Shown here piece by piece: positions 1-64,000 of a stretch of 64,000 bases of DNA. Source of the stretch: Duganella dendranthematis. Lineage in GTDB: Bacteria > Pseudomonadota > Gammaproteobacteria > Burkholderiales > Burkholderiaceae_D. The translations under genes were made by a program, and so were the position numbers. Below the pieces are notes generated by a model. It worked only from the letters and a program-made list of their open reading frames with translations, was not told the origin of the DNA and ran no database searches. Where the stretch lies: assembly GCF_012849375.1 (NCBI RefSeq), contig NZ_CP051684.1, positions 4,960,001-5,024,000 on the forward strand. Direction: 5' to 3'. How positions within the stretch are numbered: position 1 is the stretch's first letter; each line of letters opens with the position of its first letter.

Positions 1-307
1 AGTTGACGTCGGCAGGCGCTACGTCCAGCTGTTCGGCCGCCACTTGCAGCAGCGCGGTGCGCACGCCGGTGCCCAGTTCCACCTTGCCGGTGAAGACGGT
101 GACCTTGCCATCCGGCGCGATCTTGATCCAGGCGTCCAGCATCGGCGTACGTTGCAGGCTGCCCGCCAGGTCTTTATTGGCGATCGGCGGTACGCCCATG
201 CCGTTGAATTCCGCCAGTGCGCGCCGTGGCAGCATGGTGAAACCTAGCACCAGCGCACCGGCGCTGAGGATGGTGCGGCGGCGCAGATCGATGATGTCGT
301 CGCTCAT
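1..307 (-). CDS. Molybdenum hydroxylase large subunit, N-terminal part (IorB/isoquinoline 1-oxidoreductase beta type), cut by window edge
   Basis: Only the first ~102 residues lie in the window; the gene runs off the left edge. After the start there is an Arg-rich hydrophobic leader (LRRRTILSAGALVLGF), a plausible Tat signal, then the sequence typical of xanthine-dehydrogenase-family molybdopterin subunits (WIKIAPDGKVTVFTGKVELG, then GVRTALLQVAAEQL). This subunit would carry the molybdopterin cofactor and hydroxylate an N-heterocycle or aldehyde. Its ATG overlaps the stop of the 2Fe-2S subunit gene by 4 bp, so the two should be translationally coupled. The substrate cannot be read from this fragment. 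Confidence 0.85.
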   Translation of the reverse strand, partial: MSDDIIDLRRRTILSAGALVLGFTMLPRRALAEFNGMGVPPIANKDLAGSLQRTPMLDAWIKIAPDGKVTVFTGKVELGTGVRTALLQVAAEQLDVAPADVN

Positions 308-765
308 GCTTTCGCTCCCTGTGCGACGTCCTTGATGGCGGCGATGATGCGCATGTGGGTGCCGCAGCGGCAAAGATTAGGCTCCATGTGTGCGCGGATC
401 TGCGCTTCGGTCGGATGCGGATTCTGTTCCAGCAGCGCTTGCGCGCGCATCACCATGCCGGCGATGCAATAGCCGCACTGCGCCGCCTGGTGCTTGATGA
501 ACGACGCTTGCAGCTTGCCCGGCTTTTCGGCAGTGCCGAGGCCTTCGATAGTGCGCACCTGGCGGCCTTCGCACGCGGTCACCGGCGTCAGGCAGCTGAA
601 TACCGGCTGGCCGTCCAGCATGACGGTGCAGGCGCCACACTGTCCCATGCCGCAGCCGAATTTGGCGCCGTTCAGTTCCAGCTGGTTGCGCAGCGCGTAC
701 AGCAGTGGCGTCGAGGGATCGATGTCCAGTGTATGGCGGACGCCATTCACAATCAGAGTGCTCAT
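304..765 (-). CDS. (2Fe-2S)-binding subunit of molybdenum hydroxylase (IorA type)
   Basis: A 153-residue protein of the usual size for the small iron-sulfur subunit of xanthine-dehydrogenase-type enzymes. The plant-type ferredoxin cluster motif is at about residues 38-60 (CGMGQCGACTVMLDG, then a fourth Cys in VFSC). The C-terminal helical cluster motif follows at about 98-137 (CGYC, then NLCRCGTHMRI). It passes electrons from the molybdopterin subunit to an external acceptor. The upstream triheme cytochrome overlaps it by 4 bp (ATGA) and the large subunit overlaps its end by 4 bp, so this is a compact three-gene operon with the cytochrome as probable acceptor. Confidence 0.93.
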   Translation of the reverse strand: MSTLIVNGVRHTLDIDPSTPLLYALRNQLELNGAKFGCGMGQCGACTVMLDGQPVFSCLTPVTACEGRQVRTIEGLGTAEKPGKLQASFIKHQAAQCGYCIAGMVMRAQALLEQNPHPTEAQIRAHMEPNLCRCGTHMRIIAAIKDVAQGAKA

Positions 766-2030
766 TGTTGGTTCTCCTTGCGGATCTTGGTGGCGCGCTG
801 CTCAACGTCGGACCATGCGGGCCGCTTGCCGATGTCGGCGCGGACGTAGGCGGCGATGCTGGCGATCTGCGTGTCGGTCAGTACGGCGGAAAACGGCGGC
901 ATGAAGGTGGTCGGCTCCGGATGTGCCCACGGCACGCCATTCAGCACGATCTGTATCAGGTTGTCCGGCTTGTCGCCGGTGACGGCGCTGCTCAGAGCCA
1001 GCGATGGCCGGCCGCCGGCCGCCATCATCGGCGCCGCCGTGCCATGACAGCTGGCGCAGGCGCCGGCGAACAGGATGGCGCCTTGCTGGACGCGGGCTGC
1101 GTCAGTGCTGGTGCTGGCGGCGGCCGGAGCAGGGTTGGTTGCCGGCTTTTGCAGCGACATGATGTAGGTGGCGATGGCGTTGGTATCCGCCTCCGGCACT
1201 TGCGACAGGCTATGCGCGACTGGGCCCATGGGGCCGGCGGCAGCGCCGTGTTCCGGCGACCAGCCATGGCGCAGATAGTGGGCCAGCTGGTCGCGGTTCC
1301 ATGGCTTGGGCGTTTGCAGCAGCGCGGTCAGCGCCGGCGCATCCCAGCCGTCGATATTGCCGCCGCTGAAGGCGGGGCTGCGTTCGCCGCCGATCGGGTC
1401 CAGCGTGCTATGGCAGGAAGCGCAGTGGCCGGCGCCGTCCACCAGGTAGCGGCCACGGTTCCATTCCTGGCTTTGGGTCGGATCATCCTGCAGCGGACCA
1501 GGACGCAGGTACAGCAGGTTCCAGCCGGCCAGCATGGGGCGGAAGCGGAGTGGCAGCAGCAGGTCGTTGTCCGGCGCGCGGGACACCACCGGCGTGCGCG
1601 TCATCAGATAGGCGTAGGCATCGCTGATGTCGGCACTGGACATGCGCGTGTAGTGAATGTAAGGGAAGGCAGGGTAGAGCAGATGGCCGTCGCGTGCCAC
1701 GCCATGCCGCAGCGCGCGCGTGAATGCGGCCAGCGACCAGTTGCCGATGCCCGTCGCCGTATCCGGCGTGATGTTGGTGGTGTAGATGGTGCCGAACGGC
1801 GTGCGCAAAGGCAGGCTGCCGGCATAAGGCGCGCCGCCGGCGGCCGTGTGGCAGACCATGCAATCGCCCTGGGCGACGACGCGCGCGCCGCGCGCGATGC
1901 TGTCACTGGTGAAATCGTTCGGTGATGGTGGCTGGATGGGCGCGATGGCCGGTTGGATCATCCATGCCGCCGCCGCTGCGCTGCCGGCGACCAGCACGCC
2001 GGCGATCCAGATCCAGGTTTTTGTTTTCAT
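762..2030 (-). CDS. Triheme c-type cytochrome, membrane-anchored electron acceptor of the Mo hydroxylase
   Basis: A 422-residue protein from the ATG at 2030; the reading frame extends further upstream, but this start gives an N-terminal anchor (residues 4-25, WIWIAGVLVAGSAAAAAWM). Three heme-binding motifs are visible: CMVCH, CASCH and CASCH. This is the architecture of the cytochrome subunit of membrane alcohol, gluconate and aldehyde dehydrogenases. The same fusion of function is known for nicotinate-type Mo hydroxylases, which send electrons to the respiratory chain through c hemes. It is first in the operon with the two Mo-hydroxylase subunits (4-bp overlaps). A palindromic candidate operator lies upstream at 2142-2161. 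Confidence 0.92.
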   Translation of the reverse strand: MKTKTWIWIAGVLVAGSAAAAAWMIQPAIAPIQPPSPNDFTSDSIARGARVVAQGDCMVCHTAAGGAPYAGSLPLRTPFGTIYTTNITPDTATGIGNWSLAAFTRALRHGVARDGHLLYPAFPYIHYTRMSSADISDAYAYLMTRTPVVSRAPDNDLLLPLRFRPMLAGWNLLYLRPGPLQDDPTQSQEWNRGRYLVDGAGHCASCHSTLDPIGGERSPAFSGGNIDGWDAPALTALLQTPKPWNRDQLAHYLRHGWSPEHGAAAGPMGPVAHSLSQVPEADTNAIATYIMSLQKPATNPAPAAASTSTDAARVQQGAILFAGACASCHGTAAPMMAAGGRPSLALSSAVTGDKPDNLIQIVLNGVPWAHPEPTTFMPPFSAVLTDTQIASIAAYVRADIGKRPAWSDVEQRATKIRKENQQ

Positions 2031-2134
2031 TGGAGTTCCCTTTTTGGTCCATGGTGCTACTTTGCCATCGGCGGCGCGGCTTGGTAACTCACCATATGGC
2101 ATGGTGACTATTCCGAAACTGCATGGCTGGCTGG

Positions 2135-2163
2135 ATTGTAATTAATCGAACGATCAATTAAAG
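2135..2163 (-). promoter_or_regulatory. Candidate promoter of the cytochrome/Mo-hydroxylase operon with a TetR-type operator in the spacer
   Basis: Read on the minus strand, CTTTAA (2158-2163) and TACAAT (2135-2140) are separated by 17 bp. The spacer is almost filled by an imperfect palindrome at 2142-2161 (TTAAT/ATTAA arms, core GAACGATC; 8 of 10 base pairs symmetric). The palindrome matches 14 of 20 positions with one in front of the nearby TetR gene. The role as operator is inferred. Confidence 0.5.
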
Positions 2164-2195
2164 TCGGCTGCCTGACTATCCCGACGGAGAACCCC

Positions 2196-3788
2196 ATGCC
2201 TACGCTGACCTTTAAACAGAAACTGTGGCTGCCAGTGATTTGCGCCCTGTTATGCCTGACCGCTGTTGCGGTAGTCGACGCGCTGCAATTGCGCACCACG
2301 CGCTTTGAGGAACGTCAGCAGGCGCTGACGGATATGAATGACGCCGCGCTGAATATCGTGCGGCGTTATGCGGCGGAAGCCAGCAGCGGTAAGACCGACC
2401 TGGCCGGTGCCCAGCGGCGCGCGATGACAACGCTGGACAGCATACGTTACGCCGGCGATAGCTATGTGTCGCTGATTAGCGCGGACGGCACGATTTTGCA
2501 AAATCCCGGCAATCCCGCCTCCAACGGCAAGAACATGCTGGACTTCCGCGATGCCGACGGCGTGTATATCTTCCGCGAGTTTGCGCGCATCGCCGGCACG
2601 GCGGAGGGCAGCGGCTTTGTGCATTTCCTGTGGCAGCGGCCTGGCAAGCAGCAAGCCACGCCCAAGCTGGCGCGCGTCAGCAGCTACAAGCCGTGGGGCT
2701 GGGTATTCCTGACTGGTGTGTATACCGACGATATCGAGGCGGATTTTCATCGCTCGCTGATGATTTCGGCGCTTGGTCTGGTGGCTGCGGGCACGGTGCT
2801 GTTGCTGGTGTCCGGGGCGGTCAACCGCAGTTTGAGCCGGGCGCTGGGCGGCGCGCCGGAGTATGCGGTAGCAGTGGCCAACCGCATCGCCACCAATGAC
2901 CTGAGCAAGCCTGTGGTGCTGAGCGCCGGCGACGACAGTAGCCTGCTGCACGCGATGCACACCATGCAGTACAACCTGGTCGGCACCATCGGCGAGATAC
3001 GCGGCAGCGCCGAGACCATCGCCACGGCATCCAGCCAGATCGCGGTCGGCAACCTGGATTTGTCGAACCGCACCGAGACCCAGGCCAGTTCGCTGGAGGA
3101 GACGGCGGCGTCGATGGAGCAACTGACCGCCGCCGTGCGGCAGAATGCGGAGAACGCGCACCAGGCCAATGAACTGGTGCAGACCACGGCGCAGGTGGCG
3201 CAGCAGGGCGGGCAGGTGATCGGTCGCGTAATACAGACCATGGGCGATATCAATAACGCCTCCAGTCGCGTGGTGGATATCATCGGTGTGATTGACGGTA
3301 TCGCTTTCCAGACCAATATCCTGGCGCTGAACGCGGCAGTGGAGGCGGCGCGCGCCGGCGATCAGGGGCGCGGCTTTGCAGTAGTGGCGACCGAGGTGCG
3401 CAACCTGGCGCAGCGCAGTGCGGCAGCAGCGCGCGAGGTGAAACAGCTGATTGATAACTCGGTGGCCAGCATCGCTGCCGGTCAAACCCTGGTGGAACAA
3501 GCCGGCAGCACCATGGCGCAGGTGGTGAGCAGCGTGTCGCGCGTGACGCAGATTATGGCAGCCATTAGCGATGCATCGCGTGAGCAGAGCACCGGCATCG
3601 GTCATGTCAATCAGGCGATTACGGAAATGGACGCTGTGACGCAGCAGAATGCGGCGCTGGTGGAGCAGGCCGCAGCGGCGGCGGGCAGCATGCAGGAGCA
3701 GGCCAGCTATCTGACCGGCTGCGTTGGCGTATTCCGTCTGGCGCAAGGCGGCGCGGACTTGCGCCGGCCGCTCTTGGCGTTGAACTGA
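2196..3788 (+). CDS. Methyl-accepting chemotaxis protein with periplasmic single-Cache sensor
   Basis: A 530-residue transmembrane chemoreceptor. A first membrane helix lies at about 8-30, a periplasmic sCache-like domain at 35-185 (including [15 protein letters not shown] and [13 protein letters not shown]), and a second helix at 188-212. The cytoplasmic coiled coil ends in the conserved hairpin tip near 365-385 ([20 protein letters not shown]). It would couple to CheA/CheW. It is divergent from the Mo-hydroxylase operon and shares its 165-bp intergenic region, which contains the TetR-type palindrome, so it may sense a substrate of that enzyme. No CheR-binding pentapeptide is seen at the C terminus. 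Confidence 0.95.
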
Positions 3789-3797
3789 CCGGGAATT

Positions 3798-4532
3798 TCA
3801 ATCGGTGGTTTGCCGGTATTGCGCAAGCAATGCCGGCATTTGTTTTTGGCGTTGCAGCTGTTGGCAGGCTTGTTGCAGGCGTGCCCCCAGCGCCGGTGTG
3901 AGGACGGAAGGCGCGACATATAACGACAGCGCTGCTTGACCAACCACCAGCGGCGCGCCAAAGTCGGATGGCTTCAGGCCCAGGTGGCGGATGGCGTAGT
4001 CCATGGTGGAGCGCGCGCCGGCCATGGCTTCCAGCCGGCCCTGGCGCAGCATGCGCAGGCCTTGTTCGTAGCTGTTGGTTGGATAGCGGACCAGGCATGG
4101 GTGCTGGTGCAGCGCGCCTTTGAAACTGGCGCTGCGCAGCAGGCCGACCCTGCGTCCGCACAGCGCGTCGGTATTGTCGTAGACGACGCCACGGCGGCCG
4201 ATGATGATGATATCTTCCACGCCGACTGGCGCCAGTGGCGGCAGCAAGCCTGTTTGCTGGCCGGCGTCAATCGCCAGCATCAGGTCTGCGCTACCGCCGG
4301 CCAGCATGGCGACGGCGCGCGCGTAGGGAACGGCGCGGGTGACGATGGGCAGGCCGCTCAGCGACGACAACTGCTGCGCCAGATCTACCGCCACGCCTTC
4401 CAGTTGGCCGTCGGCGTTGCGTCCGGCCCATGGCATCAAGTCGACTACCACCATGGTCAGGGGCGTCGCAGCAGTGAGTGGAAGTGCGGCCAGCAGCGGC
4501 GTGCAGAGAAAATAACGGCGGGTGCGGTTCAT
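3798..4532 (-). CDS. Periplasmic substrate-binding protein, amino-acid family (SBP_bac_3 type)
   Basis: A 244-residue secreted protein. The ATG at 4532 is preferred over the TTG one codon upstream because AGGGG lies six bases before it. A signal peptide (RRYFLCTPLLAALPLTAAT) is followed by the short N-lobe pattern of solute-binding proteins (MVVVDLMPWAGRNADGQLEGVAVDLAQQL). No ABC permease or ATPase genes are nearby, so it may be a stand-alone sensor component or serve a transporter encoded elsewhere. It is divergent from the TetR gene; the candidate TetR operator lies between its -35 (TTTTAA, 4581-4586) and -10 (TATACT, 4558-4563). Confidence 0.82.
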   Translation of the reverse strand: MNRTRRYFLCTPLLAALPLTAATPLTMVVVDLMPWAGRNADGQLEGVAVDLAQQLSSLSGLPIVTRAVPYARAVAMLAGGSADLMLAIDAGQQTGLLPPLAPVGVEDIIIIGRRGVVYDNTDALCGRRVGLLRSASFKGALHQHPCLVRYPTNSYEQGLRMLRQGRLEAMAGARSTMDYAIRHLGLKPSDFGAPLVVGQAALSLYVAPSVLTPALGARLQQACQQLQRQKQMPALLAQYRQTTD

Positions 4533-4557
4533 CAACGTCCCCTGAAGTAGAGAATTC

Positions 4558-4597
4558 AGTATAAATGATCGACTGATAAATTAAAAGATAATATACT
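4558..4597. promoter_or_regulatory. Divergent promoter region with candidate TetR operator (4561-4580)
   Basis: Leftward, TTTTAA (4581-4586) and TATACT (4558-4563) are 17 bp apart. Rightward, GATAAT (4587-4592) could serve the TetR gene, whose ATG follows at 4604 with no clear ribosome binding site, so its leader would be very short. The imperfect palindrome at 4561-4580 (TGATC-N4-GATAA core) fills the leftward spacer and overlaps the rightward -35 region. It resembles the palindrome at 2142-2161. Autoregulation is inferred. Confidence 0.5.
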
Positions 4598-4603
4598 CGG
4601 CCT

Positions 4604-5269
4604 ATGACATCCAGCACACAAAAGAAAACCGCGGCTAAAGTGATTAAACGCCTGTCGCCGGAAGAGCGCGAGCAGCAGATCGTTTCCAAGGCCATCAGCT
4701 ATTTCGCCACCCATGGATTCTCGGCCAGCACGCGCGAGCTGGCGAAGGAAATCGGCATCACACAGCCGCTGTTGTACCGTTACTTCCCCAGTAAGGAGGC
4801 GCTGGTGGACCGCGTGTTCCAGGTGATTTACCTGTCGCGCTGGAATCCGGAGTGGGATGGACTGCTGCGCGATCGCAGCATGCCGTTGTCTCGCCGGTTG
4901 CAGGTGTTCTATAAACAGTATGCCGCCATGATCCTGCAAAGTGACTGGATCCGCATCTTCATTTTTGCAGGGCTGACGCGCCAGGGCATCAACGATCGCT
5001 ATCTGGCCGGCCTGCGCGAACGCGTGTTCGACGTGGTGCTGCAAGAGCTGCGCTTTGAAACCGGCGTGACCGATCCCACGCCGCAGCAGTACGACGATGA
5101 GATTGAGTTCATCTGGGGCCTGCATGCGGCGATTTTCTACATCGGCGTGCGTAAATGGGTGTATGGCCTGTCGGTGCCGCAAGACCTGGACCGCCTGGTC
5201 AGCCAAAAGGTAGAGGTTTTTTTATCCAGCGCGCCCAAGGCCTTGAGGAGCTTGCGGAGAGCAACCTAA
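4604..5269 (+). CDS. TetR/AcrR-family transcriptional regulator
   Basis: A 221-residue protein. The TetR helix-turn-helix is at about residues 25-70 (FATHGFSASTRELAKEIGIT, then QPLLYRYFPSKEAL). The N terminus is Lys-rich and the C-terminal ligand domain is family-specific. Proteins of this kind usually repress their own promoter and neighbours until a ligand binds. Here related palindromes lie in its own divergent promoter and in front of the Mo-hydroxylase operon, which suggests a local regulon of hydroxylase, chemoreceptor and binding protein. The ligand is unknown. Confidence 0.93.
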   Translation: MTSSTQKKTAAKVIKRLSPEEREQQIVSKAISYFATHGFSASTRELAKEIGITQPLLYRYFPSKEALVDRVFQVIYLSRWNPEWDGLLRDRSMPLSRRLQVFYKQYAAMILQSDWIRIFIFAGLTRQGINDRYLAGLRERVFDVVLQELRFETGVTDPTPQQYDDEIEFIWGLHAAIFYIGVRKWVYGLSVPQDLDRLVSQKVEVFLSSAPKALRSLRRAT

Positions 5270-5270
5270 A

Positions 5271-5296
5271 CCTTGGTATGAGTTTGCATACGAAGG
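5271..5296 (+). terminator. Weak stem-loop after the TetR gene
   Basis: CCTT-g-GTATG, loop AGTTTG, CATAC-g-AAGG forms a ten-pair stem with one mismatch two bases after the stop codon. No T-run follows, so it may be a transcript-end structure rather than an intrinsic terminator. Confidence 0.3.
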
Positions 5297-5356
5297 TGCA
5301 ATTTCCATAAATCTTCCCGGATTTTATATTGAGTCATGCTCAATCAGGGAGGAAGT

Positions 5357-8107
5357 ATGTTCGTCCAACGTTACAGGAATCTGTCCGGTTTTCGCACGGT
5401 CGCCGTGGAATGGCTGATGCTGGCCTTCGTGCTGGCGCTCAGCGGCTTGTTGATTGCCTATTTCGTCTGGAATGAGCGCGGCCTGCTGCTGACCTCCAAC
5501 ATCGAGCGGATGCGCCTGCAAACGCTGATCATCGACGAAAGCCTGAGCCACCAGCTGGAAGGCGTGCGCAGTGCGCTGGACAGCGTGCGCGATGCGCTGC
5601 GCGGTGGCGGCAACTGCACCGCCGATTGCCGCCGCACGCTGCTGCAATCGCTGAAACGCGCCATGCCCGGCGTGCGCGCACTGCTGGTGCTGGACCGCAA
5701 AGGCGAGATCGTGATGTCCGACGACGACCTGCGCGACCGCCGCCTGGATGACCAGAACTACACCAGCCGCGTTGAGCACATGCGCGATCCAGACACGCTG
5801 TACCTGTCGCAGCCTTACGAAAATACCCCCGGCGTCTTCAACATCAAGCTGTCGATGGCGCTGATTGGGCCGGACGGCAGGAACAATGGTGCCGTCAGCG
5901 CCATCCTCAACCCCGAATACTTTGATGCCGTGATGCGCTCGGCCCTGTATGCGCCGGACATGAACAGCGCCATCACCGAAGACAGCGGCCGCCGCATCCT
6001 GTTCGTGCCAGCCGATCCCGCCGCCATGCGAAACACCAGCGCGGCGCCCGATCCCTTCTTTGTGCGTCACCAAAACAGCCATCGCTCCGAAACCGTGTTC
6101 GATGGCGTGGCCACCAGCGGCGAACAGCGGCTGGTGGTCCAGCGCACCATGCTGCTGCGCGGCCTTGGGCTGGACAAGACACTGGTGGTAAGCCTGGGCC
6201 GCAACCAGGCCCTCGTAGCTGCCGGCTGGCATAGCATGGCCTGGACCTGCGGCGTGGCGTGGCTGGTGTTCGGTCTGAGCGCCAGCGGTGGCCTGATCCT
6301 GGTGCAGCGCCGCCGGCAGGTGCTGGAAGACGTGGCCGCAGCGCGTGAGCAGGAACAAGCCGCTGCTGCGGAGAAGATCGAACTGGCGCTCAACGGCGCC
6401 AATCTGGGCTTGTGGGAATGGCATATGGTGAACGACCGCCGCACTGTGGACGGCCGCGCTGCCGCCATGCTGGGCTACACCGAGGATGAGTTGAACCTGA
6501 GCGCCGTCGATTGGCGCGGCATGGTCAAGAGCGAAGACATTCCCGGTATCGAGGCGGCGCTGGCCGCGCACCTGGCCGACGGCTCACGTTCTTTTGAAGC
6601 CGAATACCGCATGCGCCATCGCGCCGGCCAGTGGATCTGGGTGCAGAGCCGGGGCAGGGTGGTGGAGCGCACCGCTGACGGCAAGCCGCTGCGCATGCTG
6701 GGCACACGCATGGACATCAGCGCGCGCAAGCTGGCGGAGGCCGAGATTGCCCACCTGGCGTTCTACGACGGCCTGACCAACTTGCCCAACCGCCGTTTGC
6801 TGCTGGACCGCCTGCATCACGCCATCGCTAAGGCCACGCGCAGCAGCTTGTATGGCGCGGTGCTGTTTGTCGACCTGGATAACTTCAAGTCCCTGAACGA
6901 CACCATGGGCCATGACATGGGCGACCGCCTGCTGGAGATGGTGGCGTTCCGCCTGGGTGAAGTCACGCGCGAAACCGACACCGTGGCGCGGCTGGGTGGC
7001 GACGAATTCGTCATCCTGCTGGAAGACCTGGGCCAGGACCAGCAGCAGGCCATGGGCAATGCCGCTGCTGTCGCCGGCAAGGTGCTGGATTCGCTGAGCC
7101 GCTGCTATCTGCTCGAAGGCCACGAGGTGCGCAGCACGCCAAGTATCGGCGTGGTGCTGTTCGGCGCCGAACACCACACCATCAACGATCTGCTGCGCCA
7201 GGCCGATATGGCGATGTATGAAGCCAAGGCGGCCGGCCGCGCCACGTTCCGCTTCTTCGATCCGCATATGCAGGTGGCGCTGGATGCTTCCGCCACGCTG
7301 GAAGCAGACCTGCGCTTCGCCTTGCAGCGCGATGAGCTGCGGCTGTATTACCAGCCGGTGGTGGACATCGGCGGCCGCGTCACCGGCGTGGAAGCGCTGC
7401 TGCGCTGGCAGCATCCGCAGCGTGGCCTGATCGGTCCAGGCGAATTCATTCCGCAAGCCGAGAAGTCCGGCCTGATCGTCGAACTGGGCGACTGGGTGCT
7501 GGAGGCGGCCTGTCGCCAGCTGGTGTGCTGGGCGACGGCGGCCGATAGCGCGCATCTGACCATGGCGGTCAACGTCAGCGCGCGCCAGTTCCGCCAGCCG
7601 GTGTTTGTCGACCAAGTGCTGGCGGTGCTGGAACGCACCGGCGCCGATCCGCGCCTGCTCAAGCTGGAGCTGACCGAGAGCATGCTGCTGACCGACATGG
7701 ATGACGTTATCGCAAAGATGACAACCTTGAAAGCCCATGGCGTCGGCTTTGCGCTGGACGATTTCGGCACCGGCTATTCGTCGCTGAGTTATCTGAAGCT
7801 GCTGCCGATCGATCAACTGAAAATCGACCGCTCGTTCGTGCACGACATGCTGCACACCCGCCACGCTTCCAGCATTGTGCGCGCCATCATCACGCTGGCG
7901 TACAGCATGGATCTGGCGGTAGTGGCGGAAGGTGTGGAGACGCGCGAACAGTGGTCGGCGCTGGAAGCCTTTGGCTGCGCCGCCTTCCAGGGCTATCTGT
8001 TCGGCCGCGCCGTGCCGCTGGGCGAACTGGCTGTACTCCCCGAGGTGGGCGCGTTCTGTGCTCCTTCCATGCAGCTGGCTGACGCTATGCTGGACACGTC
8101 AATCTAA
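5357..8107 (+). CDS. Membrane GGDEF/EAL protein with periplasmic Cache sensor and PAS domain
   Basis: A 916-residue protein from the ATG at 5357, which has a good GGGAGGAAG ribosome site; an upstream in-frame ATG is less likely. Order: membrane helix 15-37, periplasmic Cache/PDC-like region 40-290, membrane helix near 293-315, PAS 340-460, GGDEF domain 470-630 with intact GGDEF near residue 545 and an RETD inhibitory site, and EAL domain 645-900 with EALLRW, ESMLL, DDFGTGYSS and KIDRSFV all present. Both catalytic domains therefore look competent to make and degrade cyclic di-GMP. The next gene starts 12 bp downstream, so it may be co-transcribed with the FdhF-like oxidoreductase. Confidence 0.95.
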   Translation: MFVQRYRNLSGFRTVAVEWLMLAFVLALSGLLIAYFVWNERGLLLTSNIERMRLQTLIIDESLSHQLEGVRSALDSVRDALRGGGNCTADCRRTLLQSLKRAMPGVRALLVLDRKGEIVMSDDDLRDRRLDDQNYTSRVEHMRDPDTLYLSQPYENTPGVFNIKLSMALIGPDGRNNGAVSAILNPEYFDAVMRSALYAPDMNSAITEDSGRRILFVPADPAAMRNTSAAPDPFFVRHQNSHRSETVFDGVATSGEQRLVVQRTMLLRGLGLDKTLVVSLGRNQALVAAGWHSMAWTCGVAWLVFGLSASGGLILVQRRRQVLEDVAAAREQEQAAAAEKIELALNGANLGLWEWHMVNDRRTVDGRAAAMLGYTEDELNLSAVDWRGMVKSEDIPGIEAALAAHLADGSRSFEAEYRMRHRAGQWIWVQSRGRVVERTADGKPLRMLGTRMDISARKLAEAEIAHLAFYDGLTNLPNRRLLLDRLHHAIAKATRSSLYGAVLFVDLDNFKSLNDTMGHDMGDRLLEMVAFRLGEVTRETDTVARLGGDEFVILLEDLGQDQQQAMGNAAAVAGKVLDSLSRCYLLEGHEVRSTPSIGVVLFGAEHHTINDLLRQADMAMYEAKAAGRATFRFFDPHMQVALDASATLEADLRFALQRDELRLYYQPVVDIGGRVTGVEALLRWQHPQRGLIGPGEFIPQAEKSGLIVELGDWVLEAACRQLVCWATAADSAHLTMAVNVSARQFRQPVFVDQVLAVLERTGADPRLLKLELTESMLLTDMDDVIAKMTTLKAHGVGFALDDFGTGYSSLSYLKLLPIDQLKIDRSFVHDMLHTRHASSIVRAIITLAYSMDLAVVAEGVETREQWSALEAFGCAAFQGYLFGRAVPLGELAVLPEVGAFCAPSMQLADAMLDTSI

Positions 8108-8119
8108 GGAGCGTTCATC

Positions 8120-10435
8120 ATGGCCGACCAAAAAGAAAAAACAGGACACATTCAACCCTACCACCACGCCGCCGCCGGCTGGGGCGCGTTGAAGTATGTG
8201 GCGATTAACCTGTTCAAGGAGCGCGTGAGCGGCGTCAATTACAAGTCGCTCTTCGCGCAGAACCAGCCGGATGGTTTCGATTGCCCCGGCTGCGCATGGC
8301 CGGACCGCGAGCATTCCTCCACCTTCGAATTCTGCGAGAACGGCGTCAAGGCGGTGGCGGCGGAATCCACCAGCAAACGCGTGACGCCGAATTTCTTCGC
8401 CGCGCATACGGTGGCCGAACTGCTGCAGCAATCGGACTATGAGCTGGAACAGCATGGCCGTCTGACGCATCCGATGGTCTACGATCCGGCCAGCGACAAG
8501 TACGCGCCGATTGCATGGGACGACGCCTTCCACCTGATCGCCGATGAATTGAATATGCTGGACGACCCGAACCAGGCAGCGTTCTACACCTCCGGCCGCG
8601 CCAGCAACGAGGCGGCCTTCCTGTACCAGCTGTTCGTGCGCGCCTATGGCACCAACAACTTCCCCGACTGCTCCAATATGTGTCACGAGGCCACCAGCCG
8701 TGGCTTGCCGGGCACCGTCGGCATCGGCAAGGGCACTGTGACGCTGGATGATTTCGAACACGCGGACACGCTGCTGATCTTCGGCCAGAATCCGGCCACC
8801 AATCACCCGCGCATGCTGGGCGAGTTGCGCGAATGCGCCAAGCGCGGCGCCACCATCGTCTCCATTAACCCGTTGCGCGAGCGCGGGCTGGAGCGGTTTA
8901 CCAGCCCGCAGCACCCGCTGGAGATGCTGACCATGTCGAGCACGCCGATCAGCTCACTGTTCGTGCAACCCAAGCTGAGTGGGGACCTGGCGCTGATCAA
9001 GGCCCTGGCCAAACGCCTGCTGGAACTGGATGACCGCGCCGTGTTGATCGGCATGAAGCGCCTGATCGACCTGGATTTCATCACCCAGCACACCACCGGC
9101 TTCCAGGAATTTGCGCGTGACCTGCGCGCGGAAAAGTGGCCGCTGCTGGTGGCGGAATCCGGCGTGTCGCGCGAACAGATCGATCAGCTGGCGGACATCT
9201 ATGCGCGCGGCGAACGCGTGATCGCCACCTGGGGCATGGGCCTGACCCAGCACAAAAATTCGGTGGCGACGATCCAGATGCTGTCCAATCTGATGCTCAT
9301 GCGCGGCAATATCGGCCGCCGGGGCGCCGGTTTGTGCCCGGTGCGCGGCCACTCCAATGTGCAGGGCGACCGCACCGTCGGCATCGAGGAACAGCCAACC
9401 GCCGCCTTCCTCGACCGCATGGAGCGTGTGTTCGACTTCGTGCCGCCGCGCCCCCATGGGCTGGACGTGGTGGCCACCATTGGCGCCATGGCGGAAGGGA
9501 GGGTCAAGGTGTTTGTGGGCCTGGGCGGTAACTTCGCCATGGCCACGCCGGACACGCCGCTGACCTTTAAGGCGCTGCAATCGTGCGCGTTGACGGTGCA
9601 CGTGGCCACCAAGCTGAATCGCAGCCATCTGATCCACGGCCGCAAGGCGCTGATCCTGCCGACGCTGGGCCGTACCGAGATCGATGCGCAGAACGGCGTG
9701 CCGCAAGGCGTGACGGTGGAAGACTCAATGAGCATGGTGCACATTTCCTTTGGCCTGAACAAGCCGGCGTCGCCGGAGCTGCTGTCGGAAATCGCCATCG
9801 TCTCGCGCATGGCGGAAGCCACGCTTGGCGACCGCTATCAGTTGAAGTGGAAGGCCTACCGCGACGACTATGCGCTGATCCGAGACGATATCGAAAAAGT
9901 GTTCGACGATTTTTACGATTACAACGCGCGCGTGGCCAAGCCGGGCGGCTTTCACCTCAAGGTGGCGTCGCGCGAGCGCGAATGGCATACCACCAGCGGC
10001 AAGGCGCAATTCGTTCCGCATGGGATTGCGCTGGATACGCCGATTCACCGCGCCCGCGCCAAGTATGGCGAAAAGTTGATGGTGATGATGACCACCCGTT
10101 CGCATGACCAGTACAACACCACCATCTATGCGCTGGATGACCGCTATCGCGGCGTGTTCGGCATGCGCCGGGTGATCTTCATCAACCAGGCCGACATCGA
10201 CATGCTGGGCATGAAGGCCGGCGACTGGGTGGATGTACAAAGCGTGTGGGACGATGGCATCGAGCGCCGCGCCGATGGCTTCATGCTGGTGGCCTACGAT
10301 ATCCCGCGCGGCTGCATCGGCGCCTATTACCCGGAGACCAATCCGCTGGTGCCGCTGGCCAGCGTGGCCGATGGCGCGGGCACGCCGACCTCCAAATCGA
10401 TTCCGGTATTGCTGACGGCAGCGGCGGCATCATGA
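8120..10435 (+). CDS. FdhF/YdeP-family molybdopterin oxidoreductase
   Basis: A 771-residue member of the formate-dehydrogenase-alpha-like YdeP group. The N-terminal Cys motif (DGFDCPGCAWPD) and the molybdopterin-contact stretch (SNMCHEATSRGLPG) are visible; the Cys in NMCHE is the expected Mo or W ligand. The middle (IFGQNPATNHPRML) and the C-terminal molydop-binding domain (DQYNTTIYALDDRYRG, DWVDVQSVW) are complete. There is no signal peptide, so it should act in the cytoplasm. Whether it oxidises formate is not shown; E. coli YdeP is linked to acid resistance. A bestrophin-type channel gene overlaps its end by 4 bp and a MoaB-like gene follows, suggesting one functional unit. Confidence 0.93.
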   Translation: MADQKEKTGHIQPYHHAAAGWGALKYVAINLFKERVSGVNYKSLFAQNQPDGFDCPGCAWPDREHSSTFEFCENGVKAVAAESTSKRVTPNFFAAHTVAELLQQSDYELEQHGRLTHPMVYDPASDKYAPIAWDDAFHLIADELNMLDDPNQAAFYTSGRASNEAAFLYQLFVRAYGTNNFPDCSNMCHEATSRGLPGTVGIGKGTVTLDDFEHADTLLIFGQNPATNHPRMLGELRECAKRGATIVSINPLRERGLERFTSPQHPLEMLTMSSTPISSLFVQPKLSGDLALIKALAKRLLELDDRAVLIGMKRLIDLDFITQHTTGFQEFARDLRAEKWPLLVAESGVSREQIDQLADIYARGERVIATWGMGLTQHKNSVATIQMLSNLMLMRGNIGRRGAGLCPVRGHSNVQGDRTVGIEEQPTAAFLDRMERVFDFVPPRPHGLDVVATIGAMAEGRVKVFVGLGGNFAMATPDTPLTFKALQSCALTVHVATKLNRSHLIHGRKALILPTLGRTEIDAQNGVPQGVTVEDSMSMVHISFGLNKPASPELLSEIAIVSRMAEATLGDRYQLKWKAYRDDYALIRDDIEKVFDDFYDYNARVAKPGGFHLKVASREREWHTTSGKAQFVPHGIALDTPIHRARAKYGEKLMVMMTTRSHDQYNTTIYALDDRYRGVFGMRRVIFINQADIDMLGMKAGDWVDVQSVWDDGIERRADGFMLVAYDIPRGCIGAYYPETNPLVPLASVADGAGTPTSKSIPVLLTAAAAS

Positions 10436-11352
10436 TCATCCGTCCGCCAACCAATTGGTTGCGGATGCTGTTCATCTGGGATGGCTCCGTACTCAAAACC
10501 ATCGTGCCGCAGTTGCTGATCATCCTGGCGATCAGCGGGGTGGCGGTGGTCACCCATGGCCATATCCTGGGCGGCAAGATGCCGCTGGATACGGTGCCGT
10601 TCCCGCTGATCGGCGTCAGCCTGGCGATCTTCCTGGCGTTCCGCAACAACGCCGCCTATGCGCGTTATGTGGAAGCGCGCCAGATCTGGGGCCGCATCCT
10701 GATCGCGGCGCGGGCCTTGACGTCGCAAGTAGTCAACTACCTGCCGCAAGATGGCGATGGCTTCGAACGCAAGCTGTTCGTGCAGCGCCTGATCGCATTC
10801 GTCTACGCACTCACGCACCAGCTGCGCAAAACCGATCCTTCGGAAGACCTGGCGCGCTATCTTTCGCCGGAGGAGTCCCGTGAATTGCGCGACATGCACT
10901 ATATTCCAGTGGCGCTGCTGGACCGCATCCGCCTGATGCTGTCGCGCGCCGGCCGCAAACGCGGCGAAGGCGAACCGCTGCTGTGGATACTGGATGCCCA
11001 GGTCAGCGAACTGGCCGCCGCCGTTGGTGGTTGCGAACGCATCTCCAACACGCCTATCCCGTTTGCCTACGGCGTGCTGGTACACCGCACGGTGTATCTG
11101 TACTGCTTCATGCTGCCGTTTGGACTAGTGGCGGATCTGGGCATGGTGACGCCGCTGGTGTGCGTCTTCGTGGCCTACACGCTGTTTGCGCTGGAAGCGA
11201 TCGCGCAGGAGATTTCGGAGCCGTTCGGCACCGATCCCAACTGCCTGGCGCTGAACGCCATGACGCGCAATATCGAACGTTCGCTGCTGGAGCAGTGCGG
11301 CGAACAGGTGCCGGATCAAATGGAACCGTGCGAACGCTATAACATCTCATAA
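10432..11352 (+). CDS. Bestrophin-family (YneE-type) anion channel
   Basis: A 306-residue membrane protein starting at an ATG that overlaps the stop of the preceding oxidoreductase gene (ATGA). The bestrophin/UPF0187 pattern is clear: an N-terminal helix (VPQLLIILAISGVAVVTHG), FPLIGVSLAIFLAFRNNAAYARYVEARQ written here in two parts (FPLIGVSLAIFLAF, then RNNAAYARYVEARQIWGR), and a C-terminal helix pair near 215-265 followed by ISEPFGTDPNCLAL. Bacterial bestrophins form pentameric ion channels. Position between a FdhF-like enzyme and a Moco-type protein suggests that it moves an anion linked to that enzyme, such as formate or bicarbonate; this is inference. Confidence 0.92.
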   Translation: MIIRPPTNWLRMLFIWDGSVLKTIVPQLLIILAISGVAVVTHGHILGGKMPLDTVPFPLIGVSLAIFLAFRNNAAYARYVEARQIWGRILIAARALTSQVVNYLPQDGDGFERKLFVQRLIAFVYALTHQLRKTDPSEDLARYLSPEESRELRDMHYIPVALLDRIRLMLSRAGRKRGEGEPLLWILDAQVSELAAAVGGCERISNTPIPFAYGVLVHRTVYLYCFMLPFGLVADLGMVTPLVCVFVAYTLFALEAIAQEISEPFGTDPNCLALNAMTRNIERSLLEQCGEQVPDQMEPCERYNIS

Positions 11353-11360
11353 AGGAAAAT

Positions 11361-11840
11361 ATGCTTACCTGTGCCCTTATCACAGTCAGCAACACACGAA
11401 CCGCCGCCGACGATGATGCCGGCGATTTATTGGCCGCCAATCTGGAACAGGGCGGCCATCGTGTTTTGCGGCGCGAGATTGTGTTTGACGATATCTACCA
11501 GTTGCGCCGCGCCTTCAGCGAATGCATCGCCGATCCGCAGATCGATGTAGTGATCAGTAGCGGCGGTACTGGCTTTGCGCGCCATAATTCGGTGCCGGAG
11601 GCGGTGGAAGTGTTGTTCGATCAGCCGATCCCCGGCTTTGGCGAGCTGTTTCGCCAGCTATCGTATAACGACATCGGCTCGGCCGCAATCCAGTCGCGCT
11701 GTGTGGCGGGTATCGCCAACGATACCTTGATCTTCTGTTTGCCCGGATCGCCGGGCGCCTGTGCTCTAGCCTGGAACTACATCCTACGGTCGCAGCTGGA
11801 TCACCGCACCCGTCCCTGCAACTTTGCCTGCCGCAGCTGA
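11361..11840 (+). CDS. MoaB/MogA-like molybdenum cofactor biosynthesis protein
   Basis: A 159-residue protein with the MoCF-binding fold. Typical stretches are LITVSNTRTAADDDAGDLL, the GGTG loop (VISSGGTGFARHNSVPEAVE), GFGELFRQLSYNDIGSAA and the LPGSPGAC loop. The family adenylylates molybdopterin or binds it before metal insertion. It starts 8 bp after the bestrophin gene with AAAGGA upstream, so it belongs to the FdhF operon and may load cofactor into that enzyme. Its last 57 bp are antisense to the end of the REC-EAL gene on the other strand. Confidence 0.9.
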   Translation: MLTCALITVSNTRTAADDDAGDLLAANLEQGGHRVLRREIVFDDIYQLRRAFSECIADPQIDVVISSGGTGFARHNSVPEAVEVLFDQPIPGFGELFRQLSYNDIGSAAIQSRCVAGIANDTLIFCLPGSPGACALAWNYILRSQLDHRTRPCNFACRS

Positions 11841-13058
11841 TTTGCCGCTCCACAGCGGCAGTGCAGCGGCCGGCATCGGCCTGGCGATCAGGTAACCCTG
11901 CGCCAGGTCGCATCCCAGTTCGCGCAACAGCAGGCGATCCTGTTCCAGCTCTATGCCTTCCGCCACGCTGGTGACGCCGATTTCGTGCGCGGTGGCGATG
12001 GCGTGGCGCAGCAACGCTTGCATGTGCGGGCGCTTGCTGGCGTTGTGCACCAGGCGCCGGTCCAGTTTCAGCTCGGTGAACGGGAAGCGTGACAGCTGCA
12101 ACAGCGAGGCGTAGCCGGCGCCGTAATCGTCCAGTGCCAGGCCGAAGCCGTGCATGCGCAGCTTGATGAGGATGCGCAGCGCGGTGGCCAAGTCGGCGAT
12201 TTCCTCATGCTCGATAATCTCGAAGGTGATGGCGCGCGGCGGCACGCCGGCGTCGTTGACGGCCTTGATCAGCTGTTCCGCAAGGTGCGGATCGGCCAGT
12301 GACAGCGGCGACAGATTGATCGAGATCGGCAGCGACAGGCCATCGGCATGCCAGCGGCGCCAGTCCTTGAGCGCGATGCGGACCACTTCTACGGTAAGGA
12401 TATCGACCAGGTTGGCCGCTTCCGCCTGCGGCAGGAAACAGGCCGGCGACAACAGGCCGTGATGCGGATGGCGCCAGCGCAGCAAGGCTTCGGCGCCGCG
12501 CAGAACGCCGTCATGCAGGGCGGTCTTGGGCTGGTAATACAGTTCGAATTGGTGCTGCTGCACGGCGCCGAGCACTTCACCGGCGTCCGGCCGTGGCACA
12601 TTGGCGTCGCAGCGCGGCCGCAAGGCCAGCAGGGCGGCGCTGCGGGCGGCGGCGGGTGCGCAGCCCTGGACCAGGTCCTGCAGTGCTTGTGCTTCCAGTG
12701 GCTTGTTCAGGGCACCCAGCGCTTCCAGTCCCAACGTGGCGGCCAGCGTCAGCGCAGCGTCGTGCAGGCGCGCGCTGTGGCGGCTGACCAGCACTACCGG
12801 CAGGCCGGGTTCCAGCATGGAGAGGGCTTGCAGCAGGTCGGTGCCGTCCATGTCGGGCAGGTCGAGTTCCGTGACGACCAGGTCGGGCGGCAAGGGCAGG
12901 GACTCAATCAGTTCCAGTGCGCCGGCGCCGCAGTCGGACCAGCCGTTGACGATGATGCCGGCGGCGCGGCATTGTGCGACGGTGGCTTCCAGGTCCGCCG
13001 GGCAGTCGTCGATGACGACGGCGCGCAGCGCGAATGCGGTGTCGGGGAAGCGGGTCAT
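11784..13058 (-). CDS. Receiver-EAL protein (cyclic di-GMP phosphodiesterase) with altered phosphorylation site
   Basis: A 424-residue soluble protein. Residues 10-130 form a CheY-like receiver with the acidic pair (VVIDD) and the conserved Lys (LNKPLE). At the position of the phospho-accepting Asp there is Glu64 (DLVVTELDLPDMDG), so it may be locked in one state. Residues 170-415 form an EAL domain with EALLRWRHP, ISINLSPLSL, FEIIEHEEI, DDYGAGYAS and KLDRRLV; catalytic residues appear kept, although DDFGTGYSS is varied. The start overlaps the stop of the chemoreceptor gene upstream (ATGA), giving translational coupling. Confidence 0.93.
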   Translation of the reverse strand: MTRFPDTAFALRAVVIDDCPADLEATVAQCRAAGIIVNGWSDCGAGALELIESLPLPPDLVVTELDLPDMDGTDLLQALSMLEPGLPVVLVSRHSARLHDAALTLAATLGLEALGALNKPLEAQALQDLVQGCAPAAARSAALLALRPRCDANVPRPDAGEVLGAVQQHQFELYYQPKTALHDGVLRGAEALLRWRHPHHGLLSPACFLPQAEAANLVDILTVEVVRIALKDWRRWHADGLSLPISINLSPLSLADPHLAEQLIKAVNDAGVPPRAITFEIIEHEEIADLATALRILIKLRMHGFGLALDDYGAGYASLLQLSRFPFTELKLDRRLVHNASKRPHMQALLRHAIATAHEIGVTSVAEGIELEQDRLLLRELGCDLAQGYLIARPMPAAALPLWSGKSAAAGKVAGTGAVIQLRP

Positions 13059-14659
13059 GACGGCACCATCAAGCGTGGGGTGCGATTATCAGCAGGGGCA
13101 GGGGCAGGGGCGATCTTGAAGCGTGAGACGGCATTCTCCAGCTGTACCGACTGTTCTTGCAGCGCGTGCGCGGCGGCGGCAACTTGTTCCACCAGCGCGG
13201 CGTTCTGCTGCGTGCCATGATCCATCTGCACCACCGCCTGGCTACAGGCCAGGATGCCGGCGCGCTGCTCGCTGCTGGCATGCTTGATCTGCGCCATGAT
13301 CTGCTCCACGTTGGCGACACTGTCGACGATGTCCTGCATGGCTCCTGCGGCTTCGCGCACCTGCTGGTCGCCGGCGCCGACCTGCTGCACCGCCGCCTTG
13401 ATCAAGTTGCCGATGTCGCGCGCCGCTTCGGACGAGCGGTGCGCCAGCTGGCGTACTTCGCCCGCCACCACGGCAAAGCCGCGTCCCGCATCGCCGGCGC
13501 GAGCCGCTTCCACGGCGGCGTTGAGCGCCAGGATGTTGGTCTGGAAGGCGATACCGTCAATCAGGCCGATGATGTCCGCCATCTGCGCGGCCGAACCGCG
13601 TATCGCTTCCATGCGTTCTGTGACGGCGGCTACCGCCTGGCCGCCCTTGCCGGCCATCGAGGAGGCGTGCGACGCCAGCGTGTTGGCGCGCGCCGCGTGG
13701 TCGGCGTTCTGCTGCACGGTGGCGGTCAGTTCCTCCATGGCGGCGGCGGTCTCCTGGAGACTGGATGCCTGCTGCTCGGTGCGGGCCGACAGATCGAGGT
13801 TGCCGCTGGCGATCTGGCTGGAGGCGGAGGTGATCATCTCGGTATCGGAGCGCACTTGCGCCACCAGCTGGCTAAGGTTATCGCGCATGTGCTCCATTTC
13901 ATACAGCATGCTGCTACGGTCGCCGTGGCGCAGCGCGATGGCGCGCGTCAGGTCGCCGTCGGCGATGCTGGCGGCGGTGCGCGCCGCCTGATCCGGTTCG
14001 CCGCCCAGGTCGCGCCGCAGGCGGCCGATGATGGCGGCGGCCACGCCGATCGAGATCAGCATCGCCGCCGCACCGAGCGCCAGCATCTTGAGGCGGGTGG
14101 CGGCGTAGGCTTCCACCGCCTGCTCTCGGGCGGCGCGCATCAACGACACTTCGTTGCTGATCTGCGCTGCCAGCGTTTCGCGGCAGGCTTGCAGCATCGG
14201 CTTGACGTGCGTGTTCAGGTAGTCGCGCGCTTCGTCATCGCGGCCGGCCTGCACCAGTGAGATGAGCTTTTTCTGGCCAACGACGTAGTCCTGATAGGCG
14301 CTGCGCAGCTTGTCCAGCGCCGCGCGGCCGGCCGGCGTCACCACGCGCTTATCCAGTTCGGCGATCTTGCTTTCGGCGTCGCGGCGATAGCCTTCGATGC
14401 TGTCGATCTGGTGCGCTCGCACGGCGGAATCGGTAGTCAGCATCAGGTTGCGCAGCGAGACCGCGATATCGGTCACGCGCAGGCGCACGTCGGTGGCCAG
14501 TTCAATTTTCGGCCAGCGGTCGTCGGCCATGGTGGCGGCGGCGTCATTCAGTTTGGCCTGTTCCGACAGGCCCAATGTAATGACGGCGGCAAGAAACAGG
14601 CAAATCAATCCGAAGCCGATCATCAGGAGATTGGCGACTTTGATGCGAGCGGTTTTCAT
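13055..14659 (-). CDS. Methyl-accepting chemotaxis protein with four-helix-bundle sensor
   Basis: A 534-residue chemoreceptor. Membrane helix 1 lies at about 10-30, the periplasmic 4HB_MCP-type helical sensor at 35-190, membrane helix 2 at 190-212, then a HAMP-like stretch (ARTAASIADGDLT) and the long signalling coiled coil with its tip ([38 protein letters not shown]). It ends in a Pro/Ala tail without a CheR-binding pentapeptide. The REC-EAL gene follows with a 4-bp overlap, so chemotaxis and cyclic di-GMP control are likely co-expressed. The MocR-type regulator gene ends 62 bp upstream on the same strand. Confidence 0.95.
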   Translation of the reverse strand: MKTARIKVANLLMIGFGLICLFLAAVITLGLSEQAKLNDAAATMADDRWPKIELATDVRLRVTDIAVSLRNLMLTTDSAVRAHQIDSIEGYRRDAESKIAELDKRVVTPAGRAALDKLRSAYQDYVVGQKKLISLVQAGRDDEARDYLNTHVKPMLQACRETLAAQISNEVSLMRAAREQAVEAYAATRLKMLALGAAAMLISIGVAAAIIGRLRRDLGGEPDQAARTAASIADGDLTRAIALRHGDRSSMLYEMEHMRDNLSQLVAQVRSDTEMITSASSQIASGNLDLSARTEQQASSLQETAAAMEELTATVQQNADHAARANTLASHASSMAGKGGQAVAAVTERMEAIRGSAAQMADIIGLIDGIAFQTNILALNAAVEAARAGDAGRGFAVVAGEVRQLAHRSSEAARDIGNLIKAAVQQVGAGDQQVREAAGAMQDIVDSVANVEQIMAQIKHASSEQRAGILACSQAVVQMDHGTQQNAALVEQVAAAAHALQEQSVQLENAVSRFKIAPAPAPADNRTPRLMVPS

Positions 14660-14721
14660 GGCAGTTTGACCCAGTAGTTTGGCACGCTATCAGAATAAGC
14701 GCGCTACTGGCAGGGCAACGG

Positions 14722-16179
14722 CTACAGATTCGCCTTTTGACGAGGAGCACAGTTGGCCAGTTCGCCGGCCAGCAGGCCAAGCGTACGCACGGCCGCTTCC
14801 ACTTCCGGCGTCCACGGGTAGCTGTAGTTAAGGCGTATGCAATGCTGGAAGGCGTCGCCGGTGGCGAAGATATTGCCGGCGCCGACGCTGATGCCGCGCT
14901 CCTGCGCCCGCGCATACAGTTCCAACGCCTGTATGCCGTCCGGCAGGTTCACCCACAGCAGGTAGCCGCCGACCGGCGTCGACACCAACGTCCCGGACGG
15001 GAAGAAGCGCCGCACCGCCGCCGCCATGATGCTGGCGTTTTGCGCGTAGGCCTTGCGCACCTTGCGCAGGTGGTAGTCGTAACCGTCGTTCTTCAGGTAC
15101 TCGGCAATCGCCAACTGCGGCAGTGCGGGGGTGTTGAGCGTGTTGAGGAACTTGAGCTTCTCCACCTGCGCGCGATAACGGCCGGGCAGCGCCCAGCCGA
15201 TGCGGTTGGCGGGACTGAGCGTCTTGGAGAACGAGTTACAGTGCAGGACCAGGCCGCGCGTGTCGTAGTTCTTCAGCGAGGTTGGATGGACATCGCCGTA
15301 ATACAGTTCGTGATAGACGTCGTTCTCGATCACCGGCACGTCGTGCCGCGTCAGCATCTCCACCATGGCGCGTTTGCGCTCATCGCTCATCTGGTAGCCC
15401 TGCGGGTTCTGGAAGTTGGGCATGACCATGCAGGCCGCTACGCCCCGCTCGACAATCGCGCGTTCCAGTGCTTCGAGGTCGATGCCAGTCACCGGATCGG
15501 TGGGGATCTCCACCACCTGCATGCGCATGCGCTCAATCGCCTGCAGCAGCGCGTAATAGGTGGGCGATTCCACCGCGATCACGCTGCCGGGCGGCGCCAC
15601 CGCTTGCAGGCAGAGGTTGAGCGCCTCGGTGGCGCCGGTGGTGATGATGATTTCGCCGGCGTCCACCGGCAGGCCGTTCTCCAGATGGCGACGGGCGATC
15701 TGGCGTATCAGCTCTGGATTCCCCGGCGGCAGGTCGGCCGTCATGCCCATCTGGCCGGCGCGGCGCGCCAGGCTGTTGGCGTATTGGTTCAGCCGCGCCC
15801 ACGGAAAGCTGGCCGGATCGGGATAGGGCGAACCCAATGGCACGCTGCCCTGGTTGATCGAACGCAGGGTGGTGAGTACGAATTCGCTGGTGTCCAGCGT
15901 TTCGCCGCGCGCCATGTCGGCCGGCCCGGTTGGCGCGGCCGTATCGCCAGCGGCGCTGGCCTGCACCGTCGGTTTGCGGCGCACGAAGTAGCCGGACTGC
16001 GGCCGGCTTTCGATCACGCCCTGGCTTTCCAGCAGCAGGAAGGCACGGATGACGGTGGAGACGCTCAAATTGTGGTGTTGGCTGGTCTGGCGCACCGAGG
16101 GGATTTTCTCGCCCTCGCGTATTACCCCCTGCGCGATCTGGCTGGCGATATCGGCCGCCAGCGTTTCATACAATTTCAC
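14722..16179 (-). CDS. MocR/PdxR-type regulator: GntR helix-turn-helix fused to aminotransferase fold
   Basis: A 485-residue protein from a GTG at 16179 with GGGAGA six bases upstream; the longer open frame would run through the divergent kinase gene and is not real. Residues 1-75 are a winged helix of GntR type (GEKIPSVRQTSQHHNLSVST, ESQGVIESRPQSGYFV). Residues 90-470 are a class I aminotransferase fold with the PLP lysine in SFSKTLSPANRIGW near residue 317. MocR proteins use PLP or an amino compound as effector and usually control a divergent gene; here that would be the sensor kinase at 16349. The target could equally be elsewhere. Confidence 0.9.
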   Translation of the reverse strand: MKLYETLAADIASQIAQGVIREGEKIPSVRQTSQHHNLSVSTVIRAFLLLESQGVIESRPQSGYFVRRKPTVQASAAGDTAAPTGPADMARGETLDTSEFVLTTLRSINQGSVPLGSPYPDPASFPWARLNQYANSLARRAGQMGMTADLPPGNPELIRQIARRHLENGLPVDAGEIIITTGATEALNLCLQAVAPPGSVIAVESPTYYALLQAIERMRMQVVEIPTDPVTGIDLEALERAIVERGVAACMVMPNFQNPQGYQMSDERKRAMVEMLTRHDVPVIENDVYHELYYGDVHPTSLKNYDTRGLVLHCNSFSKTLSPANRIGWALPGRYRAQVEKLKFLNTLNTPALPQLAIAEYLKNDGYDYHLRKVRKAYAQNASIMAAAVRRFFPSGTLVSTPVGGYLLWVNLPDGIQALELYARAQERGISVGAGNIFATGDAFQHCIRLNYSYPWTPEVEAAVRTLGLLAGELANCAPRQKANL

Positions 16180-16201
16180 GGTTTGTCTCCCGCAGATTAA
16201 T

Positions 16202-16313
16202 ATACCAAGAGTAGCTGATTGCGGTGCGGCCGGCACTATACCTCGGAATAGGGAGTTGGAACATAACCGTATACAGGAGTATAGGATGCAAGTCGTCGAA
16301 ACCACACTATAAT
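16202..16313 (+). promoter_or_regulatory. Regulatory region between the MocR-type gene and the kinase gene, with TATAC-N4-GTATA dyad
   Basis: A perfect inverted repeat TATAC-AGGA-GTATA lies at 16270-16283. Looser relatives begin near 16202 (TATACCAAGAGTA) and 16236 (TATACCTCGGAATAGG). A consensus -10 (TATAAT, 16308-16313) precedes the kinase gene but no -35 element is present. A start about seven bases after the -10 puts the dyad centre near -43, the position used by class II activators. An identical dyad precedes the receiver gene at 18528. The binding protein is not known; the FixJ-like regulator at 17796 and the MocR-type protein are candidates. Confidence 0.55.
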
Positions 16314-16348
16314 TCAGGAGATTGCCAATATAACCAAAAAGGATAGGC

Positions 16349-17809
16349 ATGCTTCGGGTACCGCGTTCTCCATGGATGTCTGCGTTGTTGATTTTGCTGA
16401 TGCTGTTGATCTTCGCGATCGACACGTTTTCACCGCTGGACATGGCCATCGCCGTCATGTACGTGGTGGTGGTACTGCTGTCGGCCGGCATCTGGGCTCG
16501 GCGCGGCGTGCTGCTGGCCAGCGCCGCCTGCCTGGCGCTGACGGTGCTGTCGTATGCGGTGACGCACAGCGAGGCGTTTTCCGCCGCCGCTTCCGGGCGC
16601 CTGCTGGTCGGGCTGCTGGCGATTGTGGTCACCACGGTGCTGGTACTGCGCGGCCAGGCCGCCACCGATGAGCTGCTGGCGCGCGAAGATGCGCTACGCC
16701 GTAGCGAGGCCTTTTTGGCCGGCACCCAGCGCATCAGCAAGACCGGCAGCTTCAGTTTCAAGGCCCCCAACGGCGCCATGTTCTGGTCCGACGAGGCGGC
16801 CCGCATCTATGGCTATCCGCTCGACGTCGAGCCGACCATGGCGCGCGTGCTGGCCCATACCGCGCCGGAAGACCGCCATATCGTGCAGGCGGCGATCGAC
16901 CAGTCGTTGCGCTGCGAAGGTGACATCGACATCCGCCATCGCCTGCTGATGCCGGATGGGGAACTCAAATATGTGCACGTGCTGTCGCGTCCACGCTACA
17001 ACAAGGACGGTGACTGCGAATATCTGGGTGCGCTGACCGACGTCACGGCGGCGGTGCTGGCCGAACAAGCGCTGCACCGCTCGCAGGTGCAGCTGGCGCA
17101 CGCCACCCGCGTCACCATGCTGGGCGAGCTGGCGGCGTCCATCGCGCATGAGGTCAATCAGCCATTGGCGGCGATATCGACCAATGGCGAGGCCTGTTTG
17201 CGCTGGCTGAATCGTCCCAAGCCGGAACTGGACGAGGCCAAGGCCACCGTCACCAGCATCCTGGAGTCGAGCGCGCGCGCCACCGGCGTGATCAAGCGGA
17301 TCCGCGCGCTGGCGCGCCGCACCGACCCGACTTATACGGGGCTGGACCTGAATGCGGTGGTGGAGGAGAGCGTCGACATGGTGCGGCGCGAACTGAATAA
17401 CCACCACGTGGCGCTGATGCTGGGACTGACGCCGGACCTGGCGCCGGTCAACGGCGACCGCGTGCAGCTGCAGCAGGTGTTCATCAACCTGCTGATGAAC
17501 GCGATCCAGGCCATGGGCACGTGCGCGCCCGGCCAGGCGGTGCTGACGGTGCAGACGCAGCGCAATGCCGACGGCGCGCTCCAGGTCAGCATCAGCGACT
17601 CCGGTCCCGGCATCCCGGCCAGCGCCGTGCCACGGCTGTTCGAAGCCTTCTACAGCACCAAGGAAGACGGCATGGGCATGGGACTGCCGATCTGCCGCTC
17701 CATTATTGAAACCCACGGCGGCCGGATCTGGGTCCGGGAGCCGGCGCCAGACAGCCCTGTGGCCGGCGCCACCATTCTTTTCACATTGCCTGTTCATGAA
17801 CCAGATTGA
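16349..17809 (+). CDS. Membrane sensor histidine kinase with PAS domain (FixL-like partner)
   Basis: A 486-residue kinase. Several membrane helices occupy about 10-105 (LLILLMLLIFAIDTF, AIAVMYVVVVLLSAGI, LLVGLLAIVVTTVLVL). A PAS fold follows at 125-235 (FWSDEAARIYGYPLDVEPTM, DGELKYVHVLSRPRY). The phospho-acceptor His is in SIAHEVNQPLAAIS near residue 265. The ATPase domain (350-480) has NLLMNAIQAM, DSGPGIP and GMGMGLPICRSI. The HEVNQPL box is typical of kinases paired with FixJ/NarL-type regulators, and such a gene overlaps its end by 14 bp. The membrane part may be the sensor; the signal is unknown. Confidence 0.94.
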   Translation: MLRVPRSPWMSALLILLMLLIFAIDTFSPLDMAIAVMYVVVVLLSAGIWARRGVLLASAACLALTVLSYAVTHSEAFSAAASGRLLVGLLAIVVTTVLVLRGQAATDELLAREDALRRSEAFLAGTQRISKTGSFSFKAPNGAMFWSDEAARIYGYPLDVEPTMARVLAHTAPEDRHIVQAAIDQSLRCEGDIDIRHRLLMPDGELKYVHVLSRPRYNKDGDCEYLGALTDVTAAVLAEQALHRSQVQLAHATRVTMLGELAASIAHEVNQPLAAISTNGEACLRWLNRPKPELDEAKATVTSILESSARATGVIKRIRALARRTDPTYTGLDLNAVVEESVDMVRRELNNHHVALMLGLTPDLAPVNGDRVQLQQVFINLLMNAIQAMGTCAPGQAVLTVQTQRNADGALQVSISDSGPGIPASAVPRLFEAFYSTKEDGMGMGLPICRSIIETHGGRIWVREPAPDSPVAGATILFTLPVHEPD

Positions 17810-18425
17810 CTATTCCGACGCCCTGGTCTACATCGTCGACGACGAGGCGCAGCTGCGCGACGCCATTTCCAGCCTTTTGCGCTCGGTCGGCATGCAGGTG
17901 GCGGCTTTTCCGTCGGTGGCCGCGTTCCTGGCCGAGCCGCGGCGCGATCTGACCAGCTGCCTGCTGCTGGACGTGCGCCTGCAAGGCCTCAGCGGCCTCG
18001 ATTTCCAGGCCGAGCTGAATCGCGACGGCGTGGCGCTGCCCATCATTTTCATGACCGGCCATGGCGACATTCCGATGTCGGTGCGGGCCATGAAGGCCGG
18101 CGCGGTGGATTTCCTGGCCAAGCCGTTCCGCGACCAGGACCTGCTGGACGCCATCCACACGGCGCTGGCGGCCGACCAGGCGCGGCGCCTGCGCGACCAG
18201 GCCAGCGACGGCCTGACCGCCCGCTATGCGACGCTGACCCCGCGCGAGCGCGAGATCATGGCGCTGGCGGCGCGGGGGCTGATGAACAAGCAGATCGCCG
18301 GCGAAGTGGGCACCAGCGAGATCACGGTCAAGATCCATCGCGGGAACGCCATGCGCAAAATGCAGGCCAAAACCTTCGCCGATCTGGTGCGGATGGCCGA
18401 AGCGCTGGGGCTGGCCAAGGTTTAG
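17796..18425 (+). CDS. FixJ-family response regulator
   Basis: A 209-residue regulator whose ATG lies 14 bp inside the end of the kinase gene, so the pair is translationally coupled. The receiver spans 1-125, with the acidic pocket (YIVDDE), phospho-acceptor Asp59 (LLLDVRLQGLSG), FMTGHGDIPMSVRAMKAGAV and the Lys in LAKPF. The LuxR/FixJ helix-turn-helix spans 140-205 (LTPREREIMALAARGLMNKQ, then IAGEVGTSEITVKIHRGNAM). It should dimerise on phosphorylation and bind an inverted repeat near -42. Dyads of suitable size precede the kinase gene and the next operon. Confidence 0.95.
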   Translation: MNQIDYSDALVYIVDDEAQLRDAISSLLRSVGMQVAAFPSVAAFLAEPRRDLTSCLLLDVRLQGLSGLDFQAELNRDGVALPIIFMTGHGDIPMSVRAMKAGAVDFLAKPFRDQDLLDAIHTALAADQARRLRDQASDGLTARYATLTPREREIMALAARGLMNKQIAGEVGTSEITVKIHRGNAMRKMQAKTFADLVRMAEALGLAKV

Positions 18426-18431
18426 CCCACC

Positions 18432-18447
18432 TATACCCTTGTATAAT
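18432..18447 (+). promoter_or_regulatory. TATAC-CCTT-GTATA dyad overlapping the -10 of the receiver/PDE/chemoreceptor operon
   Basis: A perfect inverted repeat TATAC-N4-GTATA at 18432-18445 has the same arms as the one at 16270-16283. The -10-like TATAAT (18442-18447) overlaps its right arm. Overlap with the core promoter would fit repression, in contrast to the activator-like spacing at the first site, unless the true start lies further down. Confidence 0.45.
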
Positions 18448-18476
18448 TTTCTCAATTCGCGCTGAACTGTATTGTT

Positions 18477-18521
18477 CTCCCATGCGCTGGACGGCCGCGA
18501 GCCGCCGTCCGAACATGGGAG
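18477..18521 (+). promoter_or_regulatory. Leader hairpin that sequesters the ribosome binding site of the receiver gene
   Basis: CTCCCATG (18477-18484) pairs perfectly with CATGGGAG (18514-18521). Inside it GGACGGC (18489-18495) pairs with GCCGTCC (18504-18510), with an 8-nt apical loop and a small internal loop. The only Shine-Dalgarno sequence for the GTG start at 18528, GGGAG at 18517-18521, is fully inside the outer stem. No T-run follows, so it is not an intrinsic terminator. It looks like a translation-control element (thermosensor, protein- or sRNA-opened switch); which one is not known. Confidence 0.55.
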
Positions 18522-18527
18522 TCACCA

Positions 18528-18929
18528 GTGTCAGATCCGGATCCAAAATTTTGTAATATCGCTATCGTTGACGACGACGAAGCCGTTCGCGTCGGTCTGC
18601 GTAGCCTGCTGCGCTCCTACGGCTACGCCGCCAATGCCTATGATTCCGCCTTGGCCCTGCTGGCCTCCGGCGCCCTGGGCGACTATCACTGCGTGATCAC
18701 CGACCTGCAAATGCCCGGCATGAGCGGCATCGAGCTGCTGGAGCAGCTGCGTCGTAGCGGCAATCCGCTGCCATTGATCCTGATGACCGCCTTCCCGGAA
18801 GCGAACCTGTGCAAGCGTGCCTTGCAAGGTGGCGCCTCCTGCTTTTTGAGCAAGCCCTTTGAAGCGAACGAATTGCTGCGTTGCCTGAATCAGGCCAGCG
18901 GCAGCTTCCCGACCCACGCCGAGGAGTAA
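18528..18929 (+). CDS. Single-domain response regulator (FixJ-type receiver without output domain)
   Basis: A 133-residue protein from a GTG start, made of one receiver domain only. It has the acidic triplet (IAIVDDDEAV), phospho-acceptor Asp59 (CVITDLQMPGMSGIELL), the Thr in LILMTAF and the Lys in LSKPFEANELL. The sequence is closest to receivers of FixJ type, so it may take phosphate from the kinase at 16349 as a sink or relay. The GGDEF/EAL gene starts 6 bp after it. Translation is probably limited by the leader hairpin. Confidence 0.92.
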   Translation: MSDPDPKFCNIAIVDDDEAVRVGLRSLLRSYGYAANAYDSALALLASGALGDYHCVITDLQMPGMSGIELLEQLRRSGNPLPLILMTAFPEANLCKRALQGGASCFLSKPFEANELLRCLNQASGSFPTHAEE

Positions 18930-18935
18930 CAAACC

Positions 18936-20864
18936 ATGAAACACACCATCAGCAGTTCGCGTCGTCTTATTTATTTGTTACTGCTGCTGGTGATCGTCGC
19001 CAGTGTCACGCTGTCGATTTTCATGGAGCGCACTGCGCACAATATCCGCCACAACGAAACGCCGCTGCTGAACCGCACTATCCCGCAGATGCGTTACCTG
19101 GGCGATTTTGAAAGCGCCTTGCTGCGCTACCAGCTGGCGCTGGACAAACGGTTTACGGATTCGATCACGCCGGACCGCTTCCAATTTTTGGAAAGCATGG
19201 GCCGCAGCGAACTCGAAGCCACACTGGAGCAACTGCGTCCCAGCCTGGGCGATGGCCCGGAGCTGGGTGCACTGCGCGCCGGCTACCAGCGCATTATCCA
19301 GCTGACCCCGGAATTTGAACGCCAGGTCGGCGCCGATCCAGACGCCGCCCGCGCGGTGCTGATCAAGATGAATGAGGAAGTCAAGCAGCTGCGCCTGCGG
19401 GTCGATGGCCTGCAACAGGGCGTGGAAGACGCCATCTACGACAATGGCACCATGGCCAACCGCGCCATCGGCTGGATCACCGGTCTGGTACACGTGTTCG
19501 ACGTGCTGGCGCTGGTGACCTGTTTGTTCATGCTGTACCACGTCCGGGCCCGGGTGCGGGTGGAGGATGAACTGAGCCACCAGGCGCGCCACGACCCGCT
19601 GACCGGCCTGGCCCATCGGCGCAGTTTCGAGGCGCGCCTGGCGTCGCTGCCGGCGCTGCCGCATGTGGTGGTGCTGGGCACCATCGATCGCTTCTCGCGC
19701 ATTATCGGCGGCTTTGGCCACGCATTCGGCGACCGCGTCATGATCGGCCTGGCGGGGCGCATCCGCAGCGCAGCGGAACGCCATGGCGGCGAGGTGTTCC
19801 GCCTGGACGGCGCCAACTTCGCCATCCTGTTCCGCACCGACTGTAGCGACCTGGCCTTCTCCGAAGCGCTGTCGGTGCTGCGGGATGAAGTCCGCAACCC
19901 TTATGACTGCGAAGGCCACGAAATCTACACCACCCTGAGCCTGGGCGCGGTCAACTATCCGCAGCACGGCGCCAATCCGGACGTCCTGCTGCGCAATGCC
20001 GACGCCGCGCTGCAAGCGGCGCGCAAGGCCGGCGGCGACAGGCTGGAAGTCTACTCGCAACAACTGAATGCGGAAGCCGGCGAACGCCTGGACATGGAAG
20101 CGCTGCTGCGCCATGCGGTGGAACGCGAGGAACTGGAACTGCATTATCAGCCGCAGCAATCGCTGAGCGATGGCAGCTTGATCGGCTTCGAGGCGCTGGT
20201 GCGCTGGCGCCGTCACGGCAAGCTGATTTCGCCAGCGGAGTTCATTCCGCTGGCCGAGGAATCGGGACTGATCGTCTCGATCGGCAACTGGGTGCTGGAA
20301 GAAGCGGTCAGACAGATCAGCGTGTGGCAGGCGGAAACCGGCCAGCGCGTAGCGGTGGCGGTGAACATCTCGCCACGCCAGTTTGCCGCGCCGGGCTTCC
20401 TGGCGCACCTGGAAGACCTGCTGGCCACCAGTCATGTCGATCCTTCCTGCCTGGAGCTGGAAATCACCGAGAGCGTGATGATGGAAGGCGCCGAAAGCGC
20501 GATCGCCTTGCTGCACCGCCTGCGTGCACTGGGACTCAAGCTGGCCATCGACGATTTCGGCACCGGCTATTCCAGCCTGGCCTATCTGTCGCGCTTCCCG
20601 ATCCACAAGCTGAAAATCGACCAGTCCTTCGTTCGCAATATGCATGCGGTCAGCGAGCAGAGTGCGATTGTGCAGGCCACCATCAGCCTTGGCCACGCGC
20701 TGGGCATGACGGTGATCGCCGAAGGCGTCGAGACCGAAGTGCAGCGCGCCATGCTGAGTGGCTGGCGGTGCGACGAGATTCAAGGTTACTACTACAGCCG
20801 CCCGCTGCCAGCGGCATCCGCGCTGGACTTCCTCGAAGGCAGCCTGCAACTGCAGGCTGCATAA
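18936..20864 (+). CDS. Membrane EAL phosphodiesterase with degenerate GGDEF domain
   Basis: A 642-residue protein. Membrane helix 1 is at 10-30, a mostly helical periplasmic region at 30-175, helix 2 at about 178-200. The GGDEF-type domain (215-380) has DGANF where GGDEF should be and lacks an inhibitory site, so it cannot be expected to make cyclic di-GMP and may bind GTP as a regulator. The EAL domain (390-635) keeps FEALVRWRR, VNISPRQF, EITESVMM, DDFGTGYSS and KIDQSFV, so phosphodiesterase activity is likely. It sits between a lone receiver and a chemoreceptor in one operon. Confidence 0.93.
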   Translation: MKHTISSSRRLIYLLLLLVIVASVTLSIFMERTAHNIRHNETPLLNRTIPQMRYLGDFESALLRYQLALDKRFTDSITPDRFQFLESMGRSELEATLEQLRPSLGDGPELGALRAGYQRIIQLTPEFERQVGADPDAARAVLIKMNEEVKQLRLRVDGLQQGVEDAIYDNGTMANRAIGWITGLVHVFDVLALVTCLFMLYHVRARVRVEDELSHQARHDPLTGLAHRRSFEARLASLPALPHVVVLGTIDRFSRIIGGFGHAFGDRVMIGLAGRIRSAAERHGGEVFRLDGANFAILFRTDCSDLAFSEALSVLRDEVRNPYDCEGHEIYTTLSLGAVNYPQHGANPDVLLRNADAALQAARKAGGDRLEVYSQQLNAEAGERLDMEALLRHAVEREELELHYQPQQSLSDGSLIGFEALVRWRRHGKLISPAEFIPLAEESGLIVSIGNWVLEEAVRQISVWQAETGQRVAVAVNISPRQFAAPGFLAHLEDLLATSHVDPSCLELEITESVMMEGAESAIALLHRLRALGLKLAIDDFGTGYSSLAYLSRFPIHKLKIDQSFVRNMHAVSEQSAIVQATISLGHALGMTVIAEGVETEVQRAMLSGWRCDEIQGYYYSRPLPAASALDFLEGSLQLQAA

Positions 20865-20884
20865 ATCAGAATTAGGAGATCGAC

Positions 20885-22552
20885 ATGAACTGGTTCCGCA
20901 ATCTGAAGATCGCAAAAAAGCTGAATGTGGTGGTGGCCGCCGTGCTGGCGATGATGATGGCGCTGGGGGTGTTCTCCGTGTTCCAGCTGTATGAGCTGGA
21001 CCGCGTGACCAATGAAATCGACCATCGCTGGGCGCCGGGCGTGCGCAATGCGCTGGACATCAAGTACGGACTGACGCGCTTCCGCACCTTTGAGCTGTTC
21101 CATGTGGTGTCGACTGAACCCGACATCCTGCGCAAGTACGAGCAGGATATGGAAAACCAGATGCAGCAGGTGCAGGCGTCGCTGAGCGCCTACGCGGCCC
21201 AGCCGCGTAGCAGCGCGGAACTGGACATCGTGGCGCAATTGCAGGTCTCGATGAATGCCTACCGTGGCGCGGTGCGCCAGGTGGTGGCCTTGTCGCGCCA
21301 TGGCGACGACGCCGGCGCGCTGGCCGTGGTGCGCGGCGAATCGCGCAAGTATGACTTTGAGGCGATGGCGCTGATCGACAAGCTGGTCGCCATCAACGAA
21401 GCGGGCAGCGCCCAGGCAGCGCTGTCGGCGGACCAGACCTACCGCCATGCGCGGCACCTGATCTTCGCTTTCATGGCCGGTGCGCTGATGCTTGGCCTGC
21501 TGCTGGCGGCGCGTGTGGCGCGCATGATTTCGGTGCCGCTGGCGCGCGCCGTGGACGTGGCGCGCCGGGTGGCCGAGGGCGACCTGCGGGTGGATGCTGA
21601 TATCGCCGGCCGCGATGAAACCGCCGAACTGCTGCGCGCCATGAACCAGATGAGCACCAACCTGCAACGTATGGTGACGCAGGTACGCGGCGGCACCGAC
21701 ACCATCGCCACCGCGTCGGCACAGATTTCCGCCGGCACCAGCGATCTGTCGCAGCGCACCGAAGGCCAGGCGGCCACGCTGGAAGAAACCGCTGCCACCG
21801 TGGAAGAACTGACCACCACCGTCGCCGACAACGCCGACAAGGCGGAGCAGGCGCACAAGCTGATGGACCAGACGGCGGCCGTGGCGCGTGAGGCCGAAGT
21901 GGCGGTATCGGCGGTGACGGCGACCATGGAGCGCATCAGCGCCTCGTCGCGCCGCATCGGCGACATCGTCGGCCTGATGGACGGTATCGCCTTCCAGACC
22001 AATCTGCTGGCGCTGAATGCGGCGGTGGAAGCGGCGCGCGCCGGTGAGCAGGGACGCGGCTTTGCCGTGGTGGCGAGTGAAGTACGGGCGCTGGCCCAGC
22101 GCAGCGCGCAGTCAGCCAAGGAAATCAAGGATCTGATCGCGCAATCGCTGACGGAAGTGAACAGCGGCGGCCAGGCAGTGAAGAACGCCAGCGCCACCAT
22201 CGACGATGTGGTGCAGGGCGTGCTGCGCGGCGCCACGCTGATGGGCGATATCAGCAGCGGCACGCGGGAGCAGAGCCTTGGCCTGCAACTGGTGAATCGC
22301 ACGCTGGCCTCGATGGACAGCGTGACCCAGCAGAACGCCACGCTGGTGGAGGAATCGCTGGCCGCCATCGTCTCGCTGCAGGAGCAGGCGGAGCGCCTGG
22401 CGCGCAGCGTCAGCGTGTTCAAGCTGGCCGGCAGCGCAAGGCAAGAGCTGGCGGTGATCGAGATGCCGCAGCCGCAGCGCCAACGCAGCCGGCCGGCGCC
22501 GGTTTACAGCACCGGCATGGCGTCGTCAGGCTACGTGGCGGGACTGGTCTGA
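20885..22552 (+). CDS. Methyl-accepting chemotaxis protein with four-helix-bundle sensor
   Basis: A 555-residue chemoreceptor starting 20 bp after the phosphodiesterase gene, with TTAGGAG upstream. Membrane helix 1 is at 12-35, a helical periplasmic sensor at 36-190, helix 2 at 195-215 ([20 protein letters not shown]), then HAMP ([20 protein letters not shown]) and the signalling coiled coil with tip ([20 protein letters not shown]). It is the third gene of the receiver-PDE-chemoreceptor operon, linking taxis to cyclic di-GMP turnover. Its last 22 bp overlap the remnant oxidoreductase gene on the other strand. Confidence 0.95.
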
Positions 22553-23066
22553 ACCCGGCGGCCATCGGCGTTCGATAGCTCGATGTTGTCGATCAGCCGG
22601 TGCATCGTCGGGCTGCCATTCACCACCACCTGGTCGGCCAGCGTGTGCGGCAGCGTTGCGCCGGTTTCGATCAGCGTCACTTCCTTGAACTGGTTGACAG
22701 CCAGCGCGCTGATGCTGGTCGGGTGGCCCAGCATGCTGAAGACGGCGTCGAAGAAATGGCCGCCGTAGATGTGCAGCAGGCCGGAATAGTTCTCCTGCGG
22801 GACGGTGAAATACAGCGTTTGCAGCCGCGAGGACTGGAAGTACTCGACGCTGACGTGCAGCCGCGCCGAACGCAGTTCACCGATATAACCGTCGCGTACC
22901 AGGTCGCGCACATAGCGGTAGTCGGCGCCGAGACGGCGCTGCAAGCCGGCCAGGTGGCGCGCGCCGGCCTTGTCGGCCAAGACGATCAGCTCCTGCGTCA
23001 GCGCGGCGCGCGGCGTCAGCGGCCATTCGCTGTAGACGTCTTTGCCGGCGGCGATGGCGTCGCACG
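22531..23066 (-). pseudogene. Gfo/Idh/MocA-family oxidoreductase, 5' half lost
   Basis: The C-terminal two-thirds of a dinucleotide-dependent sugar-type dehydrogenase: the remnant begins at AIAAGKDVYSEWPLTP, which corresponds to the region after the Rossmann GxGxxG motif, and continues through YFTVPQENYSGLLHIYGGHF and DAVFSMLGHPTSISAL. The NAD-binding N terminus is missing. The open frame continues upstream only as the antisense of the neighbouring ene-reductase remnant. The break lies near 23060-23078. It faces another gene that has also lost its N terminus, so one deletion probably removed both starts. It is unlikely to be functional. Confidence 0.75.
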
Positions 23067-23830
23067 CTGACCTGACAGGCGGTCCGCTGCCGATCGCACC
23101 GTCGGTGGTGCCGTTCGAGACCGACATGCTGACGCAGGATGGCTGGGTGCCGGCCTCGCCGCATCGCGCCATTGATGTGGAGGAAATCCGGCGCGTGATC
23201 GGTTACTATCGCCGCGCCGCCGAACGCGCCAAGGCGGCGGGACTGGATGGCGTCGAACTGCACGCGGCCAACGGCTATCTGGTGGATACCTTCCTGCAGG
23301 ACGGCACCAACCTGCGTACCGACGCTTACGGCGGCAGCATCGCCAAGCGGGCGCGCTTGATGCTGGAACTGCTGGTGTCGGTGTGGGGCGCGGACAGGGT
23401 TGGCGTGCGCCTGTCGCCGAGCGGGCAGTGGGGATCGGTGTCGGACTACGATCCGCAGGCAACCTTCAGCCATGCCGCGCGCGAGCTGGATAAATTTGGC
23501 CTGGCTTATCTGCACATCATCGAGCCGCGTGTCAAAGGTGTGGTGACGCTGGATGATCGCCCACCGGTGGCTGCCGAGATGCTGCGCAAGGTATTCAGCG
23601 GCGCCATTATCGCGGCCGGCGGATTCGATGGTGAGGGCGCCGAGGCGTTGCTGCGCAAAGGGGGAGCCGATCTGGTTGCCTTCGGCCGCTTCTTCGCTTC
23701 CAACCCGGATCTGCCGTATCGCCTGAAGTACCGGTTGCCGTTGAACGCCTACGACCGCTCGGCATTCTGGGGCGGCACGCATGTAGGTTACACGGATTAT
23801 CCGTTCCACGAGCCGGCATCCGTGGTATAA
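23067..23830 (+). pseudogene. Old-yellow-enzyme-family NADH:flavin oxidoreductase (NemA-like), 5' part lost
   Basis: The C-terminal ~250 residues of an ene-reductase: GGPLPIAPS, then RRAAERAKAAGLDGVELHAA, NGYLVDTFLQDGTNLRTDAY and GGSIAKRAR, the WGADRVGVRLSPSG stretch, and the C-terminal FMN-phosphate site (IIAAGGFDG, FGRFFASNPDLPYRL). The first ~115 residues of the TIM barrel, with the N-terminal FMN contacts, are absent. Short in-frame start codons exist upstream but would give a protein without those contacts. The loss point is shared with the Gfo/Idh remnant on the other strand. Confidence 0.75.
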
Positions 23831-23862
23831 GACCGCCTGTTCATATCTTGTACAGGTGTCGT

Positions 23863-24510
23863 ATGCGAATACTGGTAGCGTTGCTGCTGTGGGTCGCTGC
23901 TACTTGCGCCATGGCGGCGCAGGTGGCGGGCGTGGTGGTGCAGGTGAGTGGCGCGATGAGCGCGCGTTCGCCGTCTGGCGCGGTCAAGGCCTTGCAGGCC
24001 AGGTCGGAGGTGGAGAGCGGCGATACGCTGATCACCGCCGCCGGCGCCTATGCGCTGGTGCGCTTCATCGATAACAGCGAGTTGACGCTGAAACCAGGGA
24101 CCACGGTGGTGGTCGACCAGTTTTTGTTCGATAGCGCCAAGCCCGAAAGCGACCGCGCCGCCTTCACGCTGGTGAAGGGCGGTTTGCGCTCGGTGACCGG
24201 CTTGCTGGGTAAGCGCAGCAAGGAAAAGTTTGCGGTCAAAACGCCTAGCGCTACCATCGGCATTCGCGGCACCACCTTCTTTCTGGAGTACCTGACGGTG
24301 CCGGCCTCCGGCCTGGAGCCGGGCCTGCACGTGCACGTCAGCGCCGGTGGCATCTCCATCGTCAACAGCGCTGGCGAGTTCCGTTACGATCCGGGGCAGT
24401 TCGGCTACATCAAGGATGACCGCTCCAAACCGGTCAAGATGTTCGCCAATCCGGGCATGCAGTTCGCGCCGCCGGCTTCCTTCGGCGAGGCGGATACGCT
24501 TATACCGTAA
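23863..24510 (+). CDS. FecR-domain periplasmic protein
   Basis: A 215-residue secreted protein; the ATG at 23863 is chosen because it gives a clean signal peptide (MRILVALLLWVAATCAMA). The FecR-like beta domain occupies about 30-150 (GDTLITAAGAYALVRFIDNS, LTLKPGTTVVVDQF, VKTPSATIGIRGTTFFLEY). Stand-alone FecR-domain proteins of this type are common in betaproteobacteria and are not the sigma-factor regulator FecR itself; their role is not settled. No sigma factor or TonB receptor is adjacent. Its last 11 bp overlap the end of the quinone-oxidoreductase gene on the other strand. Confidence 0.85.
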   Translation: MRILVALLLWVAATCAMAAQVAGVVVQVSGAMSARSPSGAVKALQARSEVESGDTLITAAGAYALVRFIDNSELTLKPGTTVVVDQFLFDSAKPESDRAAFTLVKGGLRSVTGLLGKRSKEKFAVKTPSATIGIRGTTFFLEYLTVPASGLEPGLHVHVSAGGISIVNSAGEFRYDPGQFGYIKDDRSKPVKMFANPGMQFAPPASFGEADTLIP

Positions 24511-25489
24511 GCTCGACCACCACTTTGCCTTTGGCGGTGCCTTCGCCGAGGGCGCGATGGGCGGCGCTGACGCTGTCCGCTGTCAGCGTGTAGCGCGTCG
24601 TGTCCAGCAGCACTTTCAGTTTGCCCGCGGCGGCCAGCGCGCTGGCTTCGCGCATGATGTCGCCATGGTGGGCGCGACCTTCACCGCTGATCAGCGGCAG
24701 CAGCGTGAACACGCCGGAGTAGGTGGCCGCGCGGAATGACAGCGGCGCCAGCGCATGCGTGCCCCAGCCAAGACAGCTCACCACATGGCCGTGATAGCGG
24801 CGCGCGGCGCGGAACGAGGCGTCCAGCACGGCGCCGCCGACGGTGTCGTAGACGATGTCGAAACCTTCGCCACCGGTCTGCTGCTGCACGTAGTCTTCAA
24901 CCGGCGTGTCGCGGTCGATGAAGACGGCGCCCAGGCTTTCGATGACGACGCGCTGCCCGGCGCTGCCGGTTGCATAAACCTGTGCACCATGCGTCATCGC
25001 CAGTTGTACCGCCATGTGGCCGACGCCACCGGCGCCGCCTTGTACCAGCACTGTTTTGCCGGCGCTGACGCGGGCACGGTCCACCAGTCCTTCCCATGCT
25101 GTGATGAAGATCAGCGGCAGGGCGGCGGCGTCGCGCATCGGCAGCTGTTCCGGCATGCGGGCCAGCAGGCGCGCATCCACCGCCGCGTAGTCGGCCAGCG
25201 AACCGGCCACGCCGCCGATGCCGCCGGTCATGCCGTAGACGCGATCGCCCGGTGCGAAGCCTTGTACGCCGTCGCCGACGCTATCGACCACGCCGGCCAG
25301 ATCGATGCCCAGCACCGCCGGTAGCACGGCGCGTGCATGATCGGCTTTGCCGGCGGCGATTTTGATGTCGAGCGGATTGACGCCGCTGGCGTGCACTTTC
25401 ACCAGCACCTGGCCAGGGCCGGCGGCGGGACGCGCGATATCCTGTTGGGTGAGCGGGGCGCCGAAGGTATTCAAAACGATGGCTTGCAT
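24500..25489 (-). CDS. Quinone oxidoreductase-like NADP-dependent MDR protein
   Basis: A 329-residue member of the medium-chain dehydrogenase/reductase family without zinc ligands. It has the GroES-like N-terminal domain (VHASGVNPLDIKIAAGKADH, VLGIDLAGVVDSVGDGV) and the Rossmann motif (VLVQGGAGGVGHMAVQLA). It should reduce quinones or enones with NADPH in the cytoplasm. The ribosome site ACAGGAG is well placed. A LysR-type gene is divergent 113 bp away, the usual layout for an enzyme and its regulator. Confidence 0.9.
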   Translation of the reverse strand: MQAIVLNTFGAPLTQQDIARPAAGPGQVLVKVHASGVNPLDIKIAAGKADHARAVLPAVLGIDLAGVVDSVGDGVQGFAPGDRVYGMTGGIGGVAGSLADYAAVDARLLARMPEQLPMRDAAALPLIFITAWEGLVDRARVSAGKTVLVQGGAGGVGHMAVQLAMTHGAQVYATGSAGQRVVIESLGAVFIDRDTPVEDYVQQQTGGEGFDIVYDTVGGAVLDASFRAARRYHGHVVSCLGWGTHALAPLSFRAATYSGVFTLLPLISGEGRAHHGDIMREASALAAAGKLKVLLDTTRYTLTADSVSAAHRALGEGTAKGKVVVELTV

Positions 25490-25558
25490 GATGACTCCTG
25501 TCGTTGGATGATGGAGTCATTCTGAGGCAGTCGCGTGGCGGGAAAAACCGGGCAAGCT

Positions 25559-25573
25559 GGGATGCAGTATCCC
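25559..25573. promoter_or_regulatory. Candidate LysR operator GGGAT-N5-ATCCC
   Basis: A perfect 5-bp inverted repeat with a 5-nt spacer lies in the intergenic region between the quinone oxidoreductase and LysR genes, about 30 bp before the LysR start. It fits a LysR-type recognition dyad by position; binding is inferred. Confidence 0.4.
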
Positions 25574-25602
25574 GCAATCGTGGATAATCAAGGAGAAATC
25601 GG

Positions 25603-26520
25603 ATGGACAGGCTGGATGCGCTGAAGGTGTTTTGCGCGGTGGTCGATGAGGGAGGCTTCAGCCGCGCGGCGGCCAAGCTGGGGATTTCCACCTCGTCGGT
25701 CACGCATCAAATCGGCCTTCTGGAGACGCATTTCGGCGTCCGGCTGCTGAACCGGACCACGCGCAGCATGTCGCTGACCGACGAAGGCCGCCGCTGCATC
25801 GAACAGGCGCGCCGCCTGCTGGACGAGATGGACGACCTGGAGTCGAACCTGAGCGACGCCCTGCACGAACCGCGCGGCAGCCTGCGGGTCGACATGCCGG
25901 GCATTCTGGCGCAGGGCTATGTGGCGCCGGCCTTGCCACGCTTCCTGGCCGCCTATCCGGAACTGAGCGTGCGCCTGACGGCCAGCGACCGTCTGATCGA
26001 CATGGTGGACGAGGGCGTGGATGTGATGCTGCGCATCGGTGAGCTGGCGGATTCCGCGCTGATCGGCCGCAGTATTTTCAGCAATCGCTATATCTGCGCC
26101 GCCGCGCCGTCGTTCATCGCGCAGCATGGCCAGCCGCAGCATCCGGATGACCTGGACCGCCTGCCATGCCTGAATTTTGTCTATCCCAAGGCGCGCCAGA
26201 TCAGGCCATGGGCCTTCCAGCAGGATGGCCAGCCGTTCACCGCCACGCCGCGCGGTGTGGTGGCGATGGACCATGTGGATTCGCTGATCGCCATGGCGGT
26301 GCAGGGCGGCGGCGTGGTCCAGCATCTGACGGTGTCGCTGATTGCGCCGCTGCGCAGCGGCGCGCTGGTGCCGCTACTGGAGCCGTGGCAGGCGGCGGGG
26401 CCGGAGGTGTCGGTGCTGTACCCGCAGCGCCATCAGCGTGCCGCCAAAATCAAGGTGTTTGTCGACTTTGTGGAAGAGCTGTTCAGGAACGCCGCAGCTT
26501 CTTGGCGCCCATCGGCTTGA
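25603..26520 (+). CDS. LysR-family transcriptional regulator
   Basis: A 305-residue regulator with AAGGAG upstream. The winged helix-turn-helix is at residues 1-60 (FCAVVDEGGFSRAAAKLGIS, VTHQIGLLETHFGVRLLNRT). The periplasmic-binding-protein-like effector domain spans 90-295 (LRVDMPGILAQGYVAPALPR). This subgroup (often with the start MDRLDAL) commonly controls an adjacent oxidoreductase, here the divergent MDR gene. The 3' end overlaps the Fur-family gene on the other strand by 38 bp. Confidence 0.94.
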   Translation: MDRLDALKVFCAVVDEGGFSRAAAKLGISTSSVTHQIGLLETHFGVRLLNRTTRSMSLTDEGRRCIEQARRLLDEMDDLESNLSDALHEPRGSLRVDMPGILAQGYVAPALPRFLAAYPELSVRLTASDRLIDMVDEGVDVMLRIGELADSALIGRSIFSNRYICAAAPSFIAQHGQPQHPDDLDRLPCLNFVYPKARQIRPWAFQQDGQPFTATPRGVVAMDHVDSLIAMAVQGGGVVQHLTVSLIAPLRSGALVPLLEPWQAAGPEVSVLYPQRHQRAAKIKVFVDFVEELFRNAAASWRPSA

Positions 26521-26935
26521 TGCTGGCGGCGCAGTCGCCGCAAAAGCCGTACAGCGACAGCGAGTGCTCGTGCAGCACGAAGTTGCGCTCCGCCGCCACG
26601 GCTTCCTGGCGCTGCTCGATTTCAGCGTCGAGGAATTCTTCCATCTTGCCGCAGTTGGTGCAGATCAGGTGGTCGTGGTGGCCGCCTTCGTTCAGCTCAA
26701 ACACCGATGCCACCGACTCGAAATGGCGGCGGATCAGGATGCCGGCATCGGCAAACTGCATCAGCACGCGGTAGACCGTGGCCAGTCCCATGTCGATATT
26801 TTCATCGTGCAGCAGGCGGTACACATCGTCCGCGCTCAGGTGCTTGCTTTTCGATTCCTGGAACAATTGCAGGATGCGTAACCGGGGCAGGGTGGCTTTC
26901 AAGCCGAGTTTGCGCAATTCTTGAGGGATATCCAT
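26483..26935 (-). CDS. fur: Ferric uptake regulator
   Basis: A 150-residue Fur protein. The winged helix is at 10-80 (LGLKATLPRLRILQLFQESK, HLSADDVYRLL, GLATVYRVLMQFADAGIL). The metal part has the HHDHLICTNCGK stretch and the second Cys pair (CGDC) of the structural zinc site. It should repress iron uptake genes when Fe(II) is bound. A Fur-box-like sequence lies 13-31 bp before its start (26948-26966), pointing to autoregulation. The siderophore receptor at 34555-36657 also carries a Fur box and is a likely target. Confidence 0.92.
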   Translation of the reverse strand: MDIPQELRKLGLKATLPRLRILQLFQESKSKHLSADDVYRLLHDENIDMGLATVYRVLMQFADAGILIRRHFESVASVFELNEGGHHDHLICTNCGKMEEFLDAEIEQRQEAVAAERNFVLHEHSLSLYGFCGDCAASIKPMGAKKLRRS

Positions 26936-26947
26936 GTGTCTCTATAT

Positions 26948-26966
26948 GATAATGATTCCTATTCTC
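26948..26966 (-). promoter_or_regulatory. Fur box upstream of fur
   Basis: The 19-bp sequence starting GATAATGAT matches the classical Fur-box consensus at 14 of 19 positions. It sits directly upstream of the fur start, consistent with autoregulation. Confidence 0.55.
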
Positions 26967-27077
26967 ACTATGTTATCCGAAATTTATTTTGTTAGCAATG
27001 CACGATTGCAGCGGTGTGCGTTTTTTCTGTATTAGACAAAGCTATAATCCAGCAACCTCATTCATTCTGTTTCCCCT

Positions 27078-29882
27078 GTGACTCCACCATTCCTGCAAGG
27101 CGGCGGCCAACTCGCGCACATCATCGCGGCCTTTGACTGGAGCCAGACCGCGCTGGGGCCGATGGCCGGCTGGCCGCAATCGCTGCAAACCACGGTGGCG
27201 CTGATTTTGCGCTCGCCCGTGCCGATCGTCACGTTGTGGGGCGAGGCGGGGGTGATGATTTATAACGACGGCTACGCGCAGTTTGCGGCCAATCGCCATC
27301 CGATGTCGCTCGGCGCCAATGTGCGCGAGGCCTGGCCGGAGGTGGCGGATTTCAATGACCATGTGATCAAGGTCGGTCTGGCCGGCGGCACGCTGGCGTA
27401 CGTCGACCAAGAGTTGACGCTGTACCGTTCCGGCAAGGCCGAGCAGGTGTGGATGAATCTGGACTACTCGCCCATCGTCGACGAGGCGGGGGTGCCAGTG
27501 GGGGTGATGGTGGTGGTGATCGAGACCAGCGGCAAGGTCAAGGCCGAACGTGCGCTGCAAGAAGAGAGCGAACGTTTGCGCGCCAGCGAGAACACTTTCC
27601 GCACGCTGGCGCAGACCATGCCCAATCAGGTGTGGACCTCCGGCGCCGACGGCATCGTCGACTGGTTCAACGACCAGCTGTACCGCTATACCGGTACGCC
27701 GGCGGGAGAGATGGACCGCGAGCGCTGGCGCCAGATGGTGCATGAGGACGACCGCGACGCCGCCGGCGACCTGTGGTTCGCTGCGATTGCCGCTGCGCAG
27801 ACCTATGAGACCGAATTCCGCATCCGCCGCGCCGATGGCGACTGGCGCTGGCACCTGGTGCGCGCGCAGCCCATCGTGGACGCGCAAGGCGTGGTGCAGC
27901 GCTGGGTCGGCACCAATACCGACATCCAGGACCAGAAATCGACCGCCGCCATGTTGCAGCGGCAGGTGGCCGAGCGCACGGCGGAGCGCGACCGCATGTG
28001 GCAATACTCCACCGACGTGATGATGGTGACGGACCTTGAAGGCTGGATCAAGGCCATCAATCCGGCCTTTACCCGCTTGCTGGGCTGGGAGGCCGCCGAG
28101 GTGCTGGGCACTTCGGTGTATGCGCTGATTCACCGCGATGACCTGGATGCGTCCAGGGCGGAAATGGCGTCGCTGGCGAGCGGCGCGGTCACCTTCAAAT
28201 TTGAAAACCGCACGCAGCGCAAGGGCGGCGGTTACGCCATCCTTGCGTGGACGGCGGCGCCGGACGCGCGCTTTGTGCACGCCGTGGGCCGCGACATGAC
28301 GGCCGAACGGGCGGCAGCGGAAGAGATGAAGCGCACCGCCGCCGCGCTCCAGCAGTCGCAGAAAATGGAAGCCATCGGCAAACTGACCGGCGGCGTGGCG
28401 CATGACTTCAACAATCTGTTGCAGGTCATCTCCGGCAATTTGCAACTGCTGGCCGGCGACGTGGCCGGCAATGCGCGCGCCGAACGGCGGCTGGACAACG
28501 CGCTGGCCGGCGTGACGCGCGGCGCGCGTCTGGCCAGTTACCTGCTGGCCTTCGGCCGCCGTCAGGCGCTCGATCCGCGCGTGGTCAAGATCGGCCGCTT
28601 CATCGCCGGCATGGAGGACATGCTGCGCCGCAGTCTGGGCGAGGAGATCGAGGTCGAGATGGTGATTTCCGGCGGCTTGTGGAATACGCTGGTCGATACC
28701 ACGCAGGTGGAAAACGCGGTGCTCAACCTGTGCATCAATGCGCGCGATGCGATGGACGGCGCCGGCAAGCTGACCATCGAAGTCGGCAACGCCTATCTGG
28801 ATGATGCCTATGCGCTGGCGCATCCGGAACTCAATCCGGGCCAGTACGTGATGATCGCCGTCAGCGACACCGGCACCGGCATGACGCCGGAAGTGCTGGA
28901 GCAGGCCTTCGATCCCTTCTTCTCCACCAAGCCGGAAGGCAAGGGCAGTGGCCTTGGGCTGTCGATGGTGTATGGCTTTGCGCGCCAGTCGGGCGGGCAT
29001 GTGAAGATCTACAGTGAGCCGGGCAACGGCACCACCGTCAAGCTGTACCTGCCGCGCTCCACCGAGGACGAGGATGCGCCGCTGCCGCTGGAAGCACGCG
29101 CCGTCATCGGCGGCAAGGAGACCATCCTGGTGGCCGAGGACGACGAGGGCGTGCGCGCCACCGTGGTCGAGCTGCTGAGCGAACTGGGTTACCAGGTACT
29201 GAAGGCCAGCGATGCCGCCAGTGCCCTCAGCATCATCGACAGCGGCATGCAGATCGACCTGCTGTTCACCGACGTGGTGATGCCTGGCCCGTTGCGCAGT
29301 CCGGACCTGGCGCGCAAGGCGCGCGAGCGGCAGCCCGGCATGGCGGTGCTGTTTACGTCCGGGTATACCGAGAACGCCATCGTGCACGGCGGCCGGCTCG
29401 ATGCGGGGGTCGATTTGCTGGGCAAGCCGTACACGCGGGAGGCGCTGGCGCGCAAGATCCGCCATGTGCTGGGCAATCGCCAGCAGCAGTTGCAGGTGAC
29501 GGCGGAACTGGCTGCGCCGCCAGCGCCAGCGCCGCCAGCGCCGGCAGGCATGACCCGCATCTTGCTGGTGGAAGACGAACCGGAACTGCGCGACACCACC
29601 GCCGAGCTGCTGGAGCTGCTGGGCCATCAGGTGCACCCTGCCGGCGATGCCGCCACTGCGCTGGCGTTGCTGGCCGCCCATCCGGTCGACGTCATGCTGA
29701 CCGATATCTCGCTGCCCGATATGTCGGGCGAAGTATTGGCGGCTAAGGCGCGCGCCGCCCATCCCGAACTGCGCATTATCTACGCCAGCGGCCAGCATCC
29801 CAGCGCGCCGCTGGAGCGTGCGCAGCTACTGCTAAAGCCATACAGTATCGACAAGCTGATCCTGGCATTAGCGCAAGGATAA
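27078..29882 (+). CDS. Soluble multi-PAS hybrid histidine kinase with two receivers
   Basis: A 934-residue protein from a GTG start without a strong ribosome site. Order: PAS-like N-terminal domain 10-165 (FDWSQTALGPMAGWPQSL), PAS 170-290, PAS 305-415, dimerisation/phospho-acceptor helix with His in LTGGVAHDFNNLLQ near 439, ATPase 545-660 (NARDAMDGAG, GSGLGLSMVYG), receiver 1 at 683-790 with Asp in LLFTDVVMPG, and receiver 2 at 826-934 with Asp in VMLTDISLPDMSG. There are no membrane helices, so it senses an internal signal. The N-terminal domain is shared with the PAS-receiver protein at 58479. Confidence 0.93.
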   Translation: MTPPFLQGGGQLAHIIAAFDWSQTALGPMAGWPQSLQTTVALILRSPVPIVTLWGEAGVMIYNDGYAQFAANRHPMSLGANVREAWPEVADFNDHVIKVGLAGGTLAYVDQELTLYRSGKAEQVWMNLDYSPIVDEAGVPVGVMVVVIETSGKVKAERALQEESERLRASENTFRTLAQTMPNQVWTSGADGIVDWFNDQLYRYTGTPAGEMDRERWRQMVHEDDRDAAGDLWFAAIAAAQTYETEFRIRRADGDWRWHLVRAQPIVDAQGVVQRWVGTNTDIQDQKSTAAMLQRQVAERTAERDRMWQYSTDVMMVTDLEGWIKAINPAFTRLLGWEAAEVLGTSVYALIHRDDLDASRAEMASLASGAVTFKFENRTQRKGGGYAILAWTAAPDARFVHAVGRDMTAERAAAEEMKRTAAALQQSQKMEAIGKLTGGVAHDFNNLLQVISGNLQLLAGDVAGNARAERRLDNALAGVTRGARLASYLLAFGRRQALDPRVVKIGRFIAGMEDMLRRSLGEEIEVEMVISGGLWNTLVDTTQVENAVLNLCINARDAMDGAGKLTIEVGNAYLDDAYALAHPELNPGQYVMIAVSDTGTGMTPEVLEQAFDPFFSTKPEGKGSGLGLSMVYGFARQSGGHVKIYSEPGNGTTVKLYLPRSTEDEDAPLPLEARAVIGGKETILVAEDDEGVRATVVELLSELGYQVLKASDAASALSIIDSGMQIDLLFTDVVMPGPLRSPDLARKARERQPGMAVLFTSGYTENAIVHGGRLDAGVDLLGKPYTREALARKIRHVLGNRQQQLQVTAELAAPPAPAPPAPAGMTRILLVEDEPELRDTTAELLELLGHQVHPAGDAATALALLAAHPVDVMLTDISLPDMSGEVLAAKARAAHPELRIIYASGQHPSAPLERAQLLLKPYSIDKLILALAQG

Positions 29883-29883
29883 G

Positions 29884-29918
29884 ATGACGGATAGTGCAAG
29901 CTATCTGTCATCATTTTG
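29884..29918 (+). terminator. Intrinsic terminator of the hybrid kinase gene
   Basis: GATGACGGATAG (29884-29895) pairs with CTATCTGTCATC (29902-29913) over 12 bp, one pair being G-U, around a 6-nt loop. ATTTT follows, one base after the stop codon. Confidence 0.75.
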
Positions 29919-30213
29919 ATATCTCAATTGTCTAAATATTACGCCAATATGTGATTTTTGGAGAGAATTGTCGATATATGTTGCTCTAAGGCATCGACAG
30001 TTTCATCGAAGCGGTATAAAGTTCATCTATCCGAATAATTCGTCGGATCGGCACCCCAGCCTTGTGCCTCGCGCGTCCCTAGCGGCTTTCATAGCCGGCC
30101 TGACGCCGAACAATTTTCCCACTCAGTCTTAAAAACAGACGCCGCCCAGCGCAGTCCGCGCTCGCGCGTGCGCGCCATGACGGTGGGTTGCCGATGCAGA
30201 TAACAGGAACCGT
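29919..30213. other. 295-bp gene-free stretch between the hybrid kinase and the porin module
   Basis: No open reading frame with gene-like content is seen. It is AT-richer than its surroundings. It contains an inverted repeat TGTCGAT-N17-ATCGACA (29969-29999), a weak promoter-like pair TCGACA-15-TATAAA (29994-30020) and a stem ATCCGA-N8-TCGGAT (30029-30048). It probably holds the promoter and leader of the porin gene. Confidence 0.4.
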
Positions 30214-31500
30214 ATGACCGTAGACCTCGCGCCGAAACCACCAGCCTCCGTGATTGCCACGGCCGCTGTGCTGATGCTGAGCTGCTGTGCAGCCCTGGCA
30301 GGCCAGCCCGCGTCCGCGCCCGCGCCTGTGGTGGATGAGGATGCGCCGCGCTGGACGTTCGGCGGCTTCGGCACGCTGGGTGTGGCGCGCAGCAACGGTG
30401 ACCAGGCCGACTTTACCGCCAACTATCTGAGTCCGGGGGCGGTCGGTTATAGCCGGCAGTGGAGCGCGACGGTGGACAGCCGCGCTGGCGTGCAGGCCGG
30501 CGTGCATCTCAACCGCGACTGGTCGGCGGTGGTGCAACTGGTGTCCGAGCGCACGCTGCGCAACGGCTACGGGCCTGCGGTGGAGTGGGCGTATGTGCAG
30601 TACCGCGCCACGCCGGACCTGAGCCTGCGCGTCGGCCGCATCACGCTGCCGCTGTTTTTAGCCGGCGATTATCGCAAGGCCGGCTACGCGCTGCCTTGGG
30701 TGAGGCCGCCGGTGGAACTGTATGGCGCGATTCCGCTGTCCAGCAGCGATGGCGTGGACCTGAGCTACCGTTGGCAGTCGGGGGCAGCCAACCATGTCAC
30801 GCAGTTTTTCTATGGTCGCGCCGACGTTCCAGCCACGCCGGAGGCGCGCGCGAAAGCGCATGGCCTGACAGGGGTGTCGCATATCGCCACGGCTGGCGCG
30901 CTGACCTTGCGCGCCAGCGTACTGCGCGCGGATCTGAGCGTGGATCTCGCGCGTCCCTTGTTCGATGGCCTGCGCCAGTTCGACGCCCAGGGCGATGCGC
31001 TGGCGGACCAATACCAGCTCAACCCCAAGCGCGCCTATGTCGCCACGCTGGGCTTCAATTACGATCCGGGCCGCTGGTTCGCCATGGGCGAGATCGCGCG
31101 CATGAACGCTCACTCCTACATGGGCGACAAAACCGCCGCCTATCTGAGCGCCGGCTATCGCCACCGCGACCTGACACCGTACGTGATCTATGCGATATCG
31201 CGCCCGAATGTGCCGAACAGCGTGGCGGGCCTGGACCTGGCCGGGCAGCCAGCGCAGCGCGTGGCGGCCGGCGCACAATTGAATGGCGGCCTGAATCAGC
31301 TGCTGGCGGCGATCGCGCGCCAGAACACGGCCAGCGCCGGCGTGCGCTGGGACTTCTATTCCGGCTATGCGCTCAAGCTGCAATACGACCGCATCCTGCC
31401 GCTATCGGGGTCGACCGGCACATTGATCAACGTGCAGCCGGGCTTCCGCGCCGGCGAGCCGGTGTCGCTGTTCAGCGCCGCTGTGGATTTTGTGTTCTGA
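30214..31500 (+). CDS. Outer-membrane porin-like beta-barrel protein
   Basis: A 428-residue protein with AGGAAC before the ATG and a signal peptide ending near residue 30 (LMLSCCAALAGQPASA). The rest is rich in alternating polar/hydrophobic strands (FGGFGTLGVARS, WAYVQYRATPDLSLRVGRIT, YVATLGFNYDPGRWFAMGEI) and ends in an aromatic residue (SAAVDFVF), as outer-membrane barrels do. It is not a classical trimeric porin by sequence. The next two genes, a PstS-like protein and a GGDEF/EAL protein, follow with 2-bp spacing and a 4-bp overlap, so it probably supplies a ligand or outer-membrane contact to that signalling unit. Confidence 0.75.
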   Translation: MTVDLAPKPPASVIATAAVLMLSCCAALAGQPASAPAPVVDEDAPRWTFGGFGTLGVARSNGDQADFTANYLSPGAVGYSRQWSATVDSRAGVQAGVHLNRDWSAVVQLVSERTLRNGYGPAVEWAYVQYRATPDLSLRVGRITLPLFLAGDYRKAGYALPWVRPPVELYGAIPLSSSDGVDLSYRWQSGAANHVTQFFYGRADVPATPEARAKAHGLTGVSHIATAGALTLRASVLRADLSVDLARPLFDGLRQFDAQGDALADQYQLNPKRAYVATLGFNYDPGRWFAMGEIARMNAHSYMGDKTAAYLSAGYRHRDLTPYVIYAISRPNVPNSVAGLDLAGQPAQRVAAGAQLNGGLNQLLAAIARQNTASAGVRWDFYSGYALKLQYDRILPLSGSTGTLINVQPGFRAGEPVSLFSAAVDFVF

Positions 31501-31502
31501 CC

Positions 31503-31937
31503 ATGGCCAAGCTCCTTTCCCGTCTGCGCTGGTGTTTCGCGGTGTGCCTGCTCTTTAGCGGCATGGTCAGCGCCGCCGATTTCGTGGTGGTGGTCTCCGC
31601 CCGCAATCCGCTCAACGCGCTGCGCGCCGACCAGGTGGCGGCGATCTTTCTTGCCCAGAGCGGCCGCTTCCCCGGCGGCGCCGAGGCAGTAGCGCTCGAC
31701 CTGCCGCTGGGCAGCCCGCTGCGCAACGAGTTCTATGCCACGGTGGCGGCCCGTACGCCGGCGCTGATGAAAGCTTACTGGACCAAGATGGTGTTCACCG
31801 GACGTGGCCAGCCGCCGCGCGAACTGGCCAGCAGCGTCGCCGCGCGCAAGCTGGTGGCCGACAATCCGGCCATGATCGCCTACATCGACAAGTCGGCGCT
31901 GGATGCCAGCGTCAAAGCCCTGGAGGTGATGCAATGA
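31503..31937 (+). CDS. Small PstS-like periplasmic phosphate/ligand-binding protein
   Basis: A 144-residue secreted protein with signal peptide (CFAVCLLFSGMVSA). It matches the shortened form of phosphate ABC binding proteins: VVVVSARNPLNALRADQVAA, IFLAQSGRFPGG, LDLPLGSPLRNEFYA, and the C-terminal VADNPAMIAYIDKSAL. No transporter genes are present. It lies between a porin-like gene and a Cache-GGDEF/EAL gene (ATGA overlap), so it may present a ligand to that membrane protein. Confidence 0.82.
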   Translation: MAKLLSRLRWCFAVCLLFSGMVSAADFVVVVSARNPLNALRADQVAAIFLAQSGRFPGGAEAVALDLPLGSPLRNEFYATVAARTPALMKAYWTKMVFTGRGQPPRELASSVAARKLVADNPAMIAYIDKSALDASVKALEVMQ

Positions 31938-34558
31938 ACTCTGCCAAAGAAAGCCTGCGCGCGCGCTGGCTGCGCCGCGGTCTCGATACCCATGTGTCGC
32001 TGCCGCTGTTTGCCTTGCTGCTGCTGGTGGCGATCTGGCTGGTGACCTTCCACGAGATCGACGCCGAACGCCAGCACGCGCAGGACGCCGCCGCCGATTC
32101 GCTGCACGAAATGCTGGGCACCTACGAAGCCCAGGTGGCGCGCAGCATCGACGGCATCGACCAGACCCTGCGCATGCTGAAGTATGCGGTGGAGCGCAAG
32201 GGGCCACTGGGCGCCTTGCCGGAGCTGGGCCGCGAAGGCTTGCTGCCGCCGGGCGTGGTGTTCGTGGTCAGCATCGTCGATCGCAACGGCGTGACGGTGG
32301 CCAGCAACCCGCGCGCGCTGTCGATTTCGGTGGCGGACCAGGGCTACTTCAAATTCCACCAGGAGCGCGACAGCGGCGCGACTTTCGTCAGCCCGGCGCT
32401 GCGCGATGCCGCCAACAGCGAATGGCATTTGCACTTCACGCGGCGTCTGGATGATGTCGACGGCAATTTCGCCGGCATCGTCATCGTCGAAACCGATCCC
32501 GCCTATTTCACCAGCAGCTATGAGCGCAGCCGGCTGGGCGAGCGCGGCATGCTCGGGCTGGTGGGATCGGACGGCGTGGTGCGCGCGCTGCGCACCGGCG
32601 ACAAGATGTCGTTCGGCCAGCGCCTCGGCACCGCCGACGGCGAGATCGAAAATCAGATCGGCGGCAAATACAGCGGCATCAGCGAACTGCATGGCATCGC
32701 GTTGAATGTGCTGGTGGGGCTGGACGAGCAGGAACTGATGGCCGGCTTTGAGCGCCAGCGCCGCGAAAAGCTGTGGGAGGCCGCCACGCTCAGCGCCGGC
32801 CTGGTGGTGCTCACCGCGCTGGCCTGGCTGTGGTCCTGGCAAGGCGCGCGCTCCCGCGCCCGCATGCGGCGCGCGCAGGAAACCTATGCGGCGGCGTCGG
32901 AAGCCAGCATGGACGCGTTCTTCGTCATGCGCGAAGTGCGCAATGGCGACGGCGTGATCGTCGACTTCAAGATCGTCGAGGCCAACGTCCGCGCCGCGCA
33001 GATGACCGGCACCAGCAAGCAGGAATTGTGCAGCACCACATTGTGCCAGCTGATCCCTGCGGCACGCGGCAACGGCATGTTGAAAGGGCTGATTGAAGTG
33101 ATCGCCGCCGGCGGCATGCACGAACAGGAATGGCAGAACACAGTGCCCCAGTTGCGCGCGCGCTGGCTGCACCAGCAGGTGGTGGCAGTGCAGGGCGGGA
33201 TCGTGGCGATTGTGCGGGACATTTCGGAGCGCAAGGCGGCCGAGGAGCGCATGCTGCACCTGGCCCACCACGATACGCTGACCGGCCTGCCGAACCGCAG
33301 CCTGATCTCCGATCGGCTGGAGCACACCATCGCCCAGGCGCGCCGCAATGGCGGCACGGTGCTGGTGGCGTTTATGGATCTGGATGGCTTCAAACTGGTC
33401 AACGATGGCCTGGGCCACAACGCCGGCGATGAGCTGCTGAAGGTGGTGGCCGAGCGCATGTCCGGCTGCCTGCGCGAGAGCGACACCGTGGGCCGCTTCG
33501 GCGGCGACGAATTCGTGCTGCTGCTGGACGAACCGGCATCGGTGGTCGATGCGACGCCGGTGCTGGAGCGGGTACGCAAGGCGGTGCTGCAATCGATCAG
33601 CGTCAGCGGCCAGGAAGTGCAGGTCAGCTGTAGCATCGGCGTGGCCGTGTATCCGAATGACGGCGGCGACGCCGGCACGCTGCTGATGAACGCCGATGCC
33701 GCCATGTACCGCGCCAAGGAACTGGGCAAGAACAATATCCAGTTCTACACCCGCGAGATGAACGCCAGCATCGAGGAAAAGCTGCTGCTGCTGGAAGGCT
33801 TGCGCAGCGCGCTGGACGAGCGCCAGTTCCGGCTGGTGTACCAGCCCAAGGTGGACCTGCGCACCGGCCGCGTGTTCGGCGTCGAGGCGCTGGTGCGGTG
33901 GGACCATCCCGAGCATGGCGTGATCGGGCCGGATCGCTTCATTCCGCTGGCCGAGGAAAGCGGCATGATCATCGCGTTGGGCGACTGGGTGTTGCGCAGC
34001 GCCTGCGCGCAGAACCGCGCCTGGCAGCGCGCCGGCCTGGCGCCGCTGCGGATTTCAGTCAACGTCTCGCCGCGCCAGTTCGAAGATCCGCAACTGGTGG
34101 AGCGCGTGCAGCGCGCGCTGGCCGACAGCGGCCTGACGGCGGAATGGCTGGAACTGGAAGTGACCGAAGGCGTGATCATGCGCGACCTGCAGCAGGCCGT
34201 GGCCAAGATGGCGGCGGTGCGGGCGATGGGCGTGTCGTTGTCGATCGACGATTTTGGCACCGGTTATTCCAGCCTGTCGGCGTTGAAGTCGTTCCCGATT
34301 TCGACGCTGAAGATCGACAAGTCGTTCGTGCGCGATCTGGGCCGCAGCAGCGGCGACGAGGCGATCGCCAGTTCCATCATCGGCCTGGCGCATCGCCTCA
34401 AGCTGCGGGTGATCGCGGAAGGTGTGGAGACCGAACAGCAGCGCAGCTTCCTGCGCGAGAACGGCTGTGACGAGATGCAGGGCTATCTGTTCAGCCGTCC
34501 GCTGCCGCCGGAACAACTGGCGCTACTGTTAGTTGCGCCAGTCATTGAAGCCGCTTAG
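31934..34558 (+). CDS. Membrane GGDEF/EAL protein with Cache and PAS domains
   Basis: An 874-residue protein. Membrane helix 1 is at 22-42 (LPLFALLLLVAIWLVTF), a periplasmic Cache/PDC region at 45-270, helix 2 at 285-305, a PAS domain at 315-430, GGDEF at 440-600 with RFGGDEF near 522 and an RESD inhibitory site, and EAL at 615-870 with VEALVRWDHP, VNVSPRQF, EVTEGVIM, DDFGTGYSS and KIDKSFV. Both enzymatic domains look intact. Translation is coupled to the PstS-like gene. Its end overlaps the TonB receptor gene on the other strand by 4 bp. Confidence 0.95.
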   Translation: MNSAKESLRARWLRRGLDTHVSLPLFALLLLVAIWLVTFHEIDAERQHAQDAAADSLHEMLGTYEAQVARSIDGIDQTLRMLKYAVERKGPLGALPELGREGLLPPGVVFVVSIVDRNGVTVASNPRALSISVADQGYFKFHQERDSGATFVSPALRDAANSEWHLHFTRRLDDVDGNFAGIVIVETDPAYFTSSYERSRLGERGMLGLVGSDGVVRALRTGDKMSFGQRLGTADGEIENQIGGKYSGISELHGIALNVLVGLDEQELMAGFERQRREKLWEAATLSAGLVVLTALAWLWSWQGARSRARMRRAQETYAAASEASMDAFFVMREVRNGDGVIVDFKIVEANVRAAQMTGTSKQELCSTTLCQLIPAARGNGMLKGLIEVIAAGGMHEQEWQNTVPQLRARWLHQQVVAVQGGIVAIVRDISERKAAEERMLHLAHHDTLTGLPNRSLISDRLEHTIAQARRNGGTVLVAFMDLDGFKLVNDGLGHNAGDELLKVVAERMSGCLRESDTVGRFGGDEFVLLLDEPASVVDATPVLERVRKAVLQSISVSGQEVQVSCSIGVAVYPNDGGDAGTLLMNADAAMYRAKELGKNNIQFYTREMNASIEEKLLLLEGLRSALDERQFRLVYQPKVDLRTGRVFGVEALVRWDHPEHGVIGPDRFIPLAEESGMIIALGDWVLRSACAQNRAWQRAGLAPLRISVNVSPRQFEDPQLVERVQRALADSGLTAEWLELEVTEGVIMRDLQQAVAKMAAVRAMGVSLSIDDFGTGYSSLSALKSFPISTLKIDKSFVRDLGRSSGDEAIASSIIGLAHRLKLRVIAEGVETEQQRSFLRENGCDEMQGYLFSRPLPPEQLALLLVAPVIEAA

Positions 34559-36657
34559 TAGGTCCAGCTCAGCGTGGCGCTGCCGTTGCGCGGCGCTGCG
34601 TACAGCGACTGCGTCCAATACAGGCTGGTCAAATACTTCTTGTCGGTGACGTTGTTCAGGTTGAGTGAGAGCGACAGGTGCTTGTCGATTTCGTAGCGCG
34701 CCATCAGGCCCAGCGTGGCATACGATGGTTGCACCGTGCGGATGCCCGGCTCCTGGTCGGTCGACGTCTCGCTCTGCCACGCCAGCGTGGCGCCGACTTT
34801 CAGCTTCGGTTCGGCCGCCAGGCGATAGGTGGTGTTGGCGCGCAGCGTGGTGCGCGGCACGTAGGTCCGTACCGTGACGCCGTTGTCGCCCTTGATCGAG
34901 GTCAGGCGGGTCAGACCGGCGCTCGCTTCCCAGCCTTTGGCCAGCTCGCCCGAGCTGTCGAATTCAAAGCCCTTCGATTCCGCATTGATGCCGCGATAGT
35001 AAGCCTTGGCGCCGATGATGCCGGCCTGCTCGGCGGTGTTCTCCTGCTTGGTCTGGAACAGGGCGCCGGATACATTCAGCTTGTTGTCGAACAGCGCGGC
35101 TTTCAGGCCGGCTTCGGTGGTCTTGCCTTCGACCGGATCGAGCGGCACGCCGTTGGCGTCGGTCTCGCTTTGCGGATTGAAGATCTGCGTGTGGCTGGCG
35201 TAGGCCGACAGCTCGCGGGTGATGTCATACACCACGCCCACGTACGGCGTGGTCTTGCTGGCGGACTTGTACTTGCTGGTGCCGTAGGACTCGCCGCTGC
35301 TGCGCGCGCGGGTGCTGTTCAGACCGGTCAGCACTTTCCAGTCGTCGGCCAGGTTGAAGCGGGCCGCCAGGTAGACCGTGTTGCGCCGGTCCTCGTAGTG
35401 GCTGCCGTCGTAGGCGGCGTCGAAGGTCGGCATCGGATAGCTGCCGTCAAACGCGGTCTGGCCCGGCAGTTCGGTGCCGATGCCCTGGCCATAGTTGGAG
35501 AAGTCGCTCAGCTTGGAGCGCGACCAGCTGTAGCCGAAGGCCAGGTCGTGCTGGCGGCCGCCCAGCATGAACTTGCCGTCCACCGCGATATCGGCTAGCG
35601 TCTGTTTCTGGTCGGCGCCGTATTGCGACGGGTAAGCATACAGGCCGCCGCCCACGCCCTTGACCGGGGTGCCGTAGACGTACTGCAGGTCGGAGTCGGA
35701 CTTGTCGGTGATGTAGTTGAGCGTGCCTTGCACATGCCAGCCCTGGCCGAGGTTGTGGTTCAGCTCGGCGAAGGTGCTGTTGGTGGTGGTGTCCCAGCGC
35801 GACCAGCTGGCCGAGGTGCTGGTGCCGATTGGATAGTTGGTCGGCGTGCCGTCGGTGTAGTACAGCGGCAGCGCGCCCCACATCGGGCCCTTGTCGCGGT
35901 TGGTTTCGTAGGTGTGGCCGACGGTCAGCAGGGTGTCCTTGCTCAGGTGGGCGTCGATCACGGCGTAGGCGACGTCTTTCTTCGGCGCATAGCGGTCCAG
36001 ATAGGAATCGCTTTGCTGGTGCACCAGCACGGCGCGGCCGGCGACGCTGCCGCTTTCGTTCAGCGCGGTGCTGACGTCGCCTTCAATGCGGCGGTCGTTC
36101 CACGAACCGACGGTGACGCTGGCGCTGGCCTGGGTGCCGACGGTCGGTCGCTTGCGGATGAAGTTGACAGTGGCCGACGGATTGCCGGTCGACGCCATCA
36201 GGCCGTTGGCGCCGCGCACCACGTCGATGCGCTCGTACAGCGCGGTGTCGAGATCGCCCTGGATGTTGCCGAAGACGACAGGCATGCCGACGCCGTCATA
36301 CTGGAAGTTGACGATGTCGAAGCCGCGCGCGGTGTAGTAGGTGCGGCTGGTTTCGACTTTTTCGACGGTGACGCCGGTGGTGGTGGCCAGCACCTGGTTG
36401 ATGTTGTCGAGTTTGAAGTCGTCCATCAGCGCGCGGCTGACCACCGAAATCGATTGCGGCGTTTCGCGCAGCGACAGTTCCAGCTTGCCGGCCGACTTGG
36501 TGGCGCGCGTGGTATAGGAGTCCTGCTCCGAGGCGCCGGTCACGGTGACCGTCTGCAACTGCGTTTCAGGGACATCGTCGGTGGCGGCCAGAGCGTGGCT
36601 GGTGTAAATCATCGACAGCGCCAGCAACATGGGACGCAGGGGCAGGTGACGGGGCAT
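34555..36657 (-). CDS. TonB-dependent siderophore receptor
   Basis: A 700-residue outer-membrane receptor from the ATG at 36657, with AAGGAG upstream and a signal peptide (MLLALSMIYTSHALA). A TonB box region (LQTVTVTGASEQ) leads into the plug domain (RETPQSISVVSRALMDDFKL, RIDVVRGANGLMASTGNPSA). The barrel follows and ends in the aromatic motif TLSWTY. The family imports ferric siderophores. No siderophore synthesis genes are nearby, so it probably takes up a foreign siderophore. It lies downstream of an MFS and a SufR-like gene; a Fur box at 36670-36700 should make it iron-repressed on its own. Confidence 0.95.
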   Translation of the reverse strand: MPRHLPLRPMLLALSMIYTSHALAATDDVPETQLQTVTVTGASEQDSYTTRATKSAGKLELSLRETPQSISVVSRALMDDFKLDNINQVLATTTGVTVEKVETSRTYYTARGFDIVNFQYDGVGMPVVFGNIQGDLDTALYERIDVVRGANGLMASTGNPSATVNFIRKRPTVGTQASASVTVGSWNDRRIEGDVSTALNESGSVAGRAVLVHQQSDSYLDRYAPKKDVAYAVIDAHLSKDTLLTVGHTYETNRDKGPMWGALPLYYTDGTPTNYPIGTSTSASWSRWDTTTNSTFAELNHNLGQGWHVQGTLNYITDKSDSDLQYVYGTPVKGVGGGLYAYPSQYGADQKQTLADIAVDGKFMLGGRQHDLAFGYSWSRSKLSDFSNYGQGIGTELPGQTAFDGSYPMPTFDAAYDGSHYEDRRNTVYLAARFNLADDWKVLTGLNSTRARSSGESYGTSKYKSASKTTPYVGVVYDITRELSAYASHTQIFNPQSETDANGVPLDPVEGKTTEAGLKAALFDNKLNVSGALFQTKQENTAEQAGIIGAKAYYRGINAESKGFEFDSSGELAKGWEASAGLTRLTSIKGDNGVTVRTYVPRTTLRANTTYRLAAEPKLKVGATLAWQSETSTDQEPGIRTVQPSYATLGLMARYEIDKHLSLSLNLNNVTDKKYLTSLYWTQSLYAAPRNGSATLSWTY

Positions 36658-36669
36658 GCACAACTCCTT

Positions 36670-36700
36670 AATAAGAATCGAAATGAGAACGATTCTTATT
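36670..36700 (-). promoter_or_regulatory. Fur box of the siderophore receptor, inside an 11-bp perfect inverted repeat
   Basis: AATAAGAATCG (36670-36680) and CGATTCTTATT (36690-36700) are perfect inverted copies separated by 9 nt. The 19-bp stretch 36682-36700 matches the betaproteobacterial Fur-box pattern AATGAGAATnATTCTCATT at most positions. It lies 13 bp before the receptor start and overlaps the last codon of the SufR-like gene. Confidence 0.75.
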
Positions 36701-37319
36701 ATATCTTCTTGATGACATACACGCAACGTCGCGCGCCGGCCAGCATGTGCTCCACGCGGCCGACCGAGCAGTCCGGTCCCAGCACGCGCTGGAACAGGTC
36801 CAGCTCCGAGCGGCAGAATTGCTGGCACTGTTTGGCGGCGGCACAGATCGGGCAGTGGTTTTCCACCAGCAGCAGGCTGCCGTCGGCCTGGGTTTCGATG
36901 TCGGCCATATAGCCTTCGGCGCTGCGCGCCTGCGCCAGTGCCTGCACGCGCTCGGGCAGGTTGCGGGCGGCGGCCAGGTGCTGGCGGTAATCGCGCTCGC
37001 TGATCTGTTCGCGCGAGGTGATCAGCTTTTCCAGGCCGGCGTCGCCGAACAGGCTGCGCACCTGGTCGATCAGCTGCACGGTCAGCTCGGCGTGGCGGTC
37101 GGGAAAGCGCGCGTGGCCGGCGTCGGTCAGCAGCCAGCGGCGCGATGGCCGGCCCGGCTTGTCGGCCACGTCTTCGTAGGTGACCATGCCTTTTTCCTGC
37201 CACGCTTCCAGCTGCTTGCGGGCGCCCATCGAGGTCAGGTCCAGCAGTGTCGCCAGTTGCTGGGCGGTTTGCGGGCCGCGCGTCTTGATCAGGAAGAGCG
37301 TGTGGTCGGCGGTGTTCAT
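36699..37319 (-). CDS. SufR/COG2345-type winged-helix regulator with Cys cluster
   Basis: A 206-residue regulator. The N-terminal helix-turn-helix (FLIKTRGPQTAQQLATLLDL, RKQLEAWQEKGMVTYEDV, KPGRPSRRWLLTDAGHARFP) is of the SufR/ArsR-like group. The C-terminal part has a Cys set (ENHCPICAAAKQCQQFCRSE) that in SufR-type proteins can bind an iron-sulfur cluster. It would sense iron-sulfur or redox status. Its start overlaps the MFS gene stop by 4 bp and its end touches the Fur box of the receptor gene, so iron and Fe-S sensing may be layered on this operon. Confidence 0.85.
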   Translation of the reverse strand: MNTADHTLFLIKTRGPQTAQQLATLLDLTSMGARKQLEAWQEKGMVTYEDVADKPGRPSRRWLLTDAGHARFPDRHAELTVQLIDQVRSLFGDAGLEKLITSREQISERDYRQHLAAARNLPERVQALAQARSAEGYMADIETQADGSLLLVENHCPICAAAKQCQQFCRSELDLFQRVLGPDCSVGRVEHMLAGARRCVYVIKKI

Positions 37320-38524
37320 GCCGTCACCTCCGTCTGCATGCTGTGGTGCCAGCTGAGCATGCGCCAGGCCGACCAGGCTGTGAGGGCGGCGCCCAGCAGC
37401 AGGATCAGGCGGGTGTCGATCAGCGTCAGCACCGCGCCGACCAGCGCCATGATGATGTTGGCCAGGCAGAAGGTGGTGGAAATCAGCCCCATCACCGCGC
37501 CCTGGCCGTGGGCGCCGCCGAAGCGTTCGGCGCAGTAGTTGGGCACGATGGCGTTATAAAAGGAGTGCGGAATGCCGTACAGGACGATGCACAGGATGCC
37601 GAAGGTGGCGTTGCTGGCCGCCAGCGCGGCGATGATGCCGGCCACGGCAAACGCATAGCGACGCGCGCGCAGCAGCGGTTCGCCCTGGAACGGACGGCCG
37701 GCCACAATGGTGGTGGCGGTCATGACGGCGCACATGGCGGCGGTGGTCCAGGCGATGCCCTGGGCGCCGTAGCCCGGCACTTCCACCAGCCACAGCGGGT
37801 AGAACTCGTAGAAGCCGGTGACGCCGCAGGTGTAGGCCAGCGTGATGATGAACAGGCTGCGCAGGTCTGGTTCGCGCAGCAGGTTGAGCGCGTGGCGGTG
37901 GCGCGCTACTTGCCACCAGGAGGTGGTGGCGGCGGACGGGGCTTCCTTCGGCAGCGTGATGGCAACCAGTGCGGCGACCAGCAACAGCGCGGCGACGGCG
38001 ACCCAGAATGGCGTGGTGATACCGAATTGCAGCGTGGCGCCGGCCAGCAGCGGTCCGGCCAGCCAGCCCATGTAGAAGGCGCCGTTCAGCCACGACAGCG
38101 CTTTGCGGCGCAGGTCGCCCTCGAGGCGGTCGGCCAGCAGCGCGCGGGCCACCGAGCCGCTGCCTTCCAGCAGGCCGGTGACGAAGCGGGCGATGATGAA
38201 CAACGGGTAGTTTTCAATCAGCAGCGCGGCGGCGGTAACGGCGTGGCCGATGGCGGCGCCGACCGCAGTAATCAGCAGCACCGGGCGGCGGCCGTAGCGG
38301 TCGGACATCGGGCCGAGCAGGGCGGAACCGATCAGCAGGCCGATCGGGTTGATGGTCAGTGCCAGGCCGAACAGCAGCTTGGGCGGCAGGCCGAGGAAGG
38401 CGTTCAGGCCGTTGGTCGCGCCGGCCGCGAACAGCGGCGGCAGGATCGGGTACGGCAACGCCGCGCCGATCGTGGAAAGCAGGGCTAGCAGGCAGGCGGA
38501 GAAGATCAGTAGGGACGTTTTCAT
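37316..38524 (-). CDS. MFS transporter, probable siderophore-linked permease
   Basis: A 402-residue protein with about twelve membrane helices. It shows the MFS loop motif (GPMSDRYGRRPVLLITAVGA) between helices 2 and 3. An upstream GTG three codons earlier is possible; the ATG has GGAGG unusually close. It is the first gene of the MFS/SufR-like/TonB-receptor set, so export of a siderophore or import of a siderophore across the inner membrane is plausible. The substrate cannot be read from sequence. Confidence 0.88.
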   Translation of the reverse strand: MKTSLLIFSACLLALLSTIGAALPYPILPPLFAAGATNGLNAFLGLPPKLLFGLALTINPIGLLIGSALLGPMSDRYGRRPVLLITAVGAAIGHAVTAAALLIENYPLFIIARFVTGLLEGSGSVARALLADRLEGDLRRKALSWLNGAFYMGWLAGPLLAGATLQFGITTPFWVAVAALLLVAALVAITLPKEAPSAATTSWWQVARHRHALNLLREPDLRSLFIITLAYTCGVTGFYEFYPLWLVEVPGYGAQGIAWTTAAMCAVMTATTIVAGRPFQGEPLLRARRYAFAVAGIIAALAASNATFGILCIVLYGIPHSFYNAIVPNYCAERFGGAHGQGAVMGLISTTFCLANIIMALVGAVLTLIDTRLILLLGAALTAWSAWRMLSWHHSMQTEVTA

Positions 38525-38550
38525 GCCCTCCACTGTACTGCCGGTGCGAT

Positions 38551-38578
38551 AATAAGTAAACGAAAAAGTTTATTTATT
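38551..38578 (-). promoter_or_regulatory. Candidate operator/promoter of the MFS-SufR-like unit
   Basis: AATAAGTAAAC (38551-38561) and GTTTATTTATT (38568-38578) form an inverted repeat with 10 of 11 pairs and a 6-nt A-rich spacer. It lies 27-54 bp before the MFS start and covers the likely -10/-35 area. Long AT-rich dyads of this kind are typical sites of winged-helix regulators; the SufR-like protein downstream is the obvious candidate. Confidence 0.5.
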
Positions 38579-38642
38579 GGTTTGATCTGACTCAACCCTG
38601 CCCAGCTTGCCAGACGCCAGCCGCATGGCGCAGGATGGTTAC

Positions 38643-38990
38643 ATGGAAACCGACACCACACAAATGAGTGAGCAATTGGCCTCGATTGATCGGCGACTAA
38701 CGGTCGTCGAGTACGAGGTTGCCGGGCTGAAGCGCCAAGTGGACACGTTGACTGAGGCCGTCGCTGTACTGACCACTGAGGTGACGGTGCTGTCCAGAAC
38801 GGCCGCTACCAAGGAAGACATTGCCCGGATTGACGCCACGCTTGCGGCCCTCCAGGCAAACTGCGCCACCAAGGCCGATCTGGCGCTGCTGGAAACGCGC
38901 ATCATGAAGTGGATGATCACCACGCTGGTGGGCGTGGCGGCGCTGAATTCCACCTTGGTACTCGTCGTGGTCAAGCTGTTGCAGGTATGA
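38643..38990 (+). CDS. Small coiled-coil protein with C-terminal membrane anchor
   Basis: A 115-residue protein; the ATG at 38643 has AGGA seven bases upstream and is preferred over earlier in-frame starts. Residues 10-80 form a heptad coiled coil (LASIDRRLTVVEYEVAGLKR, QVDTLTEAVAVLTTEV), with repeated TK-D motifs (ATKEDIARID, ATKADLALLETR). The C terminus is one hydrophobic helix after KWM (ITTLVGVAALNSTLVLVVVK). The layout resembles DUF1640-type proteins. Two similar small proteins lie at 43534 and 60428. Function is unknown. Confidence 0.75.
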   Translation: METDTTQMSEQLASIDRRLTVVEYEVAGLKRQVDTLTEAVAVLTTEVTVLSRTAATKEDIARIDATLAALQANCATKADLALLETRIMKWMITTLVGVAALNSTLVLVVVKLLQV

Positions 38991-39020
38991 TGCGGGCATT
39001 GCTATCGACGTCATCTGATT

Positions 39021-39551
39021 ATGAAAGACTGGTTTGCCAGCGAGCGCGGGGCGTATTTTTTCCTGTTGCTCGGCATCGGCCTGATCGCGCTGTTTGGCGC
39101 GCTGGAGTATCGTTTCCCGAAAGCGGAGCAGCTGGAGACGGCGCGCGGCCGCGTGCTATGGCAGCAGGAGACGCACGGGGCGATGTATTTCATCCTGTCG
39201 GATAAACAGCAATTGGTGCTGTACACCAAGGGCGACCCCGACATCCGCCAGCGCCAGACGATTCGTGATGCGGAGCTGTATCCGGTCAGCGTGAAATTCT
39301 ATCGTCAGCAAAAAGCCGGCACCGGCTTTGCGCCGGGCGATTTTTATACCGCCTACGTGGTGGCGGTCGGCGGCAAGGAGGTGGCCAGCCTGGATGCGGT
39401 GCGCAGCGCCTATCGCCGCGACAACCTGACCGCGCTGGTGCTCGGCATCCTGGCTACCCTGGCCGGCATATGGCGGGTGCGGATGCTGAAGTTCAGTCCG
39501 TCCCCACGTCGCGCTGACGACGAAACGCCAGCCAGCCGGCGATCACGGTAA
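39021..39551 (+). CDS. Hypothetical membrane protein with two helices
   Basis: A 176-residue protein of unknown function. A membrane helix at 10-30 (AYFFLLLGIGLIALFGALEY) is followed by a soluble, probably periplasmic beta-rich domain (GRVLWQQETHGAMYFILSDK, LYPVSVKFYRQQKAGTGFAP). A second helix is at 137-155 (LTALVLGILATLAGIWRV), and a basic cytoplasmic tail closes it. No clear ribosome site is seen. The last 59 bp are antisense to the end of the ZntB-type gene. Confidence 0.65.
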   Translation: MKDWFASERGAYFFLLLGIGLIALFGALEYRFPKAEQLETARGRVLWQQETHGAMYFILSDKQQLVLYTKGDPDIRQRQTIRDAELYPVSVKFYRQQKAGTGFAPGDFYTAYVVAVGGKEVASLDAVRSAYRRDNLTALVLGILATLAGIWRVRMLKFSPSPRRADDETPASRRSR

Positions 39552-40524
39552 AACTCGCCACGATCACCACCACCACCAAAAAGCCATGCTCGGACTGGGC
39601 CAGCGGAATGCCGCCCACGTTCATCCCCATCAGGCCGGCGATGATGTTGATCGGCAGCGCCAACACGGTCACCACGGTTAGCACGAACAGGCTGTGATTG
39701 TTGGCCTCGCTGGCCAGCGCCGCAATCTCCTCCTGGATCAGTTTGATCCGTTCCTGCAGCGACGCCATGTCCGCCAGCACCATCGAGAATTCCTCGGTTG
39801 ACTGGCGCAGCTCCTGCGCGTCGATCTCGGCCATCCACGCCGGCGGCTTTTGCAGCAGGCGGAACAGCGCGGACGGTTCCGGCGCCAGCAGACGCTGCAG
39901 CCGCACCAGCACCCGTCGCAAGGCGCCCAGGCTGGCGCGCTTGGTGGTCAGCTTGCCGGCCAGCAGATTATCTTCGATGCCGTCGACGGTGCTGATGGCG
40001 TCACGCACGATCTTGATCAGCGCATCGGCCTGGTCGCGCAGCAGATGGATCAGCAGCTCGACCGATGAGCGGATCGGCTCGCCGTTGCGCACCGCATTGC
40101 GCAGGCTGTCCACCGCGCGCAGCGGCTTGCGGCGGGCGCTGATGACGATTTGCCGGTCGACGCTCAGCCACAGCGTGGAAATGTCGGACGGCTCGAAGGT
40201 GAAGTCGTGCACCACATCATTGACCACCGCCACCAGCGTGTTGTCGGCCAGTTCGATGCGGGTCGAGCGCGGGCCTTCGTGCAGGCTGTCGTAGAACTCT
40301 TCCGCCAGTTCGGTGTGCTCGTGCAGCCATTTTTCGCTGGCGGTGTTGGCCAGGTTGTAGTGCAGCCAGATGAATTCCTGCGGTGTCTGTTCGCGTTGCT
40401 TGAGCCAGCGGCAGGCGGCGTCGGTGTCCAGCGGAATCGCCTTGCCGTCGCCGTCGCGGCCGAACAGATAGCCGCATACCAGGCCGGATTGATCGGAGCC
40501 GTAGGACAGTGGCGCAGCTTGCAT
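39493..40524 (-). CDS. zntB: Zinc transporter ZntB, CorA family
   Basis: A 343-residue cation transporter. The N-terminal soluble domain (WLHYNLANTASEKWL) leads to a long helix and two C-terminal membrane helices, with the CorA signature GMN (AGLMGMNVGGIP) after the first. ZntB proteins form pentamers that move zinc, with the proton gradient. GGAG precedes the start at a slightly long spacing. No zinc regulator is adjacent; it lies downstream of the HDOD gene on the same strand, 67 bp away. Confidence 0.88.
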   Translation of the reverse strand: MQAAPLSYGSDQSGLVCGYLFGRDGDGKAIPLDTDAACRWLKQREQTPQEFIWLHYNLANTASEKWLHEHTELAEEFYDSLHEGPRSTRIELADNTLVAVVNDVVHDFTFEPSDISTLWLSVDRQIVISARRKPLRAVDSLRNAVRNGEPIRSSVELLIHLLRDQADALIKIVRDAISTVDGIEDNLLAGKLTTKRASLGALRRVLVRLQRLLAPEPSALFRLLQKPPAWMAEIDAQELRQSTEEFSMVLADMASLQERIKLIQEEIAALASEANNHSLFVLTVVTVLALPINIIAGLMGMNVGGIPLAQSEHGFLVVVVIVASFTVIAGWLAFRRQRDVGTD

Positions 40525-40591
40525 GCAGATTCTCCATCAGGGATGAGCCAGAAGCCGCCTGCGCCGGACGGCTCCGGAGGTACAGCGTTGG

Positions 40592-41431
40592 TTAGACCAG
40601 CAGGGCCGCGCTCATGTCGGCGGCGTCGCGTTTGGCGTCTTCCAGCATCGACGCCAGTCGCTGCTCGTCGATGAACAGGTCGATGGCGGAGTCGGAATGC
40701 GGCGGCAGGTCGCGCTGCGGTTCCTGCAACGGCGACTTGACCGGCGTCAGGTGGTTGGCCAGCAGCAGCGTGTCGAGCAGCGTGTCGGGCGGGATCGACA
40801 TGAAACTGTCGCGCAGGCCTTCGATGGCGTCGGCCACCGGCTCGGGAATGCACAGCTTGCGCATCACTTCGCGGGTGATGATTTCTTCGCTGGCCGAGTG
40901 CCAGTTTTCCGGGTCCTCGTCCAGCAGGCCCGGGAACTCGTCAGCGCGCGACAGCAGGTAGAAGCCGCCGACCTCATGCACGATGCCGGCGAACAGCGCG
41001 GTATCTTCGTTGACGCCGGTGACGTGGCGCGCGATCAGGCGGCCCAGCGCGGCGACGGCGATGGTGTGGTCCCACAGCTTTTCCGCCATGTTGCGCACCT
41101 TGGGGTCGGTGATCTTGCTGCCGAACTGGCGCACCACCATGGCGGCCGCCAGCGCAAACAGGTTCTGGTAGCCGATGCGCATGATGGCGCCGCGCACATT
41201 GGTCACTACCGGCGCGCCGGCGCGGTTGAACATGGCCGAGTTGGCGATGGCCACGGTTTTCGCTGCCAGCAAGGGTTCCGCCAGCACCAGGCTGATCGCG
41301 GTATCGATCGGGCAATCGGGATCGTCCAATGCCAGTTGGACGCGCAGCGCCGCGTTGACGCTGGTCGGAAAGATGAGTTCGCCACGGATGGCCAGGGCCG
41401 CAATATGGCCAAATGCTTCTAATTTATTCAT
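40592..41431 (-). CDS. HDOD-domain signalling protein
   Basis: A 279-residue protein starting at 41431; a longer open frame exists but would overlap the promoter. It contains the HDOD fold (SLVLAEPLLAAKTVAIANSA, GYQNLFALAAAMVVRQFG, then LFAGIVHEVGGFYLLS), related to HD phosphohydrolases but lacking the full metal-binding set. HDOD proteins act in cyclic di-GMP, chemotaxis and motility circuits. A strong promoter is placed so that the mRNA would begin at or next to the ATG. Confidence 0.85.
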   Translation of the reverse strand: MNKLEAFGHIAALAIRGELIFPTSVNAALRVQLALDDPDCPIDTAISLVLAEPLLAAKTVAIANSAMFNRAGAPVVTNVRGAIMRIGYQNLFALAAAMVVRQFGSKITDPKVRNMAEKLWDHTIAVAALGRLIARHVTGVNEDTALFAGIVHEVGGFYLLSRADEFPGLLDEDPENWHSASEEIITREVMRKLCIPEPVADAIEGLRDSFMSIPPDTLLDTLLLANHLTPVKSPLQEPQRDLPPHSDSAIDLFIDEQRLASMLEDAKRDAADMSAALLV

Positions 41432-41438
41432 GGTCAAA

Positions 41439-41467
41439 ATTATACGCAGGCTTGGCCCCAATCTCAA
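41439..41467 (-). promoter_or_regulatory. Sigma-70 promoter of the HDOD gene, predicting a leaderless mRNA
   Basis: On the minus strand TTGAGA (41462-41467) and TATAAT (41439-41444) are separated by exactly 17 bp. The ATG begins at 41431, seven bases after the -10, so transcription should start within two bases of the start codon. No Shine-Dalgarno sequence is present. Confidence 0.7.
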
Positions 41468-41560
41468 CGCTCATGCAGGCGTTGTTGCGGGTTCGGCGGC
41501 AGATAGGGCGGCAATGCGACAGATGATGACGCGCGGGCGGGCTAGGCGCGGGAAATAAGG

Positions 41561-41593
41561 CGGACGCGGCGCGCTGATCGGGCGCCGCGTCCG
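41561..41593 (-). terminator. Intrinsic terminator of dadA
   Basis: CGGACGCGGCGC (41561-41572) pairs perfectly with GCGCCGCGTCCG (41582-41593) around a 9-nt loop. CCTTATTT follows on the minus strand. It lies 18 bp after the dadA stop. Confidence 0.75.
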
Positions 41594-41610
41594 TGGTGAA
41601 GGGACGCCGG

Positions 41611-42894
41611 TCAGGCGTTGGCCAGTTGCGGTTGGCGGGTGGTGCGGGTGGTGTGGTAGCGGCTGACCGACAGGTCGTCGGCGCGGATCGCTGGACGGTG
41701 GGCCGAGATCAGGTCCGACAGCAGTTGCGCCGAACCGCACGACATGGTCCAGCCCAAGGTGCCGTGACCGGTGTTGATGAACAGGTTGCGCAGGCCAGTG
41801 CGGCCGACGATCGGCGTACCGTCCGGCGTCATCGGACGCAGGCCGGTCCAGAAGCTGGCGGCGGCGGTGTTGCCGGCGCCGGGGAACAGGTCGTTGACCA
41901 CCATTTCCAGCGTTTCACGGCGGCGCGGATTCAAGTCGGTGTTGAAGCCGGCGATCTCGGCCATGCCGCCGACGCGGATGCGGTCGTCAAAGCGGGTAAC
42001 GGCGATCTTGTAGGTTTCGTCCAGAATGGTCGAGACCGGCGCAGCGCTGGCGTTGACGATCGGCACGGTGATCGAATAGCCCTTCATCGGGTAGACCGGA
42101 ATCTGCACCAGGTCTTTCAGCAGCGCGGTCGAATAGGAGCCCATGGCCACCACGTAGGATTCGGCGGTCACCAGCTCGTCGCCGCATTTGACGCCACGGA
42201 TGGCGTCGCCTTCGGTCAGCAGGCCGGTGATATCGACGCCGTAGCGGAACTTGACGCCCAGCTCTTCCGCCATGGCGGTCAGGCGGGTGGTGAACAGCTG
42301 GCAGTCGCCGGTTTCATCGTTGGGCAGGCGCAGGCCGCCGACCAGCTTGTTGCGGGCCAGACCGGGCTCGGCGCCGACCAGTTGTTCGCGGCTCAGCAGT
42401 TCGTAGGGCACGCCGGTTTCTTCCAGCACGCTGATGTCCTTGGCGGCGGCGTCCATCTGCTCTTGCGTGCGGAACAGCTGGGTCGTACCTTGTTGGCGGC
42501 CTTCGTATTCGATGCCGGTCGAGGCGCGCAGGGCTTTAAAGCAGTCGCGGCTGTACTCGGCCAGACGCACCATGCGTTCCTTGTTGATGGCGTAACGGTC
42601 GGCGGTGCAGTTTTGCAGCATCTGCCACATCCACTGCAGCTGGAACAGCGTGCCGTCGGGCGTGATGGACAGCGGGGCGTGACGCTGCAGCATCCACTTC
42701 ATGGCTTTCAGCGGGATGCCGGGCGCGGCCCAGGGCGAAGCGTAGCCGGGCGAAATCTGGCCAGCATTGGCGAAGCTGGTTTCGAGGGCTGGACCGGGCT
42801 GGCGGTCAAGCACGGTAACGTCATGGCCGGCTTTGGCCAGATAGTAGGCGCTGGTGACGCCGATGACGCCGCTACCCAGGATTACGACACGCAT
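41611..42894 (-). CDS. dadA: D-amino acid dehydrogenase small subunit
   Basis: A 427-residue FAD enzyme. The N-terminal dinucleotide motif is [18 protein letters not shown], followed by family-typical stretches ([72 protein letters not shown]). It oxidises D-amino acids such as D-alanine to the keto acid and ammonia, with electrons going to the respiratory chain. An Lrp/AsnC gene is divergent 98 bp away, as in known dadA loci, and a symmetric site lies between. Confidence 0.95.
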
Positions 42895-42947
42895 AGAGTC
42901 CCCCGATTATTTAACTACCAGATATTCCGCTATGGTATTCTCGTTTG

Positions 42948-42966
42948 TATAGTGTTTGTTACTATA
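42948..42966. promoter_or_regulatory. Candidate Lrp/AsnC operator TATAGT-N7-ACTATA
   Basis: A perfect 6-bp inverted repeat with a 7-nt spacer lies midway between dadA and the divergent Lrp-type gene. AT-rich dyads of this form and place are typical Lrp-family sites. Binding is inferred. Confidence 0.5.
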
Positions 42967-42992
42967 TATCTTCGTAAAAATAGTGGATTTTC

Positions 42993-43478
42993 ATGAGAAT
43001 TCAAAAAGAATCGGTTAGAAGTCTCGACAAACTGGACAGAAAGATATTGCAGATCCTGCAGGAGGATGGGCGCATCTCGATGAAGGACCTGGGCGAGCAG
43101 GTGGGGCTGTCGACCACGCCGACCATTGAGCGGGTCAAGCGCATGGAACGCGATGGCGTGATTACCGGCTATCACGCGCGCATTGATCCGCCGTCGCTGG
43201 GCGCCAAGTTGCTGGTGTTTGTGGAGATTACGCTGAACCAGAAGTCCGGCCCCGCGTTCGAGCAGTTCCGGCGCGAGGTGCTGCGGATTCCGGAAGTGCA
43301 GGAGTGTCATCTGGTGTCGGGGGATTTTGATTACCTGATCAAGGCGCGGATTCATGAGATGGCCGAGTACCGCAATCTGCTGGGCGATATGCTGCTCAGT
43401 TTGCCGGGGGCGGCGCAGTCGAAAAGCTATGTCGTCATGGAGGAAATCAAGGAGACGCTGACGCTAGCGACCGGTTGA
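42993..43478 (+). CDS. Lrp/AsnC-family regulator, probable dadA regulator
   Basis: A 161-residue regulator. The N-terminal helix-turn-helix (LDRKILQILQEDGRISMKDL, GEQVGLSTTPTIERVKRMER) is followed by the amino-acid-binding RAM domain (LVFVEITLNQKSG, VLRIPEVQECHLVSGDFDYL). Divergence from dadA strongly suggests that it responds to an amino acid and activates or represses dadA, like DadR/BkdR. A hairpin terminator follows its stop. Confidence 0.93.
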   Translation: MRIQKESVRSLDKLDRKILQILQEDGRISMKDLGEQVGLSTTPTIERVKRMERDGVITGYHARIDPPSLGAKLLVFVEITLNQKSGPAFEQFRREVLRIPEVQECHLVSGDFDYLIKARIHEMAEYRNLLGDMLLSLPGAAQSKSYVVMEEIKETLTLATG

Positions 43479-43490
43479 TGCAGATCAAAG

Positions 43491-43530
43491 TGCGCCGCTT
43501 GCAATCGACGGCGAGCGGCGCATACTGTTT
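43491..43530 (+). terminator. Probable terminator after the Lrp gene
   Basis: TGCGCCGCT (43491-43499) pairs perfectly with AGCGGCGCA (43514-43522) around a 14-nt loop; TACTGTTTTG follows. It ends just before the next ATG at 43534. Confidence 0.5.
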
Positions 43531-43533
43531 TGC

Positions 43534-43806
43534 ATGAACTCCATTGAATCCACCAAATACCGCAAACGTCTTGAGGAGGGCGGTGTGCCGCCCCAGCAAG
43601 CGCTGGCGCACGCCGATGCGCTAGGCGAAGTATTGGAGAACCTTAAAGAGACCTTGGCTACCAAGGATTGGGTGCGGGCCGAAATCAGCCGGCAACTGCA
43701 AGACCTCAAGATTGACCTGTTGAAGTGGATGTTTACGATGTTTATCGCCCAGACTGGCATCACCATCGGCACTGTCATCGCCCTCATCCGCTACCTGCCT
43801 CATTGA
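43534..43806 (+). CDS. Small tail-anchored coiled-coil protein
   Basis: A 90-residue protein. An N-terminal helix (YRKRLEEGGVPPQQALAHAD) leads to a coiled-coil segment (LGEVLENLKETLATKDWVRA, EISRQLQDLKIDLLKWM) and one C-terminal membrane helix (FIAQTGITIGTVIALIRYL). It matches the DUF1640-like layout and resembles the proteins at 38643 and 60428, with the shared ATK-D and KWM features. The next gene starts 24 bp downstream and may be in the same transcript. Function is unknown. Confidence 0.72.
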   Translation: MNSIESTKYRKRLEEGGVPPQQALAHADALGEVLENLKETLATKDWVRAEISRQLQDLKIDLLKWMFTMFIAQTGITIGTVIALIRYLPH

Positions 43807-43830
43807 GCCCGCTTCAGTTACAATGCCATT

Positions 43831-45402
43831 ATGGCATCACAACCAACTGGAGCAGGCGTGAATAGTTCGTCGTCGCAGCTCGTCGTCCGTTCGCTGGACG
43901 AACACTTATCTTCCGACCAGAGTTTCAGCTCCGCCTACGCGCGCGCCGTGGGGGCGATTGCCGGCAACCAAGGCAGCCTCACGCTGGCCCAGTTCGCCGC
44001 TGTCACCGATATCGCCGGCGACGGCCAATCCTCCGCCGTGTTCACCGCGCTGGTGCTGAACGCCATCGAATCCGGGGTGGAAGTCGATTGGGCGCTGAAT
44101 GCGCTCAGCCGCAGCTGCGCCGGCATCGACCAGGCCGCGCGCGAACAGGCGCTGCACATGGTGATTCCGCTGCTGGCGCTGCACGGCGCCGACGCCCGCG
44201 CGCTGGCGCAGCGGCTGGCCAAGTCCCTGGCGGTCAGGGTGTCGCCGGACGATTTGAGCCGCTTGCCGCAGTCGGAGGAGCGCGGCATCCTGGCCAACCT
44301 CGGCGAACAGGCGCGCCGCCTGGTGCGTGGCCGCTCGGTGGCCGACGCGGTGGCGGACTTTGGCCGCACCGCGGGCCAGCCGGCGCTGGTCGATCATGCG
44401 CGCCACTTCCAGTCCGGCGAAATCGATCACGTGCAGTTGCGCGAACTGGTCAGCGGCACCACGGCCGCCATTGCGCAGGACATCAACGCCTATCTGGAAC
44501 AGGCGCGCCTGCTGGCGGTGGGCGAGACGGCGGCAGCGTCGCTGGTGACGGCGGCGAATGAGATGAAAAACCAGGTGGCGCAGCGGCTGGTGCTGGTCGA
44601 ACAGCGCATCGCCTACGAGCGTCGCTTGTTGGTCGAGGAAATCGACGACGCCGTGCACGATGCCGGCAACGCCATCGAGCTGGCGATGACCGACCGCCTG
44701 AATACCGACAAGTGGAAAGACGAGGATGTGTGGGCCAGCATCGGCCGCAACCAGTTCGGGCAGGAGATGGAGCGGCGGCTGGACCGCATCGTGCGGCGCA
44801 AGGAGCAGGCCTTGCATCTGCTGCAGGAAGATCTGCGGCTGTTCCAGTCGGGGATGAAGCTGGGGCAGGCCTCGGTGTTCCAGCGTCAGCACCATGCAGC
44901 GCTGGCGCGCCTGATGCCGCGTTTGCGGGTCGGCACGCGCATCGTCAACAAGCTGGATACGGCGGCCAATGTGACGCTGGTCAGCGGCGCGGCGGTGGCG
45001 GCCAGCACCGGCACGGCGGCGTATCTGATCGGTGCGGCGGTGGTGTTGCCGGTGGTGGCGCCAGTGGCGCCGTTTGTCGGCGGCGCGGTACTGCTGGCCG
45101 GGGCGTTCAAGTGGTTTACCGATGGCGGCAAGCGCAAACGCACCGAGATCCGCGACAAGCGCCTGACGTTTGAGGAGGAGTTGCGCAAGCAGCTGCTGGC
45201 GGCGGAGCAGTCGTTCAATGTGCAGCTGGACCAGGTGGCGGAAGGCTTCCGCGATTCGGCCTTGCAAGTGTTGACGCCGATTTTGCTGGAGGCCGAAGCG
45301 GCGGGACGCGTGCCCGGCATGCGCCAGCGGATCGCCGACCGCGTCATCACGCAAGCGCAGGCGGCAATCCGGCAGCTCGACACGGAGCTGCTGAAGGCTT
45401 AA
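43831..45402 (+). CDS. Unrecognised large helical protein with membrane hairpin
   Basis: A 523-residue protein I do not recognise. ATG 43831 lacks a ribosome site; a GTG at 43858 with GGAGCAGG upstream is an alternative start. Residues 30-145 are helical, loosely like a TerB-type bundle (LTLAQFAAVTDIAGDGQSSA, MVIPLLALHGADARALAQRL). Residues 215-370 are a long amphipathic coiled coil. Residues 380-428 are a Gly/Ala/Val-rich hydrophobic hairpin (VTLVSGAAVAASTGTAAYLI, GAAVVLPVVAPVAPFVGGAV), and 430-523 are basic and helical. The helix-hairpin-helix layout is like the stalk and membrane paddle of bacterial dynamins, but there is no GTPase P-loop. That comparison is inference. Confidence 0.7.
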   Translation: MASQPTGAGVNSSSSQLVVRSLDEHLSSDQSFSSAYARAVGAIAGNQGSLTLAQFAAVTDIAGDGQSSAVFTALVLNAIESGVEVDWALNALSRSCAGIDQAAREQALHMVIPLLALHGADARALAQRLAKSLAVRVSPDDLSRLPQSEERGILANLGEQARRLVRGRSVADAVADFGRTAGQPALVDHARHFQSGEIDHVQLRELVSGTTAAIAQDINAYLEQARLLAVGETAAASLVTAANEMKNQVAQRLVLVEQRIAYERRLLVEEIDDAVHDAGNAIELAMTDRLNTDKWKDEDVWASIGRNQFGQEMERRLDRIVRRKEQALHLLQEDLRLFQSGMKLGQASVFQRQHHAALARLMPRLRVGTRIVNKLDTAANVTLVSGAAVAASTGTAAYLIGAAVVLPVVAPVAPFVGGAVLLAGAFKWFTDGGKRKRTEIRDKRLTFEEELRKQLLAAEQSFNVQLDQVAEGFRDSALQVLTPILLEAEAAGRVPGMRQRIADRVITQAQAAIRQLDTELLKA

Positions 45403-46547
45403 AGGTTGTGCGCGATGATGGCGTCGGCTGCGGTGGCGGCTTGCTGCAAGGGCTGATTCAGCGCCTGCGTGGTGTACACCGGCGTTTGCGGCATGGCCGC
45501 GCCCAGCACCGGCCCGTCGGTCTTGCTGATGTCCACCGACACGGTAGTCGACAAACCAATCCGCAGCGGATGTTCCTGCAACTCCTTGGCGTCCAGTGCA
45601 ATCCGCACCGGCAGGCGCTGTACCACCTTGATCCAGTTACCGCTGGCGTTCTGCGCCGGCAGCAGCGAGAAGGCGCTACCGGTGCCGGCCGACAGCCCCA
45701 CTACGCGTCCATGGAACTCCACCTTGCTGCCATACATATCCGCCTCCACCTTGGCTGGCTGGCCGACGCGGATATTCTTCAACTCCGATTCCTTGAAATT
45801 GGCATCCACCCATAACTGGTCCAGCGGCACGATGGCCATCAGCGACGTTCCCGGCGTGGCGCGCGCGCCGATCTGCACGCTGCGCTTGGCCACATAGCCC
45901 GACACCGGCGCCAGGATGGTATTGCGGCGTGACGCCAGCCACGCCTGCACATAATCCGCCTTGGCCGCTTGCACCGCCGGATGCTGCGCCACCGCTACGC
46001 CGCTGACGCCGGCCTTGGCCGCTTCTTCCTGCTTGAGCGCGACCGCAATCGCGGCGCGCGCATCGTCCACCGCCTGGCGCGCGTGCGCCACTTCCTCGCC
46101 GGAGACCGTGTGATCGGCCGCCAGCGGCTTGCGGCGCGCCAGATCGTCTTCGGCGTTCTTCAATTGCAGCTTGCGCAGCGTGACCGTGGCGTCATATTGC
46201 GCCACGTCGGCATAACGCTGGCGTTGCTGGCGCACGGCGGCGCCCAGCTTGGCGTCGGCCTGCTGCAAGGCGATGTCCGCGTCGGCGGCATCCAGCTGGA
46301 TCAGCGGCGCGCCGGCTTGCACCATCTGCGTTTCATCGGCGCGGATGGCGATCACGTTGCCGGTCACCTGCGACGACAGGTTAACCAGATTGCCGCCGAC
46401 GTAGGCGTTGTCGGTCTCCTGGATCTTGGACAGCACGATTTCGTAATAGGCCGCATAGGCGACGCCGGCGGCGATGAAGGCCAGCGTGATCGCGGCCAGT
46501 ACGGCCTTGCGTTTTTTGTCGTTAGGTTGGGTGGTGTCAGTGCTCAT
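45399..46547 (-). CDS. EmrA-type membrane fusion protein
   Basis: A 382-residue periplasmic adaptor with one N-terminal membrane helix (VLAAITLAFIAAGVAYAAYY). The HlyD/EmrA pattern follows: DNAYVGGNLVNLSSQVTGNV, an alpha-helical hairpin (about 90-200), and the lipoyl/barrel part (ILAPVSGYVAKRSVQIGARA, LWVDANFKESELKNIRVGQP). It should join an inner-membrane DHA2 pump to an outer-membrane factor. Last gene of the MarR-EmrB-NodT-EmrA operon. Confidence 0.93.
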   Translation of the reverse strand: MSTDTTQPNDKKRKAVLAAITLAFIAAGVAYAAYYEIVLSKIQETDNAYVGGNLVNLSSQVTGNVIAIRADETQMVQAGAPLIQLDAADADIALQQADAKLGAAVRQQRQRYADVAQYDATVTLRKLQLKNAEDDLARRKPLAADHTVSGEEVAHARQAVDDARAAIAVALKQEEAAKAGVSGVAVAQHPAVQAAKADYVQAWLASRRNTILAPVSGYVAKRSVQIGARATPGTSLMAIVPLDQLWVDANFKESELKNIRVGQPAKVEADMYGSKVEFHGRVVGLSAGTGSAFSLLPAQNASGNWIKVVQRLPVRIALDAKELQEHPLRIGLSTTVSVDISKTDGPVLGAAMPQTPVYTTQALNQPLQQAATAADAIIAHNL

Positions 46548-46563
46548 GATAATGTCCGTTGAA

Positions 46564-47997
46564 TTATTTGGATGCAGTCGCCAGCGGCGCTTCTTCGTGA
46601 TAGCCGCCGCCCAGCGCGTTGGTCAGCGCGACTTCGGCCAGCAGTTGGATCTGTTGCAGATACAGGTCGGCATCCTGCTGCTTGAGCAGCGCCAGGCGCG
46701 CATTTAGCACGCTGGCGTTGTTGGCCAGGCCTTGATCCATGCGCGCCTGCGCGGACGCCACTTGCGCGCGCGCCGACGCAGTCGCCGCCGTTTGCTGCGT
46801 AATCTGCTGTTCGATGCCTTGCAGCTGCGCGCCGCCTTGCGCCACGTCGCGCACGGCCTCGATGATGGTCTGGTTGTATTCGGCGATGCGCTCGTTGCGG
46901 GCGGTGCGGGCGCCGTCCAGCTGCGCGTCCAAGCGCTTGCTGTCGAACAGCGGCAGCGACAACGTCGGTCCCACATACAGCGTACGGCTGGCGGCTTGCA
47001 ACAGGTTCTCCACCTTGACGGTATCGAGGCCGATAGAGCCCGTCAGGTTCACATCCGGGTAAAACGCAGCCTTGGCGGCGTCGATCCGGCTCAGCGAGGC
47101 CTCCAGCTTCCAGCGCGCGGCCTGCAGGTCGGGACGGCGCGCCAGCAGCTCGATGCCGAGGCGGGCGGGCAGGGCGTGCGGCGTTGGCGACAGCGCCGCA
47201 GGTTTCAGATCGGCCAGCGCGGTGTTGTCGGCGCCCGCCAGCGCGCGCAATGCTTCGCGTTCGTGCTCGATGTCGGACTTGAGCTGCATCTGCTGTTTGC
47301 GGATCAGGCTCAGTTCCATGTCGGCGGCGCGCTGGTCGTCGGCGGTGGTCAGGCCGCGCGCCACGCGTTTAGCCTGGTCCTGCACCAGCGCCGTTTGTGT
47401 GGCGGCCAGTTGCTCGGTGTTGGCCAGTCGCGCCCACGCGCCCTGCAGGCGGAAATAGCTCTGGGTGATGGACGCGGCCAGCGCCTGTTCGGCTTCCGCG
47501 TAGGTGGCGCGGCCGGCATTCAGTTCGCCGACGGCGGCCGCCACTTGCGCGCGGTTCTTGCCCCACCAGTCGAAGTTGTAGCGCAGGTCGAGGCGCAGCG
47601 TCTCTTCAGTGTAATAAGCGCCGCCGATCGGCGCCGGGAACAGGCCGGTGCCGGAATAGCGCTGGCGGTTGGCGTTGGCGTACAGCGAAGTCTCCAGCCC
47701 CAGGTCCGCCAGACTGCGCGACAGCGAGGAACGCGCGGTGCCAATGTGGGCCGCCGCCACTTCCAGCGACGGGCCGCTGGCCAGCGCCTGCTTGATGATG
47801 GCGTTCAGCTGTTCGTCGTGGTAGGCGGTCCACCACTGCGCTTCCGGCCAGCCTTCGTGCGCCAGCTTGATGTTGGACGACAGTTCGGCGCTGGCGATGT
47901 CGCGCTTGGCCAATGGATGGGTGTCGGGCGCGATCGCGGCGCAGCCGGCCAGCGCCAGGGCCATGACGAGCAAGGTTGGTTGTAATAGTGTTTTCAT
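46564..47997 (-). CDS. Outer-membrane efflux lipoprotein of NodT family
   Basis: A 477-residue TolC-like protein with a lipoprotein signal (LLVMALALAGCAA). Two outer-membrane-efflux repeats are visible (GGAYYTEETLRLDLRYNFDW, WGKNRAQVAAAVGELNAGRA, and LLARRPDLQAARWKLEAS). It supplies the exit duct for the EmrAB-type pump encoded on either side. It is spaced 10 bp after the EmrB gene. Confidence 0.93.
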   Translation of the reverse strand: MKTLLQPTLLVMALALAGCAAIAPDTHPLAKRDIASAELSSNIKLAHEGWPEAQWWTAYHDEQLNAIIKQALASGPSLEVAAAHIGTARSSLSRSLADLGLETSLYANANRQRYSGTGLFPAPIGGAYYTEETLRLDLRYNFDWWGKNRAQVAAAVGELNAGRATYAEAEQALAASITQSYFRLQGAWARLANTEQLAATQTALVQDQAKRVARGLTTADDQRAADMELSLIRKQQMQLKSDIEHEREALRALAGADNTALADLKPAALSPTPHALPARLGIELLARRPDLQAARWKLEASLSRIDAAKAAFYPDVNLTGSIGLDTVKVENLLQAASRTLYVGPTLSLPLFDSKRLDAQLDGARTARNERIAEYNQTIIEAVRDVAQGGAQLQGIEQQITQQTAATASARAQVASAQARMDQGLANNASVLNARLALLKQQDADLYLQQIQLLAEVALTNALGGGYHEEAPLATASK

Positions 47998-48007
47998 TCG
48001 GTTCTCC

Positions 48008-49552
48008 TCAATCCATGGCGGCGTGATCGACCGTCACCGGGGCGCTCCTGGCCGGTGGCCGTATCAGCATCAGCAGCGGGATGACGCACAGCGTCAAAAT
48101 AAACATCAGCCAGAAATCGTCGACATAGGCGATCATCGACGCCTGGCGCGTAATCTCGTTATTCAGCGCGGCTGCCGCTTGCGGCGTGGCCAGGTTGTCC
48201 AGCAGCGCCGGGTTGGTGGTGGTGATGTGGTCCGTCAGCGAGGCGTGCACGGTCTGCGTGTTCCGCACCAGCAGCGTTTGCACCAGCGCGATGCCGATCG
48301 AGCTGCCGATATTGCGTATCAGGCTGTAGATAGCCGTGCCTTCGGCGCGCATTTCCGGCGACAGCGTGGCAAACGTCGCGGCGCTCAGCGGCACGAACAC
48401 CAGTCCCAGTCCCAGGCCCTGGATCACGCCCGGCCAGACGATGTCGCTCTGTGATAGCACCAGCGTGTAGCGGGTCATCTGCCACAGCGAGAAGGCGGTG
48501 ATGGCAAAGCCGATGCCCAGCAACAGCCGCAGGTCGACCTTGCCGACCAGCCGGCCCACCATCATCATCGCGATCATGGTGCCGATGCCGCTTGGCGCCG
48601 TCACCAGGCCGGCGATCTTGGCCGGATAGCCCATCAGGCTTTGCAGCATGGACGGCGTCAGCGCGCGGGTGGCAAACAGCACCAGGCCGACGATGAAGAT
48701 GAACAGCAGGCCGCTGACGTAGTTGGCGTTCTTCAGCAGCCGGTAGTCGAAGAAGGACTTGCCGGCCGGCCGCGTGGCGGTATGGGCGACAAAGTAGGCA
48801 AAGCTCAGCGCCAGGATGATGGCTTCCACCCAGGTTTCGGTGGCGCTGAACCAGTCGTTTTGTTCGCCGCGGTCGAGCAGCATCTGCAAGGCGCCGATGG
48901 CCAGGCTGAGGGTGGCGAAGCCGAACGCGTCGAACTTCATCTTGCGCGGCGCGTCAGTCTTGCGGATGTAGCGCCAGATGCCGTAGAACGCCATGGCGCC
49001 GATCGGGATGTTGATGAAGAACACCCAGCGCCAGTCGTAGCTGTCGGTCAGCCAGCCGCCCAGCGTGGGGCCGAGAATCGGGCCGATCATCACGCCCATG
49101 CCCCACACGGCCATGGCCGAGCCATGCTTTTCGCGCGGGTTGATGTCCAGCAGCGTGGCCTGCGACAACGGCACCAGCGCGGCGCCGAACACGCCTTGCA
49201 GCAGGCGCGCGATGACGATTTCGCTCAGCGTGCCGGACAATCCGCACAGCACCGAGGCGATCGTGAAACCGGCCACCGAGGTCAGGAAGATGTTCTTCTG
49301 GCCGAAGCGGTCGCACAGCCAGCCGGTCAGCGGGGTGGCGATGGCGGCCGCCACGATGAAGGAAGTCAGCACCCAGGTGATCTGGTCCTGCGAAGCCGAC
49401 AGGCTGCCCTGCATGTGCGGCAGCGCGACGTTGGCGATGGTGCCGTCCAGCGCCTGGATGATGGTGGCCAGCATGATCGACACGGTGATCATGCGGCGGT
49501 TCAGGCCATCATCGGCAGCGGCGGGGACGCCGTTGGCAACGGCAGTGCTCAT
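48008..49552 (-). CDS. EmrB/QacA-type DHA2 family drug exporter
   Basis: A 514-residue MFS protein with about fourteen membrane helices. Family motifs include LDGTIANVALPHMQGSLSAS, LTGWLCDRFGQKNIFLTSVA and WGMGVMIGPILGPTLGGWLT. It would export hydrophobic drugs or uncouplers through EmrA and NodT. Its start overlaps the MarR stop (ATGA), so regulator and pump are coupled. Confidence 0.94.
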   Translation of the reverse strand: MSTAVANGVPAAADDGLNRRMITVSIMLATIIQALDGTIANVALPHMQGSLSASQDQITWVLTSFIVAAAIATPLTGWLCDRFGQKNIFLTSVAGFTIASVLCGLSGTLSEIVIARLLQGVFGAALVPLSQATLLDINPREKHGSAMAVWGMGVMIGPILGPTLGGWLTDSYDWRWVFFINIPIGAMAFYGIWRYIRKTDAPRKMKFDAFGFATLSLAIGALQMLLDRGEQNDWFSATETWVEAIILALSFAYFVAHTATRPAGKSFFDYRLLKNANYVSGLLFIFIVGLVLFATRALTPSMLQSLMGYPAKIAGLVTAPSGIGTMIAMMMVGRLVGKVDLRLLLGIGFAITAFSLWQMTRYTLVLSQSDIVWPGVIQGLGLGLVFVPLSAATFATLSPEMRAEGTAIYSLIRNIGSSIGIALVQTLLVRNTQTVHASLTDHITTTNPALLDNLATPQAAAALNNEITRQASMIAYVDDFWLMFILTLCVIPLLMLIRPPARSAPVTVDHAAMD

Positions 49553-49983
49553 GACAGCGACTCGATATTGGTCTGGATGGCTTCCAGGAACAGGGTGACG
49601 GTTTGCAGCATCTCGGGATCGACCTTGCCCAGCAGTTCGCGCCGCACGGCCGCGGCTTCCTGCGACACCGTTGCATACACCGCCTGCCCGGCTGGCGTCA
49701 GGCTCAACAGCTTGACGCGGCGGTCGGTTTCAGACGGCGTGCGCACCATTAAGCCGGCCTTCACCAGGCGGTCCACGGTGGACACCATGGTCGGATCTTC
49801 CACGCAGGCGCGCGCGGCCAACCGGGTTTGCGAAGGCGGCTCTTTTTCCTTGGCGGTCAGGGCGATGGCCATCCAGCTGGCCTGGCTCAGGCCCAGATGC
49901 TTGAGGCGACGGTCAATCGCCAGCCGCCAGGCGCGAGCCGAGCCGTGCAGGGCGGCCGAGAAACGTTCTTCTATAGACGACAT
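49549..49983 (-). CDS. MarR-family regulator of the efflux operon
   Basis: A 144-residue winged-helix protein (LKHLGLSQASWMAIALTAKE, RACVEDPTMVSTVDRLVKAG, LMVRTPSETDRRVKLLSLTP). It is first in the efflux operon and a symmetric site lies just upstream, the standard autorepressor layout in which a drug or phenolic ligand releases the repressor. The ligand is unknown. Confidence 0.93.
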   Translation of the reverse strand: MSSIEERFSAALHGSARAWRLAIDRRLKHLGLSQASWMAIALTAKEKEPPSQTRLAARACVEDPTMVSTVDRLVKAGLMVRTPSETDRRVKLLSLTPAGQAVYATVSQEAAAVRRELLGKVDPEMLQTVTLFLEAIQTNIESLS

Positions 49984-49995
49984 ATTATTTCATGG

Positions 49996-50021
49996 CTAAT
50001 CGTTAGGTATCGAACCATTAG
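49996..50021 (-). promoter_or_regulatory. Candidate MarR operator
   Basis: An inverted repeat CTAATnGTT...AACnATTAG (26 bp, eight of nine arm positions paired) lies 13 bp before the MarR start. Length and place fit MarR-family autoregulatory sites. Confidence 0.5.
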
Positions 50022-50126
50022 TTTAGCACAGGACATTTATGTTCGTCAGCGTACAGACGTTGCGCGGAAGGTCTATTATGCTAATTGATGAGCAAGTTCG
50101 CTCGTAACAAAGAATTGAGACTCATC

Positions 50127-50597
50127 ATGAAAGCCACGATCCTCGCCGCCAGCTTGCTGGCGCTGTCCGCTTCTGCCTTTGCCGCTGACGTTGGTGTTTC
50201 CATCAGCGTCGGTCAGCCGGGTTTTTACGGCCGCCTTGACGTGGGTGACTACCCGCCGCCTCAGGTGCTGTATCGCCAGCCGGTGATCGTCGAGCGGCCA
50301 GTGCGTTATGTGGAGGCGGCGCCGATCTACCTGCGTGTGCCTCCGGGCCACGCCAAGCATTGGTCGAAGCACTGCCGCGCTTACCATGCCTGCAATCAGA
50401 GAGTGTATTTTGTGCAGGATGGGTGGTACAACAATGAGTACGTGCCGCGTTACCGCGAGCATCATGGTCATGGCGGCCCAGGCCGTCCGGAATTCCGCGA
50501 CGACCGCCGCGATCATCGCGGCCCCGGCCCGGGCCATGATCGCGGTCACGATCGCGGCGACGATCACGGCCGCGGCCACGACCGGCACGACCGTTAA
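50127..50597 (+). CDS. Secreted small protein with His/Asp/Arg-rich tail
   Basis: A 156-residue protein from the ATG at 50127, chosen because it gives a signal peptide (MKATILAASLLALSASAFA). The middle has Pro/Tyr stretches (YPPPQVLYRQPVIVERPVRY) and HCRAYHACNQRVYFVQDGWY. The last ~45 residues are dominated by His, Asp, Arg and Gly (GHDRGHDRGDDHGRGHDRHD), which could bind metal or polyanions. Proteins of this look are common in Oxalobacteraceae but have no known role. It ends 33 bp before the NDH-2 gene. Confidence 0.7.
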   Translation: MKATILAASLLALSASAFAADVGVSISVGQPGFYGRLDVGDYPPPQVLYRQPVIVERPVRYVEAAPIYLRVPPGHAKHWSKHCRAYHACNQRVYFVQDGWYNNEYVPRYREHHGHGGPGRPEFRDDRRDHRGPGPGHDRGHDRGDDHGRGHDRHDR

Positions 50598-50629
50598 ACC
50601 GGCGGCAAGCGCCGCCACAGGAGGAAGTT

Positions 50630-51931
50630 TTGCAGAGTAAATACGTGATTGTTGGCGGCGGAGCAGGCGGGCTGGAGCTTGCCTGCAAACTGGGGCGTAA
50701 ACTGGGACCGCAAGCGGTCATGCTGGTCGATAGCCGTCTGTTTCACATCTGGAAGCCGTCGCTGCACGAGGTTGCGGCCGGCACGCTGGATGTGCACCAG
50801 GAGGGGCTGTCCTACCAGATGCTGGCGCACGACAACCATTTCACTTTCGTCTACGGCCCGATGCTGGCGCTGGACGCCCAGCAGCGCGTGCTGACGGTTG
50901 GCGCCATCGTTGCCGGCGACGATCATCAGGAAGAAATCCTGCCCGAGCGCCAGGTCAGCTTTGAAAAGCTGGTGGTCGCGGTCGGCAGCACCTCGAATTA
51001 CTTCGGTGTGCCCGGCGCGGCCGAGCACACCATTTCGCTGAATGCCACCGAGGATGCCGAACGTTTCCGCCTGTCGCTGCTCAAGCTGCTGACCCTGGCC
51101 GAACTGAAAAAGAGCGTCAATGCCGCTGCCGGTGTGGACGTGGTCATCATCGGCGGCGGCGCCACCGGCGTTGAGTTGGCGGCCGAGCTGCGCGAGGCCA
51201 GCGGCGTGTATGCCACTTACGGTTTCCGCCAGTTGCAGGCCGAGCGCGATGTGCGCATCACCTTGCTGGAAGGGGCGCCGCGCATTCTAGCGCCGCTGCC
51301 GGAAAAAGTCTCCAGCGCCGCGCTGGAACTGCTGCGCCAACGCGCCGTGTCGGTTGTCACCGACACCCGCGTGACCGCCATTGATGGCGCTGGCGTAACG
51401 GCGGGCGAGACGCATTATCCGGCGCAGATCGTCGTCTGGGCGGCCGGTATCAAGGCGCCTGATTTCCTTAAGACGCTGGGTCTGCCGACCGTCAAATCCG
51501 GTCAGCTGGATGTGGACGGCACGCTGGCCGTCAAGGGCTTCGATTATATTTTCGCGTTGGGCGACTGTGCCGCCTGCGTCGGCCCCGATGGCAAGCTGGT
51601 GCCGCCGCGCGCGCAAGCTGCGCACCAGATGGCGGATTATCTGCTGGAGACTTTCATGCGCCAGCACAAGGGCAAGCCGCCGCAGAGCAAGCCGTATGTG
51701 TACCGCGATTATGGTTCGCTGGTGTCGTTCGGCCAGTCCACTTCGGTGGGCAGCCTGATGGGATCGCTGAAGGGATTGAGCTGGTTCGTCGACGGTTTCG
51801 TCGCGCGCATGATGTACGTCAGCCTGCACCTGATGCACCACCAGGCAGTGCTGGGCACGGTGCGCACGGGCGTGCTGGCGGTGGCGCGCTTCCTGATCAA
51901 GCGCACCACGCCGCTAGTTAAACTACATTAG
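50630..51931 (+). CDS. Type II NADH dehydrogenase-like NAD(P)/FAD oxidoreductase
   Basis: A 433-residue protein from a TTG start that has AGGAGG five bases upstream. Two dinucleotide motifs are clear: VIVGGGAGGLELACKLG at the N terminus (FAD) and VVIIGGGATGVELAAELREA near 165 (NADH). Also typical are VVWAAGIKAPDF and IFALGDCAAC. It should oxidise NADH at the membrane and reduce quinone without pumping protons. The C-terminal stretch is amphipathic, fitting peripheral membrane binding. Its end overlaps the kinase gene on the other strand by 4 bp. Confidence 0.9.
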   Translation: MQSKYVIVGGGAGGLELACKLGRKLGPQAVMLVDSRLFHIWKPSLHEVAAGTLDVHQEGLSYQMLAHDNHFTFVYGPMLALDAQQRVLTVGAIVAGDDHQEEILPERQVSFEKLVVAVGSTSNYFGVPGAAEHTISLNATEDAERFRLSLLKLLTLAELKKSVNAAAGVDVVIIGGGATGVELAAELREASGVYATYGFRQLQAERDVRITLLEGAPRILAPLPEKVSSAALELLRQRAVSVVTDTRVTAIDGAGVTAGETHYPAQIVVWAAGIKAPDFLKTLGLPTVKSGQLDVDGTLAVKGFDYIFALGDCAACVGPDGKLVPPRAQAAHQMADYLLETFMRQHKGKPPQSKPYVYRDYGSLVSFGQSTSVGSLMGSLKGLSWFVDGFVARMMYVSLHLMHHQAVLGTVRTGVLAVARFLIKRTTPLVKLH

Positions 51932-52653
51932 GCAGGCTTGGCCGGCTTGGGCAGGATCATCGTCAAGGTGACGCCGCGCTCGGGACCGGCCGACAAGGTC
52001 AGCGTGCCGCCCAGATAAGCGGCACGTTCGCGCGCCATGCGCAGGCCAAACTTGCCGGCCGAGAGGCTTTGCTCCGCCAGCACGGGTCCGCTCAGGCCGA
52101 CGCCGTTATCCTTCACCGTCATCATCACTTCATCTTCGTTATCGTCAACGATGACGTCGACTTCGCTCGCCTGCGCGTGGGCGGTGATGTTGCGCAGCGC
52201 TTCTTCCAGCGTGTGCAGCAGCACGATGCCGTGGCTGCGCGGGCAGTCCAGTTCCTCTTCCGGCAGGCTGCAGCGGGCGGTGATGCCTTGCTGCTGGCCG
52301 AACTGCTCCACCAGCTCATCCAGCGCCACACGCACGCCGAGGAATTCCAGCTTGTCGTTCCACAGCTTGAGCTGCATCTGGCGGTTGGTTTCGACGATCT
52401 GGCCCAGCAGCTTTTTCATGTGGCCGGCGCGGTCCTGCAAGGCCGGTTCCGGCGGCAGCTTCTGCATCAGCAGGCCGAGGTGCATGGTCAGCGCCGTCAG
52501 CGACGAGCCCAGGCTGTCGTGCAGCTGGCGCGACAGGGAACGCCGTTCGTTATCCCAGCAAGTGTGAACGTGGCCGAGCAGGTCGCTCAGGTCGGCGCTG
52601 CGCAGGGCATCTGCCGGTGGAGTAGGTGGTTCTTGCGATGCCGGTACGGACAT
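51928..52653 (-). CDS. Cytoplasmic NarX-type histidine kinase without sensor domain
   Basis: A 241-residue kinase of the HisKA_3 class. The phospho-acceptor His lies in RSLSRQLHDSLGSSLTALTM near residue 45, and the ATPase domain (130-235) has LEEALRNITAHAQASEV, DNGVGLSGP and KFGLRMARERAAYLGGTL. There is no membrane or recognisable sensor segment, and no NarL-type regulator is next to it, so it probably works with partners elsewhere. It lies 103 bp downstream of the REC-kinase-REC gene on the same strand. Confidence 0.87.
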   Translation of the reverse strand: MSVPASQEPPTPPADALRSADLSDLLGHVHTCWDNERRSLSRQLHDSLGSSLTALTMHLGLLMQKLPPEPALQDRAGHMKKLLGQIVETNRQMQLKLWNDKLEFLGVRVALDELVEQFGQQQGITARCSLPEEELDCPRSHGIVLLHTLEEALRNITAHAQASEVDVIVDDNEDEVMMTVKDNGVGLSGPVLAEQSLSAGKFGLRMARERAAYLGGTLTLSAGPERGVTLTMILPKPAKPA

Positions 52654-52755
52654 GGGTTTTTCTCGTTAAAGTCAGACGGACGACGGTGTGACCCGATCAT
52701 ACCCGAGCTTTGCCGGTCGTGGCGCACGTGGTGCAAGCGTGCGCGGCGGCTATCC

Positions 52756-54414
52756 CTATTGTCGGACCGGCACCCGCGCACAGGTATCGATCACTTCCAT
52801 CAACTGGTCGATATCGACCGGCTTGACCAGGTGGCGGTCGAAGCCGGCTTCCATCACGCGCCGCAGGTCTTCCGCCAGGCCGTAGCCGGTCAGGGCGATC
52901 AGCTTGATGTCGCGCGTGGCCGGGTCGGCACGCAGCCGGCGCGCCACTTCGTAGCCGTCGATACCGGGCAGGCCGATGTCGACCAGCGCCAGGTCGGGCT
53001 GGTGGTCGCGCGCGGCGTCCAGTCCCAGCAGGCCGTCGGCGGCCGAGGTGACGTCGTAGCCGTAACCACCCAGCATCATGGTCATCATTTCGCGGCCGTC
53101 GTCGTTGTCTTCGATCAGCAGCACGCGAGGCTTGCCGTGCTCGCTCAGCGACGTTACTGGCAGCGCCAATGGCGCCACCTGATGTTCGATGCGCGGCATG
53201 CGCAGCGTGAAGGTGCTGCCGCGGTTTTCGCCGGCACTTTCGGCATCGATGCCGCCGCCGTGCAGCTCAGCCAGCCGGCGTACCAGCGACAGGCCGATGC
53301 CCAGCCCGCCCTGCGAACGGTCCAGCGTGCTACTGCCTTGGACGAAGACATCGAACACATGCGGCAGCAGCTCGGCGGCGATGCCGACCCCGGTGTCGCG
53401 CACGCTCAGCACCACGTCGTCGTTTTCGGTCCAGGTGCGAACTTCGACGCGGCCGCCGGGCGGCGTGTACTTGAGGGCGTTATCGAGCAGGTTGCTGGTG
53501 ATTTGTTCCAGCCGGGTTGGATCGCCCTCAATCCAGCCGGCATCCAGGTCCTGCACCAGGTCGTAGTCGGTGCTGCGGCCGGTGGCGCGGCAGGTTTCCA
53601 GCGCTGTCGCCACCAGCTTGGACAGGTCGAGCGGCACGCGGTTCAGCAAAATCTTGCCGGACATGGCGCGTGACAGGTCCAGCAAATCGTCGACGATGCG
53701 GCCCAGGTGCTGGCTCTGGCGCTGGATGATTTTCTTGGCGCGCTGCACGCCGTCGACCGACACGCCGGGCAGGCCGATCAGCGAAGCGGCGCTGCTGATG
53801 GCGCTGAGCGGATTGCGCAGTTCGTGACCCAGCATGGCGAGGAATTCATCCTTGGCATGGTTCTGCCGCTCCATCGACTTGCGTTCTTCGATTTCGCGGG
53901 TCAGGCGCTGGTTGGTGGCGGTCAGTTCAGTGGTGCGCTGACTCAGCTGGCGCGCCTGCTTCTTCAGTTCCTCGTTCTTCATGGCCAAGGCCACGAACAC
54001 CGCGATCTTGGCGTACAGCACCTGCGGGATGACCGGCGTGAACAGGAAGTCGACGGCGCCGTGCTGGTAAGCCTTCAGGCGGTCCAGTTCGTCGGCGAGG
54101 AAGGCGGTGATGAAGATGATCGGGATGTCGGCCGAGCGCGCGCGGGCGTGGATCGCTTCGGCGGTTTCAAAGCCGTCCATGCCGGGCATGTTGACGTCCA
54201 GCAGGATGACGGCGAAGTCGTGCATCAGCACCTGGCGCAGCGCATCCTGGCCCGAGCGTGCAGCCAGGACTTCATAGGCTTCCTGCTCGGCCCATTGGGC
54301 GAGCAGGCTGGTCAGCGCGAACAGGCTGTTGGCGTCGTCATTGACGACCAGAATCTTGGGTTTGTCGATTTTAGGCACGTTAGGCACGGGTTCTCTGCAC
54401 GCTGCGAGATGCAC
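52756..54414 (-). CDS. Receiver-histidine kinase-receiver hybrid protein
   Basis: A 552-residue soluble protein from a GTG; an internal GTG about nine codons on is also possible. Receiver 1 (20-140) has the Asp site (VILLDVNMPGMDGFETAEAI) but Thr replaces the conserved Lys (FLFTPVIPQVL). The kinase core has His in LAMLGHELRNPLSAIS near 195 and ATPase motifs (NLLDNALKYTPPGG, GLGIGLSLVRRLAELHGG). Receiver 2 (430-550) keeps DLALVDIGLPGIDGYEV and HLVKPVD. The input is likely to come through receiver 1 from another kinase. Confidence 0.93.
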   Translation of the reverse strand: MHLAACREPVPNVPKIDKPKILVVNDDANSLFALTSLLAQWAEQEAYEVLAARSGQDALRQVLMHDFAVILLDVNMPGMDGFETAEAIHARARSADIPIIFITAFLADELDRLKAYQHGAVDFLFTPVIPQVLYAKIAVFVALAMKNEELKKQARQLSQRTTELTATNQRLTREIEERKSMERQNHAKDEFLAMLGHELRNPLSAISSAASLIGLPGVSVDGVQRAKKIIQRQSQHLGRIVDDLLDLSRAMSGKILLNRVPLDLSKLVATALETCRATGRSTDYDLVQDLDAGWIEGDPTRLEQITSNLLDNALKYTPPGGRVEVRTWTENDDVVLSVRDTGVGIAAELLPHVFDVFVQGSSTLDRSQGGLGIGLSLVRRLAELHGGGIDAESAGENRGSTFTLRMPRIEHQVAPLALPVTSLSEHGKPRVLLIEDNDDGREMMTMMLGGYGYDVTSAADGLLGLDAARDHQPDLALVDIGLPGIDGYEVARRLRADPATRDIKLIALTGYGLAEDLRRVMEAGFDRHLVKPVDIDQLMEVIDTCARVPVRQ

Positions 54415-54463
54415 AATTGATCATAACAAGGGGGTAAATGAAAGTCAAAAACAGCTGAGTTGA

Positions 54464-54985
<522 letters not shown>

Positions 54986-54998
54986 GCGCTGCTGCGAT

Positions 54999-55032
54999 AT
55001 GAAACAAGCGGGCTGCGGCCCGCTTGTTTCAT
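54999..55032. terminator. Bidirectional intrinsic terminator between convergent genes
   Basis: A perfect 15-bp inverted repeat with a TGCG loop: ATGAAACAAGCGGGC (54999-55013) and its complement (55018-55032). Its arms end in short T/A-rich parts on both strands. The right arm contains the stop codon of the REC-GGDEF gene. Confidence 0.75.
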
Positions 55033-56006
55033 GCCGGCGTGGCGGACATGGTGTGGTGTTGGGCTGGCTGGTTGCGCATCGACTGCGCGGTGCAGCAGCG
55101 GTTCTTGCCGGAGCGCTTGGCTTCGTAGAGCGCGCCATCGGCAGCGGCGATCAGCGCTGCCACTTCGGTGGCGTCGTCGGGGAACAGGGCGACGCCGATG
55201 CTGGTCGACAGTTGCAGCGTCAGGCCGTTGACGATATACGGCTGCGCGACTGCCTCGATCAGCTTGTTGGCCGGCTCCTGGGTGTCGCCGACATGCGCGA
55301 TGTCGCCCATGACGATGACGAACTCGTCGCCGCCAACGCGCGCCACGGTGTCTTCCTTGCGCGAACAGCCGACCAGGCGTTGCGCCACCTGCTTGAGTAT
55401 GTCGTCGCCGTAGGCGTGGCCATGGGTATCGTTGATGGTTTTGAAGCCATCAAGATCGAGATACATGACGGCGGCCTTGTTCTGCTGGCGCGAGGCGTGC
55501 TGCAAGACGGTTGCGATGCGGTCTTCCAGCAAGCGGCGGTTGGGCAGGGCGGTCAGCGGATCGTGCAGCGCCAGTTCCTGCTGCTGGCGGCTGTACTGTG
55601 CCAGTTCCTTGTACAGCAGGCGTACTTCCAGCATATTGTGGATGCGTTTGTGGACTTCGAGCAGATCGAAGGGCTTGCTGATGAAATCGCGCGCACCGGC
55701 TTCCAGCGCGGCGATCTTGAAGCTAGGCTGGGCGGTCAGCGCCAGCACCGGCAGGTAGCCGCCCTGTTCGATTTCCTTCAGGCCCTTCATGACCTGGAAA
55801 CCGTTCAGGCCCGGCATTTGCAGGTCCAGCAAAATCAGGTCGTAGCACTGCTGGCGGTGCAGCGGGCACACCTGTTCCGGCAGCATGGTGGAGGACACAT
55901 CCGTATAGCCGGCCTCGCGCAAAATCTCCAACATCAGTTCGACATTGTCGGCGCTGTCATCCACCACCAGGATCTTGGCGTTCAGGATTTCGTCTCGGCT
56001 CGGCAT
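55029..56006 (-). CDS. Receiver-GGDEF diguanylate cyclase
   Basis: A 325-residue soluble protein. The receiver (10-130) has VVDDSADN, the Asp in DLILLDLQMPGLNGFQV and the Lys in FISKPFDLLEVHKRI. The GGDEF domain (150-305) has LHDPLTALPNRRLLEDRIAT, intact ARVGGDEFVIV and an inhibitory RKED site five residues before it. Phosphorylation should promote dimerisation and cyclic di-GMP synthesis, as in PleD/WspR-like enzymes. The stop codon is within the terminator hairpin. Confidence 0.95.
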   Translation of the reverse strand: MPSRDEILNAKILVVDDSADNVELMLEILREAGYTDVSSTMLPEQVCPLHRQQCYDLILLDLQMPGLNGFQVMKGLKEIEQGGYLPVLALTAQPSFKIAALEAGARDFISKPFDLLEVHKRIHNMLEVRLLYKELAQYSRQQQELALHDPLTALPNRRLLEDRIATVLQHASRQQNKAAVMYLDLDGFKTINDTHGHAYGDDILKQVAQRLVGCSRKEDTVARVGGDEFVIVMGDIAHVGDTQEPANKLIEAVAQPYIVNGLTLQLSTSIGVALFPDDATEVAALIAAADGALYEAKRSGKNRCCTAQSMRNQPAQHHTMSATPA

Positions 56007-56244
56007 GATGGTCTCAGTCTTTTACGTTTAATAGTAATTCGATAATAGCGCAATGTTGGGGTGGTGCGCCGCACACAAGCATTTTTATTACTTAATGGAA
56101 AACATTCCACACCGTTTTATGCAGTTTTGTAGTGTATCAAGAGTTTCGTAGATTGCTTGTAGGACATTGCCGCGTCATAAAGTAGGAGTTGTAAAGTTGC
56201 CGCATGGAAATTTAATCACGCTTGTGATCATGATGGCATCGATT

Positions 56245-58410
56245 TCAGGCGATGCGGCGGGAGGCGCCCATGGCGGCCACCTTGGCAATCAGCTCATTCG
56301 GTTCGACCGGCTTGGCGATATGCGCCAGGAAGCCGCTGGACAGCGCCTTGATACGGTCTTCGGAACGGGCAAACGCCGTCAGCGCGATGGCCGGCAAGTC
56401 GCCGCCGCGCGCCGGACCCAGCGCGCGGATCCGGTCCAGCAGGCCGTAACCGTCCACCTCCGGCATGCCGAGATCGCTGACCATCAGGTCCGGTCGCTCG
56501 TGTTGCAATAACAGTAAGGCCTCGGTGGCGGTGGCGGCGGTCAGTACGTCGGCATTGCAGTCGGACAGGATGCGGCGGATCAGTTCGCGCGCATCGTCTT
56601 CGTCATCGACCACCAGCACTTGCAGGCCGGTTAAATCATGCGCCGCACCATGGGCACTGGCCGGCAGTGGCAGCGGGTCATTGGTCGCTTGCAGCGCATC
56701 GTGGCGCGGCAGCCGCAGCGTGAAGCAGGCGCCGCGGCCTTCGCCCTCGCTGGCCACGCTGATGGTGCCGCCATGCTGCTCGACCAGATGCTTGACGATG
56801 GCCAGCCCCAGCCCCAGGCCACCGTGCTCGCGGGTGGTGGTGGCGTCGGCCTGGCGGAAGCGCTCGAATACATGGTTGAGGAAGTCGGCCGGTATGCCGA
56901 TGCCGCTGTCGTGCACGCTGATGGCAATCTGATCACCTTCGCGCTGTACGCCCACCGTGACCGCGCCGCCACGCGGCGTGAACTTGAGCGCGTTGCTCAG
57001 CAAATTCCACAGGATTTGTTGCAGGCGGTGCGGATCGCCTACCACCATGCCGGGCATGACAGCAAAGTCCTTGTCGATGCGGATCTGCTTGGCCTCGGCG
57101 GCGGCGCGCACCGATTCGATGGCGGCGGCGGCAATCGCGGCCGGCCCCAGCGTCTGCATCTCCAGCTTGACACGGCCGGAGGCGATGCTGCTCATGTCCA
57201 GCAAGTCTTCGATCAACTGGGCCTGGGTGCGGGCGTTGCGTTCGATGGTTTGCAGGCCGCGGTGCAGGTCGGCCTCGCCGCGGCTGCCCCGGCGCAGCAC
57301 CTGCGCCCAGCCGAGGATGGCGGTCAGCGGCGTGCGCAGCTCGTGCGACAGCGTGGCCAGGAATTCATCCTTCAGCTGGCTGGTGCGTTCGGCTTCGGCG
57401 CGCGCCTGGCGTTCGGAATCGAGCAGCAGCTTGCGTTCTTCGGCGGCGCGCTGCGAGGCTTCGTACAGCTGCGCGTTGTCGATCGCCACAGCGGCCTGGG
57501 CGGCAATGGCGCGGATGATGCGTTCGGTGCGCTCGCTGAACATGCCTGGCTCCGGATGGCCGAACATCAGGCAGCCGATCACGGCGCCGCTGCGCAGCGC
57601 CACCGGCACCGCCAGGTAGCTGCGCACCAGCGGCTGGCCCGGTGGGCCGTCCGGCGCCAGGTCGTCGCAGCGCACCGAGCCTTCGCCGCGCATGCTGGGG
57701 CCGAACAGGGCGGCGGCGCGCTGTTCGGCAAAATGGGCGAAGGCGTCGGCGGCCCCGGTCGACAGCGTGTGCGGCGCCATGGTCTCGCCGGCGCCGTTGG
57801 TGCTGTGGTAGAAGAAGGCGCCGAAGCGCGCGCCGCTGATGCTGGTGGCGGCGTCGGTGACGTCTTGCAACAGTGGATTGAGGTCGCGTTGCGAGGCCAG
57901 CGCGGCGCCGGTGCGGTTGAGCAGCTCCAGCACGGCGGTCTCGTCGCGCAACGCTTCCTGCGCGCGCTTGACCTGGTCGACATCGGTGCAGGTGCCGAAC
58001 CAGCGCAACACGCTGCCGTCGGCGCGGTGGACCGGATTGGCCAGCATCAGGAACCAGCGGAACTCGCCGCTGGCACTACGGATCGGCACTTCCAGTTCAA
58101 ACGGCTTGCCGCTGCGGCAGGACTGTTCCCAGTGGGTGATCATGGCGGCCAGGCAGTCCGGCGCGTACACGCGCTGCCAGCCGTTGTCGGTCATCTGCTC
58201 CGGGGTGGTGCCGGTGTAGTCGTACCAGCGCTGGTTGTACCAGACCACGGCGCCGTCCTGTTCGGCGATCCAGGCCAGTTGCGGCATGGAGTTGGCCAGC
58301 GCGCGCAGTTCCAGCTGGCTTTGGCGCAACGCCTCCCTGGCGCGCAACAACTCATCATGCGCGTCCGGCGCAAGAGGCAGGGGGCCGCTGGAGTCGTTCT
58401 GAACTATCAT
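56245..58410 (-). CDS. PAS-GAF hybrid histidine kinase with receiver
   Basis: A 721-residue soluble protein. PAS at 25-150 (MPQLAWIAEQDGAVVWYNQR, WYDYTGTTPEQM), GAF at 170-320 (LAVPVALRSGAVIGCLMFGH), phospho-acceptor His in LATLSHELRTPLTAILGWAQ near 355, ATPase at 460-575 (LSNALKFTPRGGAVTVGV, GLGLGLAIVKHLVEQHGG) and a C-terminal receiver at 595-715 with Asp in LMVSDLGMPEVDGYGL and Lys in IAKPVEPNEL. The PAS-receiver gene at 58479 ends 68 bp upstream on the same strand and is likely co-transcribed. Confidence 0.93.
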   Translation of the reverse strand: MIVQNDSSGPLPLAPDAHDELLRAREALRQSQLELRALANSMPQLAWIAEQDGAVVWYNQRWYDYTGTTPEQMTDNGWQRVYAPDCLAAMITHWEQSCRSGKPFELEVPIRSASGEFRWFLMLANPVHRADGSVLRWFGTCTDVDQVKRAQEALRDETAVLELLNRTGAALASQRDLNPLLQDVTDAATSISGARFGAFFYHSTNGAGETMAPHTLSTGAADAFAHFAEQRAAALFGPSMRGEGSVRCDDLAPDGPPGQPLVRSYLAVPVALRSGAVIGCLMFGHPEPGMFSERTERIIRAIAAQAAVAIDNAQLYEASQRAAEERKLLLDSERQARAEAERTSQLKDEFLATLSHELRTPLTAILGWAQVLRRGSRGEADLHRGLQTIERNARTQAQLIEDLLDMSSIASGRVKLEMQTLGPAAIAAAAIESVRAAAEAKQIRIDKDFAVMPGMVVGDPHRLQQILWNLLSNALKFTPRGGAVTVGVQREGDQIAISVHDSGIGIPADFLNHVFERFRQADATTTREHGGLGLGLAIVKHLVEQHGGTISVASEGEGRGACFTLRLPRHDALQATNDPLPLPASAHGAAHDLTGLQVLVVDDEDDARELIRRILSDCNADVLTAATATEALLLLQHERPDLMVSDLGMPEVDGYGLLDRIRALGPARGGDLPAIALTAFARSEDRIKALSSGFLAHIAKPVEPNELIAKVAAMGASRRIA

Positions 58411-58478
58411 GGATTCATTCTAGCTCCAACCCCCGCGCTGCCTCCGCACGGTTGGCAGTCCGCCGACGCGGCTGCTAA

Positions 58479-59297
58479 TCAGCCGGGGCGCAGCGTTGCG
58501 GCGATTTGTTCCAGCATGGTCTGCAGTTGCTCGATATCGTAGGGTTTTTGCAAGGATTGGGCTGGGAATTCCAGGCGCCGGGTCAGCTCGTCGCCATAGC
58601 CGGAGGCGAACAAGATTGCCAGTTGAGGCCGCTGTTGCAGAGCCTGACGCGCCAGGTCGACGCCGGACATGCCGGGCAGGCTGACGTCGGTGAACAACAC
58701 GTCGAACTGGTGCTGGCCCAGCATCGGCAGCGCTTCCTCGCCGCTGGCCACGGCTTCCACTTCATGGCCCAGCGCGCGCAGGGTTTCGCACACCAGGTAG
58801 CGGGCATCGTTGTTGTCTTCCACCACCAGCAGGCGCAGCGGCGCCTGGTTGTCGGCCGAGGCGGTTGGACGGGCCAGCGCCAGCGTGCACAGGAAGCCGG
58901 CTATGCCGTCGTCGCCGGGCACCGGTGTGTAATACAGGTCCAGCGCTTGCTGCTCCATGCGGCCGTCGCGCCACAGCGGCAGGTTGCAGCCGCGATAGCT
59001 GAGGCTGTTGCCTTCCCGTACCGGGGCCAGGGCGGCGCTGCTCCAGCTCCAGGCGGCCGGCTGCATGGACGGCACGTTGCCGCCGGGCGCGCGCAGGCTG
59101 GGCAGGCCGATCAGGGCGGCGTAAGCTTCGTTGTAAACCATGATTTGCTGCGGTCCCCACATCAGCAGCATGGCTTGCGGGGAGTTGAGCAGGATGTCGA
59201 TGGTCAGGCGCAGGCTGGACGGCCAACTGGCGGCATCGCCGAGGGCGGTTTGTGACCAATCGGGCGTTGGCGGCGTGACGGCGGCAGGGTGATTCAT
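58479..59297 (-). CDS. PAS-like domain fused to a receiver, kinase core absent
   Basis: A 272-residue protein. Residues 10-140 are a PAS-like domain of the kind that opens many hybrid kinases (DWSQTALGDAASWPSSLRLT, MVYNEAYAALIGLPSL), similar to the N terminus of the kinase at 27078. Residues 153-268 are a receiver (LLVVEDNNDARYL, Asp in VLFTDVSLPGMSGVDLARQA, Lys in LQKPYDIEQL). No histidine-kinase or ATPase part lies between them. It may be a kinase that lost its core or a single-step sensor-receiver. It is the gene before the PAS-GAF kinase. Confidence 0.87.
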   Translation of the reverse strand: MNHPAAVTPPTPDWSQTALGDAASWPSSLRLTIDILLNSPQAMLLMWGPQQIMVYNEAYAALIGLPSLRAPGGNVPSMQPAAWSWSSAALAPVREGNSLSYRGCNLPLWRDGRMEQQALDLYYTPVPGDDGIAGFLCTLALARPTASADNQAPLRLLVVEDNNDARYLVCETLRALGHEVEAVASGEEALPMLGQHQFDVLFTDVSLPGMSGVDLARQALQQRPQLAILFASGYGDELTRRLEFPAQSLQKPYDIEQLQTMLEQIAATLRPG

Positions 59298-59373
59298 TCG
59301 ATGCGGGCGCTCTCTGTTATCTATCTTCTATCTGTCTTGTTAAAAGGCACAGCTGAGTGCATCCTACACGGTA

Positions 59374-59440
59374 AAAAAAAAGCCCGCTACAGGAGCGGGC
59401 TAAATCTATTTCCTTGGAGGAGAATAGAGGAGACAACTGC
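59374..59440 (-). ncRNA. Candidate CU-rich small RNA with strong terminator
   Basis: On the minus strand a stem AGCCCGCT/AGCGGGCT (59382-59402, 5-nt loop) is followed by nine T residues, a strong intrinsic terminator with no protein gene ending there. A weak promoter-like pair TTGCAT-17-CATTAT lies upstream. The RNA between them would be about 65 nt and contain two CTCCTC motifs, complementary to Shine-Dalgarno sequences. It might instead be an attenuated leader of the gene at 59297. No expression evidence is available. Confidence 0.35.
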
Positions 59441-59520
59441 ATAATGCTGCAACGCGCAAAAGAATGCAAATTCAAATTCGTAATGTGCGCAATCACTGGC
59501 ATGAATGAAGCGAGGGAAAC

Positions 59521-59748
59521 ATGGCTGAAGTCATCAAGCACCGCAAGGTGAAGATCGTGGTATTGGCGGCGGGCGAGGAGATAGGCGGGCATTGCCGCGA
59601 GGGCGATATTGCCATCCTGTCGGACAGCGCCGGCTGGTGGATCAAGTTTGTCGGCGCCGACGGCCATGTGGATTGTTATGGCGATCCGTATCCGTCGTAT
59701 AACGAGGCGCTGTGGTCGGCCAAGGCGGCGGCCGAATTCGGCACCTGA
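59521..59748 (+). CDS. Hypothetical small protein
   Basis: A 75-residue protein with AGGGA before the ATG. It is mostly beta in character (KIVVLAAGEEIGGHCREGDI, GWWIKFVGADGHVDCYGDPY) and ends in a short helix. No family is recognised and there is no signal peptide or membrane segment. It lies alone upstream of the tRNA cluster. Confidence 0.6.
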   Translation: MAEVIKHRKVKIVVLAAGEEIGGHCREGDIAILSDSAGWWIKFVGADGHVDCYGDPYPSYNEALWSAKAAAEFGT

Positions 59749-59770
59749 AGTTGCTCCAAGCACAGAGTGC

Positions 59771-59799
59771 TGGACAAGCCCGGGGAGTGTCCCTATAAT
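59771..59799 (+). promoter_or_regulatory. Strong sigma-70 promoter upstream of the tRNA-Arg cluster
   Basis: TGGACA (59771-59776) and TATAAT (59794-59799) are 17 bp apart. The next mature RNA, tRNA-Arg, begins 153 bp downstream with no gene between, so this may give a long tRNA precursor leader or a separate short RNA. Confidence 0.55.
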
Positions 59800-59913
59800 G
59801 CTGCTTCTTTCGAACGGCATGCTGTTTGAAAGGCTTGCGGTAAAGCAGTTTGCAAAGCGGTTGATTCGGTGTTTCGTGCACTGAACCGATTAAATGATAG
59901 AAAATATCAAACT

Positions 59914-59941
59914 TTGCAAAACGAAATTGATGCTTTATAAT
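59914..59941 (+). promoter_or_regulatory. Proximal promoter of the first tRNA-Arg gene
   Basis: TTGCAA (59914-59919), a 16-bp spacer and TATAAT (59936-59941) lie directly before the tRNA at 59953. Confidence 0.6.
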
Positions 59942-59952
59942 GCTTGCACAGT

Positions 59953-60029
59953 GCGGCTGTAGCTCAGCTGGATAGAGTACTTGGCTACGAACCAAGGGGT
60001 CGTGGGTTCGATTCCTGCCAGCCGCACCA
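59953..60029 (+). tRNA. tRNA-Arg (anticodon ACG), copy 1
   Basis: 77 nt with CCA encoded. The acceptor stem GCGGCTG/CAGCCGC closes perfectly, the anticodon loop CTACGAA gives ACG, and the T loop is GGGTTCGATTCC. It decodes CGU/CGC/CGA after A34 deamination. Confidence 0.98.
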
Positions 60030-60101
60030 CTAGTTTTACCGGGAGAATTGGAAGATTCTTCTGTTTTTAAACAAGAAAGTGCTGTTATAATCTTGTTTTG
60101 C

Positions 60102-60178
60102 GCGGCTGTAGCTCAGCTGGATAGAGTACTTGGCTACGAACCAAGGGGTCGTGGGTTCGATTCCTGCCAGCCGCACCA
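60102..60178 (+). tRNA. tRNA-Arg (anticodon ACG), copy 2
   Basis: Identical to copy 1 over all 77 nt. A TATAAT lies 11 bp upstream (60086-60091), so it may also be started independently. Spacer to copy 1 is 72 bp. Confidence 0.98.
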
Positions 60179-60228
60179 AAATTTAGTAAATAGTCGGATG
60201 TCGTAGTCCGGCTATGATGTAGTGTTTC

Positions 60229-60305
60229 GCGGCTGTAGCTCAGCTGGATAGAGTACTTGGCTACGAACCAAGGGGTCGTGGGTTCGATTCCTGCCAGCCG
60301 CACCA
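60229..60305 (+). tRNA. tRNA-Arg (anticodon ACG), copy 3
   Basis: Identical to copies 1 and 2. Spacer to copy 2 is 50 bp. Followed by the cluster terminator. Confidence 0.98.
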
Positions 60306-60319
60306 AAATTCGTGAGTAG

Positions 60320-60351
60320 AAGGGCCTGAAGAGAAATCTTCAGGCCCTTTT
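60320..60351 (+). terminator. Intrinsic terminator of the tRNA-Arg cluster
   Basis: GGGCCTGAAGA and TCTTCAGGCCC form a perfect 11-bp stem (60322-60347) with a GAAA tetraloop, preceded by AA and followed by TTTT. Confidence 0.92.
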
Positions 60352-60427
60352 GCTTTGCGTTTTGCGTTTACGCATATATGCGCTGTGCGGCGCACGATAG
60401 ACTGCCTGTCTTGACCAGGAGAGCATC

Positions 60428-60700
60428 ATGGCGAATGATAAGAGCGGCGAGGTGCGCATCTCATTGTTGGAGTATCACATGGAATCAGTACTCGATATTG
60501 TGAAAGAAATTCGCGATAACTACGTAACCAAGGCGGAATTAAAGGCCATTCTCGATGAGCGCCTGTCACATTTCGCCACCAAGGAAGACCTCCAGCGGGT
60601 CAACCAGAGCCTGCGCAATTGGGTGATCGCCGTGGTGCTATCCACTACCGCGCTGCAATTCGCTATGCAGTATGCGATGTTCCAGCTCTATATTCGCTAA
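60428..60700 (+). CDS. Small tail-anchored coiled-coil protein
   Basis: A 90-residue protein with AGGAG before the ATG. A coiled coil (ESVLDIVKEIRDNYVTKAEL, KAILDERLSHFATKEDLQRV) precedes one C-terminal membrane helix (WVIAVVLSTTALQFAMQYAM). It has the same ATKED motif and order as the proteins at 38643 and 43534 (DUF1640-like). Function is unknown. Confidence 0.75.
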   Translation: MANDKSGEVRISLLEYHMESVLDIVKEIRDNYVTKAELKAILDERLSHFATKEDLQRVNQSLRNWVIAVVLSTTALQFAMQYAMFQLYIR

Positions 60701-60737
60701 ATCATCGCCGAACTTGGCTTTTGCCGCGAAATGCCTG

Positions 60738-60753
60738 ATGATCTATTGATCAT
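60738..60753 (+). promoter_or_regulatory. Perfect palindrome upstream of lldD
   Basis: ATGATC-TATT-GATCAT, 6-bp arms, lies 19-34 bp before the lldD start. It contains TGATC-N4-GATCA, similar in form to the TetR-type sites at 2142 and 4561. The binding protein is unknown. Confidence 0.4.
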
Positions 60754-60771
60754 AATAAAAGGGGAGCGCGG

Positions 60772-61917
60772 ATGGCCATCATCACTAATATTGAAGACTT
60801 GCGCGTGCTGGCACAGAAGCGCGTGCCGCGCATGTTTTACGATTACGCTGATGCCGGTTCGTGGACCGAATCGACCTACCGCGCCAATAACGAAGACTTC
60901 GGCAAGATCAAGTTCCGCCAGCGGGTGGCGGTCAACCTGGAAAACCGCACGCTGGCCAGCACCATGATCGGCCAGCCGGTGGCGATGCCGGTGGCGCTGG
61001 CGCCGACCGGCCTGACCGGCATGCAGCACGCCGATGGCGAAATCCTGGCGGCCAAGGCGGCGGAAAAATTCGGCGTGCCCTTCACCTTGTCCACCATGAG
61101 CATCTGCTCGATTGAAGACATCGCCGCCAACACCAGCAAGCCGTTCTGGTTCCAGCTGTATGTGATGAAGGACCGCGATTTCATCAACAACCTGATCGAC
61201 CGCGCCAAGGCTGCCAACTGCTCGGCGCTGGTGCTGACGCTGGACTTGCAGGTACTGGGCCAGCGCCACAAGGATCTGCGCAACGGCCTGTCGGCCCCGC
61301 CCAAGCTGACGGTCGCCAACCTGCTCAACCTGGCCACCAAGCCGCGCTGGTGCCTGGGCATGCTGGGCACCAGGCGCCGTACTTTCGGCAATATCGTCGG
61401 TCACGCGAAGTCGGTGTCGGATATGTCGTCGCTGTCGTCGTGGACCTCGCAGCAGTTCGACCTCAGCCTGTCGTGGAAAGACGTGGCGTGGATCAAGCAG
61501 CGCTGGGGCGGTAAGCTGATCATCAAAGGCATCATGGATGAAGAGGATGCGCGGCTGTGCGTGGAAAACGGCGCCGATGCGCTGATTGTCTCCAACCACG
61601 GCGGCCGCCAGCTGGACGGCGCGGAATCGTCGATCGGCGCGCTGCCGCGCATTGCGGCGGCGGTCGGCAAAGACATTGAAGTGCACATGGACGGCGGCAT
61701 CCGTTCCGGCCAGGACGTAATCAAGGCGCTGGCGCTGGGGGCGAAAGGCGTCTATATCGGCCGTCCCTTCCTGTATGGACTGGGCGCGATGGGCGAGCAG
61801 GGCGTGAGCAAGTGCCTGGACATCATCCGCAACGAGCTGGACCTGACCATGGCCTTCTGCGGCCTGCGCGATGTGCAGCAGGTCGATCAAAACATTCTGT
61901 TGCCGGGAAGTTTCTGA
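60772..61917 (+). CDS. lldD: FMN-dependent L-lactate dehydrogenase
   Basis: A 381-residue alpha-hydroxy-acid oxidase-family enzyme with AGGGGAG upstream. Clear features are MFYDYADAGSWTES, PVALAPTGLTGMQHADGEIL, the FMN and substrate residues in VENGADALIVSNHGGRQLDG, and HMDGGIRSGQDVIKALALGA. The His of SNHGGRQLDG is the catalytic base. It oxidises L-lactate to pyruvate at the inner membrane with quinone as acceptor. No LldR/LldP is adjacent; a VOC-family gene overlaps its stop codon. Confidence 0.93.
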   Translation: MAIITNIEDLRVLAQKRVPRMFYDYADAGSWTESTYRANNEDFGKIKFRQRVAVNLENRTLASTMIGQPVAMPVALAPTGLTGMQHADGEILAAKAAEKFGVPFTLSTMSICSIEDIAANTSKPFWFQLYVMKDRDFINNLIDRAKAANCSALVLTLDLQVLGQRHKDLRNGLSAPPKLTVANLLNLATKPRWCLGMLGTRRRTFGNIVGHAKSVSDMSSLSSWTSQQFDLSLSWKDVAWIKQRWGGKLIIKGIMDEEDARLCVENGADALIVSNHGGRQLDGAESSIGALPRIAAAVGKDIEVHMDGGIRSGQDVIKALALGAKGVYIGRPFLYGLGAMGEQGVSKCLDIIRNELDLTMAFCGLRDVQQVDQNILLPGSF

Positions 61918-62405
61918 TGCTGGATCAGCCGTCAGGACATACCTATGAAGCGGCCAGCGCGCTGCCGCCCAGCCAGCGCATCCATCTGGTGCTGCTGGGG
62001 GTGGAGGATGTGGCGCGCTCGGCCAAATTTTACGAGGCGTTGGGCTGGCGCCGTTCGCCGACCGGCAACGACGGCTTCGTCAAATTCAATATGGGCGGTT
62101 ATGCGATTTGCCTGATCAACCGCGCCGATTTCGCGCGCGATGCGCTGGCTTCCGACACGGGCAAGCCGGGCTTCTCCGGCGTGGCGCTGATCCATCTGAC
62201 GCGCAGCGCCGAGGATGTGCCGCGCATCCTGGCCCAGGCGGTGGAGGCGGGCGGCGTCATCGTCAAGCCGGCCACGCGCACGGACTGGGGCGTGGCGGGC
62301 TATTTCAAGGACCCGGACGGCCACCTGTTTGAAGTCGATTATGAAACCGTGTGGGCCTTCGATGCGCAGCACCATTTGCGCGTGGATGAGATCAATATCG
62401 TGTAA
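61917..62405 (+). CDS. VOC (glyoxalase/bleomycin resistance) superfamily protein
   Basis: A 162-residue protein whose ATG overlaps the lldD stop (TGATG), so it is translationally coupled to lldD. It shows the paired beta-alpha-beta VOC layout (IHLVLLGVEDVARSAKFYEA, LGWRRSPTGNDGFVKFNMGG, and WGVAGYFKDPDGHLFEVDYE). The final Glu is in a usual metal-ligand position. Co-expression with lactate oxidation suggests detoxification of a related electrophile, but this is inference. Confidence 0.85.
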   Translation: MLDQPSGHTYEAASALPPSQRIHLVLLGVEDVARSAKFYEALGWRRSPTGNDGFVKFNMGGYAICLINRADFARDALASDTGKPGFSGVALIHLTRSAEDVPRILAQAVEAGGVIVKPATRTDWGVAGYFKDPDGHLFEVDYETVWAFDAQHHLRVDEINIV

Positions 62406-62435
62406 GCTGCTGGCCTCATCAACAAGAAAGCCACC

Positions 62436-62942
62436 ATGAAACATCTGATCTCTTCTTGCGCAATCGGCCTGACGCTGGCCCTGACCTTGTCCGCCTGCGA
62501 TCGCAACAAAACGCCTGAGACCGCGCCAGCTTCGGCGCCTGCCGCCGGCGCTGCCGATGCGCCTGCCGCCGCGCCTGCCGCCGCTCCAGCTGCTGCTGCG
62601 GTCACTGCGCTGCAAAAAAATGACACCGTTGTCGGCACCGGCACGGAAGCCAAGGCTGGCGTGACCGCCATCGTCAACTACACCGGCTGGCTGTTCGTAC
62701 CGGATGCACCGGACCAGCATGGCGCCAAGTTTGATTCGTCGATCGGCCGTGAGCCGTTCAGCTTCCGCCTCGGCGCTGGCCAGGTCATCCCGGGCTGGGA
62801 CGAAGGCGTGCAGGGCATGAAGATCGGCGGCAAGCGCACCCTGATCGTGCCGGCCGCCATGGGTTACGGCGCCAACGGCGCCGGCCCGATCCCGCCGAAC
62901 GCCACCCTGATCTTCGACGTCGAACTGCTGGACGTTAAGTAA
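62436..62942 (+). CDS. FKBP-type peptidyl-prolyl isomerase lipoprotein
   Basis: A 168-residue protein with a lipoprotein signal ([14 protein letters not shown]). A 35-residue Ala/Pro linker follows, then one FKBP domain at 65-168 ([60 protein letters not shown]). It should catalyse Xaa-Pro isomerisation in the periplasm, anchored to a membrane. The end overlaps the convergent dehydrogenase gene by 8 bp. Confidence 0.93.
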
Positions 62943-63906
62943 CCACGTTGCGTGGCGCGCCCGCGTGCCACGCTTCGATGTTGTCGATCAGCTGATCGAC
63001 CAGCGTCTGCATCGCTTGCGTGCTGGCCCAGGCCGAGTGCGGCGTCAAAATGAAGTTGGGCAGGCGCAGGTTGAGCAGCACATTGTCGGCCGGTGGCGGT
63101 TCCGTCACCAGCACGTCGACACCGGCGCCGGCGATCAGGCCGCTGCGCAAGGCATCGGCCAGCGCCACTTCATCCACCAGGCCGCCGCGCGCGGTGTTAA
63201 TCAGCAGCGCGCTGCGCTTCATGCGGATCAGCTCCTTGGCGCTGATCATATTGCGGGTCTGGTCGGTCAGCGGCAGGTGCAGGCTGATCACGTCCGAGGT
63301 TTCCAACACCTCGTCAAAGCTGGCTTCGCGCACGCCGTCGGCGGCCGCATCCGGCAGCGGCGAACGGTTATGCACGATCACTTCCATGCCGAACGCGCGC
63401 GCGATCTGCGCCGTGGACTTGCCCAGCGCGCCGTAGCCGAACAGGCCCAGCCGGCTGCCGGCCAGGTCGGAAATCGGATGGCCGAACAGGCAGAAGCGCT
63501 CCGACTTCTGCCACAGTCCCGCCTCGATATCTTGCCGATACGCCACCAGTTGCCGGCGCAAGGCCAGGATCAGCGCAAACGTGTGCTCGGGCAGCGTGTG
63601 CACCGCATAGTTGCGGATATTGGTGACGACGATGCCGCGCTCCCTGGCCGCCGCCAGGTCGACGATATTGGTGCCGGTAGCTGCCACCGCGATCAGCTTC
63701 ACGTCCGGCAGCTGCGCCAGGTCGTCGGCGCTGAGCGCCACCTTGTTGGTGATGACGATGCTGGCGCGGGCGTCGCGCAGGCGCTGTACCGTCTCGCCCG
63801 TCGGGGTCGACGGGTACTCGGTCCATTCATGCGCAAACGACGGCTTGCGGACGTTGGCGATGACACTGTCGCGGTCCAGGAAGACAATGCGGGTGGTTTC
63901 AGTCAT
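62935..63906 (-). CDS. D-2-hydroxyacid dehydrogenase, NAD-dependent
   Basis: A 323-residue enzyme from the ATG at 63906 with GGAG upstream. The NAD motif is [20 protein letters not shown], and the catalytic Arg, Glu and His are in [21 protein letters not shown] and LTPHSAWAS. The family reduces 2-keto acids or hydroxypyruvate; glycerate dehydrogenase-like use is likely. The start overlaps the stop of the upstream LysR gene (ATGA). Confidence 0.9.
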
Positions 63907-64000
63907 ATGGCTATCTCCAGCGGTGTGGCACGCGCGGGCATCTTCGGCAGGCGCATACCGGGGTGATTGGAAAACAGTTCGGCGACCCATTCGACAAACA
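63903..64000 (-). CDS. LysR-family regulator, C-terminal end only
   Basis: The last 31 codons of a protein cut by the right edge. FVEWVAELFSNHPG is the typical final helix of LysR effector domains. The gene continues outside the window and overlaps the 2-hydroxyacid dehydrogenase start by 4 bp, so it probably leads that operon. Identification rests on this short stretch. Confidence 0.6.
   Translation of the reverse strand, partial: FVEWVAELFSNHPGMRLPKMPARATPLEIAI

Follow-up and report, generated by a model that had tools for sequence, protein, structure and literature searches.

To our knowledge, the FixJ-induced feedback receivers known so far are alphaproteobacterial. In the FixLJ-FixT systems of Caulobacter crescentus and Sinorhizobium meliloti, the single-domain receiver FixT is induced by FixLJ and inhibits FixL autophosphorylation, according to PMC7078487, which gives a 4-Cys motif as absent from FixT proteins outside Caulobacter. 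The three-component system VieSAB of Vibrio cholerae is tied to c-di-GMP control, and one of its proteins, which bears a receiver, inhibits the kinase of the system; a TPR domain is assigned to VieB (PMC4352251). In Pseudomonas, the Roc system (RocS1-RocA1-RocR) is described as a branched network that links kinases to several response regulators (PMC12051241, PMC3083521).

We analysed a locus in a window of 64,000 nucleotides of Duganella dendranthematis, of which we found no prior account in the openly accessible literature, as judged by title or abstract opening. Five ORFs, all on the + strand and running from a kinase to a chemoreceptor, were confirmed as real genes, and their coupled or short spacing and Pfam domains agree with the preliminary description. 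The sensor histidine kinase (HK; 16349..17809; PAS_3, HisKA and HATPase_c, with His267) has four hydrophobic, predicted transmembrane segments, and its gene overlaps that of a FixJ-type response regulator (17796..18425; Response_reg and GerE, i.e. a receiver and a LuxR-type HTH). After 102 bp follows, with a GTG start, the gene of a FixJ-like protein of 133 residues (18528..18929; acceptor Asp59) whose sole Pfam domain is Response_reg, as expected of the receiver without DNA binding that had been proposed. The next gene, 6 bp downstream, codes for a protein first called an EAL protein (18936..20864). All of its EAL residues that were checked are intact; it is a GGDEF-EAL protein with two predicted transmembrane segments and a degenerate GGDEF motif (DGANF). 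In 31/31 orthologs, the EAL motif and eight further positions are identical, the catalytic residues among them, and GGDEF is degenerate; the protein is thus predicted to be a c-di-GMP phosphodiesterase. A methyl-accepting chemotaxis protein (MCP; 20885..22552; 4HB_MCP_1, HAMP and MCPsignal) is encoded 20 bp further on. A MocR/PdxR-like regulator gene (14722..16179, - strand) diverges from the HK gene. No Rfam family matched within the locus at gathering scores. Close by, a REC-EAL gene (11784-13058, - strand) lies beside a second MCP gene, without a strict palindrome of the type described below.

The presence of a FixJ-type regulator, its kinase and a single-domain receiver recalls FixLJ-FixT, and a like action may be proposed by analogy. 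The proteins do not reach the NCBIfam cut-offs of those families, with 195 bits for the HK (FixL, 850) and 195.5 bits for the regulator (FixJ, 255). FixL proper senses oxygen through a haem-binding PAS domain. Unlike FixL, the kinase here has four predicted transmembrane segments, and its PAS_3 domain is missing in many relatives: residues ~137-230 have no match in ten loci of another genus (g27) or in L041, L311 and L312. The receiver resembles FixT in having no output domain, but the 4-Cys Fe-S motif of Caulobacter FixT is absent from the receivers here. Their recurrent Cys residues, in alignment columns 63 (28 of the 29 usable rows, L175 being excluded), 113 (20) and 127 (23), are not clustered. 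FATGUY single-domain receivers carry the FATGUY motif after a conserved Lys-Pro; it is absent from the window receiver, which reads SKPFEAN there. In contrast with the TPR-bearing VieB, the receiver is bare in Pfam, and the EAL function resides in a membrane protein of its own that has no receiver, a contrast based on the architecture of VieA. RocR is an EAL-domain regulator; here, unlike in REC-EAL proteins of the RocR/PvrR type, receiver and EAL are encoded by the separate genes 18528-18929 and 18936-20864. Lastly, the system differs from FixLJ-FixT in that the operon also holds a phosphodiesterase and a chemoreceptor, and that a NarL-type regulator is among its candidate targets.

A palindrome of consensus YATAC-N4-GTATR precedes both the HK and the receiver genes. 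In the HK-FixJ promoter, the operator-like copy TATACAGGAGTATA (16270..16283) is followed by a -10 element, TATAAT (16308..16313), their centres being 34 bp apart; the same distance separates TATACCCTTGTATA (18432..18445), in front of the receiver-EAL-MCP unit, from the -10-like TATTGT (18470..18475). An additional copy with one mismatch between the MocR and HK genes (16237..16250) is present in only part of the Duganella loci. The shared dyads of the preliminary description are therefore real, but they precede two transcription units, and the genome scan found no strict copy 5' of the FixJ, EAL or MCP genes. The 6.53-Mb genome contains 4 strict copies, two of them at this locus, and 3 matches to a control with the pattern reversed, so there is no genome-wide enrichment; eight other genomes have 37 copies versus 22 for the control. 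A relaxed scan with up to 2 mismatches was uninformative (224 forward and 232 reverse matches, versus 296 and 261 for the control). The absence of TTGACA/TATAAT promoter matches from 16150-22800 is a weak result, as shuffled sequences yield 1.5 +/- 1.3.

We then compared 39 loci picked for containing HK, FixJ and receiver genes, many of them closely related. The palindrome is found in all 39 receiver promoters, strictly in 38 and with a single mismatch in the other. TANNNT stands at offset +34 downstream in 39/39; between offsets 12 and 49, no other position has it in more than 2/39. This geometry fits that of an activator in a class II position. On the HK side, TATAAT occurs at +34 in 19/24 loci (20 Duganella-type, L044 and three of group g6). 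The best HK-side match has 3 mismatches in five sister loci, whose HK starts were assumed, and 3-4 mismatches in L041, L135, L315 and L166; autoregulation is thus not universal. The HK-side copies picked by script in g27 (5/10 loci) carry a single mismatch and lack a -10 at +34, and the distant FixJ-receiver pairs L141, L009, L010, L012 and L045 are without a strict palindrome. The idea that the g27 MCP operon has a palindrome of its own was dropped: in G530 the site lies 5' of two genes, for what looks by eye like a HisKA_3 kinase and for a NarL-type regulator, and the MCP and GGDEF-EAL genes come after these; in G142 it precedes an SDR-like gene (by eye).

A NarL-type regulator encoded elsewhere in the genome, absent from the preliminary description, is a further candidate target. 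The strict palindrome is found 5' of its gene in 21/21 orthologs, with a best -10 offset of 35. Orthologs (E<=1e-108) occur only in genomes among the 25 of the genus that have the HK and the receiver.

Directly 5' of the receiver ribosome-binding site is a GC-rich hairpin (18489..18510, + strand). We considered an RNA stem masking that site. The window strand does fold with such a stem (z -1.89), equalled or bettered by 12/200 shuffles. However, the five pairs changed on both sides, in the 20 of 39 loci aligned, all belong to the inner hairpin, the outer arm is disrupted in L135, L041 and L315 and this arm, provided that the -10 at +34 is correct, lies mostly 5' of the transcription start. The masking stem was not upheld, and what remains is an unproven inner hairpin.

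Conservation extends beyond the kinase/FixJ pair, so that a lack of wider synteny, named in the preliminary description as one half of its refutation, does not apply. HK and receiver orthologs occupy the identical set of 25/74 genus genomes, 21 of which have the GGDEF-EAL gene; this co-occurrence may follow one clade. Diverged versions of the locus are found in Janthinobacterium, g27 and sister genomes. For the EAL protein, 300 genomes of the order were drawn, its own included: 48 contain some match at E<=1e-100, but besides its own genome only G197 has a nearly full-length one (39% identity), with no FixJ or receiver match in that region.

All 39 loci have a receiver whose acidic pair, acceptor Asp and Lys are intact; its T/S position is T in 38 and S in one. 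Relative to the FixJ of its own locus, the receiver is 48% identical in alpha1 and 31% in the remainder, versus 30% and 43% for 28 other receivers compared with the window FixJ. In 17-residue windows, relative retention is largest in alpha1 and loss is largest in alpha4 (FMTGHGDIPMSVRAMKA). The receiver therefore retains a FixJ-like putative kinase-docking helix but not the FixJ alpha4 region, which together with the intact phospho-site is compatible with its drawing phosphate from the same kinase. Nevertheless, six of the 28 other receivers match its alpha1 identity, and the shared residues may be due in part to ancestry. A recent duplication of FixJ was rejected as the origin of the receiver, since receivers and FixJs each form one supported clade; by eye, the two trees branch similarly. 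The receiver appears to be a kinase partner or brake and not an arm of the EAL enzyme.

We favour, with a probability of roughly 0.55, a FixJ-type system with positive autoregulation, a co-induced feedback receiver, a co-transcribed phosphodiesterase and chemoreceptor, and a small regulon of its own. The membrane kinase would sense a signal and phosphorylate the FixJ-type regulator, which would bind the palindrome centred 34 bp from the -10 centre. It would thereby activate its own HK-FixJ operon, the receiver-phosphodiesterase-chemoreceptor unit and the unlinked NarL-type gene. The induced receiver might use its FixJ-like alpha1 helix to dock on this membrane kinase and limit signalling, by taking phosphate or by inhibiting the kinase in a FixT- or VieB-like feedback, with the phosphodiesterase and chemoreceptor as outputs induced together with it. 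The link of a two-component system to c-di-GMP and taxis claimed in the preliminary description, whose interpretation is partly supported, finds support in terms of gene control, through one type of palindrome; direct action of the receiver on the EAL protein or the chemoreceptor is unsupported here.

More tentatively, there might be a family of FixJ systems in which the receiver is an obligate third component; our searches found no description of such a family. The receiver would have kept the docking face and shed the dimerisation face, and so would brake the kinase, while its phospho-state would also inform a lineage-specific output in a modular, two-tier network with a single feedback receiver built in. 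The output could be the phosphodiesterase, the chemoreceptor or, controlled by the same operator, a second two-component system of NarL type.

A branched pathway with transcriptional and c-di-GMP arms, as in the preliminary description, appears rather unlikely; in it, FixJ and the lone receiver would both be phosphorylated by the kinase, and the phosphorylated receiver would directly target the phosphodiesterase or chemoreceptor encoded next to it. In each of the 21 EAL-positive genus genomes, the receiver and EAL matches are indeed no more than 270 bp apart, and the residues of both proteins are intact (39/39 and 31/31). Nevertheless, the receiver persists without an EAL ortholog in 4/25 genomes (G089, G572, G577 and G578) and five sister genomes, whereas, at the thresholds applied, none of the 74 genomes of the genus has an EAL ortholog without a receiver. 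In addition, the N-terminal part of the EAL protein is variable, many relatives aligning only from residue ~154-181, and among the loci compared the MCP is absent from more than the EAL gene is.

We consider it more doubtful still that the receiver lacks a dedicated regulatory role, being only a sink for phosphate or a remnant that is transcribed along with the outputs. It is less conserved than FixJ in the g6, g27 and L044 loci (38-59% versus 67-80% identity), but its acidic pair, Asp and Lys are invariant as described above, it is always accompanied by the HK in the 25 genomes, and in L135 it has the palindrome promoter even though the next gene runs the opposite way. A receiver acting only as a sink would amount to a mild version of the feedback explanation. 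That the palindrome is a repressor site or belongs to another regulator, such as the NarL-type protein or MocR, with FixJ controlling other genes, is improbable: TATRAT does overlap its right half in 37/39 receiver promoters, and it precedes the NarL gene itself and, in 8/9 g27 loci examined, the MocR counterpart, but the constant spacing of 34-35 bp to the -10 at several promoters fits an activator, the palindrome stays 5' of the receiver gene in L044, L136 and L312, which have no adjacent MocR match, and FixJ is the likelier binder because the receiver-side copy is retained in L134, L311 and L312, the three examined of the four genomes without a NarL ortholog, G567 being the fourth.

A betaproteobacterial kinase-FixJ-receiver family with varying outputs would illustrate how a core that includes its own brake can be rewired, be it to c-di-GMP, to chemotaxis or to a second regulator. 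For experiments, the locus family offers some forty natural variants along with a defined candidate operator.

The five signalling genes lie on the plus strand of the window, spaced as the preliminary description reported. The histidine kinase (HK; 16349-17809) has four hydrophobic segments with PAS_3 and HisKA/HATPase_c domains, and its gene overlaps that of the FixJ regulator (17796-18425). A lone receiver (18528-18929), with Response_reg as its sole domain, is followed directly by a GGDEF-EAL protein with two hydrophobic segments (18936-20864) and, last, by a chemoreceptor (MCP) of the 4HB/HAMP type (20885-22552). In 31 orthologs of the EAL protein (identity at least 50%), the GGDEF motif is degenerate (DGANF in 29, EGANF in one, DGANI in one), while the EAL motif is invariant, as are eight other positions of the EAL domain; it is therefore predicted to be a phosphodiesterase. 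The genome comprises 6.53 Mb in one contig, and its nearest named relative in our scan is Duganella levis (receiver identity 96%). Elsewhere in the window, an Rfam match to a Betaproteobacteria toxic small RNA (59374-59435, minus strand) lies near three tRNA-Arg (acg) genes (59953-60305).

One scan of named genomes found receiver relatives encoded at 73 loci, of which those of 13 Duganella (L031-L043) and of Janthinobacterium sp. PC23-8 (L044) were taken as orthologs (identity at least 59%). The HK, FixJ and receiver genes are contiguous in 12 of these 13 Duganella loci, the exception being L041, with 2.8 kb between FixJ and receiver. The EAL gene comes next in 12 (all except L041), and the MCP gene follows in 11 (all except L033 and L041). 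The receiver was found in 25 of 74 whole genomes from the genus (E≤1e-35) and the HK in the identical 25 (E≤1e-98; next-best HK match of any genome, 8.8e-76). Judged from the match positions, <0.9 kb separates HK from receiver in 23 of the 25, and 3.3-3.5 kb in G572 and G590. Of the 25, 21 also carry the EAL gene (E≤1e-130), which was matched in none of the other genomes of the 74; G089, G572, G577 and G578 possess HK and receiver but lack the EAL gene at these thresholds, which overlook diverged copies. Five threshold-negative genomes that we read, picked by a related HK core (G583, G555, G587, G500 and G536), yet hold HK, FixJ and receiver genes (receiver identity 46-48%). In these, the EAL ortholog is missing and a linked gene for a NarL-type regulator (47-49%) lies downstream; in G583 that gene is preceded by a kinase that looks HisKA_3-like on reading of its ORF. 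Outside the genus, the HK-FixJ-receiver-EAL order occurs in group g6 (L136, L166 and L167) and in all ten loci of group g27 in our set. An EAL search of 245 family genomes gave 20 with E≤1e-130, spread over 4 of 44 genera; no FixJ match was found beside four g27 EAL paralogs (L168-L171) or the g23 paralog (L177).

The palindrome YATACNNNNGTATR occurs four times in the genome, versus three for a control pattern: in the HK promoter (16270-16283), in the receiver promoter (18432-18445), inside an ORF and 63 bp upstream of the gene for an unlinked NarL-type regulator. Eight other genomes have 3-6 copies each versus 1-5 for the control (sums 37 and 22), and in G530 all three sites fall within 11 kb at the locus. 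In G577 and G590, a strict copy lies between KpsF/KdsD-like and divergent KefB/C-like genes, named by eye (L261 5426 and L263 5372); its letters recur in G578 and are absent from the strict sites of the Duganella dendranthematis genome. On the other side of the MocR gene (14722-16179, minus strand), which diverges from HK, a second MCP (13055-14659) and a REC-EAL protein of RocR/PvrR architecture (11784-13058) are encoded on the minus strand with a four-base overlap. Of the 13 named Duganella loci, 8 have both genes next to MocR, and the genome scan found no strict palindrome at 11784-14659.

We compared promoters at 39 mutually non-independent loci, selected for having HK, FixJ and receiver genes (20 Duganella-type, L044 of Janthinobacterium, three g6, ten g27 and the five sister loci of the diverged genomes). 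The palindrome precedes the receiver gene in all 39 (38 strict), and in every one of them TANNNT is centred exactly 34 bp downstream of the palindrome centre; no other offset between 12 and 49 has TANNNT in more than two loci. In the HK promoters of the 24 Duganella-type, L044 and g6 loci, the palindrome is strict in 17 and has one mismatch in three and three or four in four; TATAAT stands at +34 in 19. For g27, the script chose HK-side copies in five of ten loci, which carry a single mismatch and lack a -10 at +34, and MocR-side copies in the other five; the divergent MocR gene has a strict palindrome in 8 of 9 loci examined, the tenth, L172, having no MocR match. In the sister loci, the best match before HK, whose start is assumed, has three mismatches. 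There (L306-L310), the FixJ system, receiver and NarL-type regulator are encoded together; a strict palindrome lies ahead of the receiver gene and a second at or just past its end. A GC-rich hairpin (18489-18510) also lies upstream of the receiver's ribosome-binding site; over 20 aligned loci, its inner stem shows compensatory changes, with five pairs altered on both sides (0/500 shuffles as high), and the hairpin is absent from L037 and L042.

Counted from the transcription start predicted by the -10 element, the palindrome centre lies ~43 bp upstream, the class II position for LuxR/NarL-type activators. Orthologs of the unlinked NarL-type gene (E≤1e-108) occur in 21 of the 74 genomes, all within the receiver/HK set of 25 (none found in G120, G538, G566 or G567); all 21 have a strict palindrome upstream, with a best -10 offset of 35. 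Because of this position, spacing and co-occurrence, we propose, with a probability of about 0.8, that FixJ would activate three targets: the HK-FixJ operon itself, the unit of receiver, EAL and MCP genes, and the unlinked NarL-type gene. The co-occurrence may instead reflect shared descent of one clade, and in 37 of 39 receiver promoters the palindrome's right half is overlapped by TATRAT, which speaks against activation in its simplest form.

The acidic pair, acceptor Asp and Lys of the receiver are unchanged in 39/39 loci, and the Thr/Ser position is T in 38 and S in one. In FixJ-type regulators, alpha1 determines kinase specificity and alpha4-beta5 forms the dimer face. Against its own-locus FixJ, the receiver is 48% identical over alpha1 and 31% over the remainder, with the greatest relative retention in windows over alpha1 and the greatest loss over alpha4; 28 other receivers, hand-picked from 20 loci and aligned solely to the window FixJ, have the opposite pattern (30% and 43%). 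Six of the 28 equal or exceed the window receiver in alpha1 identity, so its retention is supportive of docking on the kinase but not proof. In a tree of 62 receivers (17 hand-chosen loci of the 39, plus the 28), the lone receivers fall into one supported clade (98/93) and the FixJs into another (97/89); by eye, the two clades branch in similar ways.

The initial observation of the locus is right, and the circuit is both conserved and wider than first supposed. It was suggested that the lone receiver could act on the adjacent EAL protein or chemoreceptor. Such direct action is not supported, and for the EAL protein it is unlikely, since the receiver accompanies the kinase and FixJ rather than the EAL gene. 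This association, the retained docking face and the precedents of FixT (PMC7078487) and VieB (PMC4352251), each reported to inhibit its kinase, tilt the balance modestly towards feedback of the receiver on its kinase, a role less certain than the transcriptional part. The system would work like FixLJ-FixT or VieSAB, yet it falls short on defining tests of both. A tie between the two-component system, cyclic di-GMP breakdown and a chemoreceptor is supported at the level of transcription, and the phosphorylation state of the receiver could extend to the NarL branch.
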